Of a stretch of DNA of 52,005 nt, positions 1 through 52,005 are shown piece by piece. The notes under the pieces are model-generated. The model saw nothing but the letters and a program-made list of their open reading frames with translations. It was not told the origin of the DNA and did not search any database. Source of the DNA: Alicyclobacillus sendaiensis NBRC 100866 (GTDB taxonomy: Bacteria > Bacillota > Bacilli > Alicyclobacillales > Alicyclobacillaceae); the NCBI RefSeq assembly GCF_001552675.1, contig NZ_BCRQ01000010.1, positions 1 through 52,005 on the forward strand. The letters run 5' to 3'. Numbering within the stretch: position 1 is the stretch's first letter; each line of letters starts with the position of its first letter. Made by a program: the position numbers and the translations under genes.

Positions 1-206
1 GACACGCGCACGACTTCAACCGCTGTGGCTCCCGCCGTTCCGAGCTCGGCCTCAGACGGCGCAAATGGGGGTGAACCCACAATCTCCACCAGCACAGCGG
101 GCTTGTGAACGGTCGGGCGCATGGACGCGAGGTCCGGCGCACCGCAGCCCGCGACGCTGGCCGCGGCGGCGCAGAGGGCCACCGCAAGCCGCCACTTCCT
201 TCTCAC
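1..206 (-). CDS. Putative lipoprotein, N-terminal part (cut by the window edge)
   Basis: Only the first 68 or so codons are inside the window. Read from the GTG at 206, the protein starts MRRKWRLAVALCAAA and runs into a lipobox ending V-A-G-C, followed by G-A-P-D. This is a basic n-region, a short Ala-rich hydrophobic core and a cysteine at about residue 21, so export and lipid anchoring on the outer face of the membrane are expected. An in-frame TTG at 215 is the alternative start; it sits at better spacing from the GA-rich ribosome-binding sequence AGAGGGAG. The visible mature part has no domain I recognise. It is divergent from the small gene at 372. The function is unknown. Confidence 0.7.
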   Translation of the reverse strand, partial: MRRKWRLAVALCAAAASVAGCGAPDLASMRPTVHKPAVLVEIVGSPPFAPSEAELGTAGATAVEVVRV

Positions 207-257
207 CGTCGACAATCCACTCCCTCTTCGCGGGCTTTGCGAACATCGCTTCACCCT

Positions 258-286
258 ATTGTAAACCTTCCCTGCCGGCTTGTCTC
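258..286 (-). promoter_or_regulatory. Candidate sigma-A promoter for the lipoprotein gene
   Basis: On the minus strand a GAGACA element (281-286) lies 17 bases from TACAAT (258-263). The start codon follows about 45 bases further on. Four of six bases match in the -35 and five of six in the -10. No comparably good promoter was seen for the divergent gene at 372. Confidence 0.5.
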
Positions 287-371
287 ACCCAGGCAGAACT
301 CCGCGCTTGCCTTTCACGCGTCTCTCTCACATGATAAGGGTATACGAAAGGATGATGGCGCCGTGGGAGAG

Positions 372-713
372 ATGGGCGGAGACCACGTGTCCGTAGCCAA
401 AGCGCTGTATCAGCTGGACTTTTATCTCGAGCAGATCGACGCGCCGTTCGACATTTACGACCTCTATGAGGAGGCCTATCGAGAGCTGCGCGGGAAGTAC
501 TACGACGAGACCTGGCTCGATCATCTCGACGATCACCCGCATGTGCGCGAGTCGCTCGACGAGCATTTTACACTGCAGACCATCGTGGATGCGCTCCTGC
601 GCACCGGCCACGAACCCGTGGTTCGAGCGCTCATGCGGTCGTTTCGCCGCGAGCAGATCTCCGTTACGCAGCGGTTTATCGACGGCGCAAGCCGACAAAA
701 GGGGCGCCCGTAG
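372..713 (+). CDS. Small acidic hypothetical protein
   Basis: An open frame of 113 codons from the ATG at 372; a GTG at 387 has a better placed GGAG upstream and would give 108 residues. The protein is soluble-looking, with no signal peptide or membrane segment. The first half is acidic and aromatic (YQLDFYLEQIDAPFDIYDLY), then comes a His/Asp-rich stretch (LDHLDDHPH) and a more basic helical C-terminus (ALMRSFRREQ). I do not recognise the family, and it does not resemble the small YmfJ-type protein found near spoIIIE in B. subtilis. The stop codon lies inside a strong terminator hairpin, which supports it as a real, separately ended gene. The longer reading frame back to 105 has no start signal. 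Confidence 0.6.
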   Translation: MGGDHVSVAKALYQLDFYLEQIDAPFDIYDLYEEAYRELRGKYYDETWLDHLDDHPHVRESLDEHFTLQTIVDALLRTGHEPVVRALMRSFRREQISVTQRFIDGASRQKGRP

Positions 714-727
714 GCGCCCCTTTTGTC
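694..727. terminator. Bidirectional intrinsic terminator
   Basis: A perfect 15-bp stem, 694-708 paired with 713-727, with a four-base loop and the A4/T4 runs built into the stem so it works on either strand. It ends the small plus-strand gene, whose TAG at 711-713 is within the hairpin, and probably also the converging minus-strand gene that stops at 777. Confidence 0.85.
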
Positions 728-776
728 TTCTCTCGTGTGGTCTTCTGTATGCCTTCCCCTTGAAAGCAGAATCGCT

Positions 777-1358
777 TCAGTTCGCGAGCGGTTTCAGTTC
801 GATCCAACACGCTTGATCCACGCCCGTGTCGTCCTGGTGCGCTTGCTCCATCGCGCCAGCCAGATCTTCCCCTGCCGCCCGGGACGCCAATTGCTTGTAG
901 GCGGTCCGCCCGAGCCCGGCTGTGCCCACGATGGTCCCCCCCTCTGTGAAAGTGATCTCCGCCTCCGCAATCGGCTCTTTCAGCAAGTACAGGTCGCTCA
1001 TATAGGCGTCCGTGGCGGCGCGCATATCGCGAAACGCCACCGTTGGATTCGGCGCCTGACCGGAGGGCGTCTCCACTTCCACCATGGCCGACACCACGAA
1101 CTGGCCATCGCCGCGATCGTCGGGCAAAACCGCCAGGTCGTAGAGGCCGGGAACATCGGCAAGACTCGCGGCGATGGCCTCGATCTCCGCGTTCGAGGGA
1201 GCGGCTTGGGTGGTCTGAATGGCCCCGCCGGCGCGCTGGACCCCTGCCGGCGCGCGCCCGACGCCGCGATCCGAGAGACGATGTTCCAAGCCCATATACC
1301 CGCACAGCGCCACAAAGGCGACTGCCATGACTGCGATGGACAATTTCTCGCGTACCAC
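777..1358 (-). CDS. Hypothetical protein with N-terminal membrane anchor or signal
   Basis: A 193-residue protein starting at a GTG (1358) behind an AAGGAGAGG ribosome-binding sequence. Residues about 6-22 (LSIAVMAVAFVALCGYMGL) form one hydrophobic segment after a short charged start, so the protein is either anchored with its C-terminus outside or secreted. A low-complexity Gly/Ala/Gln linker follows, then a mixed alpha/beta domain from about residue 55 with several acidic turns. No catalytic motif or known family is apparent to me. It lies just downstream of spoIIIE (62-base gap, same strand) and may be co-transcribed with it. A role in the spore or cell envelope is only a guess from position. 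Confidence 0.65.
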   Translation of the reverse strand: MVREKLSIAVMAVAFVALCGYMGLEHRLSDRGVGRAPAGVQRAGGAIQTTQAAPSNAEIEAIAASLADVPGLYDLAVLPDDRGDGQFVVSAMVEVETPSGQAPNPTVAFRDMRAATDAYMSDLYLLKEPIAEAEITFTEGGTIVGTAGLGRTAYKQLASRAAGEDLAGAMEQAHQDDTGVDQACWIELKPLAN

Positions 1359-1420
1359 CCGGCGTCCTCTCCTTGTGTTGGACTAGGACATGTATACGGA
1401 ACGACGCCGGGGCGTATGCC

Positions 1421-3850
1421 TCATTCGGCCTGGTGCTGGCGCATGAACGAGGATTTGGCTTGCAGCCACTGCTCCTTCGTGATGAGGACCTCCCGAGGCT
1501 TGCTGCCTTCGTACGGCCCCACGATGCCACTCTGCTCCATCTGATCGACGATGCGCGCGGCGCGCGAGTATCCAATGCGAAACCTTCGCTGCAACAGCGA
1601 CACAGAGGCCTGACCCATCTCCACGACGAGATCGACCGCGTCCATGAACAGGCTGTCGAGCTCCGGCCCCTCCTCGTCCTCCGGTTCCTCCTCGATGGCG
1701 GTGCTCAAATCCATCGTGTAGACCGCGTGCTGCTGGTTTTTCACGTACTCCACCAGCCGCTCAATTTCTCGCTCCGACACATAGGCCCCCTGCACGCGCG
1801 TCGGTTTGGCCGCGCCCACCGGATAGTAGAGCATGTCGCCCCGGCCGAGCAGCTTCTCGGCGCCGCCCATGTCGAGAATCGTGCGCGAATCCGCCATGGA
1901 CGAAACGGCGAACGCAATCCGGCTCGGGATGTTCGCCTTAATGAGGCCGGTGATGACGTCGACGGACGGCCGCTGCGTCGCGACGATGAGGTGGATGCCG
2001 GCCGCGCGGGCCATCTGGGCCAATCGGCAGATGGCGTCCTCCACGTCATGCGGCGCCACCATCATCAAATCCGCCAATTCATCGACGATCACGACGATGT
2101 ATGGCAGCGGCTCGAGACCCTCTTCGCGCATGATTTCGTTGAACCGATCGACGTCCCTGGCGCCCCGCTCCGCCATCAGCCGATAGCGGTTCTCCATCTC
2201 CTGCACGATTTTCTTCAGCGCGCCGGCCGCCAGCCTGGCGTCGGTCACGACGGGCGTCAGCAGGTGCGGAATGCCGTTGTAGATGCTCAGTTCCACCATC
2301 TTCGGATCAATCATCATCAGCTTAACCTCGTGGGGCTTGGCGCGCACGAGCAAAGACGCGATCATCCCGTTGATGCACACGCTCTTGCCCGAACCCGTGG
2401 CGCCCGCCACGAGGAGATGGGGCATCTTCTGGAGATCGCCCACAATCGGCGCGCCGGTGATGTCTCGGCCCAGCGCGAGCGCCAGCTTCGCGGGATTGTT
2501 CTGAAATTCGGGCGACTCCAGCACCTCACGCAGCGTGACCACGGCGATCTCGTCGTTGGGAATCTCGATGCCGATGACGGATTTTCCGGGCACCGGCGCC
2601 TCGATGCGAATATCCCTGGCCGCGAGCGCGAGGGCGATGTCGTCCTGCAGCGACAGGACGCGCGCGACCTTCACGCCGGCCGCGGGTTGAATTTCGTAGC
2701 GCGTCACCGTGGGCCCTCGATGAATCTCGACCACGCGAGCCTGCACGTTGAACGACTGAAGGGTGGACTGCAGTTTCTGCGCGTTCTCCTGCACATTGGC
2801 CGTGGCGAGCGGCGCGTGCTTGCCCGAAGGTGGGTCAAACAGTGTGATCGGAGGAAGCTGATACGATTCGTCGTGGACCATCGGCCCCACCTCGTACTCG
2901 GGCACGACGGCAGCGCCCCGATCTTCCTCGCGCGCCGTCGACGGCCTTTTCCGCTCGCTTCGCGAGGGAAATCGGACCACGAGGCCCTTCGCATCCGTCT
3001 CGACCACAGGTTCGTCGTCCTCCGCCCACGGGGGAACGTCGCCTGTCTGCTCCGGCCGGCTGGCGCGAGCCGCAAAATCGTGGATGACGGGCTCCGCCTC
3101 GACCTGCGAAGCCTCAGGGGCCACGTCTTCCAAGACATCGCCGTCGATTACGACCGCCGGCCGCGTGGCCCGAGGCGCGTCCTCCACCACCTCCGGCTCA
3201 GGATCTTTCTCCCTCCTGAACACCTGGCCCGCTTGTTGGCGAATGTTGGACCACATGCGATCCAACGCCTGCTCCGTGTAGCGGGAACCACGGCGCACCA
3301 CGCTCACGAGCGACACCTGGAACACGAGGGCGATGCCAATCAGTCCTCCTGCGACAATCACGAGGCGCGGCCCGAGTTCGTAGGTCTGCGGCGAATTGAA
3401 CAAAAGATGCAAGAGCTGAAAGACGAAAAAGCCAATGAGCCCTCCTCCGGCGCTCGGGGGCGACCCGGAGGTTGGATGAAACACGTACGCGCGCAGCGCT
3501 TGCAGCGCGTTCCACTCGCTCGACCAAAAATACGACTGAAGCCCCTGGTCGGCGAGATTGGAATAAAAATTCATCTCAATGAGGGCAAGCATGCAGAGAA
3601 GGAGGATCAACAGGCCAAGATGGCGGCCGTCCCACACGAAGCGACTCCTGCGCACCATCATGTACACGGCCGCATAGCCCACCAAAATAGGGATCAGAAA
3701 ATACCAACTCCCCGCGAGATAGATGCTCACGACGGCCAGGAACTGGCCCACCAGCCCCAAGCGCCCCAGCGCCAGCGCGCAGGCCGTGAGCATCGCCAGA
3801 CCGGTGACTTCGTATTTCAGCACATTTTTTTGTTGCTGCTTGCGAGCCAA
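1421..3850 (-). CDS. spoIIIE: DNA translocase SpoIIIE/FtsK
   Basis: An 809-residue septal DNA pump that moves chromosomal DNA through the division or sporulation septum using ATP. About four membrane segments occupy residues 10-180, followed by a charged linker (to about 330). The RecA-like motor has Walker [10 protein letters not shown] near residue 482 and a Walker B-type [13 protein letters not shown] near 583. The last 65 residues are the winged-helix gamma domain that reads polar DNA sequences. Length, membrane region and the tepA-ylzJ-spoIIIE neighbourhood match spoIIIE of B. subtilis rather than the soluble SftA. The start is a TTG at 3850 with an AAGGGA sequence about ten bases upstream; no in-frame ATG precedes the hydrophobic region. 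Confidence 0.93.
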
Positions 3851-3915
3851 TCCTCACCAGTCCCTTCCTTAGACTGATGATTCGACCCGGGCGCTCAAAC
3901 TCCTGCCTGCGGCCC

Positions 3916-4119
3916 TCAGCGAAGCGGCGCGCCCGGCTGCCACTCAGGCCGCAGATAGTCACTCGCGATGGGACTGATCAACCGCACAAGTCTCGGCGTG
4001 CCGGTTTCGTCCCGCGCGACGATGAGCGTCCGATGTCCGTCCTTCCACTCCTCAAATCGGATCTCCGTGCCCCACCATCCGCTGTAAATCTCGCTCTCGG
4101 ACAACGTCGTCCACAGCAT
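3916..4119 (-). CDS. ylzJ: YlzJ-like protein
   Basis: A 67-residue protein (starting [14 protein letters not shown]) with the size, N-terminal sequence style and position of YlzJ, a conserved protein of unknown function in spore formers. Its ATG overlaps the TGA of tepA as TGATG, implying translational coupling; a G-rich GGGGGTGA lies upstream within tepA. A longer reading frame back to 4242 is only the shadow of tepA. It lies between tepA and spoIIIE, as in B. subtilis. No motif suggests an activity. Confidence 0.85.
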   Translation of the reverse strand: MLWTTLSESEIYSGWWGTEIRFEEWKDGHRTLIVARDETGTPRLVRLISPIASDYLRPEWQPGAPLR

Positions 4120-4898
4120 CACTGAATCACCCCCGGCTGAGGGACGCGTGCGAGCGCGGAGCTCGGTCGGATCTCCTTGCGTTCCCGAATGAGGTCCTTC
4201 AGCTTCTTCATCGCCTGTCCGAGGCCGCCCACCTCGTCGCACAGGCCGTACTTGACGGCGTCCCGCCCCACCACGGTCGTCCCAATGTCCTTCGCCATTT
4301 CACCCGTGTTGAGCATCAGGTGGCGAAACATGTCTTCCGAGATGCGCGAGTGTTCGACGACGAAGCGAATCACCCGATCCTGCATCTTCTCGAGGTACTC
4401 GAACGACTGCTGCACGCCAATCACAAGGCCATTCAAGCGAATGGGATGGATGGTCATGCTGGCCGACTCCGCGATGAACGTGTAATCCGCCGCGACGGCG
4501 ATGGGCACGCCGATGGAGTGGCCTCCGCCGAGCACGACGGACACCTTAGGCTTGGACATCGAGGCCACCAGTTCCGCAATGGCAAGGCCCGCCTCGACGT
4601 CACCCCCCACCGTGTTGAGGATGATGAGCAGCCCGTCGATCTTATCGCTCTCCTCCACCGCGACGAGCTGTGGGATGACGTGTTCGTACTTGGTCGTCTT
4701 GTTCTGAGGCGGCAGCACCATGTGCCCCTCAATCTGGCCGATGACCGTCAAGCAGTAGATGTCCCCCGTCACCACGGCCGCGGGTTCGCCCGCACCAAGC
4801 GACTCCACGGGCGAAGAGGATTCCTTCGCCTCCTGCGCATCCCCGCCGCCTGCCGCTCCAGCCTTCATGACGGCGTCGTAGGCTGAACTCGTCTCCAT
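4119..4898 (-). CDS. tepA: ClpP-fold protease TepA
   Basis: A 259-residue ClpP/crotonase-fold serine protease, called translocation-enhancing protein in B. subtilis. After a variable, probably disordered N-terminus (about 40 residues) the fold begins near [10 protein letters not shown]. The likely catalytic serine is S128 in GGGHSIGVP and the histidine H151 in MTIHP. The acidic residue is expected in the segment [17 protein letters not shown], matching the ClpP pattern. Proteins of this kind have been linked to secretion and to spore development; the substrate is not known. Start: ATG at 4898 behind AGGAGG. It follows the terminator of the RNase J gene, so it needs its own promoter in 4899-4998, which I could not identify with confidence. 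Confidence 0.9.
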
Positions 4899-4998
4899 GT
4901 TTCATCCGCCTCCTGCCGTCCCAGTATCGGCAAAGGGATGCACGTCCATACGCAAGCCGTTTGGGCCGAGTTGCCGAGATGCATGCTCGCAAAAACAA

Positions 4999-5049
4999 CG
5001 AGAGCTATCCCCGCTCACCGCGCCCCTCGCGGACCGGGAATAGCTCTCG
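4999..5049 (-). terminator. Intrinsic terminator of the RNase J gene
   Basis: Arms 4999-5012 (CGAGAGCTATCCCC) and 5036-5049 (GGGAATAGCTCTCG) pair almost perfectly. On the minus strand the stem is followed by TTGTTTTTGC. It separates rnj from tepA, which are therefore mainly separate transcription units. Confidence 0.8.
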
Positions 5050-5075
5050 CGTTGCGGAAGAAGACGCCCGGCCGA

Positions 5076-6731
5076 TCACGCCTCCATGATGATGGGCAGG
5101 ATCATCGGGCGGCGCCGCGTCTGTTCGTACAGGTACCGCCCCAACGTATCCCGGACAGCCGTCTTCAGCGAAGACCACTCGCTCACGTTATCCGAGACCA
5201 GCTTGCTGAGCGTGCTCTCCACGAGGCGATTGGCCTCATCCAACAGCGCCTCCGACTCGCGCACGTAGACAAAACCGCGCGAGATGATGTCGGGACCCGA
5301 CAGGATGTGCCCCGTCGTCTTGGAGAGCGTGACCACCACGACCAAGATCCCGTCCTGCGACAACAATTTGCGATCGCGCAACACGATGTTGCCGACGTCG
5401 CCGACGCCAAGCCCATCGATCATCACAGATCCGGCCGGCACCTTACCGCCGAGGCGCGCTCGGCCGTCCTCAAACTCCACCACGTCTCCAATCTCCGTGA
5501 TGAAGATGTGGTCTGGCTGAATGCCGAGCTGGACGGCGAGATCGGCGTGGATCCGCTGCATGCGAAACTCGCCGTGCACCGGGAGGAAGTATTTCGGGCG
5601 CACGAGCTGAAGCATCCACTTGAGTTCTTCCTGACTCCCGTGCCCCGAAGCGTGGACGCCGCGGTAAATCACGTGAGCGCCCGCGCGGAACAGCTGATCG
5701 ATGGTCCTTGCCACGAACTTTTCGTTGCCGGGAATCGGCGAACTCGCCAACACGACGGTGTCGCCCGGCACAATTTCGATTTTGCGATGCGCTGCGCGAG
5801 CCATGCGGGTGAGCGCGGACATCGGCTCCCCTTGGCTGCCCGTGGAGAGGATGACAACCTTCTCGGGCGGCAGCTTATTCACCTCGTCCGGATCGATCAG
5901 CGTGTCCGGCTGCGCCTCCAGGTATCCCAGCTGCAGCGACGTCTGAACGTTGTTGACCATGCTGCGGCCGACGATGGCGACTTTGCGGCCATGGCGCTCC
6001 GCCGCCCGGATCATGAGCTGCAGGCGGTGGATGTTTGACGCAAAGGTGGACAGAATCACGCGCCCGGGAGCTTGACTGATGATCTCGTCGATCCGGATGC
6101 CGACCGTCATCTCCGACGGCGTATAACCCGGCCGTTCCGCGTTCGTGCTGTCGCCGACGAGGGCCAGCACGCCTCGCGCTCCCCACTGTGCCAGTTTGTG
6201 GATATCCGCGCGCCGCCCGTCAATCGGCGTCTGGTCGAATTTGTAGTCGCCCGTATGAATGACGACACCTTCCGGCGTTTCGATGGCAAAGCCGACCGTG
6301 TCCGGAATACTGTGGTTCACGTAGAACGGGGACACCGCGAACTGGCCGAGTTGGACGCGCGACTTTCCATCCATGGTGACGAGCTTCACGTCATGCACGC
6401 CCGCCTCGCGCAACTTGTTCTCCACCAGGCCGAGCGTCAAACGCGTTCCGTACACCGGCACGTTGATCTCGCGAAGCACGTACGGAAGTCCGCCGATGTG
6501 GTCTTCGTGTCCGTGCGTGAGAAAGATGCCGCGAATTTTCTCGCGATTCTCGACCAAAAACGTGATATCCGGAATCACGATGTCGATGCCGAGCATATCT
6601 TCATCAGGAAACTTGAGCCCCGCATCGACGACGATCATGTCCTGCCCGTACCAGTACAGCGTCATGTTCTTTCCGATCTCCCCGACTCCACCGAGCGGGA
6701 TGATCGAAAGTCTCGACTTCGATTTTGGCAT
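5076..6731 (-). CDS. rnj: Ribonuclease J (5'-exo/endoribonuclease)
   Basis: A 551-residue metallo-beta-lactamase/beta-CASP ribonuclease of mRNA decay and rRNA processing. The zinc-binding motif is complete: HGHEDH at residues 73-78. DSTNAERPGYTPSE, TGSQGEP and the C-terminal SGHGSQEEL region are all present. Position next to tepA corresponds to rnjB (RNase J2) of B. subtilis. J2 there has lost part of this motif, whereas this protein keeps all ligands like J1, so I do not assign J1 or J2. The start ATG (6731) has GGAGG at good spacing. It has a strong promoter about 240 bases upstream and its own terminator, so it is a single-gene unit with a long leader. Confidence 0.93.
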   Translation of the reverse strand: MPKSKSRLSIIPLGGVGEIGKNMTLYWYGQDMIVVDAGLKFPDEDMLGIDIVIPDITFLVENREKIRGIFLTHGHEDHIGGLPYVLREINVPVYGTRLTLGLVENKLREAGVHDVKLVTMDGKSRVQLGQFAVSPFYVNHSIPDTVGFAIETPEGVVIHTGDYKFDQTPIDGRRADIHKLAQWGARGVLALVGDSTNAERPGYTPSEMTVGIRIDEIISQAPGRVILSTFASNIHRLQLMIRAAERHGRKVAIVGRSMVNNVQTSLQLGYLEAQPDTLIDPDEVNKLPPEKVVILSTGSQGEPMSALTRMARAAHRKIEIVPGDTVVLASSPIPGNEKFVARTIDQLFRAGAHVIYRGVHASGHGSQEELKWMLQLVRPKYFLPVHGEFRMQRIHADLAVQLGIQPDHIFITEIGDVVEFEDGRARLGGKVPAGSVMIDGLGVGDVGNIVLRDRKLLSQDGILVVVVTLSKTTGHILSGPDIISRGFVYVRESEALLDEANRLVESTLSKLVSDNVSEWSSLKTAVRDTLGRYLYEQTRRRPMILPIIMEA

Positions 6732-6819
6732 TTTGCACCTCCGTTACCATACCCAAGGAATTCAGCGACACGATCACGACCAGCCCTCCCGGTCTCCTTT
6801 CGCAGTTCCCTCGACATGC

Positions 6820-6845
6820 AAAAAAAAGCCCGCTCAGACCAAGGC
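6820..6845 (-). terminator. Possible attenuator or small-RNA terminator in the rnj leader
   Basis: On the minus strand a GCC...GGGC hairpin with two G-U pairs and a bulge is followed directly by eight T residues (6820-6827). It lies about 130 bases after the predicted transcription start and about 90 bases before the rnj start codon. The hairpin is weak as drawn, so the T8 tract is the main evidence. Confidence 0.35.
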
Positions 6846-6980
6846 CGTGTCTTTCTGTGCATCGAACGCGCTCAAACGGACCACCCGACCCGTTCCATCC
6901 GCTTTCACGCCATTCGTTGTCTCCGCGCCAGGGCTCGCACATCCTCGCGCGAATAAGCCGCACATGTCACTATCAGTGTC

Positions 6981-7009
6981 ATTATACTCCCGTTCGGATC
7001 CTGACACAA
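6981..7009 (-). promoter_or_regulatory. Sigma-A promoter of rnj
   Basis: A perfect TATAAT -10 (6981-6986 on the minus strand) lies 17 bases from TTGTGT (7004-7009). The predicted start near 6974 leaves a leader of about 240 bases. A 19-base imperfect dyad (6964-6982) overlaps the -10 and the start point. Confidence 0.75.
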
Positions 7010-7105
7010 CCATCAATCCGTCCTTGCTGACCAGAGCCTTTGCAGCGCGCCGGCGTGCGTCACGCCTCGATCCTGCCCAGAGATGTAGTATTCCATCAGA
7101 AAACA

Positions 7106-7114
7106 TGCTACAAT
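7106..7114 (+). promoter_or_regulatory. Extended -10 promoter of leucine dehydrogenase
   Basis: TGCTACAAT: a TACAAT -10 (7109-7114) with the TGn extension. No good -35 is seen at the usual distance (TAGTAT at 7086-7091), which is common for extended -10 promoters. The predicted transcription start is near 7121. Confidence 0.6.
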
Positions 7115-7124
7115 TGAGGTTGAT

Positions 7125-7138
7125 TGAAAGCGCTTGCA
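7125..7138 (+). promoter_or_regulatory. cre-like site (CcpA operator) at bcd
   Basis: TGAAAGCGCTTGCA fits the relaxed Bacillus cre consensus WTGNAANCGNWNNCW at every position, counting the T before it. It starts a few bases after the predicted transcription start, a position from which CcpA represses by blocking initiation or elongation. An almost identical site lies at 17239-17252. Confidence 0.7.
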
Positions 7139-7208
7139 AACGAGCGCCGCCCTATCGTTCTGGTAGGACCGCCGGAACGGCATACTCCGTGGGGAGGTCT
7201 CGAAGGAC

Positions 7209-8303
7209 ATGGAACTTTTTACTCGCATGGTCCAATTCGATTACGAGCAGGTGATCTTCTGCTACGACAACGCCTCCGGCCTGCGCGCCGTGATCGCCAT
7301 CCACGACACGACGCTCGGCCCCGCGCTCGGCGGATGCCGGATGTGGACGTACGCCTCTGAAGAGGACGCGGTGGTCGACGCGCTCCGCTTGGCGCGCGGC
7401 ATGACCTACAAGGCGGCTGCGGCCGGGCTGAATCTCGGCGGCGGCAAGACGGTCATCATGGGAGATCCGCGAAAGGACAAGAGCGAGGCCCTGTTTCGCG
7501 CCTTGGGGCGGTACATCCACAGCTTGGGCGGGCGATACATCACCGCCGAAGACGTGGGCACAACCGTCCAGGATATGGACCTCATTCACCTCGAGACGCC
7601 GTACGTGTGCGGCATTTCGCCAAGCTACGGTTCGAGCGGCAACCCAAGCGGCATGACGGCCCTCGGCGTGTTCCGCGGGATTCAGGCGAGCGCCAAGTAC
7701 CTGTACGGCACGGACGATCTCGCCGGGCGCCGCGTCGCGGTTCAGGGGCTTGGAAGCGTCGGATACGAACTGGCTCGCCTCCTGCACGGCGCCGGAGCCG
7801 AGCTGCTGGTCGCCGACGTCAACCCCTTGCAGGTGGAGCGCGCAGTCAGTGAATTTGGAGCGCAGGCGTTGTCTCCTCAAGACATCCTGAGCGCCGAATG
7901 TGAGATTCTGGCGCCCTGCGCGCTCGGAGCAGTCTTGAATGACGAAACCATCCCGCGGATTCGGGCCCAGATCATCGCGGGTTCCGCGAACAACCAGCTA
8001 GCCGAAGAGCGACACGGAGATCTGCTCCACGAGCGAGGCATTTTGTACGCGCCTGACTACGTCATCAACGCAGGTGGACTCATCAACGTGGCCGACGAGC
8101 TCGAAGGGTACCACCCGGAACGCGCGCGGTCGAAGGTGGAGCGGATCTACGACATCATGCTGAACCTGTACAAGCTGTCGTCGGAGCGCAATATCCCGAC
8201 GTACCGGGCCGCGGACGAGATGGCGATGAAGCGGATTGAGACCCTGCGACAGGTGCGAAGCAGTTACCTGGGTCATCATGAACCGGTGCGGCGCGGACGC
8301 TGA
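7209..8303 (+). CDS. bcd: Leucine dehydrogenase (Glu/Leu/Phe/Val family)
   Basis: A 364-residue NAD-dependent amino acid dehydrogenase that converts leucine, valine and isoleucine to their 2-oxo acids, releasing ammonia. The catalytic lysines K68 (MTYK) and K80 (GGGKT), the AEDVGTT segment with the catalytic Asp, and a Rossmann GLGSVG turn are all present. The length is that of characterised Bacillus leucine dehydrogenases, and the N-terminal MELF...DYEQV matches them. It is the only plus-strand gene of the catabolic block and converges with the operon that degrades the downstream acyl-CoAs. A cre-like site in its 5' region predicts repression under good carbon supply. Confidence 0.95.
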
Positions 8304-8315
8304 TCCGCACATGGG

Positions 8316-8345
8316 AAAGGCGCGGGGCTCCTCCCCCGCGCCTTT
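8316..8345. terminator. Bidirectional terminator between bcd and the degradation operon
   Basis: A perfect 12-bp stem (8316-8327 with 8334-8345; AAAGGCGCGGGG) with a six-base loop. The A/T ends of the stem let it work on both strands, ending bcd and the seven-gene minus-strand operon. Confidence 0.85.
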
Positions 8346-8359
8346 TCGCATCCGCGCAT

Positions 8360-9118
8360 TTACCTCGGCTGCATGCGCAGCGCTCCGTCGAGGCGAATCA
8401 CCTCTCCGTTCAACATCGGGTTCTCCACGATGTGGCGCGCGAGGAGCGCGTATTCGCGCGGACGCCCGAGCCGCTGGGGGAACGGAACCTGCTGTCCGAG
8501 CGACTGGCGCGCGGCCTCGGGCAGGCCCATGAGAAGCGGCGTCTCGAAGATGCCTGGCGCGATACTCACCACCCGAATCCCGTAGGCGGCCAGTTCGCGC
8601 GCTGCAGGCAGCGTGAGCCCCACGATGCCGCCCTTGGACGCCGCGTACGCCGCCTGGCCGATCTGACCCTCGTAAGCGGCGATGGACGCGGTGTTGATGA
8701 TCACGCCGCGTTCGCCGTCTTCGAGAGCCGGCGCCTCGGCAACGCGCGCGGCCACGAAGCGCATCACGTTGAACGTGCCGACGAGATTCACCTGAATCAC
8801 GCGCGCGAAGCTGTCCAGCGAGTGAACGCCGCGCTTGGACAGGATCTTTTCCGCCGTGGCGATGCCGGCGCAATTCACCGCGCCGCGGAGCGCGCCGCCC
8901 CGCGCGACTTCCTCCACCGCCGCGCGCACCGCGTCCTCATCCGTCACGTCGACCCGGAAATATGAGCCGTCAATCTCCTCGGCCACCCGCTTACCGCGTT
9001 CCTCCTGCACGTCAAAGATGGCGACCTGCGCGCCGGCCTCCGCGAATGCCCGCGCTGTGGCTTCACCGAGCCCGGATCCGCCGCCCGTCACAATGAACGC
9101 CACACCTTCAAGTTTCAT
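8360..9118 (-). CDS. HSD10-type 3-hydroxyacyl-CoA dehydrogenase (SDR family)
   Basis: A 252-residue short-chain dehydrogenase. It has the TGGGSGLG cofactor loop, an Asp after the second strand (IFDVQ) pointing to NAD, a catalytic S in [11 protein letters not shown] and YAASK. The C-terminal block [11 protein letters not shown] with [15 protein letters not shown] is typical of type II 3-hydroxyacyl-CoA dehydrogenase (HSD10). That enzyme oxidises 2-methyl-3-hydroxybutyryl-CoA in isoleucine breakdown. Being the last gene of the operon, next to a thiolase, fits this step, since the thiolase would cleave the product to acetyl-CoA and propionyl-CoA. Straight-chain 3-hydroxyacyl-CoAs are possible alternative substrates. 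Confidence 0.88.
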
Positions 9119-9146
9119 CGCTCAACCTCCACGTGACACGCTAGAC

Positions 9147-10325
9147 TCATGCTTCGATCCGCTCGATCACGGTCGCGTTCGCCATGCCCGCCCCCTCGCA
9201 GATGGCGATGAGCCCAAACCGCCCGCCGCGATCCTCGAGCGCGTTCAACAACGTCGCCGCAATGCGAGTCCCCGTCGCGCCGAGCGGATGTCCGAGCGCG
9301 ATGGCGCCGCCGTGGACGTTCACGCGGTCCCACGGCGCGCCAATCTCCTTTTGCCAGCCCAGGACCACGGGCGCAAACGCCTCGTTCACTTCGAACAGGT
9401 CGATGTCCTCGACCTTGAGCCCGGCGTTTTGCAGCACCTTTTGCGTCGCCGGGATGGGCCCGGTCAACATGGTCACCGGGTTCACGCCGACGACACTGAA
9501 CGCGACAAACCGAGCGCGCGGCCGCAATGCCAACTTTTCGGCCGTCTCCCGGCGCATCACCAGTGCGGCGCTCGCGCCATCCGAGATCTGGCTCGCGTTG
9601 CCCGCCGTGATGAGCTCTAAGTCTGGGAAGGCCGGCTTCAGGGACAACATCTTCTCGAGCGACGTATCGGTCCGAATGCCCTCGTCCTGCTCGAACCACC
9701 CCGACCGTTTGGCAAGCGCGAGCGGCACCGGCACGATTTCGCGCCGAAACTTCCCTTCGCCTCGGGCCTTGGCCGCCAACTGGTGGCTCCTCAGGCCGAA
9801 CTGATCGAGATCCTCCCGCGAGAACCCCCACTCTTTGGCAAGCAGCTCCGCACCGAGCGCCTGATCGAAAAAGGAGCGATTGTACTGGCGCATGTGATAG
9901 CGCGCTTCCAGCGATTCCGTCATCGGCGTGCCATAGACGCCGATGGAAGACATCATAGGCACGCGCGACATCGCCTCGACGCCGCAGGCGATGGCAATCT
10001 CGTACGCCCCGCTCATCACGCCCTGCGCGGCGAAGTGAAGCGCCTGCAGGCTCGACCCGCACTGGCGATCGATGGTGCATCCCGGCACGGACTCCGGCAG
10101 CCCGGCCGCGAGCCACGCGTTGCGAGCGATGTTGACCGCCTGGTCGCCAATCTGCGTCAGGCACCCTGCGATCACGTCGTCCACCGCCTCGGGAGGCAGC
10201 TGGTTGCGCTCGACGATGGAGCGCAGGACGTGCCCCAACAGATCCACCGGGTGCACGTCCTTCAGCGCGCCGTTCCTACGCCCAATAGGCGTGCGGACGG
10301 TGTCGACAATGACAGCCTCGTACAT
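9147..10325 (-). CDS. Thiolase (acetyl-CoA C-acyltransferase)
   Basis: A 392-residue thiolase. The nucleophile is C89 in IDRQCGSS, with the GHPLGATG histidine motif and the C-terminal CEGAGMAN cysteine in place. It cleaves 3-oxoacyl-CoA with CoA. In this operon the best-fitting substrate is 2-methylacetoacetyl-CoA from isoleucine, though the sequence alone cannot exclude 3-oxoacyl-CoAs of ordinary beta-oxidation. The gap to the upstream acyl-CoA synthetase is four bases, so translation is probably coupled. GGGAGG precedes the ATG. Confidence 0.92.
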   Translation of the reverse strand: MYEAVIVDTVRTPIGRRNGALKDVHPVDLLGHVLRSIVERNQLPPEAVDDVIAGCLTQIGDQAVNIARNAWLAAGLPESVPGCTIDRQCGSSLQALHFAAQGVMSGAYEIAIACGVEAMSRVPMMSSIGVYGTPMTESLEARYHMRQYNRSFFDQALGAELLAKEWGFSREDLDQFGLRSHQLAAKARGEGKFRREIVPVPLALAKRSGWFEQDEGIRTDTSLEKMLSLKPAFPDLELITAGNASQISDGASAALVMRRETAEKLALRPRARFVAFSVVGVNPVTMLTGPIPATQKVLQNAGLKVEDIDLFEVNEAFAPVVLGWQKEIGAPWDRVNVHGGAIALGHPLGATGTRIAATLLNALEDRGGRFGLIAICEGAGMANATVIERIEA

Positions 10326-10329
10326 GAAG

Positions 10330-11976
10330 TCAGCCTCCCTGCCCCTCGTGCGCGTTGCGGTGCCGCTTCCACTCCCGCTCCCGGAGCTCGACGCGGCGGA
10401 TCTTGCCCGACGTCGTCTTCGGCAAATCCTCCACGAATTCGATGGCGCGCGGATACTTGTAGGGCGCGGTGATCTGCTTCACGTGCTCCTGAAGTTCGCG
10501 CACCAGCGCCTCGCGCCGCTCGCCGTCGTGGGCGAGCGTTCGGTGGAGTTCGGGATCCTTTAAGACGACGAACGCCTTCACGATGGCGCCCCGCACCTCG
10601 TCGGGGCTCGACACCGCCGCGCACTCCCGCACCAGCGGATGCTTCACGAGCGCGTCCTCCACTTCAAACGGCCCGATGGTGTATCCAGCGCTGATGATGA
10701 TGTCGTCCGCGCGGCCGCTGAACCAAAGGTAGCCGTCCGCGTCCTTCTCGGCGCGATCGCCCGTGATGTACCACGCGCCCCGAAACTGCGCCTGGGTTCG
10801 CTCGTCGTCCTTGTAATAACCTCGGAAGAGCGCCGGAAAGTCGCGCCTGACCGCGATGTCGCCAACCTGGCCCGGCGGAAGCGGCCGGCCCTCTTCGTCG
10901 ACCACGTCCACGGCCCCTTCGACCGTCGGCAGCCCCATCGAACCGGGGCGCACCTCCGTGTCCACGCACGTCGCGATAAGCAGCGTGTTCTCCGTCTGCC
11001 CATACCCGTCGCGAACGGTGATCTGGAAATAGCGGCGGAACGTGTCGATGACCTCGCGATTGAGCGGCTCGCCCGCGCTCACCGCCTGGCGAAGCGACGA
11101 AAGGCGAAACCGTTCCAAACCGTCCACCTTGGCCATCATGCGGTACTCCGTCGGCGTCGCACAGAGCACGTTCACCTGTTCATCGTCGATGAGCGCAAGG
11201 AACGTCTCCGCGTCGAATCGGCCGCTGTAGTGAAAACCGGTTGCCCCCGACATCAGCGTGGCCACAAACGGGCTCCAGATCCACTTCGCCCATCCGGGCC
11301 CTGCGGTGGCCCAGACGACGTCGTCCGGCTCGATGCCGAGCCAGCGCTTCGCGGCGATGTGCCAGTGCGCGTGCGCCCAGCCGTGCACGTGCATCACGCC
11401 TTTGGGATAGCCCGTCGTCCCGGAGGTGTACGACAGGAAGGCGAGATCGTCCCGGCGAGTCGGAACCACCTCCCACTCGCCTGCCGCGCCGCGCACGAGG
11501 TCGTCGTACGCCAGCCAGCCTTCTCGCGAGCCCTCGACCACGACGCGCATGGCTACCGACGGCGCCTCGGCCATGGCCGCCTCGGCGCGCTCAGCGAGCG
11601 CCGCGTGGGCGATCACGCCCTTCGCCTCCGCGTGCCTCAGGCGATAGGCGATGTCGTTGGGCATGAGCAACTCGGACCCGGGCAGAACGACGGCGCCGAG
11701 CGAGAGAAGAGCAAGATACACGGCGTAGGTCTCCGGCCGGCGGGGCATCAACACAAGCACCCGGTCGCCCTTCTGCAGGCCGAGATCGTGAAGGGACTGC
11801 GCCAAGCGAAGGGACTCGCGGCGCAGCTCGCCGTACGTCAACGTGCGCTTCGCACCTGCTTCCGAGCGCCACACGAGCGCACGCCTCGACGCGTCTCGAT
11901 CCAAAATGGCGCTCGCGATGTTGAACACGTCCGGTGCCAAAAGGTCGGCAAATGCCGCGGTCTGGGATGGCTCCAT
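10330..11976 (-). CDS. AMP-forming acyl-CoA synthetase
   Basis: A 548-residue member of the ANL superfamily that activates a carboxylic acid to its CoA thioester via an acyl-AMP. It has the P-loop SYTSGTTGYPKG, the YGQTE motif, a YITGDRAEKDADG hinge region and the C-terminal TTSGKIRR lysine. It resembles the medium-chain/acetyl-CoA-synthetase-like group. I place the start at the ATG 11976 (MEPSQTAAF), behind AGGAG; the longer frame runs into the preceding gene. In a valine/isoleucine operon it may activate branched short-chain acids taken up from outside, or salvage acids released by thioesterases; the substrate is not readable from sequence. Confidence 0.88.
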   Translation of the reverse strand: MEPSQTAAFADLLAPDVFNIASAILDRDASRRALVWRSEAGAKRTLTYGELRRESLRLAQSLHDLGLQKGDRVLVLMPRRPETYAVYLALLSLGAVVLPGSELLMPNDIAYRLRHAEAKGVIAHAALAERAEAAMAEAPSVAMRVVVEGSREGWLAYDDLVRGAAGEWEVVPTRRDDLAFLSYTSGTTGYPKGVMHVHGWAHAHWHIAAKRWLGIEPDDVVWATAGPGWAKWIWSPFVATLMSGATGFHYSGRFDAETFLALIDDEQVNVLCATPTEYRMMAKVDGLERFRLSSLRQAVSAGEPLNREVIDTFRRYFQITVRDGYGQTENTLLIATCVDTEVRPGSMGLPTVEGAVDVVDEEGRPLPPGQVGDIAVRRDFPALFRGYYKDDERTQAQFRGAWYITGDRAEKDADGYLWFSGRADDIIISAGYTIGPFEVEDALVKHPLVRECAAVSSPDEVRGAIVKAFVVLKDPELHRTLAHDGERREALVRELQEHVKQITAPYKYPRAIEFVEDLPKTTSGKIRRVELREREWKRHRNAHEGQGG

Positions 11977-12002
11977 CTCACCACGCTCCTCTCCAGGAAG
12001 CT

Positions 12003-13085
12003 CTACGGGCGCGAATCGGCAAACGGGATGGAAGGACGGGCAATGGGTTCGAAAAACGCCTCCACTTCTTCGGGCGCAACGCTCGCCAGATCGGCGTGGC
12101 GCCATTTGGGGCGCCGGTCCTTGTCGACGAGCTGGGCGCGAACGCCCTCGAGAAAGTCACCCTGGCGAATGAACTGCAGGGCGAGGACGAGATCCGTCTC
12201 CAGCACCTCGCGGTACGTCGCGCTTCGCGCGCGGCGGAGCGCCTCGAAGGTCACCGCCAAGGAGAGCGGCGAGCGCTGGCGCAGGATCTCGAGCGACTGT
12301 GCCGCGAACGGATCGCCCGAGGCACCCTCTCGCAAGCGCGCCAGGATGTCAGCGAGCGACGGGGCGTCGAAATAGTCCTTCACGCGCCGGAGAAAGTCGG
12401 CCACCTCCTCCGACGACGGCTGGCGATGAGCGGCGAGCCTTGCGCCCAGAAACCGCTGGATGTCCTCCGCCGTCTCGCCCTGTTCGCCCCGCCGCGCGAG
12501 CTCCGCCGTAAACGACGGCCGCTCGCCGCCCGGGAGCCAGCCGTTGGCCAGGCCCGCCGCGAGCAGCACGTCGGCGCCCACGGACTCGCCGGTGAGCGCG
12601 AGGTAGACCCCTAAGCCCCCTTCCATCCGGCTGAGCGCGTGACACATGCCGACGTCAGGGAAGAAGCCGATGCCGGTCTCAGGCATCGCGAACCGCGTGC
12701 GATCCGTCGCGATCTTCCACACGGCGCCGTAGGTGAGCCCGACCCCGCCACCCATCACGATGCCGTCCCACAGGGCGACCACTGGCTTTGGAAACCGCGC
12801 GACGCGATCGTCGAGCGCGTACTCCTCGGAGAAAAAGGCGGACGCGGTCTCGAGGTTGGGCTCATCCTTCGCGTCGTACAGCGCTCGAATGTCGCCGCCG
12901 GCGCAGAAGGCGCGATCCCCTTCGCCGTACAGCACGACGATCTCGACCGACGGATCCTGCGCCACCTCGTCCAAATGGCGGCGAAGGAGCCGAATCATCT
13001 CGAGGCTCAGGGCGTTCAGCTGCTTCGGCCGATTGAGCCCGAGCCAAGCCACCGTGCCGGTCTGTCGAAACAAGACGCTCTCCAT
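12003..13085 (-). CDS. 3-hydroxyisobutyryl-CoA hydrolase (crotonase family)
   Basis: A 360-residue crotonase-fold protein with HIBCH features: FCAGGDIRALY, MGGGVGLTYG, and PETGIGFFPDVG carrying E136 and D144. The C-terminal DFLEGVRAQLVDKDR block distinguishes the hydrolase from plain enoyl-CoA hydratases. The enzyme removes CoA from 3-hydroxyisobutyryl-CoA in the valine pathway, giving free 3-hydroxyisobutyrate for the next gene products. It lies directly downstream of mmsA and mmsB. No separate short enoyl-CoA hydratase is in the operon, so that step must be encoded elsewhere or be done by a general crotonase. Confidence 0.9.
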   Translation of the reverse strand: MESVLFRQTGTVAWLGLNRPKQLNALSLEMIRLLRRHLDEVAQDPSVEIVVLYGEGDRAFCAGGDIRALYDAKDEPNLETASAFFSEEYALDDRVARFPKPVVALWDGIVMGGGVGLTYGAVWKIATDRTRFAMPETGIGFFPDVGMCHALSRMEGGLGVYLALTGESVGADVLLAAGLANGWLPGGERPSFTAELARRGEQGETAEDIQRFLGARLAAHRQPSSEEVADFLRRVKDYFDAPSLADILARLREGASGDPFAAQSLEILRQRSPLSLAVTFEALRRARSATYREVLETDLVLALQFIRQGDFLEGVRAQLVDKDRRPKWRHADLASVAPEEVEAFFEPIARPSIPFADSRP

Positions 13086-13103
13086 ACTCCACCTCGCTCT
13101 CCC

Positions 13104-14546
13104 TCAAAACCAACGCGTCGAGACGACCTTCTTCCGCGTGAAAAACTGGACGAGCTCCTTGCCGTTCTCGCCCGTCACGCCGTAGAAGGAGTCCTTGTGC
13201 CCGCCAAACGGGAAGAAGGCCACGGGAAGCGGCACGTTGACGTTGATGCCGACCATGCCCGCGTCGATGCGATCCCGGAAGACCTGAGCCGCCTTGCCGC
13301 TCTGCGTGTACAGGATGGCGCCGTTGGCGTAGCGCGAACGGTTGGCGATGGCGATGGCCTCGTCGAGATCGCGCGCCCGCACGACGGAAAGCACTGGACC
13401 GAACAACTCCTCCTGCCAGACGCGCATCTCGGGGGTCACGCCGTCGAGCAGGCACGGGCCGAGGTAAAAGCCCTCCGGGTGTTCCTCGATGGCTGGGCGT
13501 CCGTCCACCACCAGCCGGGCGGACATCGCCGCCTCGTCGACATAGGCGCGGACGCGATCGCGATGTTCCCTGCGGATGAGCGGCGTGACGTCCACGCCCT
13601 CCTCGAAGCCGTGGCCAATTTTCATGCGCCGCGCGCCCTCGGCCAGCCGCTCCACCACCTCGTCCGCGATGGAACCCACGGCCACGACGACCGAGGTGGC
13701 CATGCAGCGCTGGCCGCCGTTGTGAAACGCCGCGCGCAGTATACCGTCGACGGTCGGCTCGAGCACCGCGTCCTCCAGTACAATCGCGTGATTCTTCGCC
13801 CCCGCGAACGCCTGCACCCGCTTGTGGTGGCGCGCCGCGGTCTCGTACACGTAGGCGGCCGTTTTCGTCGAGCCGGTGAAGTTCACGGCGACAATGTCGG
13901 GGTGGGACAGGATGGCGTCCACGGCCTCCTTGCCGCCGTTCACTGCCTGCAGCACGCCCGGGGGCAGTCCCGCTTCGTGGAACATCTCGACCAGGCGAAG
14001 CGTGGTCGTGGGCGTCTGCTCGGACGGTTTCAGAATCAGCGCGTTGCCGGTCACCACCGCCCAGCCCATGACCCACAGCGGGATCATGGCCGGGAAGTTG
14101 AACGGCGTGATGCTGGCGACGACGCCCAAGGGATACCGGTAGTACGTCTGCTCAAGCCCTTCGGACACCTCGGCAAGCGATTCGCCCATCATCAAGGTCG
14201 GCGCGGACAGCGCGTGTTCGATGCCCTCGATGCCGCGATCCACCTCGGCCTGCGCGTCCGCGTAACTCTTGCCGTGCTCCGTCGTGATCATCCTGGCGAT
14301 ATGGTCCCGCTCCGCCTTCAATGTCGCCAGGAAGTCAAACACCACTCGGGCCCGCTTGACGACCGGCACCCGGCTCCACGACGCGAACGCGCGCTTGGCG
14401 CCTTCCACCGCCCGCGCCACGTCGGCGTGCGTCGAAAGCGGTGTCTCGGCGATGACCTCTCCGGTCGCGGGATTGTACACCGGTACAGCGCCTTCGCACT
14501 GAATCTCCACCCAACTTCCATCGACATAGTTCTGCAGTCGGCGCAT
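13104..14546 (-). CDS. mmsA: Methylmalonate-semialdehyde dehydrogenase (CoA-acylating)
   Basis: A 480-residue aldehyde dehydrogenase of the CoA-acylating class. It converts methylmalonate semialdehyde, NAD and CoA to propionyl-CoA, CO2 and NADH, the last valine-specific step. The catalytic cysteine is about C281 in GGQRCMATS; VNFTGSTKT, the AFAGAKNH segment and the C-terminal FPFGGHKDSFYG block are typical of MmsA/IolA. The neighbouring mmsB and HIBCH homologues favour a valine role over inositol breakdown, since no iol genes are nearby. The gap to mmsB is 24 bases, with AGAGGGG before the ATG. Confidence 0.94.
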   Translation of the reverse strand: MRRLQNYVDGSWVEIQCEGAVPVYNPATGEVIAETPLSTHADVARAVEGAKRAFASWSRVPVVKRARVVFDFLATLKAERDHIARMITTEHGKSYADAQAEVDRGIEGIEHALSAPTLMMGESLAEVSEGLEQTYYRYPLGVVASITPFNFPAMIPLWVMGWAVVTGNALILKPSEQTPTTTLRLVEMFHEAGLPPGVLQAVNGGKEAVDAILSHPDIVAVNFTGSTKTAAYVYETAARHHKRVQAFAGAKNHAIVLEDAVLEPTVDGILRAAFHNGGQRCMATSVVVAVGSIADEVVERLAEGARRMKIGHGFEEGVDVTPLIRREHRDRVRAYVDEAAMSARLVVDGRPAIEEHPEGFYLGPCLLDGVTPEMRVWQEELFGPVLSVVRARDLDEAIAIANRSRYANGAILYTQSGKAAQVFRDRIDAGMVGINVNVPLPVAFFPFGGHKDSFYGVTGENGKELVQFFTRKKVVSTRWF

Positions 14547-14570
14547 GCAGATTCCCCTCTCTCCAGGCGA

Positions 14571-15461
14571 TCACGCCCGCTCGTCGTTCTTGATGTCCTG
14601 GATGTAGCGGTACATGGCGGCCATGTCGAGATCGGCATATCCATGTTCAGCCGCCTTCTCGTACATGCCGATGAGCACGTCCGTCATCGGCAACTCGAGT
14701 CCTTTCGCGGCGGCCATGTCCTTGGCGAGGTGCAGATCTTTAATCAACAGCCGCGTCGTGAAGCCCGGCTCGTAGAAGTCCTTCGAGATGAACAATTTCC
14801 AGTTGCGCTCGTAAATGCGGCTCTGCCCGTAGCTCACGTTCAGGATGGAGAACAGCTGCTCGAGGTCCATCCCCATCTCTCCCGCGAGCGTGAGCGCCTC
14901 AGCCACCGCGAGCGTGTAATAGCCGATGAAATAGTTGTTGACGAGCTTCACGACCGATCCGGCCCCGACGTCCTCGCTGATGTGAAACACGTTTTGGCCG
15001 ATGAGGTCGAGCATCGGCTTCGCCCGCTCAAATGCCGCTTTGGGCCCTCCCACCATCACCGTGAGCGACCCGTCCACCGCGCGTTCCACCCCGCCTGACA
15101 CCGGCACACCGAGGTAGTCAATACCGCGGGTTGCGAGCGTCTCCGCCACTCGATGGTTGACCTGAGGCGACACGGTGCTGAAGTCGATGACCAACTGGCC
15201 GCTGTGCCCTTCTTGCGCCACGACTCCGCCGAACACCTCCGTCACCTCAGCAGGGCCCGGCAGACTCGCACACAACACGTCCGCCGCGCGCACCACCTCA
15301 TGCACCGACGCGCACGCCTTGCCCCCCTCGCGCGCAAACGCCTCCACCGCGTGCTGCGCGACGTCGTAGCCATGCACCTCGTACCCGCCGCGCACCAAGT
15401 TCAGGCTCATCGGCAGTCCCATCTTGCCGAGGCCCAAAAAGCCAATCACTGGTTTCTCCAT
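14571..15461 (-). CDS. mmsB: 3-hydroxyisobutyrate dehydrogenase
   Basis: A 296-residue beta-hydroxyacid dehydrogenase that oxidises 3-hydroxyisobutyrate to methylmalonate semialdehyde with NAD. The Rossmann motif GFLGLGKMGLPM is at residues 7-18, the substrate loop is VPVSGGVERA, and the catalytic lysine K172 is in VVKLVNN. All are standard for the family. Related enzymes act on tartronate semialdehyde or glyoxylate, but the operon (mmsA next, then HIBCH) makes 3-hydroxyisobutyrate the natural choice. The start ATG overlaps no other gene; seven bases separate it from the acyl-CoA dehydrogenase stop. Confidence 0.92.
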   Translation of the reverse strand: MEKPVIGFLGLGKMGLPMSLNLVRGGYEVHGYDVAQHAVEAFAREGGKACASVHEVVRAADVLCASLPGPAEVTEVFGGVVAQEGHSGQLVIDFSTVSPQVNHRVAETLATRGIDYLGVPVSGGVERAVDGSLTVMVGGPKAAFERAKPMLDLIGQNVFHISEDVGAGSVVKLVNNYFIGYYTLAVAEALTLAGEMGMDLEQLFSILNVSYGQSRIYERNWKLFISKDFYEPGFTTRLLIKDLHLAKDMAAAKGLELPMTDVLIGMYEKAAEHGYADLDMAAMYRYIQDIKNDERA

Positions 15462-15468
15462 GAACCGC

Positions 15469-17253
15469 TCACCTCACCCGATCCAATACATACTCTGCGA
15501 TGGTCTCCAGTTGGCCGATCTCGTCCGGGACCGTCAGGGGGTCAAACGGCACGCCCACGTGGCGCGCGACCTCGGCGAGCGGCGCGAAACCGTGTCGAAC
15601 GGCGTCCGCCCAGGCGACGGCGGCCAGCTCCGCGCCGAGATCGCGCGCGGGTCCTTTCGCGTCGGCGCCCAGGGCGATGCGGGCGAGCGCGGACTCCAAC
15701 GCGTACAGCCACATGTTCGCATCCGCCAGGCGTCGGACGAGCATCTGCTGTTCGACGAGTTGCTCTCCGTCGCGGGCGAGTGCGGCCTCGAGGACCGCGT
15801 CGAAGAGCGCCCGCATGGCGCGCAGGGCGCCTTCGGCGCCCTCAAGCGTGGCGCGCAAGCGTCCGGCGGGAAGGCGAGTGGCCGTGGAGGGCGCCGCGGT
15901 AGGCGACGACGGACCCCCAAGTGAACAAGCGCTTGCTTCCTGAGCGCGAACATGGAGCAGGTCCCTCACGGCCGCCAGCCGGTTGATCTCGTTCGTTCCT
16001 TCAAAGATGCGCGTAATGCGGGCGTCTCGGTACATCCGCGCGATTTCGTAATCCTCCATGTAGCCATAGCCGCCGTGGATCTGGACGGCCTCGTCGATGA
16101 CGAAGGCCTGAACTTCGGTGGCGAGCACCTTGTTCAGCGAGCAGGCCGCGATGCACGACGACAGGGCCGATGCCACGCCCCGCACTTTCGCTTCGGGATC
16201 CAGATCCGACCGGAGCGCGAGTTCAAGCGCCCGCTTTTTTCCGGGAGCAAGTTCGCCCGCCGTCCGATAGGCTGCACTCCGCGCCACAAAGTAGCGCGCC
16301 GCCATATAGCCGAGCTTTTCCCGGATCATGCCGAAGGAGGCGATAGGCACGCCGAATTGACGCCGCTCCTTGGCGTACGCCGCGGCCAGCCGGATGGCTC
16401 GCCTCGTCTGGCCCAGGGCGTAGAGCGCCATCTTGTGCCTCGCCAAATTGAGAACGGAGAGGGCAATCCGGTGTCCATGACCAGGCGCCCCAAGCAAGGC
16501 GGATTCCGGAACGTCCACGTCATCGAGGATGAGCGAAGCCGTCGGGCTCGCGTGAATGCCGACCTTGCGCTCCTCCTTGCCCACGGAAAGCCCCGGCCGG
16601 TCTCGATCCACGACGAAAGCGGTCATGCCGCGACCGAAAAGCTGGGCAAACACCACGTACACGCCGGCGACGCGCGCGTTCGAGATCCACTGTTTTTGTC
16701 CAGACAACACGTAGCATCCGCGCGCTTCGTCTCGCCGGGCGCTGGTTTTGCCGTGGAGCGCATCCGAGCCTGCATCCGGTTCCGTGAGCGCGTACGACGC
16801 AATCATTTCTCCGGCGGCAAGCCGCGGCAGATACGCAGCGCGCTGCGCTTCGTCGCCAAAGTACAGAATCGGGTGAAGCGCGACGCCGCTGTGAATGTTG
16901 ATGGACACGCCAAACCCTGCCGTCTCTCCGAGCGCCTCGGACACCAACGAGGACGCAAGGGGATCCAGCGCCAGTCCCCCGTACGCCTCTGGCAGATCCA
17001 CGCCGATGAGGCCCAATTCCCCGGCCTTTCGATAAAGCGCTTTCAGCACAGCGACGTCGCCCGACTCCAGTGCCTCCATGCGCGGAAGGACGTCTCGTTC
17101 CGCAAAGGAACGCGCCGTCTCCTCAATCAGGCGGTGCTCGTCGCTTCGGCGCTCCGGCGTGAGCGCGTCGTTCAACGCGGGGTGGGATTCCTGGATGACA
17201 TCCACCGTGCGACGCATCCCCTTTCGCCGAGCCAGTCCTGCAAGCGATTTCAA
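15469..17253 (-). CDS. Acyl-CoA dehydrogenase, large form with C-terminal extension
   Basis: A 594-residue flavoprotein. Residues about 35-425 are the acyl-CoA dehydrogenase core, with [12 protein letters not shown] (FAD/substrate), [12 protein letters not shown] and [10 protein letters not shown]. The glutamate at about 418 is the likely base. The last 150 residues are an Ala/Arg-rich helical extension, as in the FadE/VLCAD-like group. The operon suggests isobutyryl-CoA or 2-methylbutyryl-CoA as substrate, whereas the large form is often a long-chain enzyme, so the substrate remains open. The TTG at 17253 is the first base triplet of a cre-like site; an in-frame ATG at 17217 lacks good spacing, so the exact start is uncertain. 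It heads the operon. Confidence 0.88.
17239..17252 (-). promoter_or_regulatory. cre-like site overlapping the acyl-CoA dehydrogenase start
   Basis: On the minus strand TGAAATCGCTTGCA fits WTGNAANCGNWNNCW throughout and differs from the bcd site only at position six. It overlaps the proposed TTG start codon, about 75-90 bases downstream of the predicted transcription start. This is a location compatible with CcpA roadblock repression. Confidence 0.6.
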
Positions 17254-17323
17254 ACGCGCGTGCGCTCTCCTGCGCGTGCGGTACCCGCTTCGGTTGGCTC
17301 GCGCACAACATTATGCAATCATT

Positions 17324-17340
17324 GTATAGATTCACTATAC
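17324..17340 (-). promoter_or_regulatory. Perfect dyad over the -10 of the degradation operon
   Basis: GTATAG-N5-CTATAC, a perfect 6-bp inverted repeat with a five-base spacer. It covers the candidate -10 (17334-17339) and the start point, which is where a repressor would bind. No regulator gene is adjacent. It does not match the Bacillus FadR box. Confidence 0.5.
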
Positions 17341-17363
17341 TCCGAGGTCGACCTCAAGCGCAA
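17334..17363 (-). promoter_or_regulatory. Candidate sigma-A promoter of the branched-chain degradation operon
   Basis: On the minus strand TTGCGC (17358-17363) lies 18 bases from TATAGT (17334-17339). It sits in the 128-base gap between the methyltransferase gene and the acyl-CoA dehydrogenase gene, so the operon can be transcribed independently of dapA. Confidence 0.5.
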
Positions 17364-17381
17364 GGGTTCTGCGCAGCCGGG

Positions 17382-18647
17382 TCACCGCCGACTGCGCACC
17401 TCGTAGATGAGAAACTTCAGGTAGTGCTGCTCCGGAGCGCCGGCAATTTGCGGGTGATCGCTCGCCGCGCGCGCGTCCCGAACGACCCTCAGCACCTTGT
17501 GCGCATCGACGGCCGCGTCCAGGACCGTTTCTCGAAACCGGTCGGGCGACATGTGATACGAACAGCTTGCGGTGACGAGGAAACCTCCGTCGCGCAGGAT
17601 GCGCATCGCGCGCAAATTGATCTCCTTGTAACCTCGAGCCGCGCTCTCGATGGATTGCCTCGATTTCGCAAACGCCGGAGGATCGAGAATCACCACGTCG
17701 TAACGCGCGCCCTCCGCATCCCGTTCGCGCAAGTAATCAAATGCGTTGGCCACGACGAACTCGGCCCGATCCGACACGCCGTTTCGGCGAGCGTTCTGGC
17801 GCGCAAGCTCGACGGCGTCCGCGGAGATGTCCACGGCGGTGACGTGCGCCGCCCCATAGTGAAGCGCGTGGACGGCAAACGCGCCCGTGTGGCAGAAGCA
17901 GTCGAGCACGTGGGCGCCGTCGTGCGGGCCCGGGTCTCCGCCAAACAGCGCGCGCCGGGCCCCCCAGCCCGTCATGAGCGGCCGAATCGCGGCCCGGTTC
18001 TCCGACTGATCCCAAAAGTAGCCCGTCTTTTGCCCCTCGCGCAGGTCCACCGAGAACCTGAGCCCATTGTCGATCACGTCGACCACGTCCGGTACCTCGC
18101 CGTACACCGCCTCGACCACGAGAGGCAGCCCCTCCAGCGCTCGCACGGGCACGTCGTTTCGCGCCAGAATCCCGGCGGGCTTGTACACTTCGACGAGCGC
18201 TTTGAGCGCCTCCGGAAACAGGCGCTCCATGCCCGCCGTCAAGACCTGCACGACGAGTACCTCGCCGAACCGGTCCACCACGAGCCCAGGCACAAAATCC
18301 GCCTCGCCATACACGGCGCGGCCATAGGCAAGCGCCTGCGGGTGAAATCTGCGCCGGTATTCCAATGCCTGCTCGAAGCGCCGGACGAAGAAGTTGACAT
18401 CAATCGATTCCCCTTGCCGGTACGTCAGGACGCGCGCGAAAATCTGCGACCGGGGATTCGCGTAACCCCGGGCCAAAAAGGCGCCCTGGTGGTTCACGAT
18501 GTCAACGAGATCGCCCGGAGCGAGCGGCCCTTCCACCCGCTCGACCTCCGAGCGATAGATCCAGGGATGACCTTGTTCCAAGCGCCGCCTTCGATCGCGG
18601 CGCAGGACGAGACGCGTTGGCAACAGCCAGTCTCTCCTCTCCGTCAT
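17382..18647 (-). CDS. rlmI: RlmI-type 23S rRNA cytosine-C5 methyltransferase
   Basis: A 421-residue class I SAM methyltransferase. It has an N-terminal PUA-like region (residues about 5-90), a central RlmI extension, and a SAM site with VLDCFCHTGAFAVHAL. The DPPAFAKS motif and the catalytic-cysteine region TASCSYHMSP follow. These enzymes modify a cytosine of 23S rRNA (C1962 in E. coli). The start is the ATG at 18647, which overlaps the dapA stop as ATGA; upstream codons in this frame are a shadow of dapA. Translational coupling to a lysine/DAP gene is unexpected for an rRNA enzyme and probably reflects operon accretion. Confidence 0.88.
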   Translation of the reverse strand: MTERRDWLLPTRLVLRRDRRRRLEQGHPWIYRSEVERVEGPLAPGDLVDIVNHQGAFLARGYANPRSQIFARVLTYRQGESIDVNFFVRRFEQALEYRRRFHPQALAYGRAVYGEADFVPGLVVDRFGEVLVVQVLTAGMERLFPEALKALVEVYKPAGILARNDVPVRALEGLPLVVEAVYGEVPDVVDVIDNGLRFSVDLREGQKTGYFWDQSENRAAIRPLMTGWGARRALFGGDPGPHDGAHVLDCFCHTGAFAVHALHYGAAHVTAVDISADAVELARQNARRNGVSDRAEFVVANAFDYLRERDAEGARYDVVILDPPAFAKSRQSIESAARGYKEINLRAMRILRDGGFLVTASCSYHMSPDRFRETVLDAAVDAHKVLRVVRDARAASDHPQIAGAPEQHYLKFLIYEVRSRR

Positions 18648-19534
18648 GCGCTTGGCTCGATGACGCCGAGCGCGTTCAGAAGGGTGTACAGGTGCTCGCG
18701 GAGCGCCTTGGAGGCCGGGACAAGCGGCGCGCGCACGGAACCGACGTCGATGCCGACGATCGACAGCGCCTCCTTCACCGGCGCCGGGCTTGCCTCCATG
18801 AACATGGCCTCGAAGATGGGCAACAACCGCGCGCTCCAATAAGCCGCCTCGTCCACCTGTCCCTGCCAGAACAGGTCCATCATCGTGCGGATCTGCCGGC
18901 CGACGACGTGGCCGGCGACGCTCACGACGCCCGCCGCGCCGATGGCCAGCATCGGCAGCGTGAACTTGTCATCTCCGCTGTAGAGCAGGAAATCGTCCGG
19001 TTTCTCGGCAGCGATGCGGAGGATCTGCGAAAAGTCGCCGCTCGCCTCCTTCAGCGCGACGATGTTCGGGATCGCCGCGAGCTGAAGCGCAGTCTGCGGT
19101 TGCAGATTGACCCCTGTCCGCCCCGGCACGTTGTACAACATGACCGGCAACGTGGTCGACTCCGCGATGCGGGCGAAATGCATGTAAAGCCCCTCTTGAG
19201 ACGGGCGGTTGTAGTACGGCGTCACCAGCATCACGGCTTGCACGCCGAGGCGCGCGGCCTCGAGCGTGAGCTCAATGGAATCCTTGGTCGAATTGGTGCC
19301 CGTTCCAGCAATCACCGGGATTCGGCCGTCCACCGCCCGCAGCGTGGCGTCAAACAGGCGCAGCTTTTCCGCGTGGCTCAGCGTCGGGGATTCTCCCGTG
19401 GTCCCGCACACCACGATCGCGGTCGTGCCCGTGTCGATGAGGTGATCCACCAGCCGGCGCAGACGGCCTTCGTCGAGCGCACCCGTGGCGTCAAAGGGCG
19501 TGACCATCGCCGTGATCAGGCTTCCAAAATCCAT
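18644..19534 (-). CDS. dapA: 4-hydroxy-tetrahydrodipicolinate synthase
   Basis: A 296-residue (beta/alpha)8 lyase that condenses pyruvate with aspartate semialdehyde, the committed step to diaminopimelate, lysine and, in sporulating cells, dipicolinate. The Schiff-base lysine K162 (VALKEASG), Y134 (MLYNVPGRTG) and the GTTGES motif are present. I choose the ATG at 19534 because GGGGAG lies six bases before it; the upstream ATG at 19540 would abut that sequence. It is 15 bases behind dapG and ends by overlapping the next gene. Confidence 0.95.
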   Translation of the reverse strand: MDFGSLITAMVTPFDATGALDEGRLRRLVDHLIDTGTTAIVVCGTTGESPTLSHAEKLRLFDATLRAVDGRIPVIAGTGTNSTKDSIELTLEAARLGVQAVMLVTPYYNRPSQEGLYMHFARIAESTTLPVMLYNVPGRTGVNLQPQTALQLAAIPNIVALKEASGDFSQILRIAAEKPDDFLLYSGDDKFTLPMLAIGAAGVVSVAGHVVGRQIRTMMDLFWQGQVDEAAYWSARLLPIFEAMFMEASPAPVKEALSIVGIDVGSVRAPLVPASKALREHLYTLLNALGVIEPSA

Positions 19535-19549
19535 ACGCATCTCCCCTGT

Positions 19550-20767
19550 TCAGGTTCCCGAAAGCTGAAAAGCGCGGTGAAGGGCGCGAACCGCGTCTTC
19601 CATCTGGCTGCCATCGACGAGCACCCAGATGGTCGTGTGCGAATCCGCGGACTGCAAGATTTCGATCCCGGCCTCAGCCAAGGCGTCCACGATTCGAGCC
19701 ATCACGCCGGGAACGCCCATCATTCCCGCGCCGACCGCCGACACCTTCGCACATCCGGGCCGCGTCTCGACCCGGTAGCCGAGCTGAGACAGGTGGTGAC
19801 AGGCGGCATCCGCGAGATCGTCCGGCACCGTGAACGCCACCTCCGAAGGCGTCACCGAGATGAAGTCGATAGAGATGCGGTGCTCCGCCATCAGGCGGAA
19901 GATGGACGACGCCCCGATGCCTTCGCCGCGCACGCGGATCTGCGTGACGTTTGGCGTGTGCGCAATGCCCGTGACGTATCGATCCATCACGCGGCCGTGC
20001 TCTAAATGCGCCGCGGCCTGCGTGACGAGCGTGCCGGGATCGTCGGAAAGGGTGCTTCGCACCCGGATGGGCACGTTGCCCTGCATCGCAAGCTCGACGG
20101 CCCGCGGGTGAATCACCTTCGCACCCTGGTACGCCATGTTACAGATTTCAGTATACGTCACCTGGCGCAGCTGACGCGCATCCTTGACAATGCGGGGATC
20201 GGCCGTCATGATCCCGGAGACGTCGGTGAAGATGTCCACCACTTCCGCCCCGAGCGCCACGCCAAGGGCCGTGGCCGTCGTGTCGCTGCCACCGCGCCCG
20301 AGCGTGGTCACGTCCCCAGACTCCGTGCAGCCCTGGAACCCCGTCACCACCGCGATTTCGCCCGCCTCGAGCGCAGCCTTGAGCCCATCCGTCCGCACGT
20401 CCAGGATGCGCGCATTGCCAAAGTCCTCCGAGGTGACGATCCCGGCCTGCGCCCCCGTGAACACGCGCACCCGGTGGCCTCGGCTGCGAAGCTCGTGCGC
20501 AAAGACCACCGCCGAAATGATCTCGCCGCAGCTCATCAGGAGGTCGCGATCGCGCGGATCCGGTTCGCGCCCCGCCCCATCCCCTGAATCGAGCAGGCTA
20601 AGAAGCGTGTCCGTCGCGTACGGGTCTCCGCGCCTCCCCATGGCGGAGACCACCACCGCGACTCGATATCCCTCGTCCAGGGCGCGTTCGACGTGGCGGT
20701 AGGCCGCCCGCCTCGTCTCCGGCGTCGCCACGGACGTGCCGCCAAACTTCTGCACGACAACTTTCAC
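19550..20767 (-). CDS. dapG: Aspartate kinase (DapG type)
   Basis: A 405-residue aspartokinase phosphorylating aspartate, the first step to lysine, threonine, methionine and diaminopimelate. The kinase motif VQKFGGTSVAT is at the very N-terminus, GRGGSDTTA lies in the middle, and two ACT regulatory domains fill the last 150 residues. The order dpaA-dpaB-asd-dapG-dapA equals that of B. subtilis, where DapG is the diaminopimelate-sensitive isozyme; that regulation is inferred here from position. The start is the GTG at 20767 (VKVVVQKF) behind AAGGAG; the longer frame upstream has no signal. Confidence 0.93.
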   Translation of the reverse strand: MKVVVQKFGGTSVATPETRRAAYRHVERALDEGYRVAVVVSAMGRRGDPYATDTLLSLLDSGDGAGREPDPRDRDLLMSCGEIISAVVFAHELRSRGHRVRVFTGAQAGIVTSEDFGNARILDVRTDGLKAALEAGEIAVVTGFQGCTESGDVTTLGRGGSDTTATALGVALGAEVVDIFTDVSGIMTADPRIVKDARQLRQVTYTEICNMAYQGAKVIHPRAVELAMQGNVPIRVRSTLSDDPGTLVTQAAAHLEHGRVMDRYVTGIAHTPNVTQIRVRGEGIGASSIFRLMAEHRISIDFISVTPSEVAFTVPDDLADAACHHLSQLGYRVETRPGCAKVSAVGAGMMGVPGVMARIVDALAEAGIEILQSADSHTTIWVLVDGSQMEDAVRALHRAFQLSGT

Positions 20768-20786
20768 AACCGCTCGACTCCTTCGC

Positions 20787-21824
20787 TCAACGCGCCATCT
20801 CCATGAGCTTCTCCGCAATTTGCACCGCGTTCCACGCCGCGCCCTTCAGCAGGTTGTCGGCGACGATGAAGAACAGAATCGTGTGCGGATCTTCCAAATC
20901 TTGACGAATCCGGCCGACAAAGGTCTCCCCCCGATCCTCCGCCATGCGAGGGTGAGGGTACAGAGCGGATGCCGGATCGTCGACCAGCACGACGTTTTCC
21001 GCCTTCGCGAGGCGGTCCCTTACCTCGGCGACTCCGACCGGGTCTCGGAAGCGGACCGCGACCGACTCGGCGTGACCGTACAACACAGGCACCCGCACGG
21101 CCGTGGGCGTCACGCGCAGGGACGGGATCTCCAAAATCTTCCTCGACTCGTTGACCAGCTTCATCTCCTCTTTGGTGTAGCCGTTGTCGAGGAAGATGTC
21201 GCACTGCGGGATGACGTTGAACGCCATCGGCACGTGGCGATCCTGCTTGACCACCGGGAACACTGTGGTCACGTCGCGCTCACCCGCCTCCGCTCGACGG
21301 ACCTCCTCGAGAAGCGCGTCCACCGCGCGCTGCCCCATGCCGCTCACGGCCTGATACGTCGAGATGGTCACATGTTCGAGGCCAAACTCGCGCAGCGCGT
21401 GCAGCACCACGACCAGTTGAATGGTAGAACAGTTTGGATTCGCAATGATGCCGCGATGGTGCGCAAGCGCGTGCGGATTGACCTCGGGCACGACGAGCGG
21501 CACGTCGTCGTGCATGCGGAACGCCGACGAGTTGTCGATCACGACGGCGCCTCGCTCCACGGCCACGGGCGCCCATTCTTCGCTCGCGGCCGCGCCGGCG
21601 CTGAACAGCGCGATGTCCACGCCGTCGAACGATTCGGGTCGAACGGCCTCGACGACGAGCTCCTCGCCTCGAAATGGGAGGCGCGTCCCCGCCGACCGAG
21701 GCGACGCGAGCAACCGAACCTCACCCACCGGCACGCCGCGGCGTTCGAGCGTGGACAACATCCGCCTGCCCACCGCGCCCGTCGCGCCGAGCACGGCAAA
21801 CGAATACCGATCTTTTCTCTCCAT
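20787..21824 (-). CDS. asd: Aspartate-semialdehyde dehydrogenase
   Basis: A 345-residue NADP-dependent dehydrogenase reducing aspartyl phosphate to aspartate semialdehyde. It has the cofactor loop VLGATGAVG, the catalytic C132 in NPNCSTIQ, and the YGHAES histidine segment. The ATG at 21824 (MERKDRYS) has AAGGAG seven bases upstream. It lies 29 bases after dpaB and 19 before dapG, supplying substrate to DapA and so to both cell-wall diaminopimelate and spore dipicolinate. Confidence 0.95.
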   Translation of the reverse strand: MERKDRYSFAVLGATGAVGRRMLSTLERRGVPVGEVRLLASPRSAGTRLPFRGEELVVEAVRPESFDGVDIALFSAGAAASEEWAPVAVERGAVVIDNSSAFRMHDDVPLVVPEVNPHALAHHRGIIANPNCSTIQLVVVLHALREFGLEHVTISTYQAVSGMGQRAVDALLEEVRRAEAGERDVTTVFPVVKQDRHVPMAFNVIPQCDIFLDNGYTKEEMKLVNESRKILEIPSLRVTPTAVRVPVLYGHAESVAVRFRDPVGVAEVRDRLAKAENVVLVDDPASALYPHPRMAEDRGETFVGRIRQDLEDPHTILFFIVADNLLKGAAWNAVQIAEKLMEMAR

Positions 21825-21853
21825 CCCCAAGCTCCTTCTCCCAGAATCCGCGC

Positions 21854-22456
21854 TCAAGGCCCATCTTCGCGCCAGCGCTCGATCAGCACCGGCTGAAGCT
21901 GGCGCCCTTCGAGCGCGGCCGCGACGGTATCAGGAATCAACCGCATGAGCGCAACAAGCGAATTCATTTTAACATGCGGCGCATCCTGGCCAAACGGCAC
22001 AAAATAGATGTTCTTCGCGTTCATGAGCGTGGCGATGTTGTACAAGCTCAAGCCTAGCCCATCGTTGGTGGAGATGGCAACCACCACAGGGCGGCCGTTG
22101 CGAAGCGTGGCCTTGGCGGCCATCAGCACGGGGGAGTCGGTGTTGGCGTGCGCGAGTCTGCTCAGCGTGCTGGCCGTGCAAGGCGCAATGACGAAGGCGT
22201 CGAGGGCCTTCGACGGGCCGAGGGGCTCCGCTTCCGGAATGGTGGTGATGGCCTTCGTGCCTGTCACCTCCTCGATTTTCTGGGCCCACTCCCCCGCCTT
22301 GCCAAACCGCGTGTCCGTGTGCATCACGTGGTGGGAAAAGACCGGCACGACGCGCGCGCCGAGATCGCAAAGGCGCTTGACCTCTGGGAAGATTTCCTCA
22401 TAGGTGCAGTGGCTCCCCGTGACCCCAAAGCCGATGGTCTTTCCGCTCAGGTCCAT
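21854..22456 (-). CDS. dpaB: Dipicolinate synthase subunit B
   Basis: A 200-residue flavoprotein-fold subunit of dipicolinate synthase (SpoVFB). With DpaA it forms the calcium-binding spore-core compound dipicolinic acid in the mother cell from the DapA product. GFGVTGSHCTYEE at the N-terminus and APCTASTLSRLA in the middle are the flavin-pocket-like motifs of the family. The ATG overlaps the end of dpaA by ten bases, and its GAGGAGG lies within the acidic C-terminus of dpaA, so the two subunits are translationally coupled. Confidence 0.95.
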   Translation of the reverse strand: MDLSGKTIGFGVTGSHCTYEEIFPEVKRLCDLGARVVPVFSHHVMHTDTRFGKAGEWAQKIEEVTGTKAITTIPEAEPLGPSKALDAFVIAPCTASTLSRLAHANTDSPVLMAAKATLRNGRPVVVAISTNDGLGLSLYNIATLMNAKNIYFVPFGQDAPHVKMNSLVALMRLIPDTVAAALEGRQLQPVLIERWREDGP

Positions 22457-23355
22457 AGCTCTTCCTCCTCGAACTCCGGCTCGTCGTCTGCCAACATGCG
22501 GGTGATGGACGCTGCGATGATGCGACCGGCCGTCCTCGGCGCGACAATCCCTGGGAGGCTTGGCGTGAGAATCGCCTTGATCCCCCGGCGTTCTGCGTAT
22601 CGAAAGTCCGTTCCGCCGGGCTTGGAGGCGATGTCGATGATCACGGCGTCCCGCCGCATTCGCCTGAGCACCGCGGCCGGCAACACCATGGCGGGGATGG
22701 TGTTGAACACGATGTCCGCGTCGTGCACGGCGTGTTCAATGTGTTTCAGCGGCACGGGGATGAGCGACTGCTCATGGATGCGGGCGAGATCGCGCGGGTC
22801 GGAAGCGCACACGTGGACGACGGCGCCCATCGCGTGAAGCTTGTGCGCGAGCGTCTGGCCGCACCGCCCGAAGCCGAGCACAACCGTTTTCGCGCCGTGC
22901 AATGTGATGTCCGTCTCCTGCATCGCGATGGCAATTGCGCCCTCGGCGGTGGGAATCGAATTCAGAATGGCCACGTCGTCGAGCTCCATCAGCTTCACGA
23001 GGCGGAGGGAGTACCGTTCGCACCACTCCGCGAGCACGCGGTGCGCGATGCCCGTGAAGACGAAGGTCCCGGGCCGCATGGCCTGGAAATGGGACTCCTT
23101 CAATTCCACGGGCTGCGGCGCAAACGAGGTGTCGACGCGCCCGTCGTCCTCCATGCCCGCGACAGGCAGCACGAGCGCGTCCGCCTGCGCGAACACCGCT
23201 TCGCTCGGCTCGGCGAAGGTCGTGTCGCTGAACGAACGCCTGAGCTCCGAGAAGCCGATGAGCGTGGCACTTGCGTCGTTGTCCGTGATTTGCGCAATAA
23301 CTTCCACTTGACGCCTGTCTCCGCCGACGAAGACCAGGTGTTTTCCAGTGAGCAT
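22447..23355 (-). CDS. dpaA: Dipicolinate synthase subunit A
   Basis: A 302-residue NAD(P)-binding subunit of dipicolinate synthase (SpoVFA). The N-terminus MLTGKHLVFVGGDRRQ and the Rossmann VLGFGRCGQTLA near residue 155 match the B. subtilis protein, as do SKPGGTDFRYAE and the SLPGIVAPRTAG block. I use the ATG at 23355, preceded by GAGGTGA; an ATG at 23385 has no ribosome-binding site and falls in the promoter. It opens the dpaA-dpaB-asd-dapG-dapA operon behind a sigma-K-like promoter, consistent with mother-cell expression late in sporulation. Confidence 0.95.
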   Translation of the reverse strand: MLTGKHLVFVGGDRRQVEVIAQITDNDASATLIGFSELRRSFSDTTFAEPSEAVFAQADALVLPVAGMEDDGRVDTSFAPQPVELKESHFQAMRPGTFVFTGIAHRVLAEWCERYSLRLVKLMELDDVAILNSIPTAEGAIAIAMQETDITLHGAKTVVLGFGRCGQTLAHKLHAMGAVVHVCASDPRDLARIHEQSLIPVPLKHIEHAVHDADIVFNTIPAMVLPAAVLRRMRRDAVIIDIASKPGGTDFRYAERRGIKAILTPSLPGIVAPRTAGRIIAASITRMLADDEPEFEEEELWT

Positions 23356-23384
23356 CGAGGTCACCTCGCCATTGGCATGCGCCA

Positions 23385-23412
23385 TAGCTTATGACGGCCG
23401 CCCACGAGGGGT
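23385..23412 (-). promoter_or_regulatory. Sigma-K-like promoter of the dipicolinate operon
   Basis: On the minus strand CATAAGCTA (23385-23393) matches the sigma-K -10 pattern CATAnnnTA exactly, and an AC dinucleotide (23411-23412) lies 17 bases upstream as the minimal -35. The spoVF operon of B. subtilis is known to depend on sigma-K. The site sits between the dut terminator and dpaA. Confidence 0.65.
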
Positions 23413-23414
23413 GC

Positions 23415-23448
23415 AAAAAAGCCCAGGTGCTCGTACGAACACCTGGGC
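23415..23448 (-). terminator. Intrinsic terminator after dut
   Basis: Perfect 9-bp arms GCCCAGGTG (23421-23429) and CACCTGGGC (23440-23448), with a T6 run on the minus strand (23415-23420). It separates the pnp-to-dut genes from the sporulation operon. Confidence 0.88.
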
Positions 23449-23479
23449 CTCGCGCCTGGCCAAAGCCAGTGATACCCGA

Positions 23480-23944
23480 TTACACCCGCCCCGTGGACCC
23501 AAACCCGCCTGAGCCTCTGGCCGTTTCGCCGAGGCGCGCCACCGGCACGAGGCGCGCCACATAGATGGGCGCAATCACAAGCTGGGCGATGCGCTCCTTC
23601 GGCTGAAGGACGAATTCCTGCGTGCCGAAGTGGTGAAGCGGCACGACGATCTCGCCCGTGTAGTCGCTGTCAATGACCCCGACGCCGTTCGCGAGTGCGA
23701 TGCCGTATTTGGCCGCGAGCCCGCTCCTCGCGTACACGAGCGCGACCGCGTCTCGCCGGGGCAGTTGGATCGCCAGGCCCGTCGGCACGGGCACGATCTC
23801 GCCAGGGCGCACAACCCGGGGCGACTCCAGGCACGCGCGAAGATCCATGCCAGCGGCACCCTGCGTGGCGTACTGGGGCAAGTCGTCGGCGGTGATCAGC
23901 GGCGAGACGATTTGGACTTGGATCTCCATCTCCCAACTGCCCAT
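23480..23944 (-). CDS. dut: dUTP diphosphatase
   Basis: A 154-residue trimeric-type dUTPase that hydrolyses dUTP to dUMP, keeping uracil out of DNA. All five motifs are visible: GAAGMDLRA, ARSGLAAKYGI, GVIDSDYTGE, ERIAQLVI and the C-terminal RGSGGFGSTGR. I take the ATG at 23944 because it overlaps the stop of the M16 peptidase gene as TGATG; an ATG at 23929 (MEIQVQIV) is an alternative. In B. subtilis ymxH occupies this place between mlpA and spoVFA; no PRC-barrel gene is seen here. Confidence 0.93.
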   Translation of the reverse strand: MGSWEMEIQVQIVSPLITADDLPQYATQGAAGMDLRACLESPRVVRPGEIVPVPTGLAIQLPRRDAVALVYARSGLAAKYGIALANGVGVIDSDYTGEIVVPLHHFGTQEFVLQPKERIAQLVIAPIYVARLVPVARLGETARGSGGFGSTGRV

Positions 23945-25215
23945 CACGACGAAACACACACCTTCGCGGCGCGATCGAACGCGAATTCGGCGAGGGGGCC
24001 GACGGCCGCGAGCGCGAACCCGTGGCTCAAGACGTCCTCGGCGACGCGCTGGATGTCTGCCGGCGCCACGGCGTCGATGCCGGCGATCGTCTCCTCAAGC
24101 GGCACCTCGCGGCCGAGCAGAATCTCGTTTTTCGCCAGCCGGCTCATCCGGCTGCCCGAGCTCTCGAGGCCCAACATGAGCGCGCCTTTGACCTGCCGCT
24201 TCGCCTTTTCGAGTTCATCGCGGGCAATGGGCTCTTGCCACATGCGGGCCGTGACCTGCTGCACGAGCGCCAACACTTCTTCGGCCGTCTCCGGCGACGT
24301 GCCCACGTAGATGCCAAACATGCCTGCGTCGCGGTAGCCAGTGTGAAACGAGTACACCGAATACGCCATCCCGCGCTCCTCGCGAATTTCCTGAAACAAG
24401 CGGGAGGATTGCGTACCTCCGAGCACGTTGTTCAACAGAAGCAGCGGATACAGCTCGCGCGATCCGGCCGGGTAGCCGGGCGCCGCGAGGCAGATGTGCA
24501 CCTGCTCGATGTCCTTGACTTCCGTGGTGATGGTCTTGTGGAAAGGCGGCGGGACCAGCGCCGGCGCGCCGAGTTCCCCCTTCGGCAATCCGCCAAAGAC
24601 CCGCTCGACCTCCCGGATCACCACATCCTCGGGCACATGGCCGGCGACGGAGACCACCATGCGCTCCGGCCGGTAGTGTCGGTTCACATACCGCACGAGG
24701 TCCTCGCGCGTGAACCTGAGTAGGTTTTCGTCGCGGCCGAGGATGGTGTACCCGAGGGGGTGCTCTCCGTAGACGCCGCGTGCAATCAGGTCCATGACGA
24801 GCTCGTCCGGCGTGTCCTCGTACATCCGGATTTCCTCAATCACGACGCGCTTTTCCTTCTCCATCTCCTCGGGCGCAAAGCGCGAGTCCGTGAGCATCTC
24901 GGCCAAGGTTTCAAGCGCCACGGAGAAATGCTCATCCAGCACGCGCGCGTAAAAGCACGTGAATTCCTTAGAAGTGAAGGCGTTCACCTGGCCGCCGAGA
25001 TCGTCAAACAAATGCGCCAGTTCCTTGGCGGAGTGGCGCGACGTACCCTTGAAGAACATGTGTTCAAGAAAGTGGCTGATGCCATTCTCGCTCTGCGATT
25101 CATAACGAGATCCGGTCTCTACCCAGATCCCCAAGCTCACCGAGCGGATGGAGGACATCTCTTCCCCCACCACGCGAATGCCGTTTCGCAATGTCGTTCG
25201 GTATGTCAACCGCAT
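23944..25215 (-). CDS. mlpA: M16-family zinc metallopeptidase (MlpA type)
   Basis: A 423-residue insulinase-like peptidase. The inverted zinc motif HFLEH is at residues 48-52, with the third ligand probably E127 or E128 in VIEEIRMYED about 76 residues later. The C-terminal half is the usual inactive repeat, with SSRLFQEIREERGMAYSVYS. Position downstream of pnp and the YlxY-like gene matches mlpA (ymxG) of B. subtilis. The start is uncertain: the ATG at 25215 stands only two to three bases from AGGAGG, while the in-frame TTG at 25209 has ideal spacing. The first part overlaps the end of the preceding gene. Confidence 0.9.
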   Translation of the reverse strand: MRLTYRTTLRNGIRVVGEEMSSIRSVSLGIWVETGSRYESQSENGISHFLEHMFFKGTSRHSAKELAHLFDDLGGQVNAFTSKEFTCFYARVLDEHFSVALETLAEMLTDSRFAPEEMEKEKRVVIEEIRMYEDTPDELVMDLIARGVYGEHPLGYTILGRDENLLRFTREDLVRYVNRHYRPERMVVSVAGHVPEDVVIREVERVFGGLPKGELGAPALVPPPFHKTITTEVKDIEQVHICLAAPGYPAGSRELYPLLLLNNVLGGTQSSRLFQEIREERGMAYSVYSFHTGYRDAGMFGIYVGTSPETAEEVLALVQQVTARMWQEPIARDELEKAKRQVKGALMLGLESSGSRMSRLAKNEILLGREVPLEETIAGIDAVAPADIQRVAEDVLSHGFALAAVGPLAEFAFDRAAKVCVSS

Positions 25216-26221
25216 GGCCTCCTACATCGCTGTTCGCGCCGTCGTGCGGCGCTCGCCGTGCCGAGCGGAGGGGCTCCCGCGCCAGCGTCGCGGGCGGCGC
25301 GGCGGCCGGCCGCTCGTCAATCACGTCTTCCACTGTCTTCAATCGGTACCCGCGCGCCTCGAGCCAGCGGATGATGGCCGGCAGCGCCTCGACGGTGGAA
25401 GCTGTCGGGTGCATGAGCACGAGCGCGCCCGGCTCTGCGCCCCGCTGCACGCGCTCGACAACCGCGGCAGGGGGAGGGTTTTTCCAATCGATTGTGTCCG
25501 CTGTCCACAGGATGGCGTACATGCCGCGCGATTTGGCGAGTGGCGCGAGGCGGGCATCGTACGAACCGGCAGGCGGAGCGATGAGCCGCGGCGCTCTTCC
25601 CGTGATGGCCGCGAGCACTCGGTTGGTTTCGTCGAGTTGCGCCGCGAGCTTCGCGTCGTTCAGCCTCCGAAAGTCCGGGTGCCCGTAGCCGTGGGATTCC
25701 ACCGCGTGCCCGTCTTGCGCCATGGCGCGGACGAGATGGGGAAACTTCCTCGCCCAAGCGCCGTCGACAAAAAAGGTCGCCCTCACATGCGCATTGCGCA
25801 AGATCTCGAGCATCTTCGGGACGTATGCCTCGCCCCAGGACACGTTCACCATCAGCGCGACGGATTTTTCCACCTGCGGACCGCGATAAATCACGTCGGG
25901 CGGGAGATCGCGAAGCCGCACCTCAGGCGGCACCATCTTCCACACAAGGTGCAGCGCGCCGTCGTGGAAACGGGCCGTCTCTCGCGCGCTTGCGGCCGCG
26001 TCGAGGACAAAGCCGGAGAGGCCCGGCACGTTATGCCACACGCGGTCTCGCCGCGCGTCCACGGGCGGACTCGCCCACGCGCGGCTCACTTCCTCCCATA
26101 CGCCAACGGACGGCGACGGGACCGATTGAGGCGACCCGTCCGCGCGCACCCAGAGCATGCTGCCGAGCAACCAGGCGCACAGGCCGGCGCCCAGCCCAAG
26201 GACCGCTGGCCTTGGCTTCAT
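25100..26221 (-). CDS. ylxY: YlxY-like polysaccharide deacetylase homologue, probably non-catalytic
   Basis: A 373-residue protein with an N-terminal signal or anchor (residues about 6-22) and a NodB-fold domain from about residue 115 to 300. The first motif reads ALMVNVSWGEAYVP in place of the usual TFDDG, so the metal- and base-providing aspartates are absent. The HGYGH pair is kept. The FRPPYG arginine motif reads LIAPPAGSYD. This loss is shared, as I recall it, with B. subtilis YlxY at the same locus. Start: ATG 26221 with GGAGG eight bases upstream. A basic tail of about 70 residues is encoded past the domain and overlaps mlpA by 116 bases. Confidence 0.82.
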   Translation of the reverse strand: MKPRPAVLGLGAGLCAWLLGSMLWVRADGSPQSVPSPSVGVWEEVSRAWASPPVDARRDRVWHNVPGLSGFVLDAAASARETARFHDGALHLVWKMVPPEVRLRDLPPDVIYRGPQVEKSVALMVNVSWGEAYVPKMLEILRNAHVRATFFVDGAWARKFPHLVRAMAQDGHAVESHGYGHPDFRRLNDAKLAAQLDETNRVLAAITGRAPRLIAPPAGSYDARLAPLAKSRGMYAILWTADTIDWKNPPPAAVVERVQRGAEPGALVLMHPTASTVEALPAIIRWLEARGYRLKTVEDVIDERPAAAPPATLAREPLRSARRAPHDGANSDVGGHAVDIPNDIAKRHSRGGGRDVLHPLGELGDLGRDRISL

Positions 26222-26281
26222 CAGGCATCCCTCCATCCGCATCACACGCGGATTAGGATGCCTCGCCGTGGGCTTGATCAA

Positions 26282-28489
26282 TCACGGGGAAATCCTTCTG
26301 GGCGCGGCCTTCGGCCCGGCGGTGTGGCCGTGATCGCGCCGCCCGTGTCCGCCCTGCGGACCGCGTCCCGGGCCGCTCGACGGGCGCGGCGACGGAGGCG
26401 TCGCCGGAGGCTGCATGGCCTTCAGCACCTCTTTGCGCGACAGGTTGATTCGCCCCTGGTTGTCGATTTCGGTGACTTTCACGGTGAGCGTATCGCCCAC
26501 CTGACAGACGTCCTCCACCTTCGCGACGCGGTTCAAGTCGAGCTGCGAGATGTGGACCAGGCCCTCTTTGCCCGGCAGGATCTCGACGAACGCCCCGTAC
26601 TTTTCGACGCGGGTCACCTTTCCTGTGTACGTGGCACCGACCTCCACGTCCCGAACGATGTTCTCGACCATCTCCCGGGCTCGGTTCGCTTGCTCGGCGT
26701 CCGTGCTGTGAATGTAGACGCGGCCATCCTGCTCGATGTCGATCTTGACGCCCGTCTCCTCGATGATCTTGTTGATCACGCGCCCGCCGGGGCCGATGAC
26801 GTCGCGGATCTTATCGGGGTGGATCTTTACGGTGATGACCCTCGGCGCGAACTTCGAGAGGTCAGCGCGAGGCTCCGAAATGGCCTCCATCATCTTGCTC
26901 AGGATGTACATCCGGCCCTCGCGCGCCTGCTTCAGCGCCCGCTCGAGGATGGACCGGTCAATGCCTGCGATCTTGATGTCCATCTGCAGCGCGGTCACGC
27001 CCCGCTCGGTGCCGGCCACTTTGAAGTCCATGTCGCCAAGGTGGTCCTCGATGCCCTGGATATCGCTCAGAATGGCGACCTGGTCGCCCTCCTTCACGAG
27101 TCCCATCGCGATCCCGGCCACCGGCGCCTTGATGGGCACGCCTGCGTCCATGAGCGCCATGGTGCTGCCGCAGATGCTCGCCTGGGAGGTGGAGCCGTTC
27201 GACTCGAGGATCTCCGAGACCACGCGGATGGCGTACGGAAACTCCTCGGGCGAGGGAATGACGGGATCGAGCGCGCGCTCACCGAGCGCCCCATGGCCGA
27301 TGTCCCGACGGCTCGGCGCCCGCAGCGGCTTCGCCTCGCCGACGCTGAACGGCGGGAAGTTGTAGTGGTGCATGTAGCGGTTGGACTTCTCAATCTCGAG
27401 CCCGTCGAGCAACTGCTCGTCGCCCATGGAACCGAGAGTGCATACGGACAGCGCCTGTGTCTGGCCGCGCGTGAAGAGCGCCGACCCGTGCGTCCTCGGC
27501 AACAGGCCCACTTCGCAAGAGATGGGGCGAATTTCATCGAGGCGGCGGCCGTCGGGCCGGATGCCTTCGCGCAGAATGGCCTCGCGCACGCGCTCCTTCA
27601 GGATGGTGTGCATGACCTCGGCGATGTCCGCCTCCTTCTCGGGGAAGGCCTCTTTGAAATGTTCCACGACCTCCGCGTTCAGGTTCGCGAGCGCCTCCTC
27701 GCGCGCCAGCTTGTCCGGATTGCGAACCGCCGCGCTGACCTTGTCCGTGGCGTAGGCGCGCACCGCGGCCTCCAGTTCGGGATCCACCTTGTGGAGCTCG
27801 ACCTCGCGCTTCTTCACGCCGACCTTTTCGGCGAACGCGTTGATCTCATCGCAGATGGTTTGAATGACCTGATGACCATACAGGATGGCTTCGAGCACCA
27901 TTTCTTCGGGAACCTGGTTGGCTCCCGCCTCCACCATCACGATCGCGTCTTTGGTGCCGGCAACCACGAGGTGAAGATCGCTCTTTTCGGACTGTTCGAC
28001 CGTGGGGTTGATGACGAACTGGCCGTCGACGAGCCCCACGATGACGCCGCCGATGGGCCCGTTGAACGGGATGTCCGAGATGGTAAGGGCCGCCGACGTG
28101 CCGATCATCGCCGCGATCTCCGGCGCACAGTCCTGATCCACAGAGAGGACGAGATCGACAATCTGGACATCGTTGCGGAATCCTTCCGGAAAGAGCGGCC
28201 GAATGGGCCGGTCGATGAGGCGCGAAGCCAAAATGGCGTGCTCGCTCGGCCGCCCCTCGCGCTTGATGAAACCGCCGGGAATTTTCCCGACCGCGTAAAG
28301 TCGTTCTTCATAGTTCACGGTGAGCGGAAAAAAGTCGAGTTCCTTCGGCTCTTTGGACGCGGTGACCGTGGCCAAGACCACCGTCTCTCCGTACTGCACG
28401 TGGACCGCCGCCGTCGCCTGTCGAGCCAGTTTCCCAGTCTCCAGGACAAAACGCCGGCCCGCCACTTCGAATTCATGGCGAACCACCAT
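26282..28489 (-). CDS. pnp: Polynucleotide phosphorylase
   Basis: A 735-residue phosphorolytic 3'-to-5' exoribonuclease, also able to add nucleotides. It has two RNase PH domains (about 10-145 and 325-545, the second carrying the active site and the [12 protein letters not shown] segment). A KH domain has the [10 protein letters not shown] loop, followed by an S1 domain with [16 protein letters not shown]. After residue about 700 comes a Pro/Gly/Arg/His-rich tail ([14 protein letters not shown]) that is likely disordered. GGAGG precedes the ATG by about ten bases. A terminator separates it from rpsO, so it relies on read-through or on a promoter in 28490-28576 that I could not identify. Confidence 0.96.
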
Positions 28490-28569
28490 GGGTCTCTAAC
28501 CTCCTACCATGTCAAGCGGCCGAACGCCGCATACCTTGCTATGTACGAACGGGGTTCCACCACACATGC

Positions 28570-28592
28570 AAAAGAAGCGGGCCGAAGCCCGC
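28570..28592 (-). terminator. Intrinsic terminator after rpsO
   Basis: GCGGGC (28577-28582) pairs with GCCCGC (28587-28592) around a loop that reads UUCG in the minus-strand RNA, followed by TTCTTTTGC. The stem is short but has a stable tetraloop; partial read-through into pnp is plausible. Confidence 0.75.
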
Positions 28593-28598
28593 CTCGTG

Positions 28599-28865
28599 TC
28601 AGTGGCGCAATCCCAGGGATTCAATCAACTGCCGGTACCGATTGATGTCCTTCTTGCGCAGGTAGTTCAGCAGATTGCGGCGGCGGCCAATCAATTTGTA
28701 CAGGCCGCGGCGCGAATGATGATCTTTCTTGTGCACGCGGAAATGCTCCGTCAGCGAATTGATGCGCTCGGTCAGAAGCGCAATCTGCACTTCCGGAGAA
28801 CCCGTGTCGAAATCGTGCAACTGGTACTTTGCGATGATTTCCTTCTTCTTGTCCGCTTCGAGCAT
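28599..28865 (-). CDS. rpsO: Small ribosomal subunit protein S15
   Basis: An 88-residue S15 with the characteristic [28 protein letters not shown] and [13 protein letters not shown] segments. It binds 16S rRNA early in 30S assembly. AAGGAGG stands six bases before the ATG. It has its own promoter about 90 bases upstream and a terminator downstream. S15 often represses its own mRNA through leader structure, and the 89-base leader leaves room for that, but I did not resolve a structure. Confidence 0.97.
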
Positions 28866-28960
28866 GATGATCCTCCTTCAAAGTCCAATCGCTGCATCGA
28901 AGAACAGGCCGGAGGTTCCTGATCCGCGGTGCAGTTCATCGTGTTGCGCACACGGTCATC

Positions 28961-28990
28961 ACTATACCACAGTGTCCAGCGGAATGCCAG
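28961..28990 (-). promoter_or_regulatory. Extended -10 promoter of rpsO
   Basis: On the minus strand CTGGCA (28985-28990), 18 bases, then TATAGT (28961-28966) preceded by TGG as an extended -10. The 12-base core CTGTGGTATAGT recurs in the rpsB promoter. The predicted start is near 28954. Confidence 0.65.
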
Positions 28991-29059
28991 TCGAGTCGAT
29001 CCCCCGCGGCGCGGTTCGCCGTCCTCCTCCAGCGTCGCAGCCGGCTATGCCCCCCAGCT

Positions 29060-30037
29060 TCAGGTGGAACGCGGCCGCTCCGCCTGCGCGGCGCTCGGCA
29101 GGCCGACGAGTGCCCTCGCCGCATCGCAGTCGCGCGCGATCTGCGTTTTCAACGCCTCCAGACCGTCGAACTTCACCTCGTCGCGAATGCGGCGAAGAAA
29201 CGAGACGCGGAGGGTCTTCCCGTACAGGTCGCCGTCGAAGTCGAGCAGGTGGACTTCGAGTTGAAACGCACGCCCGTCGACCGTCGGCCGGTATCCCGCG
29301 TTCAGCACGCCGAACGCGTGCGAGATGCAGGTGTCAGGCGCGTCTTCGACTTCCACAAAGACAGCGTACACCCCGGCCTTCGGAAGGACATACGCGTCGA
29401 TCCCGCCCAAGTTCGCCGTCGGAAATCCGATCGTTCGGCCGCGCTTGTCTCCGTGGACCACCTCGCCGGAGATGACATAAGGCCTGCCAAGCAACGCCTG
29501 CGCGGCCTCGACGCGCCCCTCTCGCAAGTGTTCGCGAATGCGGGAACTGGAGACCTTGTGGCCGTGCTCTTCCACCGGCTGGACCACCGTCACGTCGAAG
29601 CCCCGCTCCTGGCCGAGATGGCGAAGAACGTCGACCGTCCCTTGCCCGCCGCGCCCGAAGCGGAAATCCGGCCCCACGACGACGTGGCGCACGCGAAGCG
29701 GCACGAGGTACCCGTCGACAAAGGCCGCCGGCTCCAACTGCTGAAACGCGCGGTCAAAGCGAGCGACGTAGAACGCGTCGACGCCGAGGTCGGTGAAGAT
29801 GCGGACGCGTTCACGGCGAGGGGTGAGCCAGCGAGCGTATTCCGGGTTGCCCGTCAACGCGTACGTCGGATGCGGTTCGAAACTCATCACGGCCAGGCGC
29901 TCCTTGGGGCCCACGAGCGCTCGCGCAGCGTTCAAAATCGCGCGGTGGCCCAAGTGCACCCCGTCGAACTTTCCGATGGTTAAAACCTGGGGCGCGGGCG
30001 ACGCGAGCGCATGGCCCTCCATGATGGTGAATTCCAC
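29060..30037 (-). CDS. ribF: Bifunctional riboflavin kinase/FAD synthetase
   Basis: A 325-residue enzyme making FMN from riboflavin and then FAD. The N-terminal adenylyltransferase carries GKFDGVHLGHR and the SSSRIREHL segment (residues about 15-175). The C-terminal kinase has GRTIGFPTANL and NAGYRPTV. The start is the GTG at 30037 with GAGGGG eight bases upstream; the frame further upstream is the shadow of truB, which ends four bases earlier. The order truB-ribF-rpsO is the usual one in Bacillota. Confidence 0.95.
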   Translation of the reverse strand: MEFTIMEGHALASPAPQVLTIGKFDGVHLGHRAILNAARALVGPKERLAVMSFEPHPTYALTGNPEYARWLTPRRERVRIFTDLGVDAFYVARFDRAFQQLEPAAFVDGYLVPLRVRHVVVGPDFRFGRGGQGTVDVLRHLGQERGFDVTVVQPVEEHGHKVSSSRIREHLREGRVEAAQALLGRPYVISGEVVHGDKRGRTIGFPTANLGGIDAYVLPKAGVYAVFVEVEDAPDTCISHAFGVLNAGYRPTVDGRAFQLEVHLLDFDGDLYGKTLRVSFLRRIRDEVKFDGLEALKTQIARDCDAARALVGLPSAAQAERPRST

Positions 30038-30041
30038 GGAC

Positions 30042-30950
30042 TCATCCCCTCTTCCAAAACACCTTCTTCGGCCGCACCGCGGCCGGGTGGCGATCGACGA
30101 CCTCGCCGACGGCGGCCACGGCACCCGCGTGAATCACGAGGACGAGATCGCCAGGCGTAAGCGACATCCGGTCGTCCAACTCGACCGCCTGGCCGTTCGC
30201 GAGCCGCTCCAACACCTCGCGCGGGGGCTGCCACATGGGCAAGCTGTCCAGGTACAGGAGCGGATCTCTGAGGTGCGAAGCGGGGTCCTCCGAGGCCATC
30301 CAATCGCCGAAGGAAATGGCGTCCTCGACGCGCGCGCTGCCGATGGCGAGCCGGCGCAGCGAGCGCATGTGCGCAGGGACGCCGAGCCGTTCGCCGAGAT
30401 CGCGGCACAGGGCGCGCACGTACGTCCCCTTGGAACAGCGGACGTGAAAGCGGGCCACCGCGACATCGCCCTCGCGGCGGAAGTCGTCGAGGGTGAAGCT
30501 TTCCACGCGGACCGTCCGCTCGGGAATCTCCACCTTCTTGCCCTGGCGCGCGAGGTGGTACGCTCGCTGACCGTCGACGTGAACAGCCGAGTACTGAGGG
30601 GGGCGCTGGCGAATCTCGCCGGTGAGTTGCCGCGCGGCCTCCCGCACCGCGGCCAGATCCAGATCCGAAGCCGACGCCTGCGCGACGACCGTGCCCTCCG
30701 CGTCGTCGGTGTCCGTGCCGATGCCGAACACCACGGTGCCGCTGTACTCCTTGTCGCCTTGGCCGAGGTACTCCAGGAGGCGCGTAACGTGGCCCACGCA
30801 GATCATCAAAAGTCCCGTCGCCATCGGGTCGAGCGTGCCCGCATGGCCGACGCGCCGCACACCGAGCTTGCGCCGGACCCCCTGCACCACGTCGTGCGAC
30901 GTCATCCCCTCCGGTTTATCGATGAGCAGGACGCCGTCTACCGCTTGCAC
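30042..30950 (-). CDS. truB: tRNA pseudouridine-55 synthase
   Basis: A 302-residue TruB. GVLLIDKPEGMTSHD is at the N-terminus, and the catalytic Asp lies in HAGTLDPMATGLL. RPPQYSAVHVDGQRAY, SKGTYVRALCRDLG and a short C-terminal PUA-like region follow. It forms the universal pseudouridine of the T-arm. It starts at a GTG (30950) inside the last codons of nrnA (13-base overlap), indicating coupling. Confidence 0.95.
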   Translation of the reverse strand: MQAVDGVLLIDKPEGMTSHDVVQGVRRKLGVRRVGHAGTLDPMATGLLMICVGHVTRLLEYLGQGDKEYSGTVVFGIGTDTDDAEGTVVAQASASDLDLAAVREAARQLTGEIRQRPPQYSAVHVDGQRAYHLARQGKKVEIPERTVRVESFTLDDFRREGDVAVARFHVRCSKGTYVRALCRDLGERLGVPAHMRSLRRLAIGSARVEDAISFGDWMASEDPASHLRDPLLYLDSLPMWQPPREVLERLANGQAVELDDRMSLTPGDLVLVIHAGAVAAVGEVVDRHPAAVRPKKVFWKRG

Positions 30951-31957
30951 GCTTCATCCACTTCCCTCAAGGCTGCGATCACGGCGGCTTCCACAGCCTG
31001 TTTCGCCTGTTCCAACGTGCCTTCGAGCACGCACCCGGCCGCGCGGGCGTGCCCGCCGCCGCCGAATCGCTGTGCGATGGCAGCCACGTCCACGAGTCGC
31101 TTGGAGCGGAGGCTCGCCTTGACGAGCCCGTCCGGTCGCTCGCGCAAAAGCACGCCCACCTCGACCGTCTCGACGGATCGCGCGAAACCGACGAGACCCT
31201 CGACATCGTCCTCGCTGGCGTGGCACGACGCGAGCATCGCCTGGCTGACGAGAATGAACGCGTACCGTCCGTCGGGCGCGATGGTCATGTCCCGCAGCGC
31301 AACCTGGAGCAGCTTCATCTGCTCGAGCGTCCGCGCTTCCAGGGCAGGTTCCGCGATGTCGTACGGCTGAACGCCGCTCGCCAAAAGTTCCGCGGCAATC
31401 TGGTGCACCTCGCGCGTGGTGTTGGGGTAGGTGAAGCCGCCCGTGTCCGTCAGGATGCCGGTGTACAGGCACTTCGCGAGATCGACGGAGAGCGGCACGT
31501 TGAGCGCCCTCGCCACGTGATACAACACCTCGCACGTCGCGGCCGCCAACGGATCCACGCACGCCACCCGCCCGTAGCGGGGGTTCGTCTGATGGTGGTC
31601 AATATTCACGACAAGCCGGTCGGGCGCGATGAGCGGAGCGACGGGCGCAAACCGCTGCTCGTCCGCGCAGTCGACCGCGACGATGTGTTGAAACTGGCGC
31701 GGGGCGAGATCGTCGACAAATTGAATGCGATCGTACATCGGCAGGAAGCGGAACCGCGGGGGCAGCGCCTCTCCGGCCGCGATCGCGTACCGCTTGCCAA
31801 GCGCATCCAACGTATGGGCCACCGCAAGCGCGCTCCCCAGCGCGTCCCCGTCGGGTCGCTCGTGCGTGACAATCAGCCAATCATCGAAGGATCGAAGCGC
31901 CTCCGCGACGCGCGCGATCGCGTCCTTGTCCCGTGGCTCGGGCTGCCAACTCGTCAT
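30938..31957 (-). CDS. nrnA: DHH-family oligoribonuclease/pAp phosphatase
   Basis: A 339-residue DHH-DHHA1 phosphoesterase that degrades very short RNAs and dephosphorylates 3'-phosphoadenosine 5'-phosphate in characterised relatives. The DHH domain has THERPDGDALGSAL, the VDCAD strand and NIDHHQTN. The DHHA1 domain ends with FGGGGHARAAGC. It sits between rbfA and truB in the translation operon, as in many Clostridia and unlike B. subtilis, where nrnA lies elsewhere. GGGGAG precedes the ATG by seven bases. Confidence 0.9.
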   Translation of the reverse strand: MTSWQPEPRDKDAIARVAEALRSFDDWLIVTHERPDGDALGSALAVAHTLDALGKRYAIAAGEALPPRFRFLPMYDRIQFVDDLAPRQFQHIVAVDCADEQRFAPVAPLIAPDRLVVNIDHHQTNPRYGRVACVDPLAAATCEVLYHVARALNVPLSVDLAKCLYTGILTDTGGFTYPNTTREVHQIAAELLASGVQPYDIAEPALEARTLEQMKLLQVALRDMTIAPDGRYAFILVSQAMLASCHASEDDVEGLVGFARSVETVEVGVLLRERPDGLVKASLRSKRLVDVAAIAQRFGGGGHARAAGCVLEGTLEQAKQAVEAAVIAALREVDEACKR

Positions 31958-31978
31958 CCCCTGACTCCCCTCGGCCGC

Positions 31979-32335
31979 TCAATCGTTCGCTTCGTTCTCT
32001 TTCAGCGACTTCAGCACCTGTTCAATCCGCTCGCTGTACTCGCCGGATTCATCCAGCCGAAACACGAGCTCCGGCGCCATGCGCATGTGCAGCCTGCGCG
32101 CGATCTCGCCGCGCATGAACCCAGCCGCCTTCGTCAGGACGCCGAGCGTGGCCTCCTTGTCCGCCTCGGGGCCGTAGACGCTCACGTAGACCTTGGCGTG
32201 CTGGAGGTCGCCCGAGACCTCCACGCGCGTGATGGTCACAAACCCAATCCGCGGATCCTTCAGCTCGTGCCGAAGGATATCCGCGAGCTCCTTTTTCATC
32301 TGTTCGGCCACCTTCTGTGCCCGAATCCGCGTCAA
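31979..32335 (-). CDS. rbfA: 30S ribosome-binding factor A
   Basis: A 118-residue RbfA needed for late 16S rRNA maturation and cold adaptation. The KH-like fold is recognisable from RAQKVAEQMKKELADILR, DPRIGFVTITRVEVSGDL and AKVYVSVYG. It begins with a TTG at 32335 behind GGAGG and follows infB by 27 bases. No ylxP homologue lies between infB and rbfA, unlike B. subtilis. Confidence 0.94.
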   Translation of the reverse strand: MTRIRAQKVAEQMKKELADILRHELKDPRIGFVTITRVEVSGDLQHAKVYVSVYGPEADKEATLGVLTKAAGFMRGEIARRLHMRMAPELVFRLDESGEYSERIEQVLKSLKENEAND

Positions 32336-32362
32336 CGTTCACGCACCTCCACGGCGTACGCT

Positions 32363-34960
32363 TTACACTCGCGCGACCTGTTCCATCGTGAACGCCTCGA
32401 TCACGTCGCCCACCTTGATGTCGTTGAACTTCTCGATGGTCATGCCGCACTCGTAGCCGGCCGCCACCTCGCGCACGTCGTCCTTGAAGCGGCGAAGGGA
32501 CGACAGTTTGCCCTCGTAAATCACGATGCCATCGCGCACCACGCGCACTTCCGCGTCGCGCGGGATCCGCCCATCCGTGACATAGCATCCCGCGACCGTC
32601 CCGACCTTGGAGATGTTGAACGTCTCGCGCACCTCCGCGTGGCCGACGATGACCTCCTTGTACTCCGGCGCGAGCATGCCCTTCATGGCCGACTCGATTT
32701 CGGCGATGGCGTCGTAGATCACGCGGTACAAGCGGATGTCGATCTTCTGCTGCTCCGCGACGCGCCGCGCGTTTGCGTCCGGGCGCACGTGGAAGCCAAT
32801 GATGATGGCGTTCGACGCCGAGGCGAGCTGCACATCGGACTCCGTGATGGCGCCGACGCCCTTGTGAATCACGCGCACCCGCACGCCCTCGACGTTGATC
32901 TTCTCGATGGACTGCACCAGCGCCTCGACCGAGCCCTGCACGTCCGCCTTGACAATCACGTTCAACTCGGCGACGTTGCCTTCCTGGATCTGGCGGTACA
33001 AATCATCCAGCGTGACGCGCGCAGTCGCCTGCATCTGTTGCCGCTCCCGCTCGAGACGCCGCTCCACGACGGCACGAGCGCTCTTCTCGTCGTCGTACAC
33101 CACAAACAGATCGCCCGCCTGCGGCACGCCGTTGAGGCCCTGGATCTCCACAGGCGTCGACGGCGGTGCGGCTTTCAGGCGCCGGCCGCTTTCGTTCACC
33201 ATCGCCCGGATGCGGCCGTATGTCGTGCCGGCGATCACGATGTCGCCGACCTTGAGCGTGCCGTTTTGCACGAGCACCGTCGCCACAGGTCCACGGCCGC
33301 GATCGAGCTTCGCCTCAATCACGGTCCCGCGCGGGCGCGCATTCGGGTTCGCCTTCAGATCCTGCATGTCGGCGACGAGCAGCACCATCTCGAGCAGCGT
33401 GTCGAGGTTCAGCCGCTTGAGCGCGGAGATCTCGACGAACACGGTATCGCCGCCCCACTCCTCAGGGACAAGGCCGTACTGCACGAGCTCCTGCTTGACG
33501 CGTTCCGGATTGGCGTCTGGCTTGTCGATCTTGTTGATGGCGACGATGATGGGCACGTTCGCGGCCTTCGCGTGGTTGATGGCCTCCACCGTCTGCGGCA
33601 TGACGCCGTCGTCCGCCGCCACCACGAGGATGGTGACGTCCGTCACCTGGGCGCCCCGGGCGCGCATCGTCGTGAACGCCTCGTGCCCCGGTGTGTCGAG
33701 GAACGTGATGAGACGCCCGCCGATCTCGACCTGGTACGCGCCGATGTGCTGCGTGATGCCGCCGGCCTCGCCCGCTGCCACGCGGCTCTCGCGCAGGGCA
33801 TCAAGCAGCGTCGTCTTGCCGTGATCGACGTGGCCCATGATGGTGACCACAGGCGGCCGCGGCACGAGCTGGGACGGATCGTCCGGCTCCATCAGGAGCT
33901 CGAGCGCCTCCTCGTCCACCGGCTCCTTGACGTTGACCGTGACGCCGAGGTCCGAACCGATGAGTTCCATCGTATCGGTGTCGATGTCCTGGTTGATGGT
34001 CGCCATTACGCCGAGCATCAGCAGGCGCTTGATGATCTCCGCCGGCTCACGCTGCAGAAGCTTCGCAAACTCGCCGACGGTCATCGGCCCCTCGACCGTC
34101 ACCTCGGTCGGCAGCGGCTTCTCCTGCTTGCCCCCGCGCCGCTTCGGCGCCCGCTGGAGCTTCGTCTCGTTGAATTCCTCGCGGCGCTGATACCCTTCGC
34201 GCTCCTTGCGTTCCTTCTCCTTGCGCTGCGATCCGGGCCCCGCCGGCTTCTGCTGTGCCGCCTGGGCGGCGACCACCTGGGGCGGCCGCGGCGCACGCGG
34301 GAACCGGGCCCCGCCGCCACCTCCCGATGGAGGACGCTGGCCGTCCCGGCCGCGCGCGTTTGCGCGGTCCCCGTGTCCCTGCTGGCCCTGAGGACGGCCT
34401 CCGTAGCCACCCCGATCCCGATTCCTATCGCCCTGCCCCGGACCACCGTTGCGCCCGTATCCGCCGTTGCCATTCCGCTGGCCCGCGGGGCGATCCGACC
34501 TCGACCGCGCGTCCCCGGCTCCGTTTGGAGCCCCCTCGCGCCGGTCGCGGCCGCGCCCTTGCCCGCCGTTCCGATCCCGTCCGCCGTCGCGGTGGTGGCC
34601 CCTCGGCTGCTGCGCCGGCGCGTTCGCGCTCGCGTGTTCCACCTCTCTCGCCGCCTGTGCTTGGCGATCTCGCCCGCTCGCCTGTGCCGCCGGCGCTCGG
34701 CTCTGAGCCTGCTCGGTCTGCGCCTCAGCCTTCGCCTTCTGCTGGCGCTCCCGCAATTCCTTTTCCATCTCCTGAGCACGCCTTTCCGCCGCACGGCGCT
34801 TCACATCTTCAAAGAACTGCTCCACCTTCTGGATCATCTCGTCGTCCATCACGCTCATGTGATTGGCGACAGGCACGCCGAGCCGGTTGAGGATGGTCAG
34901 AATCTCCTTGCTCGACATGTTCATCTGCTTCGCGTACTCGTACACTCTCAACTTCGTCAA
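32363..34960 (-). CDS. infB: Translation initiation factor IF-2
   Basis: An 865-residue GTPase that brings initiator tRNA to the 30S subunit. A short N-terminal IF2N domain ([18 protein letters not shown]) is followed by about 230 residues of Arg/Gly/Gln/Asp-rich disorder. A second IF2N-like domain and the GTPase then follow: G1 GHVDHGKTT near 374, G3 DTPGHEAF, G4 NKID. The four C-terminal domains are complete. The start is a TTG at 34960 with GGAGG eight bases away. Its first 152 bases are also read by the end of ylxQ. Confidence 0.95.
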
Positions 34961-35288
34961 ACGCTCCACCTCCGTGGAATTCCCCAAGCCGCGCCACGAC
35001 CTCGCGCGCAAATCCAGGCTCCACGACGGCAACGGCACCGGACATATCCCGTCCAATGGCTCGGCCGATCTCCGCTTTGGTCCCGAAACACACGACCTGA
35101 ATGCCGTACGACGCCGCCTTGTCCATCAGTTTCTTTCGCCCATTGTCTCCCGCGTCCACCGCGATCATCACCAATTGGGCGCGCCGCGCCCTCACGGCGT
35201 CCAACACGCGCTTCTGGCCGTCGATCACGGCCCCGGCCCGGCGCGCCAAGCCGAGCAGCCTCAAGATGCGCTCTTTGTCAGTGCGCAT
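34809..35288 (-). CDS. ylxQ: L7Ae-family RNA-binding protein YlxQ, with C-terminal extension
   Basis: A 159-residue protein whose first 105 residues are a typical Ylx[35 protein letters not shown] and [17 protein letters not shown]. These small L7Ae/L30e-type proteins bind kink-turn-like RNA. The family normally ends shortly after this. Here no stop occurs and the frame continues 152 bases into infB, adding a polar Asp/Arg/Gly-rich tail. Start: ATG 35288 behind GGGAG, overlapping the end of ylxR by 11 bases. The tail may be translated or could reflect loss of the usual stop. Confidence 0.85.
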
Positions 35289-35559
35289 GCCCGTCTCCCA
35301 CCAACTGGCGGCGGAGAGACTCATGGATCTCCTGCGGAATGGCCGCCTTCAGCGCGCGCTCCAGCGCCCTGCGCTTGACCGCGACGTTGAGGCACGCTTC
35401 AGACGGACACAGATAGGCGCCTCGCCCGTTGCGCTTGCCGGTCGGGTCCAACACGATATCTCCTTCTGGCGTTCGAACAACGCGCGTGAGTTCCGCCTTC
35501 GGCTTCATCTCCTGGCAGCCCACGCACTTGCGAAGTGGCACCTTTCTCACGCGATTCAT
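35278..35559 (-). CDS. ylxR: YlxR-family protein
   Basis: A 93-residue basic protein with MNRVRKVPLRKCVGCQEM and KRNGRGAYLCPSEACL, the signature of the YlxR family (DUF448). It is encoded between nusA and infB in most bacteria. The fold binds nucleic acid, and a relative has been reported as a nucleoid-associated or RNase P-interacting factor; the role here is not readable. It overlaps ylxQ by 11 bases and follows nusA by 16. Confidence 0.92.
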   Translation of the reverse strand: MNRVRKVPLRKCVGCQEMKPKAELTRVVRTPEGDIVLDPTGKRNGRGAYLCPSEACLNVAVKRRALERALKAAIPQEIHESLRRQLVGDGHAH

Positions 35560-35575
35560 GCGGCGCCCTCCCCGT

Positions 35576-36697
35576 TTACGGTTCGTTCAGCCAGTCGTCG
35601 GACAGCGTGGCAAACTCGGGCTCCTCCTCGCCCGTGTCCTCGAGCTGATCGAGCAGCGAATGGGAGGCCATCTGCGATTCGCTCTTGATGTCAATCTTCC
35701 AGCCCGTGAGCCGCGCGGCCAGCCGGGCGTTCTGTCCCTCCTTCCCAATCGCCAGGGACAGCTGATAATCCGGCACGATGGTCCGCGCCACGCGCTCGTC
35801 CTCGTAGATGTGCACGTCGATCACTTTCGCGGGAGACAGCGCATTCGCCACGAACGTCGCCGGGTCTTCACTCCACTCCACGATGTCAACTTTTTCTCCA
35901 TTCAGTTCGTTGACAATCGCCTGCACGCGGGAACCCCGGGCGCCGACGCACGCGCCAATGGGATCCACCTCGGGATTCCGCGAATGAACCGCGATTTTGG
36001 ACCGGGAGCCCGCCTCGCGGGCCACCGCCTTGATCTCCACGATGCCTTCGTAAATTTCCGGCACCTCGAGCTCAAACAGTCGGCGCAGAAGCCCGGGATG
36101 GGTGCGCGACACCACAATCTGCGGGCCTTTGGACGTGCGCTCCACCCGCGCGATGAACACCTTGAGCCGCTTGCCGACCTGCAACTTGTCGGACGCCATC
36201 TGCTCCGACTGCGGCAATATCGCCTCCGTGTCGCCGAGGTCAATATAGGCGACGCGCGGTTCGAGCCGGCTGACGGTCCCGCTGACGACCTCTTCTTCGC
36301 GATCTGCGAACTTGCTGTAGATGACCGACCGCTCGGCTTCCTTCACGCGCTGCATGACCACTTGTTTCGCGGCCTGCGCGGCGATGCGCCCGAAGTCGCG
36401 CGGGGTGACCTCAATTTCCACGACATCTCCGATTTGATAGCTTGGATTGATGTCGCGCGCCGCGTCCAGCGAGATCTCGAGGCGCGTGTCCTTGGGCTCC
36501 TCGACGACGGTCTTGCGCGCGTACACGTGGACCTCGCCCGTGTCTCGCTTCACCTCCACGCGCACGTTGGCCGCCGAATGGAAGTTGCGGCGATAGCTCG
36601 CGATGAGCGCCGCCTCAATCGCCTCGAGCAGCACTTCCTTGTCAATTCCTTTTTCACGCGCCAATTGGTCCAGCGCTTCGAGAAAATCCACATTCAT
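35576..36697 (-). CDS. nusA: Transcription termination/antitermination factor NusA
   Basis: A 373-residue NusA of the short Gram-positive form without the C-terminal acidic repeats. The N-terminal RNA-polymerase-binding domain occupies about 1-125. An S1 domain follows ([17 protein letters not shown]), then two KH domains with ARASAPG-like loop [11 protein letters not shown] and [14 protein letters not shown]. The start is ATG 36697, ten bases after GGAGG; the upstream frame has no signal. The operon leader holds a hairpin at 37290-37312 that may serve NusA-dependent autoregulation. Confidence 0.95.
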
Positions 36698-36740
36698 GAC
36701 TAGGGAACCTCCCCTTCGCGAAATCTCAGGCGCGTTCGGG

Positions 36741-37214
36741 TCACCACTCCAGAGCCAGCCGCGCGTGCGCAATCTTCTCCATGGGCACCGCCAGCGTGAC
36801 GGTCTTCGAGCGGCGCTTGATCTCGAGGATCAAACGTTCCCCGTCGTAAGAGACGAGCGTCCCTTCGTGCGTCTTGGCTCCCATAAGCGGCTCGTACAGC
36901 GACACGTGCACGTACCGGCCCACGGCGCGCTCGAAATCCGCCGGCCTCTTCAGAGGCCGCTCCGCGCCGGGCGAAGACACCTCGAGGAAGTACGCGTTGG
37001 GAATCGGGTCCACGCGGTCGAGTTCTTCCGACAGTTGCTCGCTCACGCGGCTGCAGTCGTCGATATCGACGCCGCCCGGCTTGTCGATGTACACGCGAAG
37101 GTACCAGTTCTTCCCTTCCTTCGTGTACTCGATGTCCACCAGTTCGACCGCTTCCCGCTCCACGATGGGCAGCACTAAGCGTTCAACAATCTCGGTCACG
37201 CGATCTCTCGTCAC
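36741..37214 (-). CDS. rimP: Ribosome maturation factor RimP
   Basis: A 157-residue RimP with LVLPIVEREAVELVDIEY, LRVYIDKPGGVDIDDC and LEVSSPGAERPLKRPADF, needed for 30S assembly. It is the first gene of the rimP-nusA-ylxR-ylxQ-infB-rbfA-nrnA-truB-ribF operon. The start is an ATG at 37214, about 125 bases after the predicted transcription start, with a strong hairpin in between. Confidence 0.95.
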   Translation of the reverse strand: MTRDRVTEIVERLVLPIVEREAVELVDIEYTKEGKNWYLRVYIDKPGGVDIDDCSRVSEQLSEELDRVDPIPNAYFLEVSSPGAERPLKRPADFERAVGRYVHVSLYEPLMGAKTHEGTLVSYDGERLILEIKRRSKTVTLAVPMEKIAHARLALEW

Positions 37215-37289
37215 GCGTCATCCTCCCACATGCCGCTTGTGTCTCCATTCCTCGCCTCGCGTACGCCAAAAAGTGCCGAGCATAAATCA

Positions 37290-37312
37290 AAGAGTGGGGG
37301 GGCCCCACTCTT
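37290..37312 (-). terminator. Terminator-like hairpin in the rimP-nusA operon leader
   Basis: A perfect 10-bp stem (37290-37299 with 37303-37312; AAGAGTGGGG arms) with a three-base loop. On the minus strand it begins about 27 bases after the predicted start and is followed by an interrupted U tract (TTGATTTATG). This fits a weak or NusA-dependent terminator rather than a strong one. Confidence 0.55.
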
Positions 37313-37345
37313 GTCCGTACACGGTATACGAAGCCTGACGCAGCC

Positions 37346-37374
37346 AGTATATCACTCCCGTCCGGATTTCGCAA
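37346..37374 (-). promoter_or_regulatory. Sigma-A promoter of the rimP-nusA-infB operon
   Basis: On the minus strand TTGCGA (37369-37374), a 17-base spacer, then TATACT (37346-37351). It is the best match upstream of rimP, and the predicted start is near 37339. Confidence 0.75.
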
Positions 37375-37393
37375 CGTGAAGCACCCCTCTTCG

Positions 37394-37422
37394 TTGTCTT
37401 GCGCACACCGACGTGTTATCGT
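37394..37422 (+). promoter_or_regulatory. Candidate promoter of typA
   Basis: TTGTCT (37394-37399), 17 bases, TATCGT (37417-37422). It is back to back with the rimP promoter, with about 20 bases between the two -35 elements. The start codon of typA follows about 30 bases downstream. Confidence 0.5.
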
Positions 37423-37452
37423 GATTACCGCAGCGGAGCAAAGGAGGACGTC

Positions 37453-39282
37453 ATGCGTACTATCAAGCCCGATCGATTGCGAAACGTTGCGATCGTCGCT
37501 CACGTCGATCACGGCAAGACCACCCTTGTCGATCAAATGCTTCGCCAATCCGGCCTCTTCCGCGACAACCAGCCCATCGCGGAGCGGGCGCTGGACTACA
37601 ACGACCTTGAGCGCGAACGCGGGATCACGATTCTCGCGAAGGCCACGGCCATCCCGTACGAATCGTACCGCATCCACATTGTGGACACCCCCGGTCATGC
37701 CGACTTCGGCGGCGAGGTCGAGCGCATCCTCCGGATGGTGGACGGCGTGCTGCTCGTGGTGGACGCCTTCGAAGGCGTGATGCCGCAGACGCGCTTTGTC
37801 CTCGACAAGGCGCTGTCCGCCCAACTCGTCCCGATTGTCGTCATCAACAAGATGGATCGGCCGAACGCGCGCCCTGCGGCCGTGATCGACGAGGTGCTCG
37901 AGCTGTTCATCGATCTCGGCGCCTCCGAAGAGCAACTCGACTTTCCGGTGATCTACGCGTCGGCGCTCGAAGGAAAAGCGTCGACGGATCCGAACGACCT
38001 TGGCCGCGATATGCGGCCGTTGTTTGACGCGATCATCGCCCACATCCCGAGCCCGCGCGTCGACGCCGAAGGCCCGTTCCAATGGCAGGCCACCATCATC
38101 GATTACGACGAGTATCTCGGCCGCATCGGCATCGGGCGCGTCCACCGAGGCGAAATCCGGCAGGGACAGGCGGTGGTGCGCCTGCGCAATGCGGAGAGCG
38201 CCGTCGAAGGGCGCGTGCAGAAGCTCTTCGTGTACCAGGGCCTGCGCCGGATGGAGGTCGAATCCGCATCCGCGGGCGACATCGTCGCCATCGCCGGCTT
38301 TGCCGACATCACCGTCGGCGACACGCTCGCGTCGCCGGACCGCCCTGAGGCGCTGCCCGTCATCGAGATTGACCTGCCGACGCTCGAGATGACGTTCCAC
38401 GTCAACGACAGCCCGTTTGCAGGCCGCGAAGGGCAGCACGTGACGAGCCGCAAACTCCGGGATCGCCTGCATTTGGCAATGGAGTCCGACGTGAGCCTTC
38501 AGGTCGAGGACACCGATGACGCCGACGCGTTTCTCGTCAAGAGCCGCGGGGAACTGCACCTCTCGATTCTCATCGAGACCCTGCGGCGGGAGGGCTACGA
38601 ACTCGCCGTGTCGAAGCCGCGCGTGATTGTCCGCGAAGAGGCGGGCGAACGGCTTGAACCCATCGAAGAGCTCGTCGCCGACGTGCCCGAGGATGCCGCA
38701 GGCAGCGTGATTGCGGAAGTCGGCTTGCGAAAGGGCGAGCTCGTCGCCATGCACCCGGTGGGCCAAAGCGGCATGGTCAGGCTCGTCTTTCAGGTGCCGA
38801 CCCGAGGGCTCATCGGATTTCGCTCCCTCTTCCTTACCATGACCCGCGGTTATGGAATCATGCATCACCGCTTTCAGGCGTACGCGCCGTGGCGAGGGCC
38901 CATCCAGGCGCGGCGACAGGGCGTGCTGGTGGCGAGCGAGACGGGGATCGCAACGGCGTATGCGCTTGGCAACCTGGAGGACCGCGGGGTGATGTTCATC
39001 ACGCCCGGCACCCCAGTGTACGAAGGGATGATTGTCGGCGAGCACAGCCGCGAGAACGATCTCGTCGTCAACGTCACGAAGGAAAAGCATCAGACAAACA
39101 TTCGCTCCTCCACGAAAGAAGAGACGGTGAAGCTGAAGGCGCCGCGCCTCATGTCCCTCGAAGAGGCCATCACGTACATCGAGGACGACGAGCTGTGCGA
39201 GGTGACACCCCAGTCGGTTCGGCTTCGCAAGAAAATCCTTCACAAGAGCGAGCGAGAAAAGCTAAAGCGGCGCCAGGCTTGA
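37453..39282 (+). CDS. typA: Ribosome-associated GTPase TypA/BipA
   Basis: A 609-residue translational GTPase implicated in 50S assembly and stress or low-temperature growth. G1 AHVDHGKTT, the effector [18 protein letters not shown] and NKMDR are all present, then EF-G-like domains and the BipA-specific C-terminal domain. The start is ATG 37453 behind AAGGAGG; a longer frame has no signal. It is the only plus-strand gene inside the large housekeeping block and shares its upstream region with rimP. It ends in a hairpin overlapping its own last codons. Confidence 0.96.
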
Positions 39283-39295
39283 CCTGACGCCGCTT
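39265..39295. terminator. Convergent terminator between typA and pheA
   Basis: AAGCGGCG (39265-39272) pairs with CGCCGCTT (39288-39295), with an inner CAGG/CCTG pair. The typA stop lies in the loop region. The minus strand continues TTAGCTTTTC, giving a fair U tract for pheA; the plus strand has a poor one. Confidence 0.6.
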
Positions 39296-39297
39296 CG

Positions 39298-40194
39298 TCA
39301 TGCGGACGGGCTGTAGACCGGATACACCCCGAGTGTGAGAACTTCGACGCCCTGCAGCATCAACAGCTCGCGAACCACTGCGAGCACTCGCTCCCCGCGA
39401 TCCGCGTACGGCCAAACGGAGGCGTCCAGGTAGTACACGTAGTTGCCGATGGCGTCGCCGACCGGGCGGGACTCGAGGCGAGTCAAGTTGAGGTTGGCCG
39501 CCGCAAACGTGTGGAGGGCCAGCGCCAATCCCCCCGGTCGGTGCGGCACGCCCCGAAGACACAAGGACGCCGTCCAATCCGTGAGACGCCACGAAGGCGG
39601 AGCAAACGCGACGTCGGGCGATCCGACGAGCGCGAACCGCGTCACGTTCCCCGGCCTGTCCTCAAAGGGCTCGGGCGCCACCGACAACCCGTACGACTGG
39701 GCGGCCCGACGACTGCCGATGGCCACTGCCCGAGCTCGCTCGCCTCGCGCGATCTGCCGCGCGGCCTCCGCGGTGCTGGAGACCGCCACCTCGCGGGCGC
39801 CAGGAAAGTGGCGCCGGATGTGTTCCTTGCACTGCGCGAGCGCCTGGGGATGAGAGACCACCTCGTCGACCTGGTCGAGATCGATCCCGTCTCGATACAT
39901 CGCGTAGTGATGAATGGGCAGCGTGACGGCGGCGAGAATTTGACGCGCGCCCTCCTGGAGATGTTCGCGCGTGAGCGCGTCCCACACTTGCCAAACGGAT
40001 CCCTGAATGCTGTTCTCAATGGGAACGCAGGCCAACCGATGCGCGGATCTCGGCGCCTCGAAGATATCGTCAAAGCTCTGCATCGCCACTTGGTCCACCG
40101 GCTGGCCCGCGAACAGCGATGACGCAATGCAATCCGCTGCCTCATGGCTGTGCGTGCCTTCCGGTCCGAGAAATATCAGTTCCCACGCGCTCAC
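39298..40194 (-). CDS. pheA: Prephenate dehydratase
   Basis: A 298-residue monofunctional prephenate dehydratase converting prephenate to phenylpyruvate for phenylalanine. FLGPEGTHSHEAA opens the catalytic domain, PIENSIQGSV and the NVTRFALVG motif (catalytic Thr) follow. A C-terminal ACT domain has RPGGLALALHTFA and LESRPVGD, the phenylalanine-binding site of feedback inhibition. The GTG start at 40194 has GAGG seven bases upstream. It is the last gene of the rpsB-to-pheA run. Confidence 0.94.
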   Translation of the reverse strand: MSAWELIFLGPEGTHSHEAADCIASSLFAGQPVDQVAMQSFDDIFEAPRSAHRLACVPIENSIQGSVWQVWDALTREHLQEGARQILAAVTLPIHHYAMYRDGIDLDQVDEVVSHPQALAQCKEHIRRHFPGAREVAVSSTAEAARQIARGERARAVAIGSRRAAQSYGLSVAPEPFEDRPGNVTRFALVGSPDVAFAPPSWRLTDWTASLCLRGVPHRPGGLALALHTFAAANLNLTRLESRPVGDAIGNYVYYLDASVWPYADRGERVLAVVRELLMLQGVEVLTLGVYPVYSPSA

Positions 40195-40216
40195 GGCGCC
40201 ACCTCACCCTCAGCTT

Positions 40217-40606
40217 TCATCCGCACGGCGGCTGGAACAACTCCAACCGCTCGCCGTCAGGACCCGCGAAGAAGATGTATCGCGCCCCGTTTCGAAGCGT
40301 GGTGATGGCTTCGTCCAAAAAGCGCACGCCCGCGCCACGAAGCCGAGCCGCCTCAGCTTCGATGTCGTCCACCGTGATGGCCACGTGATGCACCTGCCCC
40401 TCGTCCGGCAGCCGTTCTGCGTAGCCCTCGATGAGCTCGATCTGCGCATTCTGCCCCGGGTACGACAGAAAGGCAAGCCGGATTCCCGGCGTGTTGTGAT
40501 CCAGCGTGCCCAAAAGCTCCATGCCGAGCACGTCGGTGTAGAAAGCGATGGATCGCTCCAGATTCGACACGATGATACCTACGTGTTCCAGCTTCATCAT
40601 CGCCAT
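40217..40606 (-). CDS. VOC (glyoxalase/methylmalonyl-CoA epimerase-like) protein
   Basis: A 129-residue protein of two beta-alpha-beta-beta-beta modules with the four expected metal ligands: H8 (LEHVG), E57 (QIELIE), H74 (VHHVAI) and E122 (RLELF). The fold is certain; the reaction is not. Methylmalonyl-CoA epimerase would fit the propionyl-CoA made by the degradation operon elsewhere in this window. However, the C-terminal FFAGPDGERLELF reads more like a general glyoxalase/VOC enzyme. It lies between polC and pheA with gaps of 14 and 22 bases, so it is probably co-transcribed with them. Confidence 0.8.
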   Translation of the reverse strand: MAMMKLEHVGIIVSNLERSIAFYTDVLGMELLGTLDHNTPGIRLAFLSYPGQNAQIELIEGYAERLPDEGQVHHVAITVDDIEAEAARLRGAGVRFLDEAITTLRNGARYIFFAGPDGERLELFQPPCG

Positions 40607-40620
40607 GCGCCCGTTCCTCC

Positions 40621-43600
40621 TCAGAACAAGGAAAGCTGATTGGTCTCCGGAAGCCCGTCGAGGCAGCCGAGTTCCATGAGCAGGTCGATCACGGCCCGCG
40701 ACGCGCGCGCCCGCGACTGCAGGTCCTCGAGGGACAGGAATTCGCCCTGCTGCGCGGCCTCATACAGGTTGCGCGCCGCCGTCTCCCCAATCCCAGGAAT
40801 CGCGGCAAAGGGCGGGCGCAGCCCTTGCGCCTCCTCGTCGATGAGGAACTGCGTGGCGTGCGACTTGTAGAGGTCCACGGGCAGGAAGCGATACCCGCGC
40901 GCCACCATCTCAAGCGCCACCTCCAGCACCGTGAGGAAGCTCTTCTCCTTCGCCGAGGCCGCGTTGCCCTTCGCCTCAATCTCGTCGATCTTCTTCAAAA
41001 TGGCGTCCCTGCCCGCGGTCATCACAGCGACGTCGAAGTCGTCCGCGCGCACCGTGAAGTACGTGGCGTAGAACGCGAGCGGCCGGTGCACTTTGAACCA
41101 CGCAATGCGGACCGCCATCAGCACATAGGCCGCCGCGTGCGCCTTGGGAAACATGTATTTGATCTTCTTGCCCGACTCGATGTACCAATCCGGCACCCCG
41201 TGCTCCCGCATGTACGCTTCGTCCTCCGGCTTGACGCCCTTCCCCTTGCGGATGCCTTCCATGATCTTGAATGCCCGGGCCGGATCGAGCCCCTTTTGAA
41301 TGAGGTAGAGCATGATGTCGTCCCGGGCGCAGATGACCTCGGACAACGTCGCAACTTGCTCGCGGATGAGCGTCTGCGCATTGTTCAGCCAGACGTCCGT
41401 GCCGTGCGACAGCCCCGAGATGCGCACGAGCTCGGAGAACGTCGTCGGCCGGGTGTCCTCGAGCATTTGCCGCACGAAGCGCGTGCCAAACTCCGGAATG
41501 GCGTACGTACCCGTGGTCGAACGGATCTCCTCCGGGGTGACGCCGAGCGGGCGCGTGCTTCGGAACAGCTCCAGCACGTCTGGATCGTCGAGCGGGATGG
41601 ACTTCGGATCGACGCCCGTAAGGTCTTGCAGCATGCGAATGACGGTCGGATCGTCGTGGCCGAGGATATCGAGCTTGAGCAGGCAATTCTCGAGCCCCGA
41701 ATGGTAGTCGAAGTGCGTCGTGAGCGTCTCCGACGACGTATCGTCTGCGGGATACTGGATCGGCGTGAAGTCGTAGATCTCCACGTAGTGCGGCACCACG
41801 ACCTGTCCACCCGGGTGTTGCCCGGTGGTCCGCTTCACGCCCGTGCACCCTCGCACCAACCGCTCGATCTCGGCATTGCGCAGAACCAGGCCGCGCTCCT
41901 CGGCAAACTTCTTCACATAGCCGTAGGCCGTCTTCTCCGCGACGACGGAGATGGTGCCCGAGCGGAACACGTGATCCTTGCCGAACAACTCCTCCGTGTA
42001 CCGGTGCGCCCTCGGCTGATATTCCCCGGAGAAGTTGAGGTCGATGTCCGGCACCTTGTCGCCATCAAAGCCCATGAACGTCTCGAACGGGATATCCTGA
42101 CCATCTTTGTGCAGCTTCGCGCCGCATTCTGGGCACGTCTTGTCCGGCAAGTCGAAGCCGGATCCATACTCCCCGTGCAGGAAAAACTCATGGTAGTGGC
42201 ACGACAGGCACACGTAGTGCGGCGGCAGCGGATTGACCTCGGTGATATCCGTCATGGTGGCGACGAGCGACGAACCCACCGATCCACGGCTGCCGACGAG
42301 ATACCCATCGCTCAGCGATTTGGTCACCAATTTGTGCGCAATCAGGTAGATGACCGCATACCCGTGCGAAATGATGGCGTCGAGCTCGCGAGCCAGGCGC
42401 TTTTCGACCAGCTCGGGCAGCGGATCGCCGTAGATGCGCTTCGCCTTGTCGTAGGCGAGCTGCCGGATTTCCTCCTCCGCCCCTTCGATGACCGGCGTGT
42501 GAAGCTCATCAGGGATCGGCTTCACGTCGTCGCACAGCGCCACCAGGCGGCGCGGGTTGTCGATGACCACCGCACGCGCGTCCGCTTCTCCCAAGAATGC
42601 GAACTCTTCCAGCATCTCATCGGTCGTCCGGAAGTGAAGCGGCGGCTGTTTGGTGTCCAGTTTCTGAGATTGAAGGAAGATCTCCCTGAAGATGGCGTCG
42701 TGCTCGTCCAAATAGTGGACGTCGCCGGTCGCCACCACCGGCTTGTTCAGGCGCTTGCCCATCTCCACGATATGGCGCAGCAGCTCGCGCACCTGCTCGA
42801 ACGACGCCACGACGCCCTCTCGCACCAGCGGCTCGTAGTGACTGACCGGCTGGATCTCCAGGTAATCGTAGAACTCGAGCAGCGTGTCGATCTCGTCCTC
42901 GGATTTGCCGCGGAAGAAGGCCTCGACCAATTCACCCTGCCGGCACGCGGTGCCAATGAGCAACCCCTCGCGGTGCCGAGCGAGCGCACTCTTGGGAATG
43001 CGCGGCACGCGGTGCAGGTACTTGGTATGGGCGATGGAGACGAGCCGATACAGATTCCGAAGCCCCTCGCGATTGCGAACAAGCACGGTGGCGTGGAACG
43101 GGCGGACCCGCGAGATGTCAATCTGGCCCCGGAGGTGGTTCAGATCGAGCAGGTTGTGGATCCCGCGCGCCTTGGCGTCCTTGAGCATGTGGACGAACAC
43201 CTTGGCGGTCGCCTCGCTGTCGGCCAGCGCCCGGTGGTGATTGACGAGTTCGACGGAAAATTTCTGGGTGAGCGTCTTCAGCTTGTAGTTCTTCTCGCCC
43301 GGATACAGCACGCGCGCGAGCGCCAGGGTGTCGATGACGGGTTCCTCCCATGGATCGAGTCCCAGCCGCTCAGCACACTGGTTCAGGAAGCCCACGTCGA
43401 ACTCGGCGTTGTGGGCCACCAGCACCGCGCCGCGGGCGAAACGGCGGAATCCGTCGAGCGCCTCTTCCAGTTTCGGCTGTCCGGCCACCATCTCGTTTGT
43501 GATCCCGGTCAGCTCGACGATCTTGGCGTCGAGCGGTCGCTCGGGGTCGATGAGCGTCGCGTACGTGTCCACGATTTGACCGCCTCTGACCTTCACCGCG

Positions 43601-44940
43601 GCAATTTCGATGAGCGTGTCCTCGCGCGCGTTGAGCCCGGTCGTCTCCGTGTCGAACACGACGAATTCCGTCTCGTCGTCGAGCGGACGGTCGCACTCCC
43701 GATACACCAACAGCCCGCCGTCGTCGACCACGTACGCTTCCACGCCGAGCACGAGCTTCACACCGTGTTTCTTCGCGGCCTGATAGGCCTCTGGATAGGC
43801 CTGGCACACGCCGTGATCCGTGATGGCGATGGCGTCATGTCCCCATTCCGCCGCGCGCTTGACAAGTGCGGCGGCGCTGACCACGCCGTCCAGGGCCGAC
43901 ATGGTGGTGTGAGCGTGCAGTTCCACGCGCTTGACCTCGGCGCGATCCATGCGGCGAGGCGGATCGTGCGGACGCATGGCCTGGACCATGAACACGATTT
44001 CCTTGGCGTACGGATCGAATTGGACCTGTCCCTGAATCTTCACCCACGCGCCATCCGCGAGGTTCGCGGTCGCCTGAAGATCGCGATCGGATTGGACAAA
44101 CATCTTGGCGGAAATCGAGTCCGTGTGGTCCGTGACGGCGAATTGAATCAGCGTTCGGCCGCTGGGCAGCGTCCGCCGCTCGACGCCGAAGACCTCGCCG
44201 ATTACGGTGGCGCGGCGCATTTCATCCACGATCTCCCGGAGGGAAATGGGCGCCGGTTCGTCGTACATCTGGCCCACAACGAGCGGCTCCGCGCCCTGGG
44301 AAGCGCCGGCCTCATCCCGTCCGTCCGACTCCTTCGCCTGTTCTCGCGCCAACTTCGCCTCCTCCGCGAGCTGGCGCCGCCAGCGCGCCTCGGCCTCCTG
44401 CTTCAACTTCTCACCCGCCGCGAGCACGTCTTCACAGGCCGTCTCGTCCACCTCGACGACGACGTCGACATCGAGGGCAAACGCGCGGCGAGCCTCGGAG
44501 GCGAGCCACGCCGCTACCCCCTTCTGTTTCAGCTGATCGGCAATGGGTTGGCTCGGCACGCGGACGATAGCGCGAAGCCGCTCCGGCTCGTCTACCGCTT
44601 CCACCGTCAGCCTCGCCTGCGACAGCCATTTGCCGGACAGGTGAGAACGCGCCTCGTACGCAGCCGCGAGCGCGCGCATGGCGCACTCCGCCTCCGAAGC
44701 AGACACGACCTGGGGAGGTAACACCTCGACACTCCACGAGCACGAGGCAAACGTAGAGGCGCAGAGCTCGTGAATCTCGACGAGATCGCGATAGAAAGAG
44801 GAGAATCCGTCAACGTCAAGCGCCGAGCCGGCGAAGGGCGACTCCACACAGACGCGGACCTCTTGGGTCGCCCTGCGCACGCGGACGCTTCGTACCCTGC
44901 AGAGCACCCGTTCCCGGACGGCGCGCTCGGTCATCGCCAT
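40621..44940 (-). CDS. polC: DNA polymerase III alpha subunit, PolC type
   Basis: A 1439-residue replicative polymerase of low-GC Gram-positive type, the usual family length. In order: an N-terminal domain, an OB fold, a PHP domain with ELHAHTTMSALDG near 338, and a DEDDh proofreading exonuclease inserted in it (FDTETTGLNARED near 427). A second PHP part, a Cys4 zinc site (CLSCHY and CPECG), the polymerase palm and fingers (PDIDLNFSGEY), and the C-terminal helix-hairpin-helix follow. B. subtilis has proS between rseP and polC; here they are adjacent. Start: ATG 44940, with 44934 an alternative. Confidence 0.97.
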   Translation of the reverse strand: MAMTERAVRERVLCRVRSVRVRRATQEVRVCVESPFAGSALDVDGFSSFYRDLVEIHELCASTFASCSWSVEVLPPQVVSASEAECAMRALAAAYEARSHLSGKWLSQARLTVEAVDEPERLRAIVRVPSQPIADQLKQKGVAAWLASEARRAFALDVDVVVEVDETACEDVLAAGEKLKQEAEARWRRQLAEEAKLAREQAKESDGRDEAGASQGAEPLVVGQMYDEPAPISLREIVDEMRRATVIGEVFGVERRTLPSGRTLIQFAVTDHTDSISAKMFVQSDRDLQATANLADGAWVKIQGQVQFDPYAKEIVFMVQAMRPHDPPRRMDRAEVKRVELHAHTTMSALDGVVSAAALVKRAAEWGHDAIAITDHGVCQAYPEAYQAAKKHGVKLVLGVEAYVVDDGGLLVYRECDRPLDDETEFVVFDTETTGLNAREDTLIEIAAVKVRGGQIVDTYATLIDPERPLDAKIVELTGITNEMVAGQPKLEEALDGFRRFARGAVLVAHNAEFDVGFLNQCAERLGLDPWEEPVIDTLALARVLYPGEKNYKLKTLTQKFSVELVNHHRALADSEATAKVFVHMLKDAKARGIHNLLDLNHLRGQIDISRVRPFHATVLVRNREGLRNLYRLVSIAHTKYLHRVPRIPKSALARHREGLLIGTACRQGELVEAFFRGKSEDEIDTLLEFYDYLEIQPVSHYEPLVREGVVASFEQVRELLRHIVEMGKRLNKPVVATGDVHYLDEHDAIFREIFLQSQKLDTKQPPLHFRTTDEMLEEFAFLGEADARAVVIDNPRRLVALCDDVKPIPDELHTPVIEGAEEEIRQLAYDKAKRIYGDPLPELVEKRLARELDAIISHGYAVIYLIAHKLVTKSLSDGYLVGSRGSVGSSLVATMTDITEVNPLPPHYVCLSCHYHEFFLHGEYGSGFDLPDKTCPECGAKLHKDGQDIPFETFMGFDGDKVPDIDLNFSGEYQPRAHRYTEELFGKDHVFRSGTISVVAEKTAYGYVKKFAEERGLVLRNAEIERLVRGCTGVKRTTGQHPGGQVVVPHYVEIYDFTPIQYPADDTSSETLTTHFDYHSGLENCLLKLDILGHDDPTVIRMLQDLTGVDPKSIPLDDPDVLELFRSTRPLGVTPEEIRSTTGTYAIPEFGTRFVRQMLEDTRPTTFSELVRISGLSHGTDVWLNNAQTLIREQVATLSEVICARDDIMLYLIQKGLDPARAFKIMEGIRKGKGVKPEDEAYMREHGVPDWYIESGKKIKYMFPKAHAAAYVLMAVRIAWFKVHRPLAFYATYFTVRADDFDVAVMTAGRDAILKKIDEIEAKGNAASAKEKSFLTVLEVALEMVARGYRFLPVDLYKSHATQFLIDEEAQGLRPPFAAIPGIGETAARNLYEAAQQGEFLSLEDLQSRARASRAVIDLLMELGCLDGLPETNQLSLF

Positions 44941-44960
44941 GGTCTCGCTCGCGCTCCCCT

Positions 44961-46229
44961 CTAGAACCAGTGCGTCACATCGCGATACGTGATGACGACC
45001 GCGAACAGCATGACAATGGCAAAACCGACAAAATGCACAAATCCCTCTTTTTCAGGATCCACTCGCCGCCCGCGGACGAGCTCGATGGCCATGAACAAAA
45101 GCCGCCCGCCATCCAGCGCCGGGATGGGAAGCAGATTGAACAGGCCAAGGCCAAGGCTGAGCGCGCCCGTGACGGCAATCACGTTCCAGATGCCGAAGCG
45201 AACCTGCTCCGTGATGACGTGCGCAATCCCGACGGGGCCGGAGAGCGACTGGAATTGATGATGGACAAACAGCCCCACGTAGCCTTGAATCGTCACGGCG
45301 ATGTCGCGAACGAGCGCCGCAAAACCCGCGGGGACGGTGTGAATGGGGTTGTGAGAAACCTCGGCGTCGATGCCAATCATCGGTTCACCGCTGACCATGC
45401 GAGGCGTCACGACGATGGATCGCGTGCCTCCACCCGTCTTGACCTCGAGAACAAGCGGCTCCGGATGGCCATCGCGCGCGCCCTCCAGAGAGACTGCGCG
45501 CACGAGCCCTGCCCAGGAGTGAATTGGCCGTCCGTCGACGGCCACAATGGTGTCGCCCGGCACGAGGCCCGCGTGCGCCGCGGGTGTGCCCGGCTCGACG
45601 TGGCCCACGGTGGTCGTGGGAACGCCGGTGTAGGTGTTCACCGCCGAGAACAGGACGCCTGCCAAGATCAGGTTCATCACGGGTCCAGCCAGAATGATGG
45701 CAGCTCGCTGCCAAAGTGGCTTGCCAATCATCTGCTGCTCCTTCGGGACGATGGGAATCGACGAGCGGCGGCTCAGCATGACGCGGGCGCCTTCCTTCAC
45801 GCGGAAGCGCTGAAGCCCTTCGTCCGTCTGGAGCGTCATCGTCATCTCGTCCGTCAGATCGACCTCGCGCACCACGCCCACACGCGCGTTGGGCAAGTCG
45901 CGGGGCTCGCCGAGCGCGGAAATCCGCCCGGCTTCGTCGAGTTCGTACGCGACCGATTGGCCCTCGGGGAACCACGACTCTTGCGGGGCCTCGCCCGCCA
46001 ACTGCACAAATCCGCCAAGCGGGATGAGCCTGAGCGAGTACTCCGTCCCGCCCCGCACCACGGATACCACCTTGGGGCCAAATCCAATGGCAAACACAGG
46101 CACCGCGACGCCGCACCGTTTGGCGACGTAAAAGTGGCCAAACTCGTGCAGCGTCACGCAAACGCCAAACACGAGCACAATGGCGACGGCCGCCTCTGCA
46201 TAGAACTCGAGGTGCGCTAAGATTGGCAA
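44961..46229 (-). CDS. rseP: Site-2 zinc metalloprotease RseP/RasP
   Basis: A 422-residue intramembrane protease that cuts membrane-bound regulators such as anti-sigma factors. HEFGH at residues 28-32 in the first membrane segment supplies zinc ligands, and NLLPIPALDGG near the end supplies the third. A PDZ domain (GLVPGDTIVAVDGRPI) lies between, with about four membrane segments in all. The start is a TTG at 46229 with AGGGCGG eight bases upstream, four bases after the dxr stop; the longer frame is a shadow of dxr. Confidence 0.94.
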   Translation of the reverse strand: MPILAHLEFYAEAAVAIVLVFGVCVTLHEFGHFYVAKRCGVAVPVFAIGFGPKVVSVVRGGTEYSLRLIPLGGFVQLAGEAPQESWFPEGQSVAYELDEAGRISALGEPRDLPNARVGVVREVDLTDEMTMTLQTDEGLQRFRVKEGARVMLSRRSSIPIVPKEQQMIGKPLWQRAAIILAGPVMNLILAGVLFSAVNTYTGVPTTTVGHVEPGTPAAHAGLVPGDTIVAVDGRPIHSWAGLVRAVSLEGARDGHPEPLVLEVKTGGGTRSIVVTPRMVSGEPMIGIDAEVSHNPIHTVPAGFAALVRDIAVTIQGYVGLFVHHQFQSLSGPVGIAHVITEQVRFGIWNVIAVTGALSLGLGLFNLLPIPALDGGRLLFMAIELVRGRRVDPEKEGFVHFVGFAIVMLFAVVITYRDVTHWF

Positions 46230-46233
46230 CTGA

Positions 46234-47385
46234 TCATCCGCCCTTTGACACGTAGAGTTCGGCCAGACGCCGCGCTTCGGCGTCCGCGCGCAGAACATCG
46301 TCAACCGACTGAGGCACTTCGTTCGGCATGCGTTCGAGCACGGCTTCGACCACCTCAGGGATGCGCAAAAACGAAATGGCTTCGCGCAAAAAGGCGTCGA
46401 CCGCCACCTCATTGGCCGCGTTCAAGACGCAGGGCGCGATGCCACCCGCCCTCCCTGCCTCGATGGCCAAGCGCAGGCATCGGAACTTGTCGAGATCCGG
46501 CTCCTCGAAGTGAAGCGTCCCTACGCTCGCGAGATCGAGCCGCGGCCACGGCGCGGGAAGTCGGTCCGGGTAGGTGATGGCGTATTGAATCGGCAGCCGC
46601 ATATCGGCGGTCGCGAGCTGTGCCATCACGGAGCCGTCCACGAACTCCACCATGGAGTGCACGATGCTCTGCGGATGTACAAGCACAGCTATCTTATCAT
46701 ATGGCACCCCGAACAAATGATGCGCCTCGATCACCTCGAGCCCCTTGTTCATCATTGTGGCGCTGTCAATGGTGATCTTCTGCCCCATGTGCCAGTTCGG
46801 GTGGCGCAGCGCATCTCGGACCGTGACCTCCGCCATGCGCGCTTTCGGCCATAATCGAAACGGACCGCCGGACGCCGTGAGAACGAGCCGCCGAATCTCC
46901 TCCGGCCGGCCGGATCGCAGGCACTGGTGGAGCGCACAGTGCTCGCTGTCCACGGGCACGATTTCGCCGCCCGCATCGCGCATGGCGCGCAGGATGAGAT
47001 CGCCGGCCGCCACGAGGCACTCCTTGTTGGCGAGCGCGAGCCGCGCGCCTCGGCCGACCGCGGCCAGCGCCGGAAGAATGCCCCGCGCCCCCACGACCGC
47101 ATTCAACACCACATCCGAGGGATACGCGGCACACGCGACGAGCCCCTCGTCTCCGACCACGATGTCCACCGGCTCGCCCGGGACAAGTGCGTGCAGCGCA
47201 CGCCGCGCCTCGTCGTCCGCCACGGCCACGAGCTTCGGGCGATACCGCCGAATCTGTTGCGCCAGTCGCTCCACGTTGCGCCCAGCCGCAAGCGCGACGA
47301 CTTCGTATGTATCGAACTGAGACAACACCTCGAGCGCCTGCACGCCAATGGTGCCTGTGCTTCCTAAAATGGCGATGCGCTTCAT
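46234..47385 (-). CDS. dxr: 1-deoxy-D-xylulose-5-phosphate reductoisomerase
   Basis: A 383-residue NADPH-dependent enzyme making 2-C-methyl-D-erythritol 4-phosphate, the first committed step of non-mevalonate isoprenoid synthesis. MKRIAILGSTGTIG opens the cofactor domain. PVDSEHCALHQCL and LTASGGPFRLW carry the metal- and substrate-binding residues. ATG 47385 with GGGGAG close upstream is chosen over the longer frame. It lies between cdsA and rseP, as in B. subtilis, supplying precursors for the uppS product. Confidence 0.95.
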   Translation of the reverse strand: MKRIAILGSTGTIGVQALEVLSQFDTYEVVALAAGRNVERLAQQIRRYRPKLVAVADDEARRALHALVPGEPVDIVVGDEGLVACAAYPSDVVLNAVVGARGILPALAAVGRGARLALANKECLVAAGDLILRAMRDAGGEIVPVDSEHCALHQCLRSGRPEEIRRLVLTASGGPFRLWPKARMAEVTVRDALRHPNWHMGQKITIDSATMMNKGLEVIEAHHLFGVPYDKIAVLVHPQSIVHSMVEFVDGSVMAQLATADMRLPIQYAITYPDRLPAPWPRLDLASVGTLHFEEPDLDKFRCLRLAIEAGRAGGIAPCVLNAANEVAVDAFLREAISFLRIPEVVEAVLERMPNEVPQSVDDVLRADAEARRLAELYVSKGG

Positions 47386-47408
47386 GTCGACTCCCCCACC
47401 AGGCCCCT

Positions 47409-48203
47409 CTACATCCAGCCGTTCAACACGCCGGAGATGAACCACAGGGCAAAGGGCGCTGCGAACAGCAAGCTGTCAATTCGATCCAAAACTCCTCCGT
47501 GGCCCGGCAACATCCGGCCGGAGTCTTTCACACCGGCCGCGCGCTTGTAGGCGCTCTCCACCAGATCCCCAACCTGCCCCGTGAGCGCCACGAGGAGCCC
47601 CACGGCCGCCAACACCCAGGCGTTGGGTTCCCGTTTGGCGATCTCGCCAAACACCACCGCCCCGACCACCGCGCCGGCCAAGCCACCGAGGGCGCCGCTC
47701 ACGGTCTTCTTCGGGCTGATGGCGGGGAGCAGCTTGGGCCCCTGGATGAACCGGCCGACGAAATACGCCGCCGTGTCGGACATCCACGCGGAGATCAGAA
47801 ACAACCAGATCCAGAACCAACCCTCTGGCAGCGCGCGAAGCCCGATGAGCGACGCGCCCCCCGCGGCGAGGTAGAACGCACCAAACGCCGTCACCGCGTA
47901 GGTGCGCAGGTCATTCGGCCTTCGCGTGAACACCGGCAGGGCGAACACCACCGCCACAGCCAGGAACAGGAGGAACGGGTGAAACGCTTGTCTCGGGAAC
48001 CAGTCTGCGAGCGTGATCGCGATAGCCCCGAACCACGCAGCCGGGTCGAACCACCGCTGCCCAAACATCTGACAAAACTCATAAACGCCAGCCAGCGTCG
48101 CGACCCACACGAGACACCGCCAGCCGGTCAGCCCCGCGAATAACAACACGAACAGGACCACGAGCCCTGCGATCACAGCCGTGACGACCCGCTGCTTCAG
48201 CAT
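47409..48203 (-). CDS. cdsA: Phosphatidate cytidylyltransferase
   Basis: A 264-residue integral membrane enzyme (about seven or eight segments) making CDP-diacylglycerol from phosphatidate and CTP for phospholipid synthesis. The C-terminal signature is complete: ISPKKTVSGALGG and GDLVESAYKRAAGVKDSG followed by PGHGGVLDRIDS. I choose the ATG at 48203, nine bases after TAGGTG, over the GTG at 48215 that abuts the uppS stop. It lies between uppS and dxr, linking lipid and isoprenoid synthesis. Confidence 0.94.
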   Translation of the reverse strand: MLKQRVVTAVIAGLVVLFVLLFAGLTGWRCLVWVATLAGVYEFCQMFGQRWFDPAAWFGAIAITLADWFPRQAFHPFLLFLAVAVVFALPVFTRRPNDLRTYAVTAFGAFYLAAGGASLIGLRALPEGWFWIWLFLISAWMSDTAAYFVGRFIQGPKLLPAISPKKTVSGALGGLAGAVVGAVVFGEIAKREPNAWVLAAVGLLVALTGQVGDLVESAYKRAAGVKDSGRMLPGHGGVLDRIDSLLFAAPFALWFISGVLNGWM

Positions 48204-48215
48204 GGAAATGGACAC

Positions 48216-48989
48216 CTACTCGATCGCGCCGAACCTCCGCTTGCGCTTCGCATAATCGCAAATCGCCTGATAGAGATCGTCGCGTGTAAAGTCCGGCCAC
48301 AACACATCCGTAAACCACAGTTCGGCGTAAGCCGCCTGCCACAGCAGGAAGTTGCTCAATCGGATTTCGCCGCTCGTGCGGATGACGAGATCGAGCGGCG
48401 GAAGCCCGGCCGTGTCGAGATACCGATCGCAGGTGGCCTCCGTGAGCTGCCCCACCGTGGCACGCCCCTCCATGACCTCGCGCGCATAACGCTCCATCGC
48501 CGCGACAATCTCCATTCGCCCCCCGTAGTTGAGGGCGAAGTTGACAATCATCCCCGTGTTGTGCTGCGTGCACTGAATGGCGCGGCGAACGGTTTCCTGC
48601 GTATGCGCCGGGAGGCGCGCGGTGTCGCCGATGAAACGCACCCGGACGTTGCGCCTCACCAACTCGTCGATCTCGCTCCGAAAAAACTGCTCCGGCAGCC
48701 GCATGAGGTAATCCACCTCGGCCGCGGGGCGTTTCCAATTCTCGGTCGAAAAAGCATACAGCGTGACGCATTCGATGCCGAAATCGTCACACGCGCGGAT
48801 GGCTTCCTTCATGGCCAACATGCCCGCGTGGTGACCCGCGATTCGGGGAAGACCGCGTTTTTGCGCCCAGCGGCCATTTCCGTCCATGATGAGACCGATA
48901 TGCCGGGGCTTGACGTCGAGCGCTGGCTGCTCGACCGCCGCCGCACTGGCACGCTGCGAACGCCCAAAACCCTTGAACAAGGCTGGCAT
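48216..48989 (-). CDS. uppS: Undecaprenyl diphosphate synthase
   Basis: A 257-residue cis-prenyltransferase making the C55 carrier of cell-wall synthesis. IGLIMDGNGRWAQKRG holds the catalytic Asp (D36) and phosphate-binding residues. TLYAFSTENWKRP and the C-terminal DLVIRTSGEIRLSNFLLW block complete the signature. The first 28 residues before the core are variable and probably flexible. The ATG at 48989 directly follows AAGGGGG, so the in-frame TTG at 48980 has better spacing and may be the true start. Confidence 0.95.
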   Translation of the reverse strand: MPALFKGFGRSQRASAAAVEQPALDVKPRHIGLIMDGNGRWAQKRGLPRIAGHHAGMLAMKEAIRACDDFGIECVTLYAFSTENWKRPAAEVDYLMRLPEQFFRSEIDELVRRNVRVRFIGDTARLPAHTQETVRRAIQCTQHNTGMIVNFALNYGGRMEIVAAMERYAREVMEGRATVGQLTEATCDRYLDTAGLPPLDLVIRTSGEIRLSNFLLWQAAYAELWFTDVLWPDFTRDDLYQAICDYAKRKRRFGAIE

Positions 48990-49015
48990 CCCCCTTAATC
49001 CAGCTACCTTGGAAC

Positions 49016-50374
<1,359 letters not shown>

Positions 50375-50382
50375 CACCAGCC

Positions 50383-51039
50383 TTACGACAAGCGAACTTG
50401 AGACATGACCTCTTCCACGAAGTTCGTCTCTTGGCGTTCGATTCCTTCGCCTACCACAAACCGAGCAAACCGGCGGATCGAAATGTTTTCGCCAATGGTC
50501 GCGATCTTCTCCTTGACCAGCGTGTCCACCGTCTTGTCCGGATCCTTGACAAACGGTTGCTCGAGCAGGCAATTCTCCTTGAAAAACTTCTCCAGGCGCC
50601 CTTCGACAATTTTGTCGACCACGTGTTCAGGCTTGCCCTCGTTCAGGGTCTGGGCCCGCAAAATCTCCCGCTCCCGCTCAATGACGTCCTGCGGCACCTC
50701 TTCGCGGCGCACGTACTGCGGATTCGAGGCCGCGATGTGCATGGCGATGTCCTTCACGAACGCCCGGAACTCCTCGTTCTTCGCCACAAAGTCCGTTTCG
50801 CAGTTGACCTCCACGAGCACGCCGATGCGACCACCGCCGTGAATGTAGGCCTCCACCACGCCCTCCGCGGCGATGCGCCCCGCTTTCTTAGCCGCCTGCG
50901 CCAGGCCCCTCTCGCGCAGAATGACGATGGCCTGTTCCATGTCACCCCCGGCCTCGGTCAGCGCCTTCTTGCAGTCCATCATGCCAGCGCCCGTGCGCTC
51001 GCGCAACTCTTTGACCATTGCTGCTGTGATCTCAGCCAC
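50383..51039 (-). CDS. tsf: Elongation factor Ts
   Basis: A 218-residue EF-Ts, the short form found in several Gram-positives. The N-terminal UBA-like part is [35 protein letters not shown] is the EF-Tu-contacting core, and [10 protein letters not shown] follows. The start is GTG 51039 (VAEITAAM), eight bases after GGAGG. It is co-transcribed with rpsB, though a terminator-like hairpin lies in the 99-base gap and may lower its expression relative to S2. Confidence 0.96.
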
Positions 51040-51096
51040 GACGGTTTCCTCCTCAAGCGTCTGTGTGTCATCGATGACGTTTGCGCCACACGGCAC

Positions 51097-51134
51097 AAAA
51101 AAGGTGACGAGAGCGCGACGCACCCGCCACCTTT
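51097..51134 (-). terminator. Terminator-like hairpin between rpsB and tsf
   Basis: AAAGGTG (51100-51106) pairs with CACCTTT (51128-51134) over a 21-base loop that can itself pair, followed on the minus strand by a T6 run (51097-51102). It probably acts as a partial terminator within the operon. Confidence 0.6.
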
Positions 51135-51138
51135 CACC

Positions 51139-51840
51139 TCACGCGGTGGTTTCTTCGCCACCCTGCGTGCCTTCCAGCACAGCGTCCGCAATCTTGCTCG
51201 TCAGAAGGCGCACGGCGCGGATCGCGTCGTCGTTGCCCGGGATGACATAGTCGATTTCGTCGGGATCGCAATTGGTGTCGACAATGGCCACGATGGGAAT
51301 CCCGAGCTTGCGAGCTTCCGCCACCGCGATGCGCTCCTTGCGAGGATCAATAATGAAGAGCGCGTCCGGAAGCTTCTTCATGCCCTTGATGCCGCCCAAG
51401 AACTTCTCCAACCGCTCGCGTTCCTTGCGGAGAAGAATGACCTCTTTTTTCGGCAAGACCTCGAACGTGCCGTCTTCCTCCATCTGCTCGAGCTCTTGCA
51501 GGCGGCGAATGCGCTTTTGAATGGTGTTGAAGTTCGTCAGCGTGCCGCCCAGCCAGCGCTGGTTCACGTAAAACATCCCGCAGCGCTCGGCCTCTTCCTT
51601 CACGGCCTCCTGCGCCTGCTTCTTGGTGCCGACAAACAGGACGGTGCCGCCCGACGCCGCGAGTTCCCGCACGAAGTTGTACGCCTCTTCCACCTTGCGC
51701 ACGGTCTTCTGCAGGTCGATGATATAGATGCCGTTGCGCTCGGTGAAAATGTAGCGCGCCATCTTCGGATTCCAGCGGCGCGTCTGGTGCCCGAAGTGCA
51801 CCCCCGCCTCCAGCAACTGCTTCATCGAGATAATGGCCAA
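51139..51840 (-). CDS. rpsB: Small ribosomal subunit protein S2
   Basis: A 233-residue S2 with [39 protein letters not shown] and [12 protein letters not shown]. It is added late to the 30S subunit and is needed for S1 or mRNA docking. The start is a TTG at 51840 (read [10 protein letters not shown]), eight bases after GGAGG; an in-frame ATG at 51825 is an alternative. It is the first gene of the run that ends at pheA and has a promoter and a two-stem leader upstream. Confidence 0.97.
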
Positions 51841-51894
51841 ACTGATTTCCTCCTTTTGTTTTCCCTCCGGACCGATCATCCGCAGCGCCGACCC

Positions 51895-51950
51895 ATCGGG
51901 CACCGGACGCCGCATCCCGATCCGTGCGTATTCGACTCAAAGGTACGCAC
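51895..51950 (-). promoter_or_regulatory. Structured 5' leader of rpsB
   Basis: Two perfect stems on the leader RNA: GTGCGTA/TACGCAC (51944-51950 with 51924-51930) and ATCGGG/CCCGAT (51916-51921 with 51895-51900). They are stacked nearly end to end starting within a few bases of the predicted transcript start. It may be an autoregulatory S2-binding site. Confidence 0.45.
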
Positions 51951-51958
51951 CGCTCCAT

Positions 51959-51988
51959 ACTATACCACAGCGAAAGGAACGGCAGCAA
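51959..51988 (-). promoter_or_regulatory. Extended -10 promoter of rpsB
   Basis: On the minus strand TTGCTG (51983-51988), 18 bases, TATAGT (51959-51964) preceded by TGG. The predicted start is near 51952, leaving a leader of about 110 bases. Confidence 0.7.
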
Positions 51989-52005
51989 CCGTCTGGAGCC
52001 GATAG

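Follow-up and report, generated by a model that had tools for sequence, protein, structure and literature searches.

A short sequence box conserved at the predicted 5′ terminus of the RNase J mRNA leader in Alicyclobacillus and other Bacilli, a candidate site for feedback control

Introduction

RNase J is a 5′-3′ exonuclease of mRNA decay in Bacilli, the class to which Alicyclobacillus belongs. In the window, i.e., the whole stretch of 52,005 nucleotides of Alicyclobacillus sendaiensis analyzed here, its gene (rnj) is preceded by a long leader with a run of eight T (T8), which raises the question of whether this leader holds a control site for RNase J and in which of its parts that site would lie. 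An earlier note, made from the sequence alone, had placed a strong promoter about 240 bases upstream of rnj and proposed that a hairpin followed by the T run either terminates transcription prematurely, allowing RNase J to control its own level, or forms the end of a separate small RNA.

Control of RNases through their own mRNAs has precedents. The Escherichia coli genes rne, pnp and rnc are feedback-regulated (PMC3997798), and rny, the RNase Y gene of Bacillus subtilis, is autoregulated via its own mRNA, which is cleaved early in the coding sequence and in the 5′ UTR, in the latter mainly within the 5′-terminal 50 nt, and is trimmed by RNase J1 (PMC10303841). The 5′ exonuclease activity of RNase J1 itself needs a monophosphorylated 5′ end or a 5′-OH (PMC10303841).

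Results

The RNase J locus and its predicted transcript

The rnj gene starts with an ATG at 6731, read on the minus strand (Table 1). Its product is 98–99% identical to its counterparts in five members of the genus, and records under the names A. mali and A. fructus match it at 98%; the A. acidocaldarius group is the most probable affiliation of the window. ClpP-like and FtsK-like genes lie 3′ of rnj and a divergent dehydrogenase gene (7209–8303) lies 5′ of it; the best NCBIfam matches of all these neighbors fall below the cut-offs. The predicted transcript start, at about 6974, is seven bases past the -10 box. Thus, the long leader proposed in the earlier note is real and is preceded by a perfect TATAAT, but the description of the promoter as strong is not borne out: the -35-like hexamer matches the consensus in three of six positions, and the promoter is absent from the sites listed by a sigma-70 scan.

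Table 1. Features of the rnj locus in the A. sendaiensis window
Feature	Position	Strand	Remarks
rnj, RNase J, 551 aa	5076..6731	-	TIGR00649, 628.6 bits (cut-off 400)
Leader of rnj, predicted, about 243 nt	6732..6974	-	from the predicted start to the ATG
Shine-Dalgarno GGAGGTG	6736..6742	-	from sequence
3′ block CGTGTCGCTGAATT	6759..6772	-	invariant in six species; complementary to the transcript 5′ end
75-nt imperfect hairpin, T8 within its 5′ arm	6775..6849	-	-31.6 kcal/mol, z -3.09
T8 tract	6820..6827	-	about +148 to +155 of the predicted transcript
Compact terminator-like hairpin GGCCT...GGGCT, weak	6827..6846	-	directly 5′ of the T run
Long, nearly invariant block CGCGTTCGATGCACAGAAAGACACGGCCTTGG	6839..6870	-	six-species alignment
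Second predicted leader hairpin	6863..6916	-	consensus fold, six species
Variable leader hairpin	6922..6953	-	holds both double-sided pair changes of the consensus fold
5′ box TAGTGACATGTGCGG	6958..6972	-	predicted +3 to +17; in other genomes most often AAGTGACTKGTGCGG
-10 box TATAAT, perfect, of the rnj promoter	6981..6986	-	from sequence; kept in 15 of 15 genus members
Weak -35-like hexamer TTGTGT	7004..7009	-	17-nt spacer to the -10 box; 3/6 consensus

Constraint and fold of the leader

In the alignment of six species, 185 of the 247 columns of the leader show no change, as against 62 of the 263 fourfold sites of rnj; in the gappy upstream spacer the count is 19 of 218 columns. Constraint falls on the initial 26 nt, on the block at about 6870–6839, on the T run and on a GGTCGTGATCGTGTCGCTGAATT motif before the ribosome-binding site. 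There is good support for reading the rnj leader as a conserved regulatory region, and selective constraint on the leader of an RNase's own gene is what is expected of an autoregulatory RNase leader. On this point the earlier note, which had taken the leader for a regulatory region, is upheld by the constraint and by the 5′ box described below, with self-control by RNase J as the best guess.

The whole 243-nt leader folds better than its shuffled versions (z -2.45; 4 of 200 as good), and z-scores of the whole leaders of the six species range from -1.84 to -3.38; the first 162 nt give a z of only -0.45, with 58 of 200 shuffles as good. Double-sided changes are found in just 2 of the 78 pairs of the six-species consensus fold, both in a single species and in the variable hairpin, of which one pair is broken in two other species. 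In the comparison of homologous leaders that the earlier note had suggested, the T tract, as detailed below, is confined to a minority of the genus.

The T8 tract

Terminator-type attenuators of Bacillota leaders combine a long leader with a hairpin and a T tract. The rnj leader resembles them in having all of these, but differs in that its compact hairpin is weak and in that the homologous tract, a GCGGGC followed by T7 or T8, occurs in only 6 of the 15 members of the genus; of the nine others, three carry a T6 or T7 at another place in the leader, and the remaining six lack any T run of six or more. The T8 is the sole one in the whole window; however, the mean number in shuffled windows is 0.31 and at least one is present in 21 of 100 of them, so that the T8 alone is unremarkable. 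The compact hairpin (GGCCU...GGGCU in the RNA) reaches -4.2 kcal/mol at 37 °C in the window, -4.2 to -5.9 kcal/mol in five relatives and, in the window at 60 °C, -1.2 kcal/mol. A terminator scan of 4000–9000 listed nine sites, and the T8 site is not among them. Thus, of the hairpin followed by eight T in the earlier note, the T run is present but the compact hairpin is weak. In favor of the earlier note, a search that permits stems as long as 42 nt gives, for the best hairpin adjoining the T run, -7.1 kcal/mol in four of the six species, including that of the window, -10.5 in L138 and -14.0 in L132, all these values being without a shuffled control; the pairings of these longer stems differ between the six species.

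In all six close species the T run also pairs with a downstream GCGAAAGGAG-type sequence inside a hairpin of 74–75 nt, with energies of -29.3 to -36.9 kcal/mol. In each of them at most 1 of 300 shuffles is equally stable, and z ranges from -3.09 to -5.06 (-3.34 to -5.06 in the five relatives), values that are somewhat flattering because the segment 6849–6775 was picked after seeing the consensus fold. This competing partner lies 3′ of the T8 and would come too late for a classical antiterminator. The conservation of the T run seems better explained by the long hairpin than by termination.

A box conserved at the predicted transcript start

The most conserved part of the leader is constituted by the first 15–17 nt of the predicted transcript. 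The consensus start in the genus consists of TATAAT, 10–11 nt and GTGAC(A/T)(T/G)GTGCGG, and most other parts of the leader vary by lineage; the 10–11 nt distance from TATAAT to the 5′ box holds in all 15 members. In the lineage to which the window belongs, the box is GTGACATGTGCGG; as RNA it is UAGUGACAUGUGCGG in the window and mostly AAGUGACU(G/U)GUGCGG elsewhere. We searched genomes with the pattern TATAATN{4,14}GTGACNNGTRCGG, using the reversed pattern as a control. The pattern is found once each in 15 of 15 genomes of the genus, that of the window included, 38 of 41 of the family and 38 of 59 of the order, the reversed pattern being found in none. An exact match is lacking in three family genomes, of which G040 and G033 carry one-base variants 5′ of rnj (loci L195 and L194) and the third, which is 62% complete, yielded no rnj. 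In a sample of the class, the pattern matches 61 of 398 genomes and the reversed control one; in 58 of the 398 the match adjoins rnj, and L164, L165 and L170 match elsewhere. Over all 70 loci of this first form, which include the 61 class genomes, rnj follows in 67. Because most positions are prescribed by the pattern itself, independent evidence of conservation comes from the unfixed positions: at four such sites 31, 32, 30 and 31 of 35 representatives agree.

A form longer by one base, AGTGACTGGGTGCGG, is found in 36 of the 398 class genomes (reversed pattern, none), and all 31 of the 36 loci that were read for the downstream gene precede rnj. All but one of the 36 belong to family f5, which looks like Paenibacillaceae and of which one genome in the sample lacks this form. 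The box is also present in Tumebacillus avium, another member of the Bacilli (L051). Most class genomes match neither form, and the box is thus no general requirement for RNase J. In the sister family f2, for which 15 of 18 genomes were searched for rnj, there is only a partial form, of the TATAATCGGACTACCAGACGGGTGCGG type in L197, L198 and L200 with a relative in L207, and, by eye, in L196, L199 and L202. A looser pattern matched 10 genomes in a set of 398, seven at rnj, all within the class, and three outside the class, none of them at rnj, with the reversed control matching 7 genomes; it gave no rnj-linked match in the 382 genomes from other classes of the phylum. A weight-matrix scan, in which rnj was not placed in 20 of 97 loci, lent no support to a box-like stretch noticed by eye in a Veillonellaceae rnj leader (L061, TATAAT...AAGCGACTACGTACGG) and was negative for two weakly box-like Bacillus loci (L096, L097); these candidates were set aside.

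The association with rnj is tight for the commonest 16-base form, GTGACTGGTGCGGCTT: across the 41 family genomes, 21 of 21 exact copies lie at rnj, a single one per genome. When one mismatch is allowed, 7 of 33 family matches fall away from rnj; the 12 one-mismatch matches comprise 5 at rnj and these 7, a number close to chance since the reversed pattern gives 3. The box is not palindromic and is oriented as rnj at every rnj-linked locus read. Furthermore, the distance from TATAAT to GTGAC stays at 8–11 nt in 67 leaders whose lengths range from 54 to 415 nt (the latter in L161), all retaining the box. Within a single genus of f5, leaders of 79 and 85 nt (L221, L225) stand against leaders of 297–307 nt (L222–L224), and all five keep both the box and a CGTCCA near the Shine-Dalgarno sequence despite the difference of more than 200 nt. 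Such natural length differences, which leave the box in place, argue for the box rather than the middle of the leader as the core.

Pairing of the 5′ box

Over 39 leaders, the box and the remainder of the leader paired no better than shuffles did (Fisher p = 0.99), a CG-anchored pairing model gave p = 0.37 for 45 leaders, and pairing with the 60 nt before the Shine-Dalgarno sequence gave p = 0.51 for 33 leaders. A general pairing within the leader, negative in these three shuffle tests, was accordingly set aside as not supported and is retained only as a lineage-specific possibility. Such pairing is seen in the six-species fold, where +3..+11 (6972–6964) are complementary to and pair with 6771–6763 of the invariant 3′ block, the duplex having p = 0.002 in the lineage of the window and p = 0.027 in L133, a lineage like A. 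hesperidum. Further, a 5′ hairpin common to ten selected members of the family was recovered de novo from their alignment: AGUGA-C-UGGUG-CG-G-CUUUGA...UCAAAG-RA-CG-AA-CAUCA-UCACU, in which 97.8% of the cells pair, as against 30–58% when slid, and none of the 18 pairs is doubly changed. Its 3′ arm is retained in L161 despite about 150 nt inserted between the arms. A covariance model built from these ten sequences matches the f5 loci L211–L213 at the box with E-values of 4.9–7.5, and finds nothing outside the family at E < 1; hairpins of other families aligned poorly with MAFFT. Since pairing over all lineages is no better than chance, we read the box chiefly as a sequence that is recognized, to which some lineages would add pairing.

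Several lineages have in common a second box, in some of them near the ribosome-binding site. The likelihood of this motif exceeds that of shuffles but is inflated by related sequences, so that the second box can be taken only as suggestive; when hand-picked second boxes were swapped among 23 lineages, the result was borderline (p = 0.07).

Rfam 15, scored with curated thresholds, has no match in the window, two hits in 6700–7250 being far below their gathering scores, and over 16 related loci it returned only two tRNAs; a riboswitch, T-box or other known RNA at the rnj leader was thus rejected. Searches for relatives of the leader in plasmids and in phages gave no match.

Other rnj leaders

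Other rnj leaders display features of their own. In two family members of one genus (L147, L149), at about +132 to +165, there is a terminator-like AGCCAAAAG...CUUUUUUUGGCU hairpin followed by a T run, with energies of -9.2 and -10.3 kcal/mol (no shuffled control), and in L153 a GGGC...GCCC hairpin with six T was seen by eye just 5′ of the ribosome-binding site; these three leaders may be subject to attenuation. The leaders of L147–L149, L153, L154, L155, L159 and L160 share a CCGNAGYGGAGACGG-type sequence some 80–90 nt in, which is likely to form a hairpin and whose middle resembles the GUGGAGA of an element in Ktedonobacteria. That element, found in rnj leaders of Ktedonobacteria and other Chloroflexi, is a different conserved hairpin, GGCUUU-(CUCCUG/CAGGAG)-UGGAGAUA, present at 13 loci (L067, L077–L081, L083–L085, L087, L088, L091 and L092). 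Judged by eye from the alignment, it shows apparent compensatory changes (CUUCUG/CAGAAG, CUCUUG/CAAGAG, CUCCUAU/AUAGGAG), and L091 apparently has two tandem copies. Rfam searches of L062, L073 and L091 gave nothing but tRNAs.

Discussion

Taken together, these observations suggest cis-acting control through the rnj leader, with the 5′ box at its core. The box is likely bound as RNA by a trans-acting factor for feedback on RNase J; we give this reading, drawn from sequence comparison, an even chance. RNase J itself or a partner would be the simplest candidate for the factor, given that the exact copies of the box found in the family all lie at rnj and that RNase J degrades RNA starting from the 5′ end. 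The factor would set the stability or the translation of the rnj mRNA, such that an excess of RNase J would lead to binding or trimming at the 5′ end and thereby lower rnj expression. The middle of the leader would be lineage-specific structure, in the clade of the window including the 75-nt hairpin that takes up the T8.

The position of the box, at about the predicted +1 and at a fixed distance from the -10 box, is compatible with an RNA end and with a promoter element alike. The box might accordingly act in DNA, as an initially transcribed part of the promoter or as an operator bound by RNA polymerase or a repressor; the fixed 8–11 nt to TATAAT fits this equally well, and the want of a general RNA pairing partner and of appreciable covariation points the same way. 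Against it are the non-palindromic sequence and its constant orientation with rnj, the strong constraint on the leader farther downstream, the second box shared by several lineages, and the fact that the 16-base form has no second exact target in the family, which would be unusual for the operator of a regulator; we consider a DNA-level role rather unlikely. A different role at the RNA level would be that of a plain stabilizer, in which a 5′-terminal hairpin or a closure onto the 3′ part of the leader shields the rnj mRNA from 5′ exonuclease attack with no dedicated factor. The de novo family hairpin and the significant duplex with the invariant 3′ block speak for such a shield; however, this pairing is lineage-specific rather than general, and a mere shield would not demand sequence conservation of this degree across families, making this role quite unlikely.

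The proposals centered on the T8 fare no better. Premature termination there could draw on the T7–8 kept after GCGGGC in six species, on stems of up to 42 nt that run from -7.1 kcal/mol to -14.0 kcal/mol, and on the better terminator-like hairpins in the leaders of the relatives L147 and L149. Yet the compact hairpin is weak, and weaker still at 60 °C, the longer stems vary among species, the T run is taken up by the competing long hairpin, nine of 15 genus members do without the homologous tract and the scan does not list the site; we therefore regard control of rnj by an attenuator at the T8 as improbable. The same possible terminator could in principle define the first 150 nt as a separate small RNA, but the invariant blocks do not stop at the T8 and continue on either side of it up to the ribosome-binding site, which leaves that suggestion of the earlier note with hardly any credibility.

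The preferred reading, feedback through a factor bound to the 5′ box, can be set beside the known autoregulated RNases. The E. coli rne leader is alike in belonging to a major enzyme of mRNA decay and in mediating feedback on its own mRNA; it is unlike in that RNase E binds an internal stem-loop, whereas the conserved part of the rnj leader is its extreme 5′ end, and, in contrast to RNase E, RNase J is a 5′-3′ exonuclease whose binding to the rnj box is putative. The B. subtilis rny case likewise ties a Bacillota RNase to its own mRNA, though with another gene and enzyme, and no conserved 5′-terminal box is mentioned in the passages of that study that were searched (PMC10303841). Similarly, in the passages searched, the review with the E. 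coli cases names none for RNase J (PMC3997798), and term searches inside PMC10303841, PMC3997798, PMC10126417 and PMC8632094 gave no description of an rnj leader element or of RNase J autoregulation. The same was the outcome of our literature search, with subscription papers and supplements outside its scope. Pending experiment, the rnj 5′ box would thus join the autoregulated RNase leaders in kind, the box itself being undescribed in the literature searched.

As a more tentative extension, which we hold to be possible but doubtful, the RNase J of many Bacilli may read the first 15–17 nt of its own mRNA via a sequence-specific site at the 5′ terminus, such that a 5′ exonuclease, or a partner, would recognize the very end from which digestion would start, with the second box coupling this to translation in several lineages. 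The literature searched describes no control site for the synthesis of RNase J. A box of 15 nt at the predicted 5′ end, kept while the remainder of the leader was gained, lost or rewritten, would offer a concrete target for RNase J feedback.
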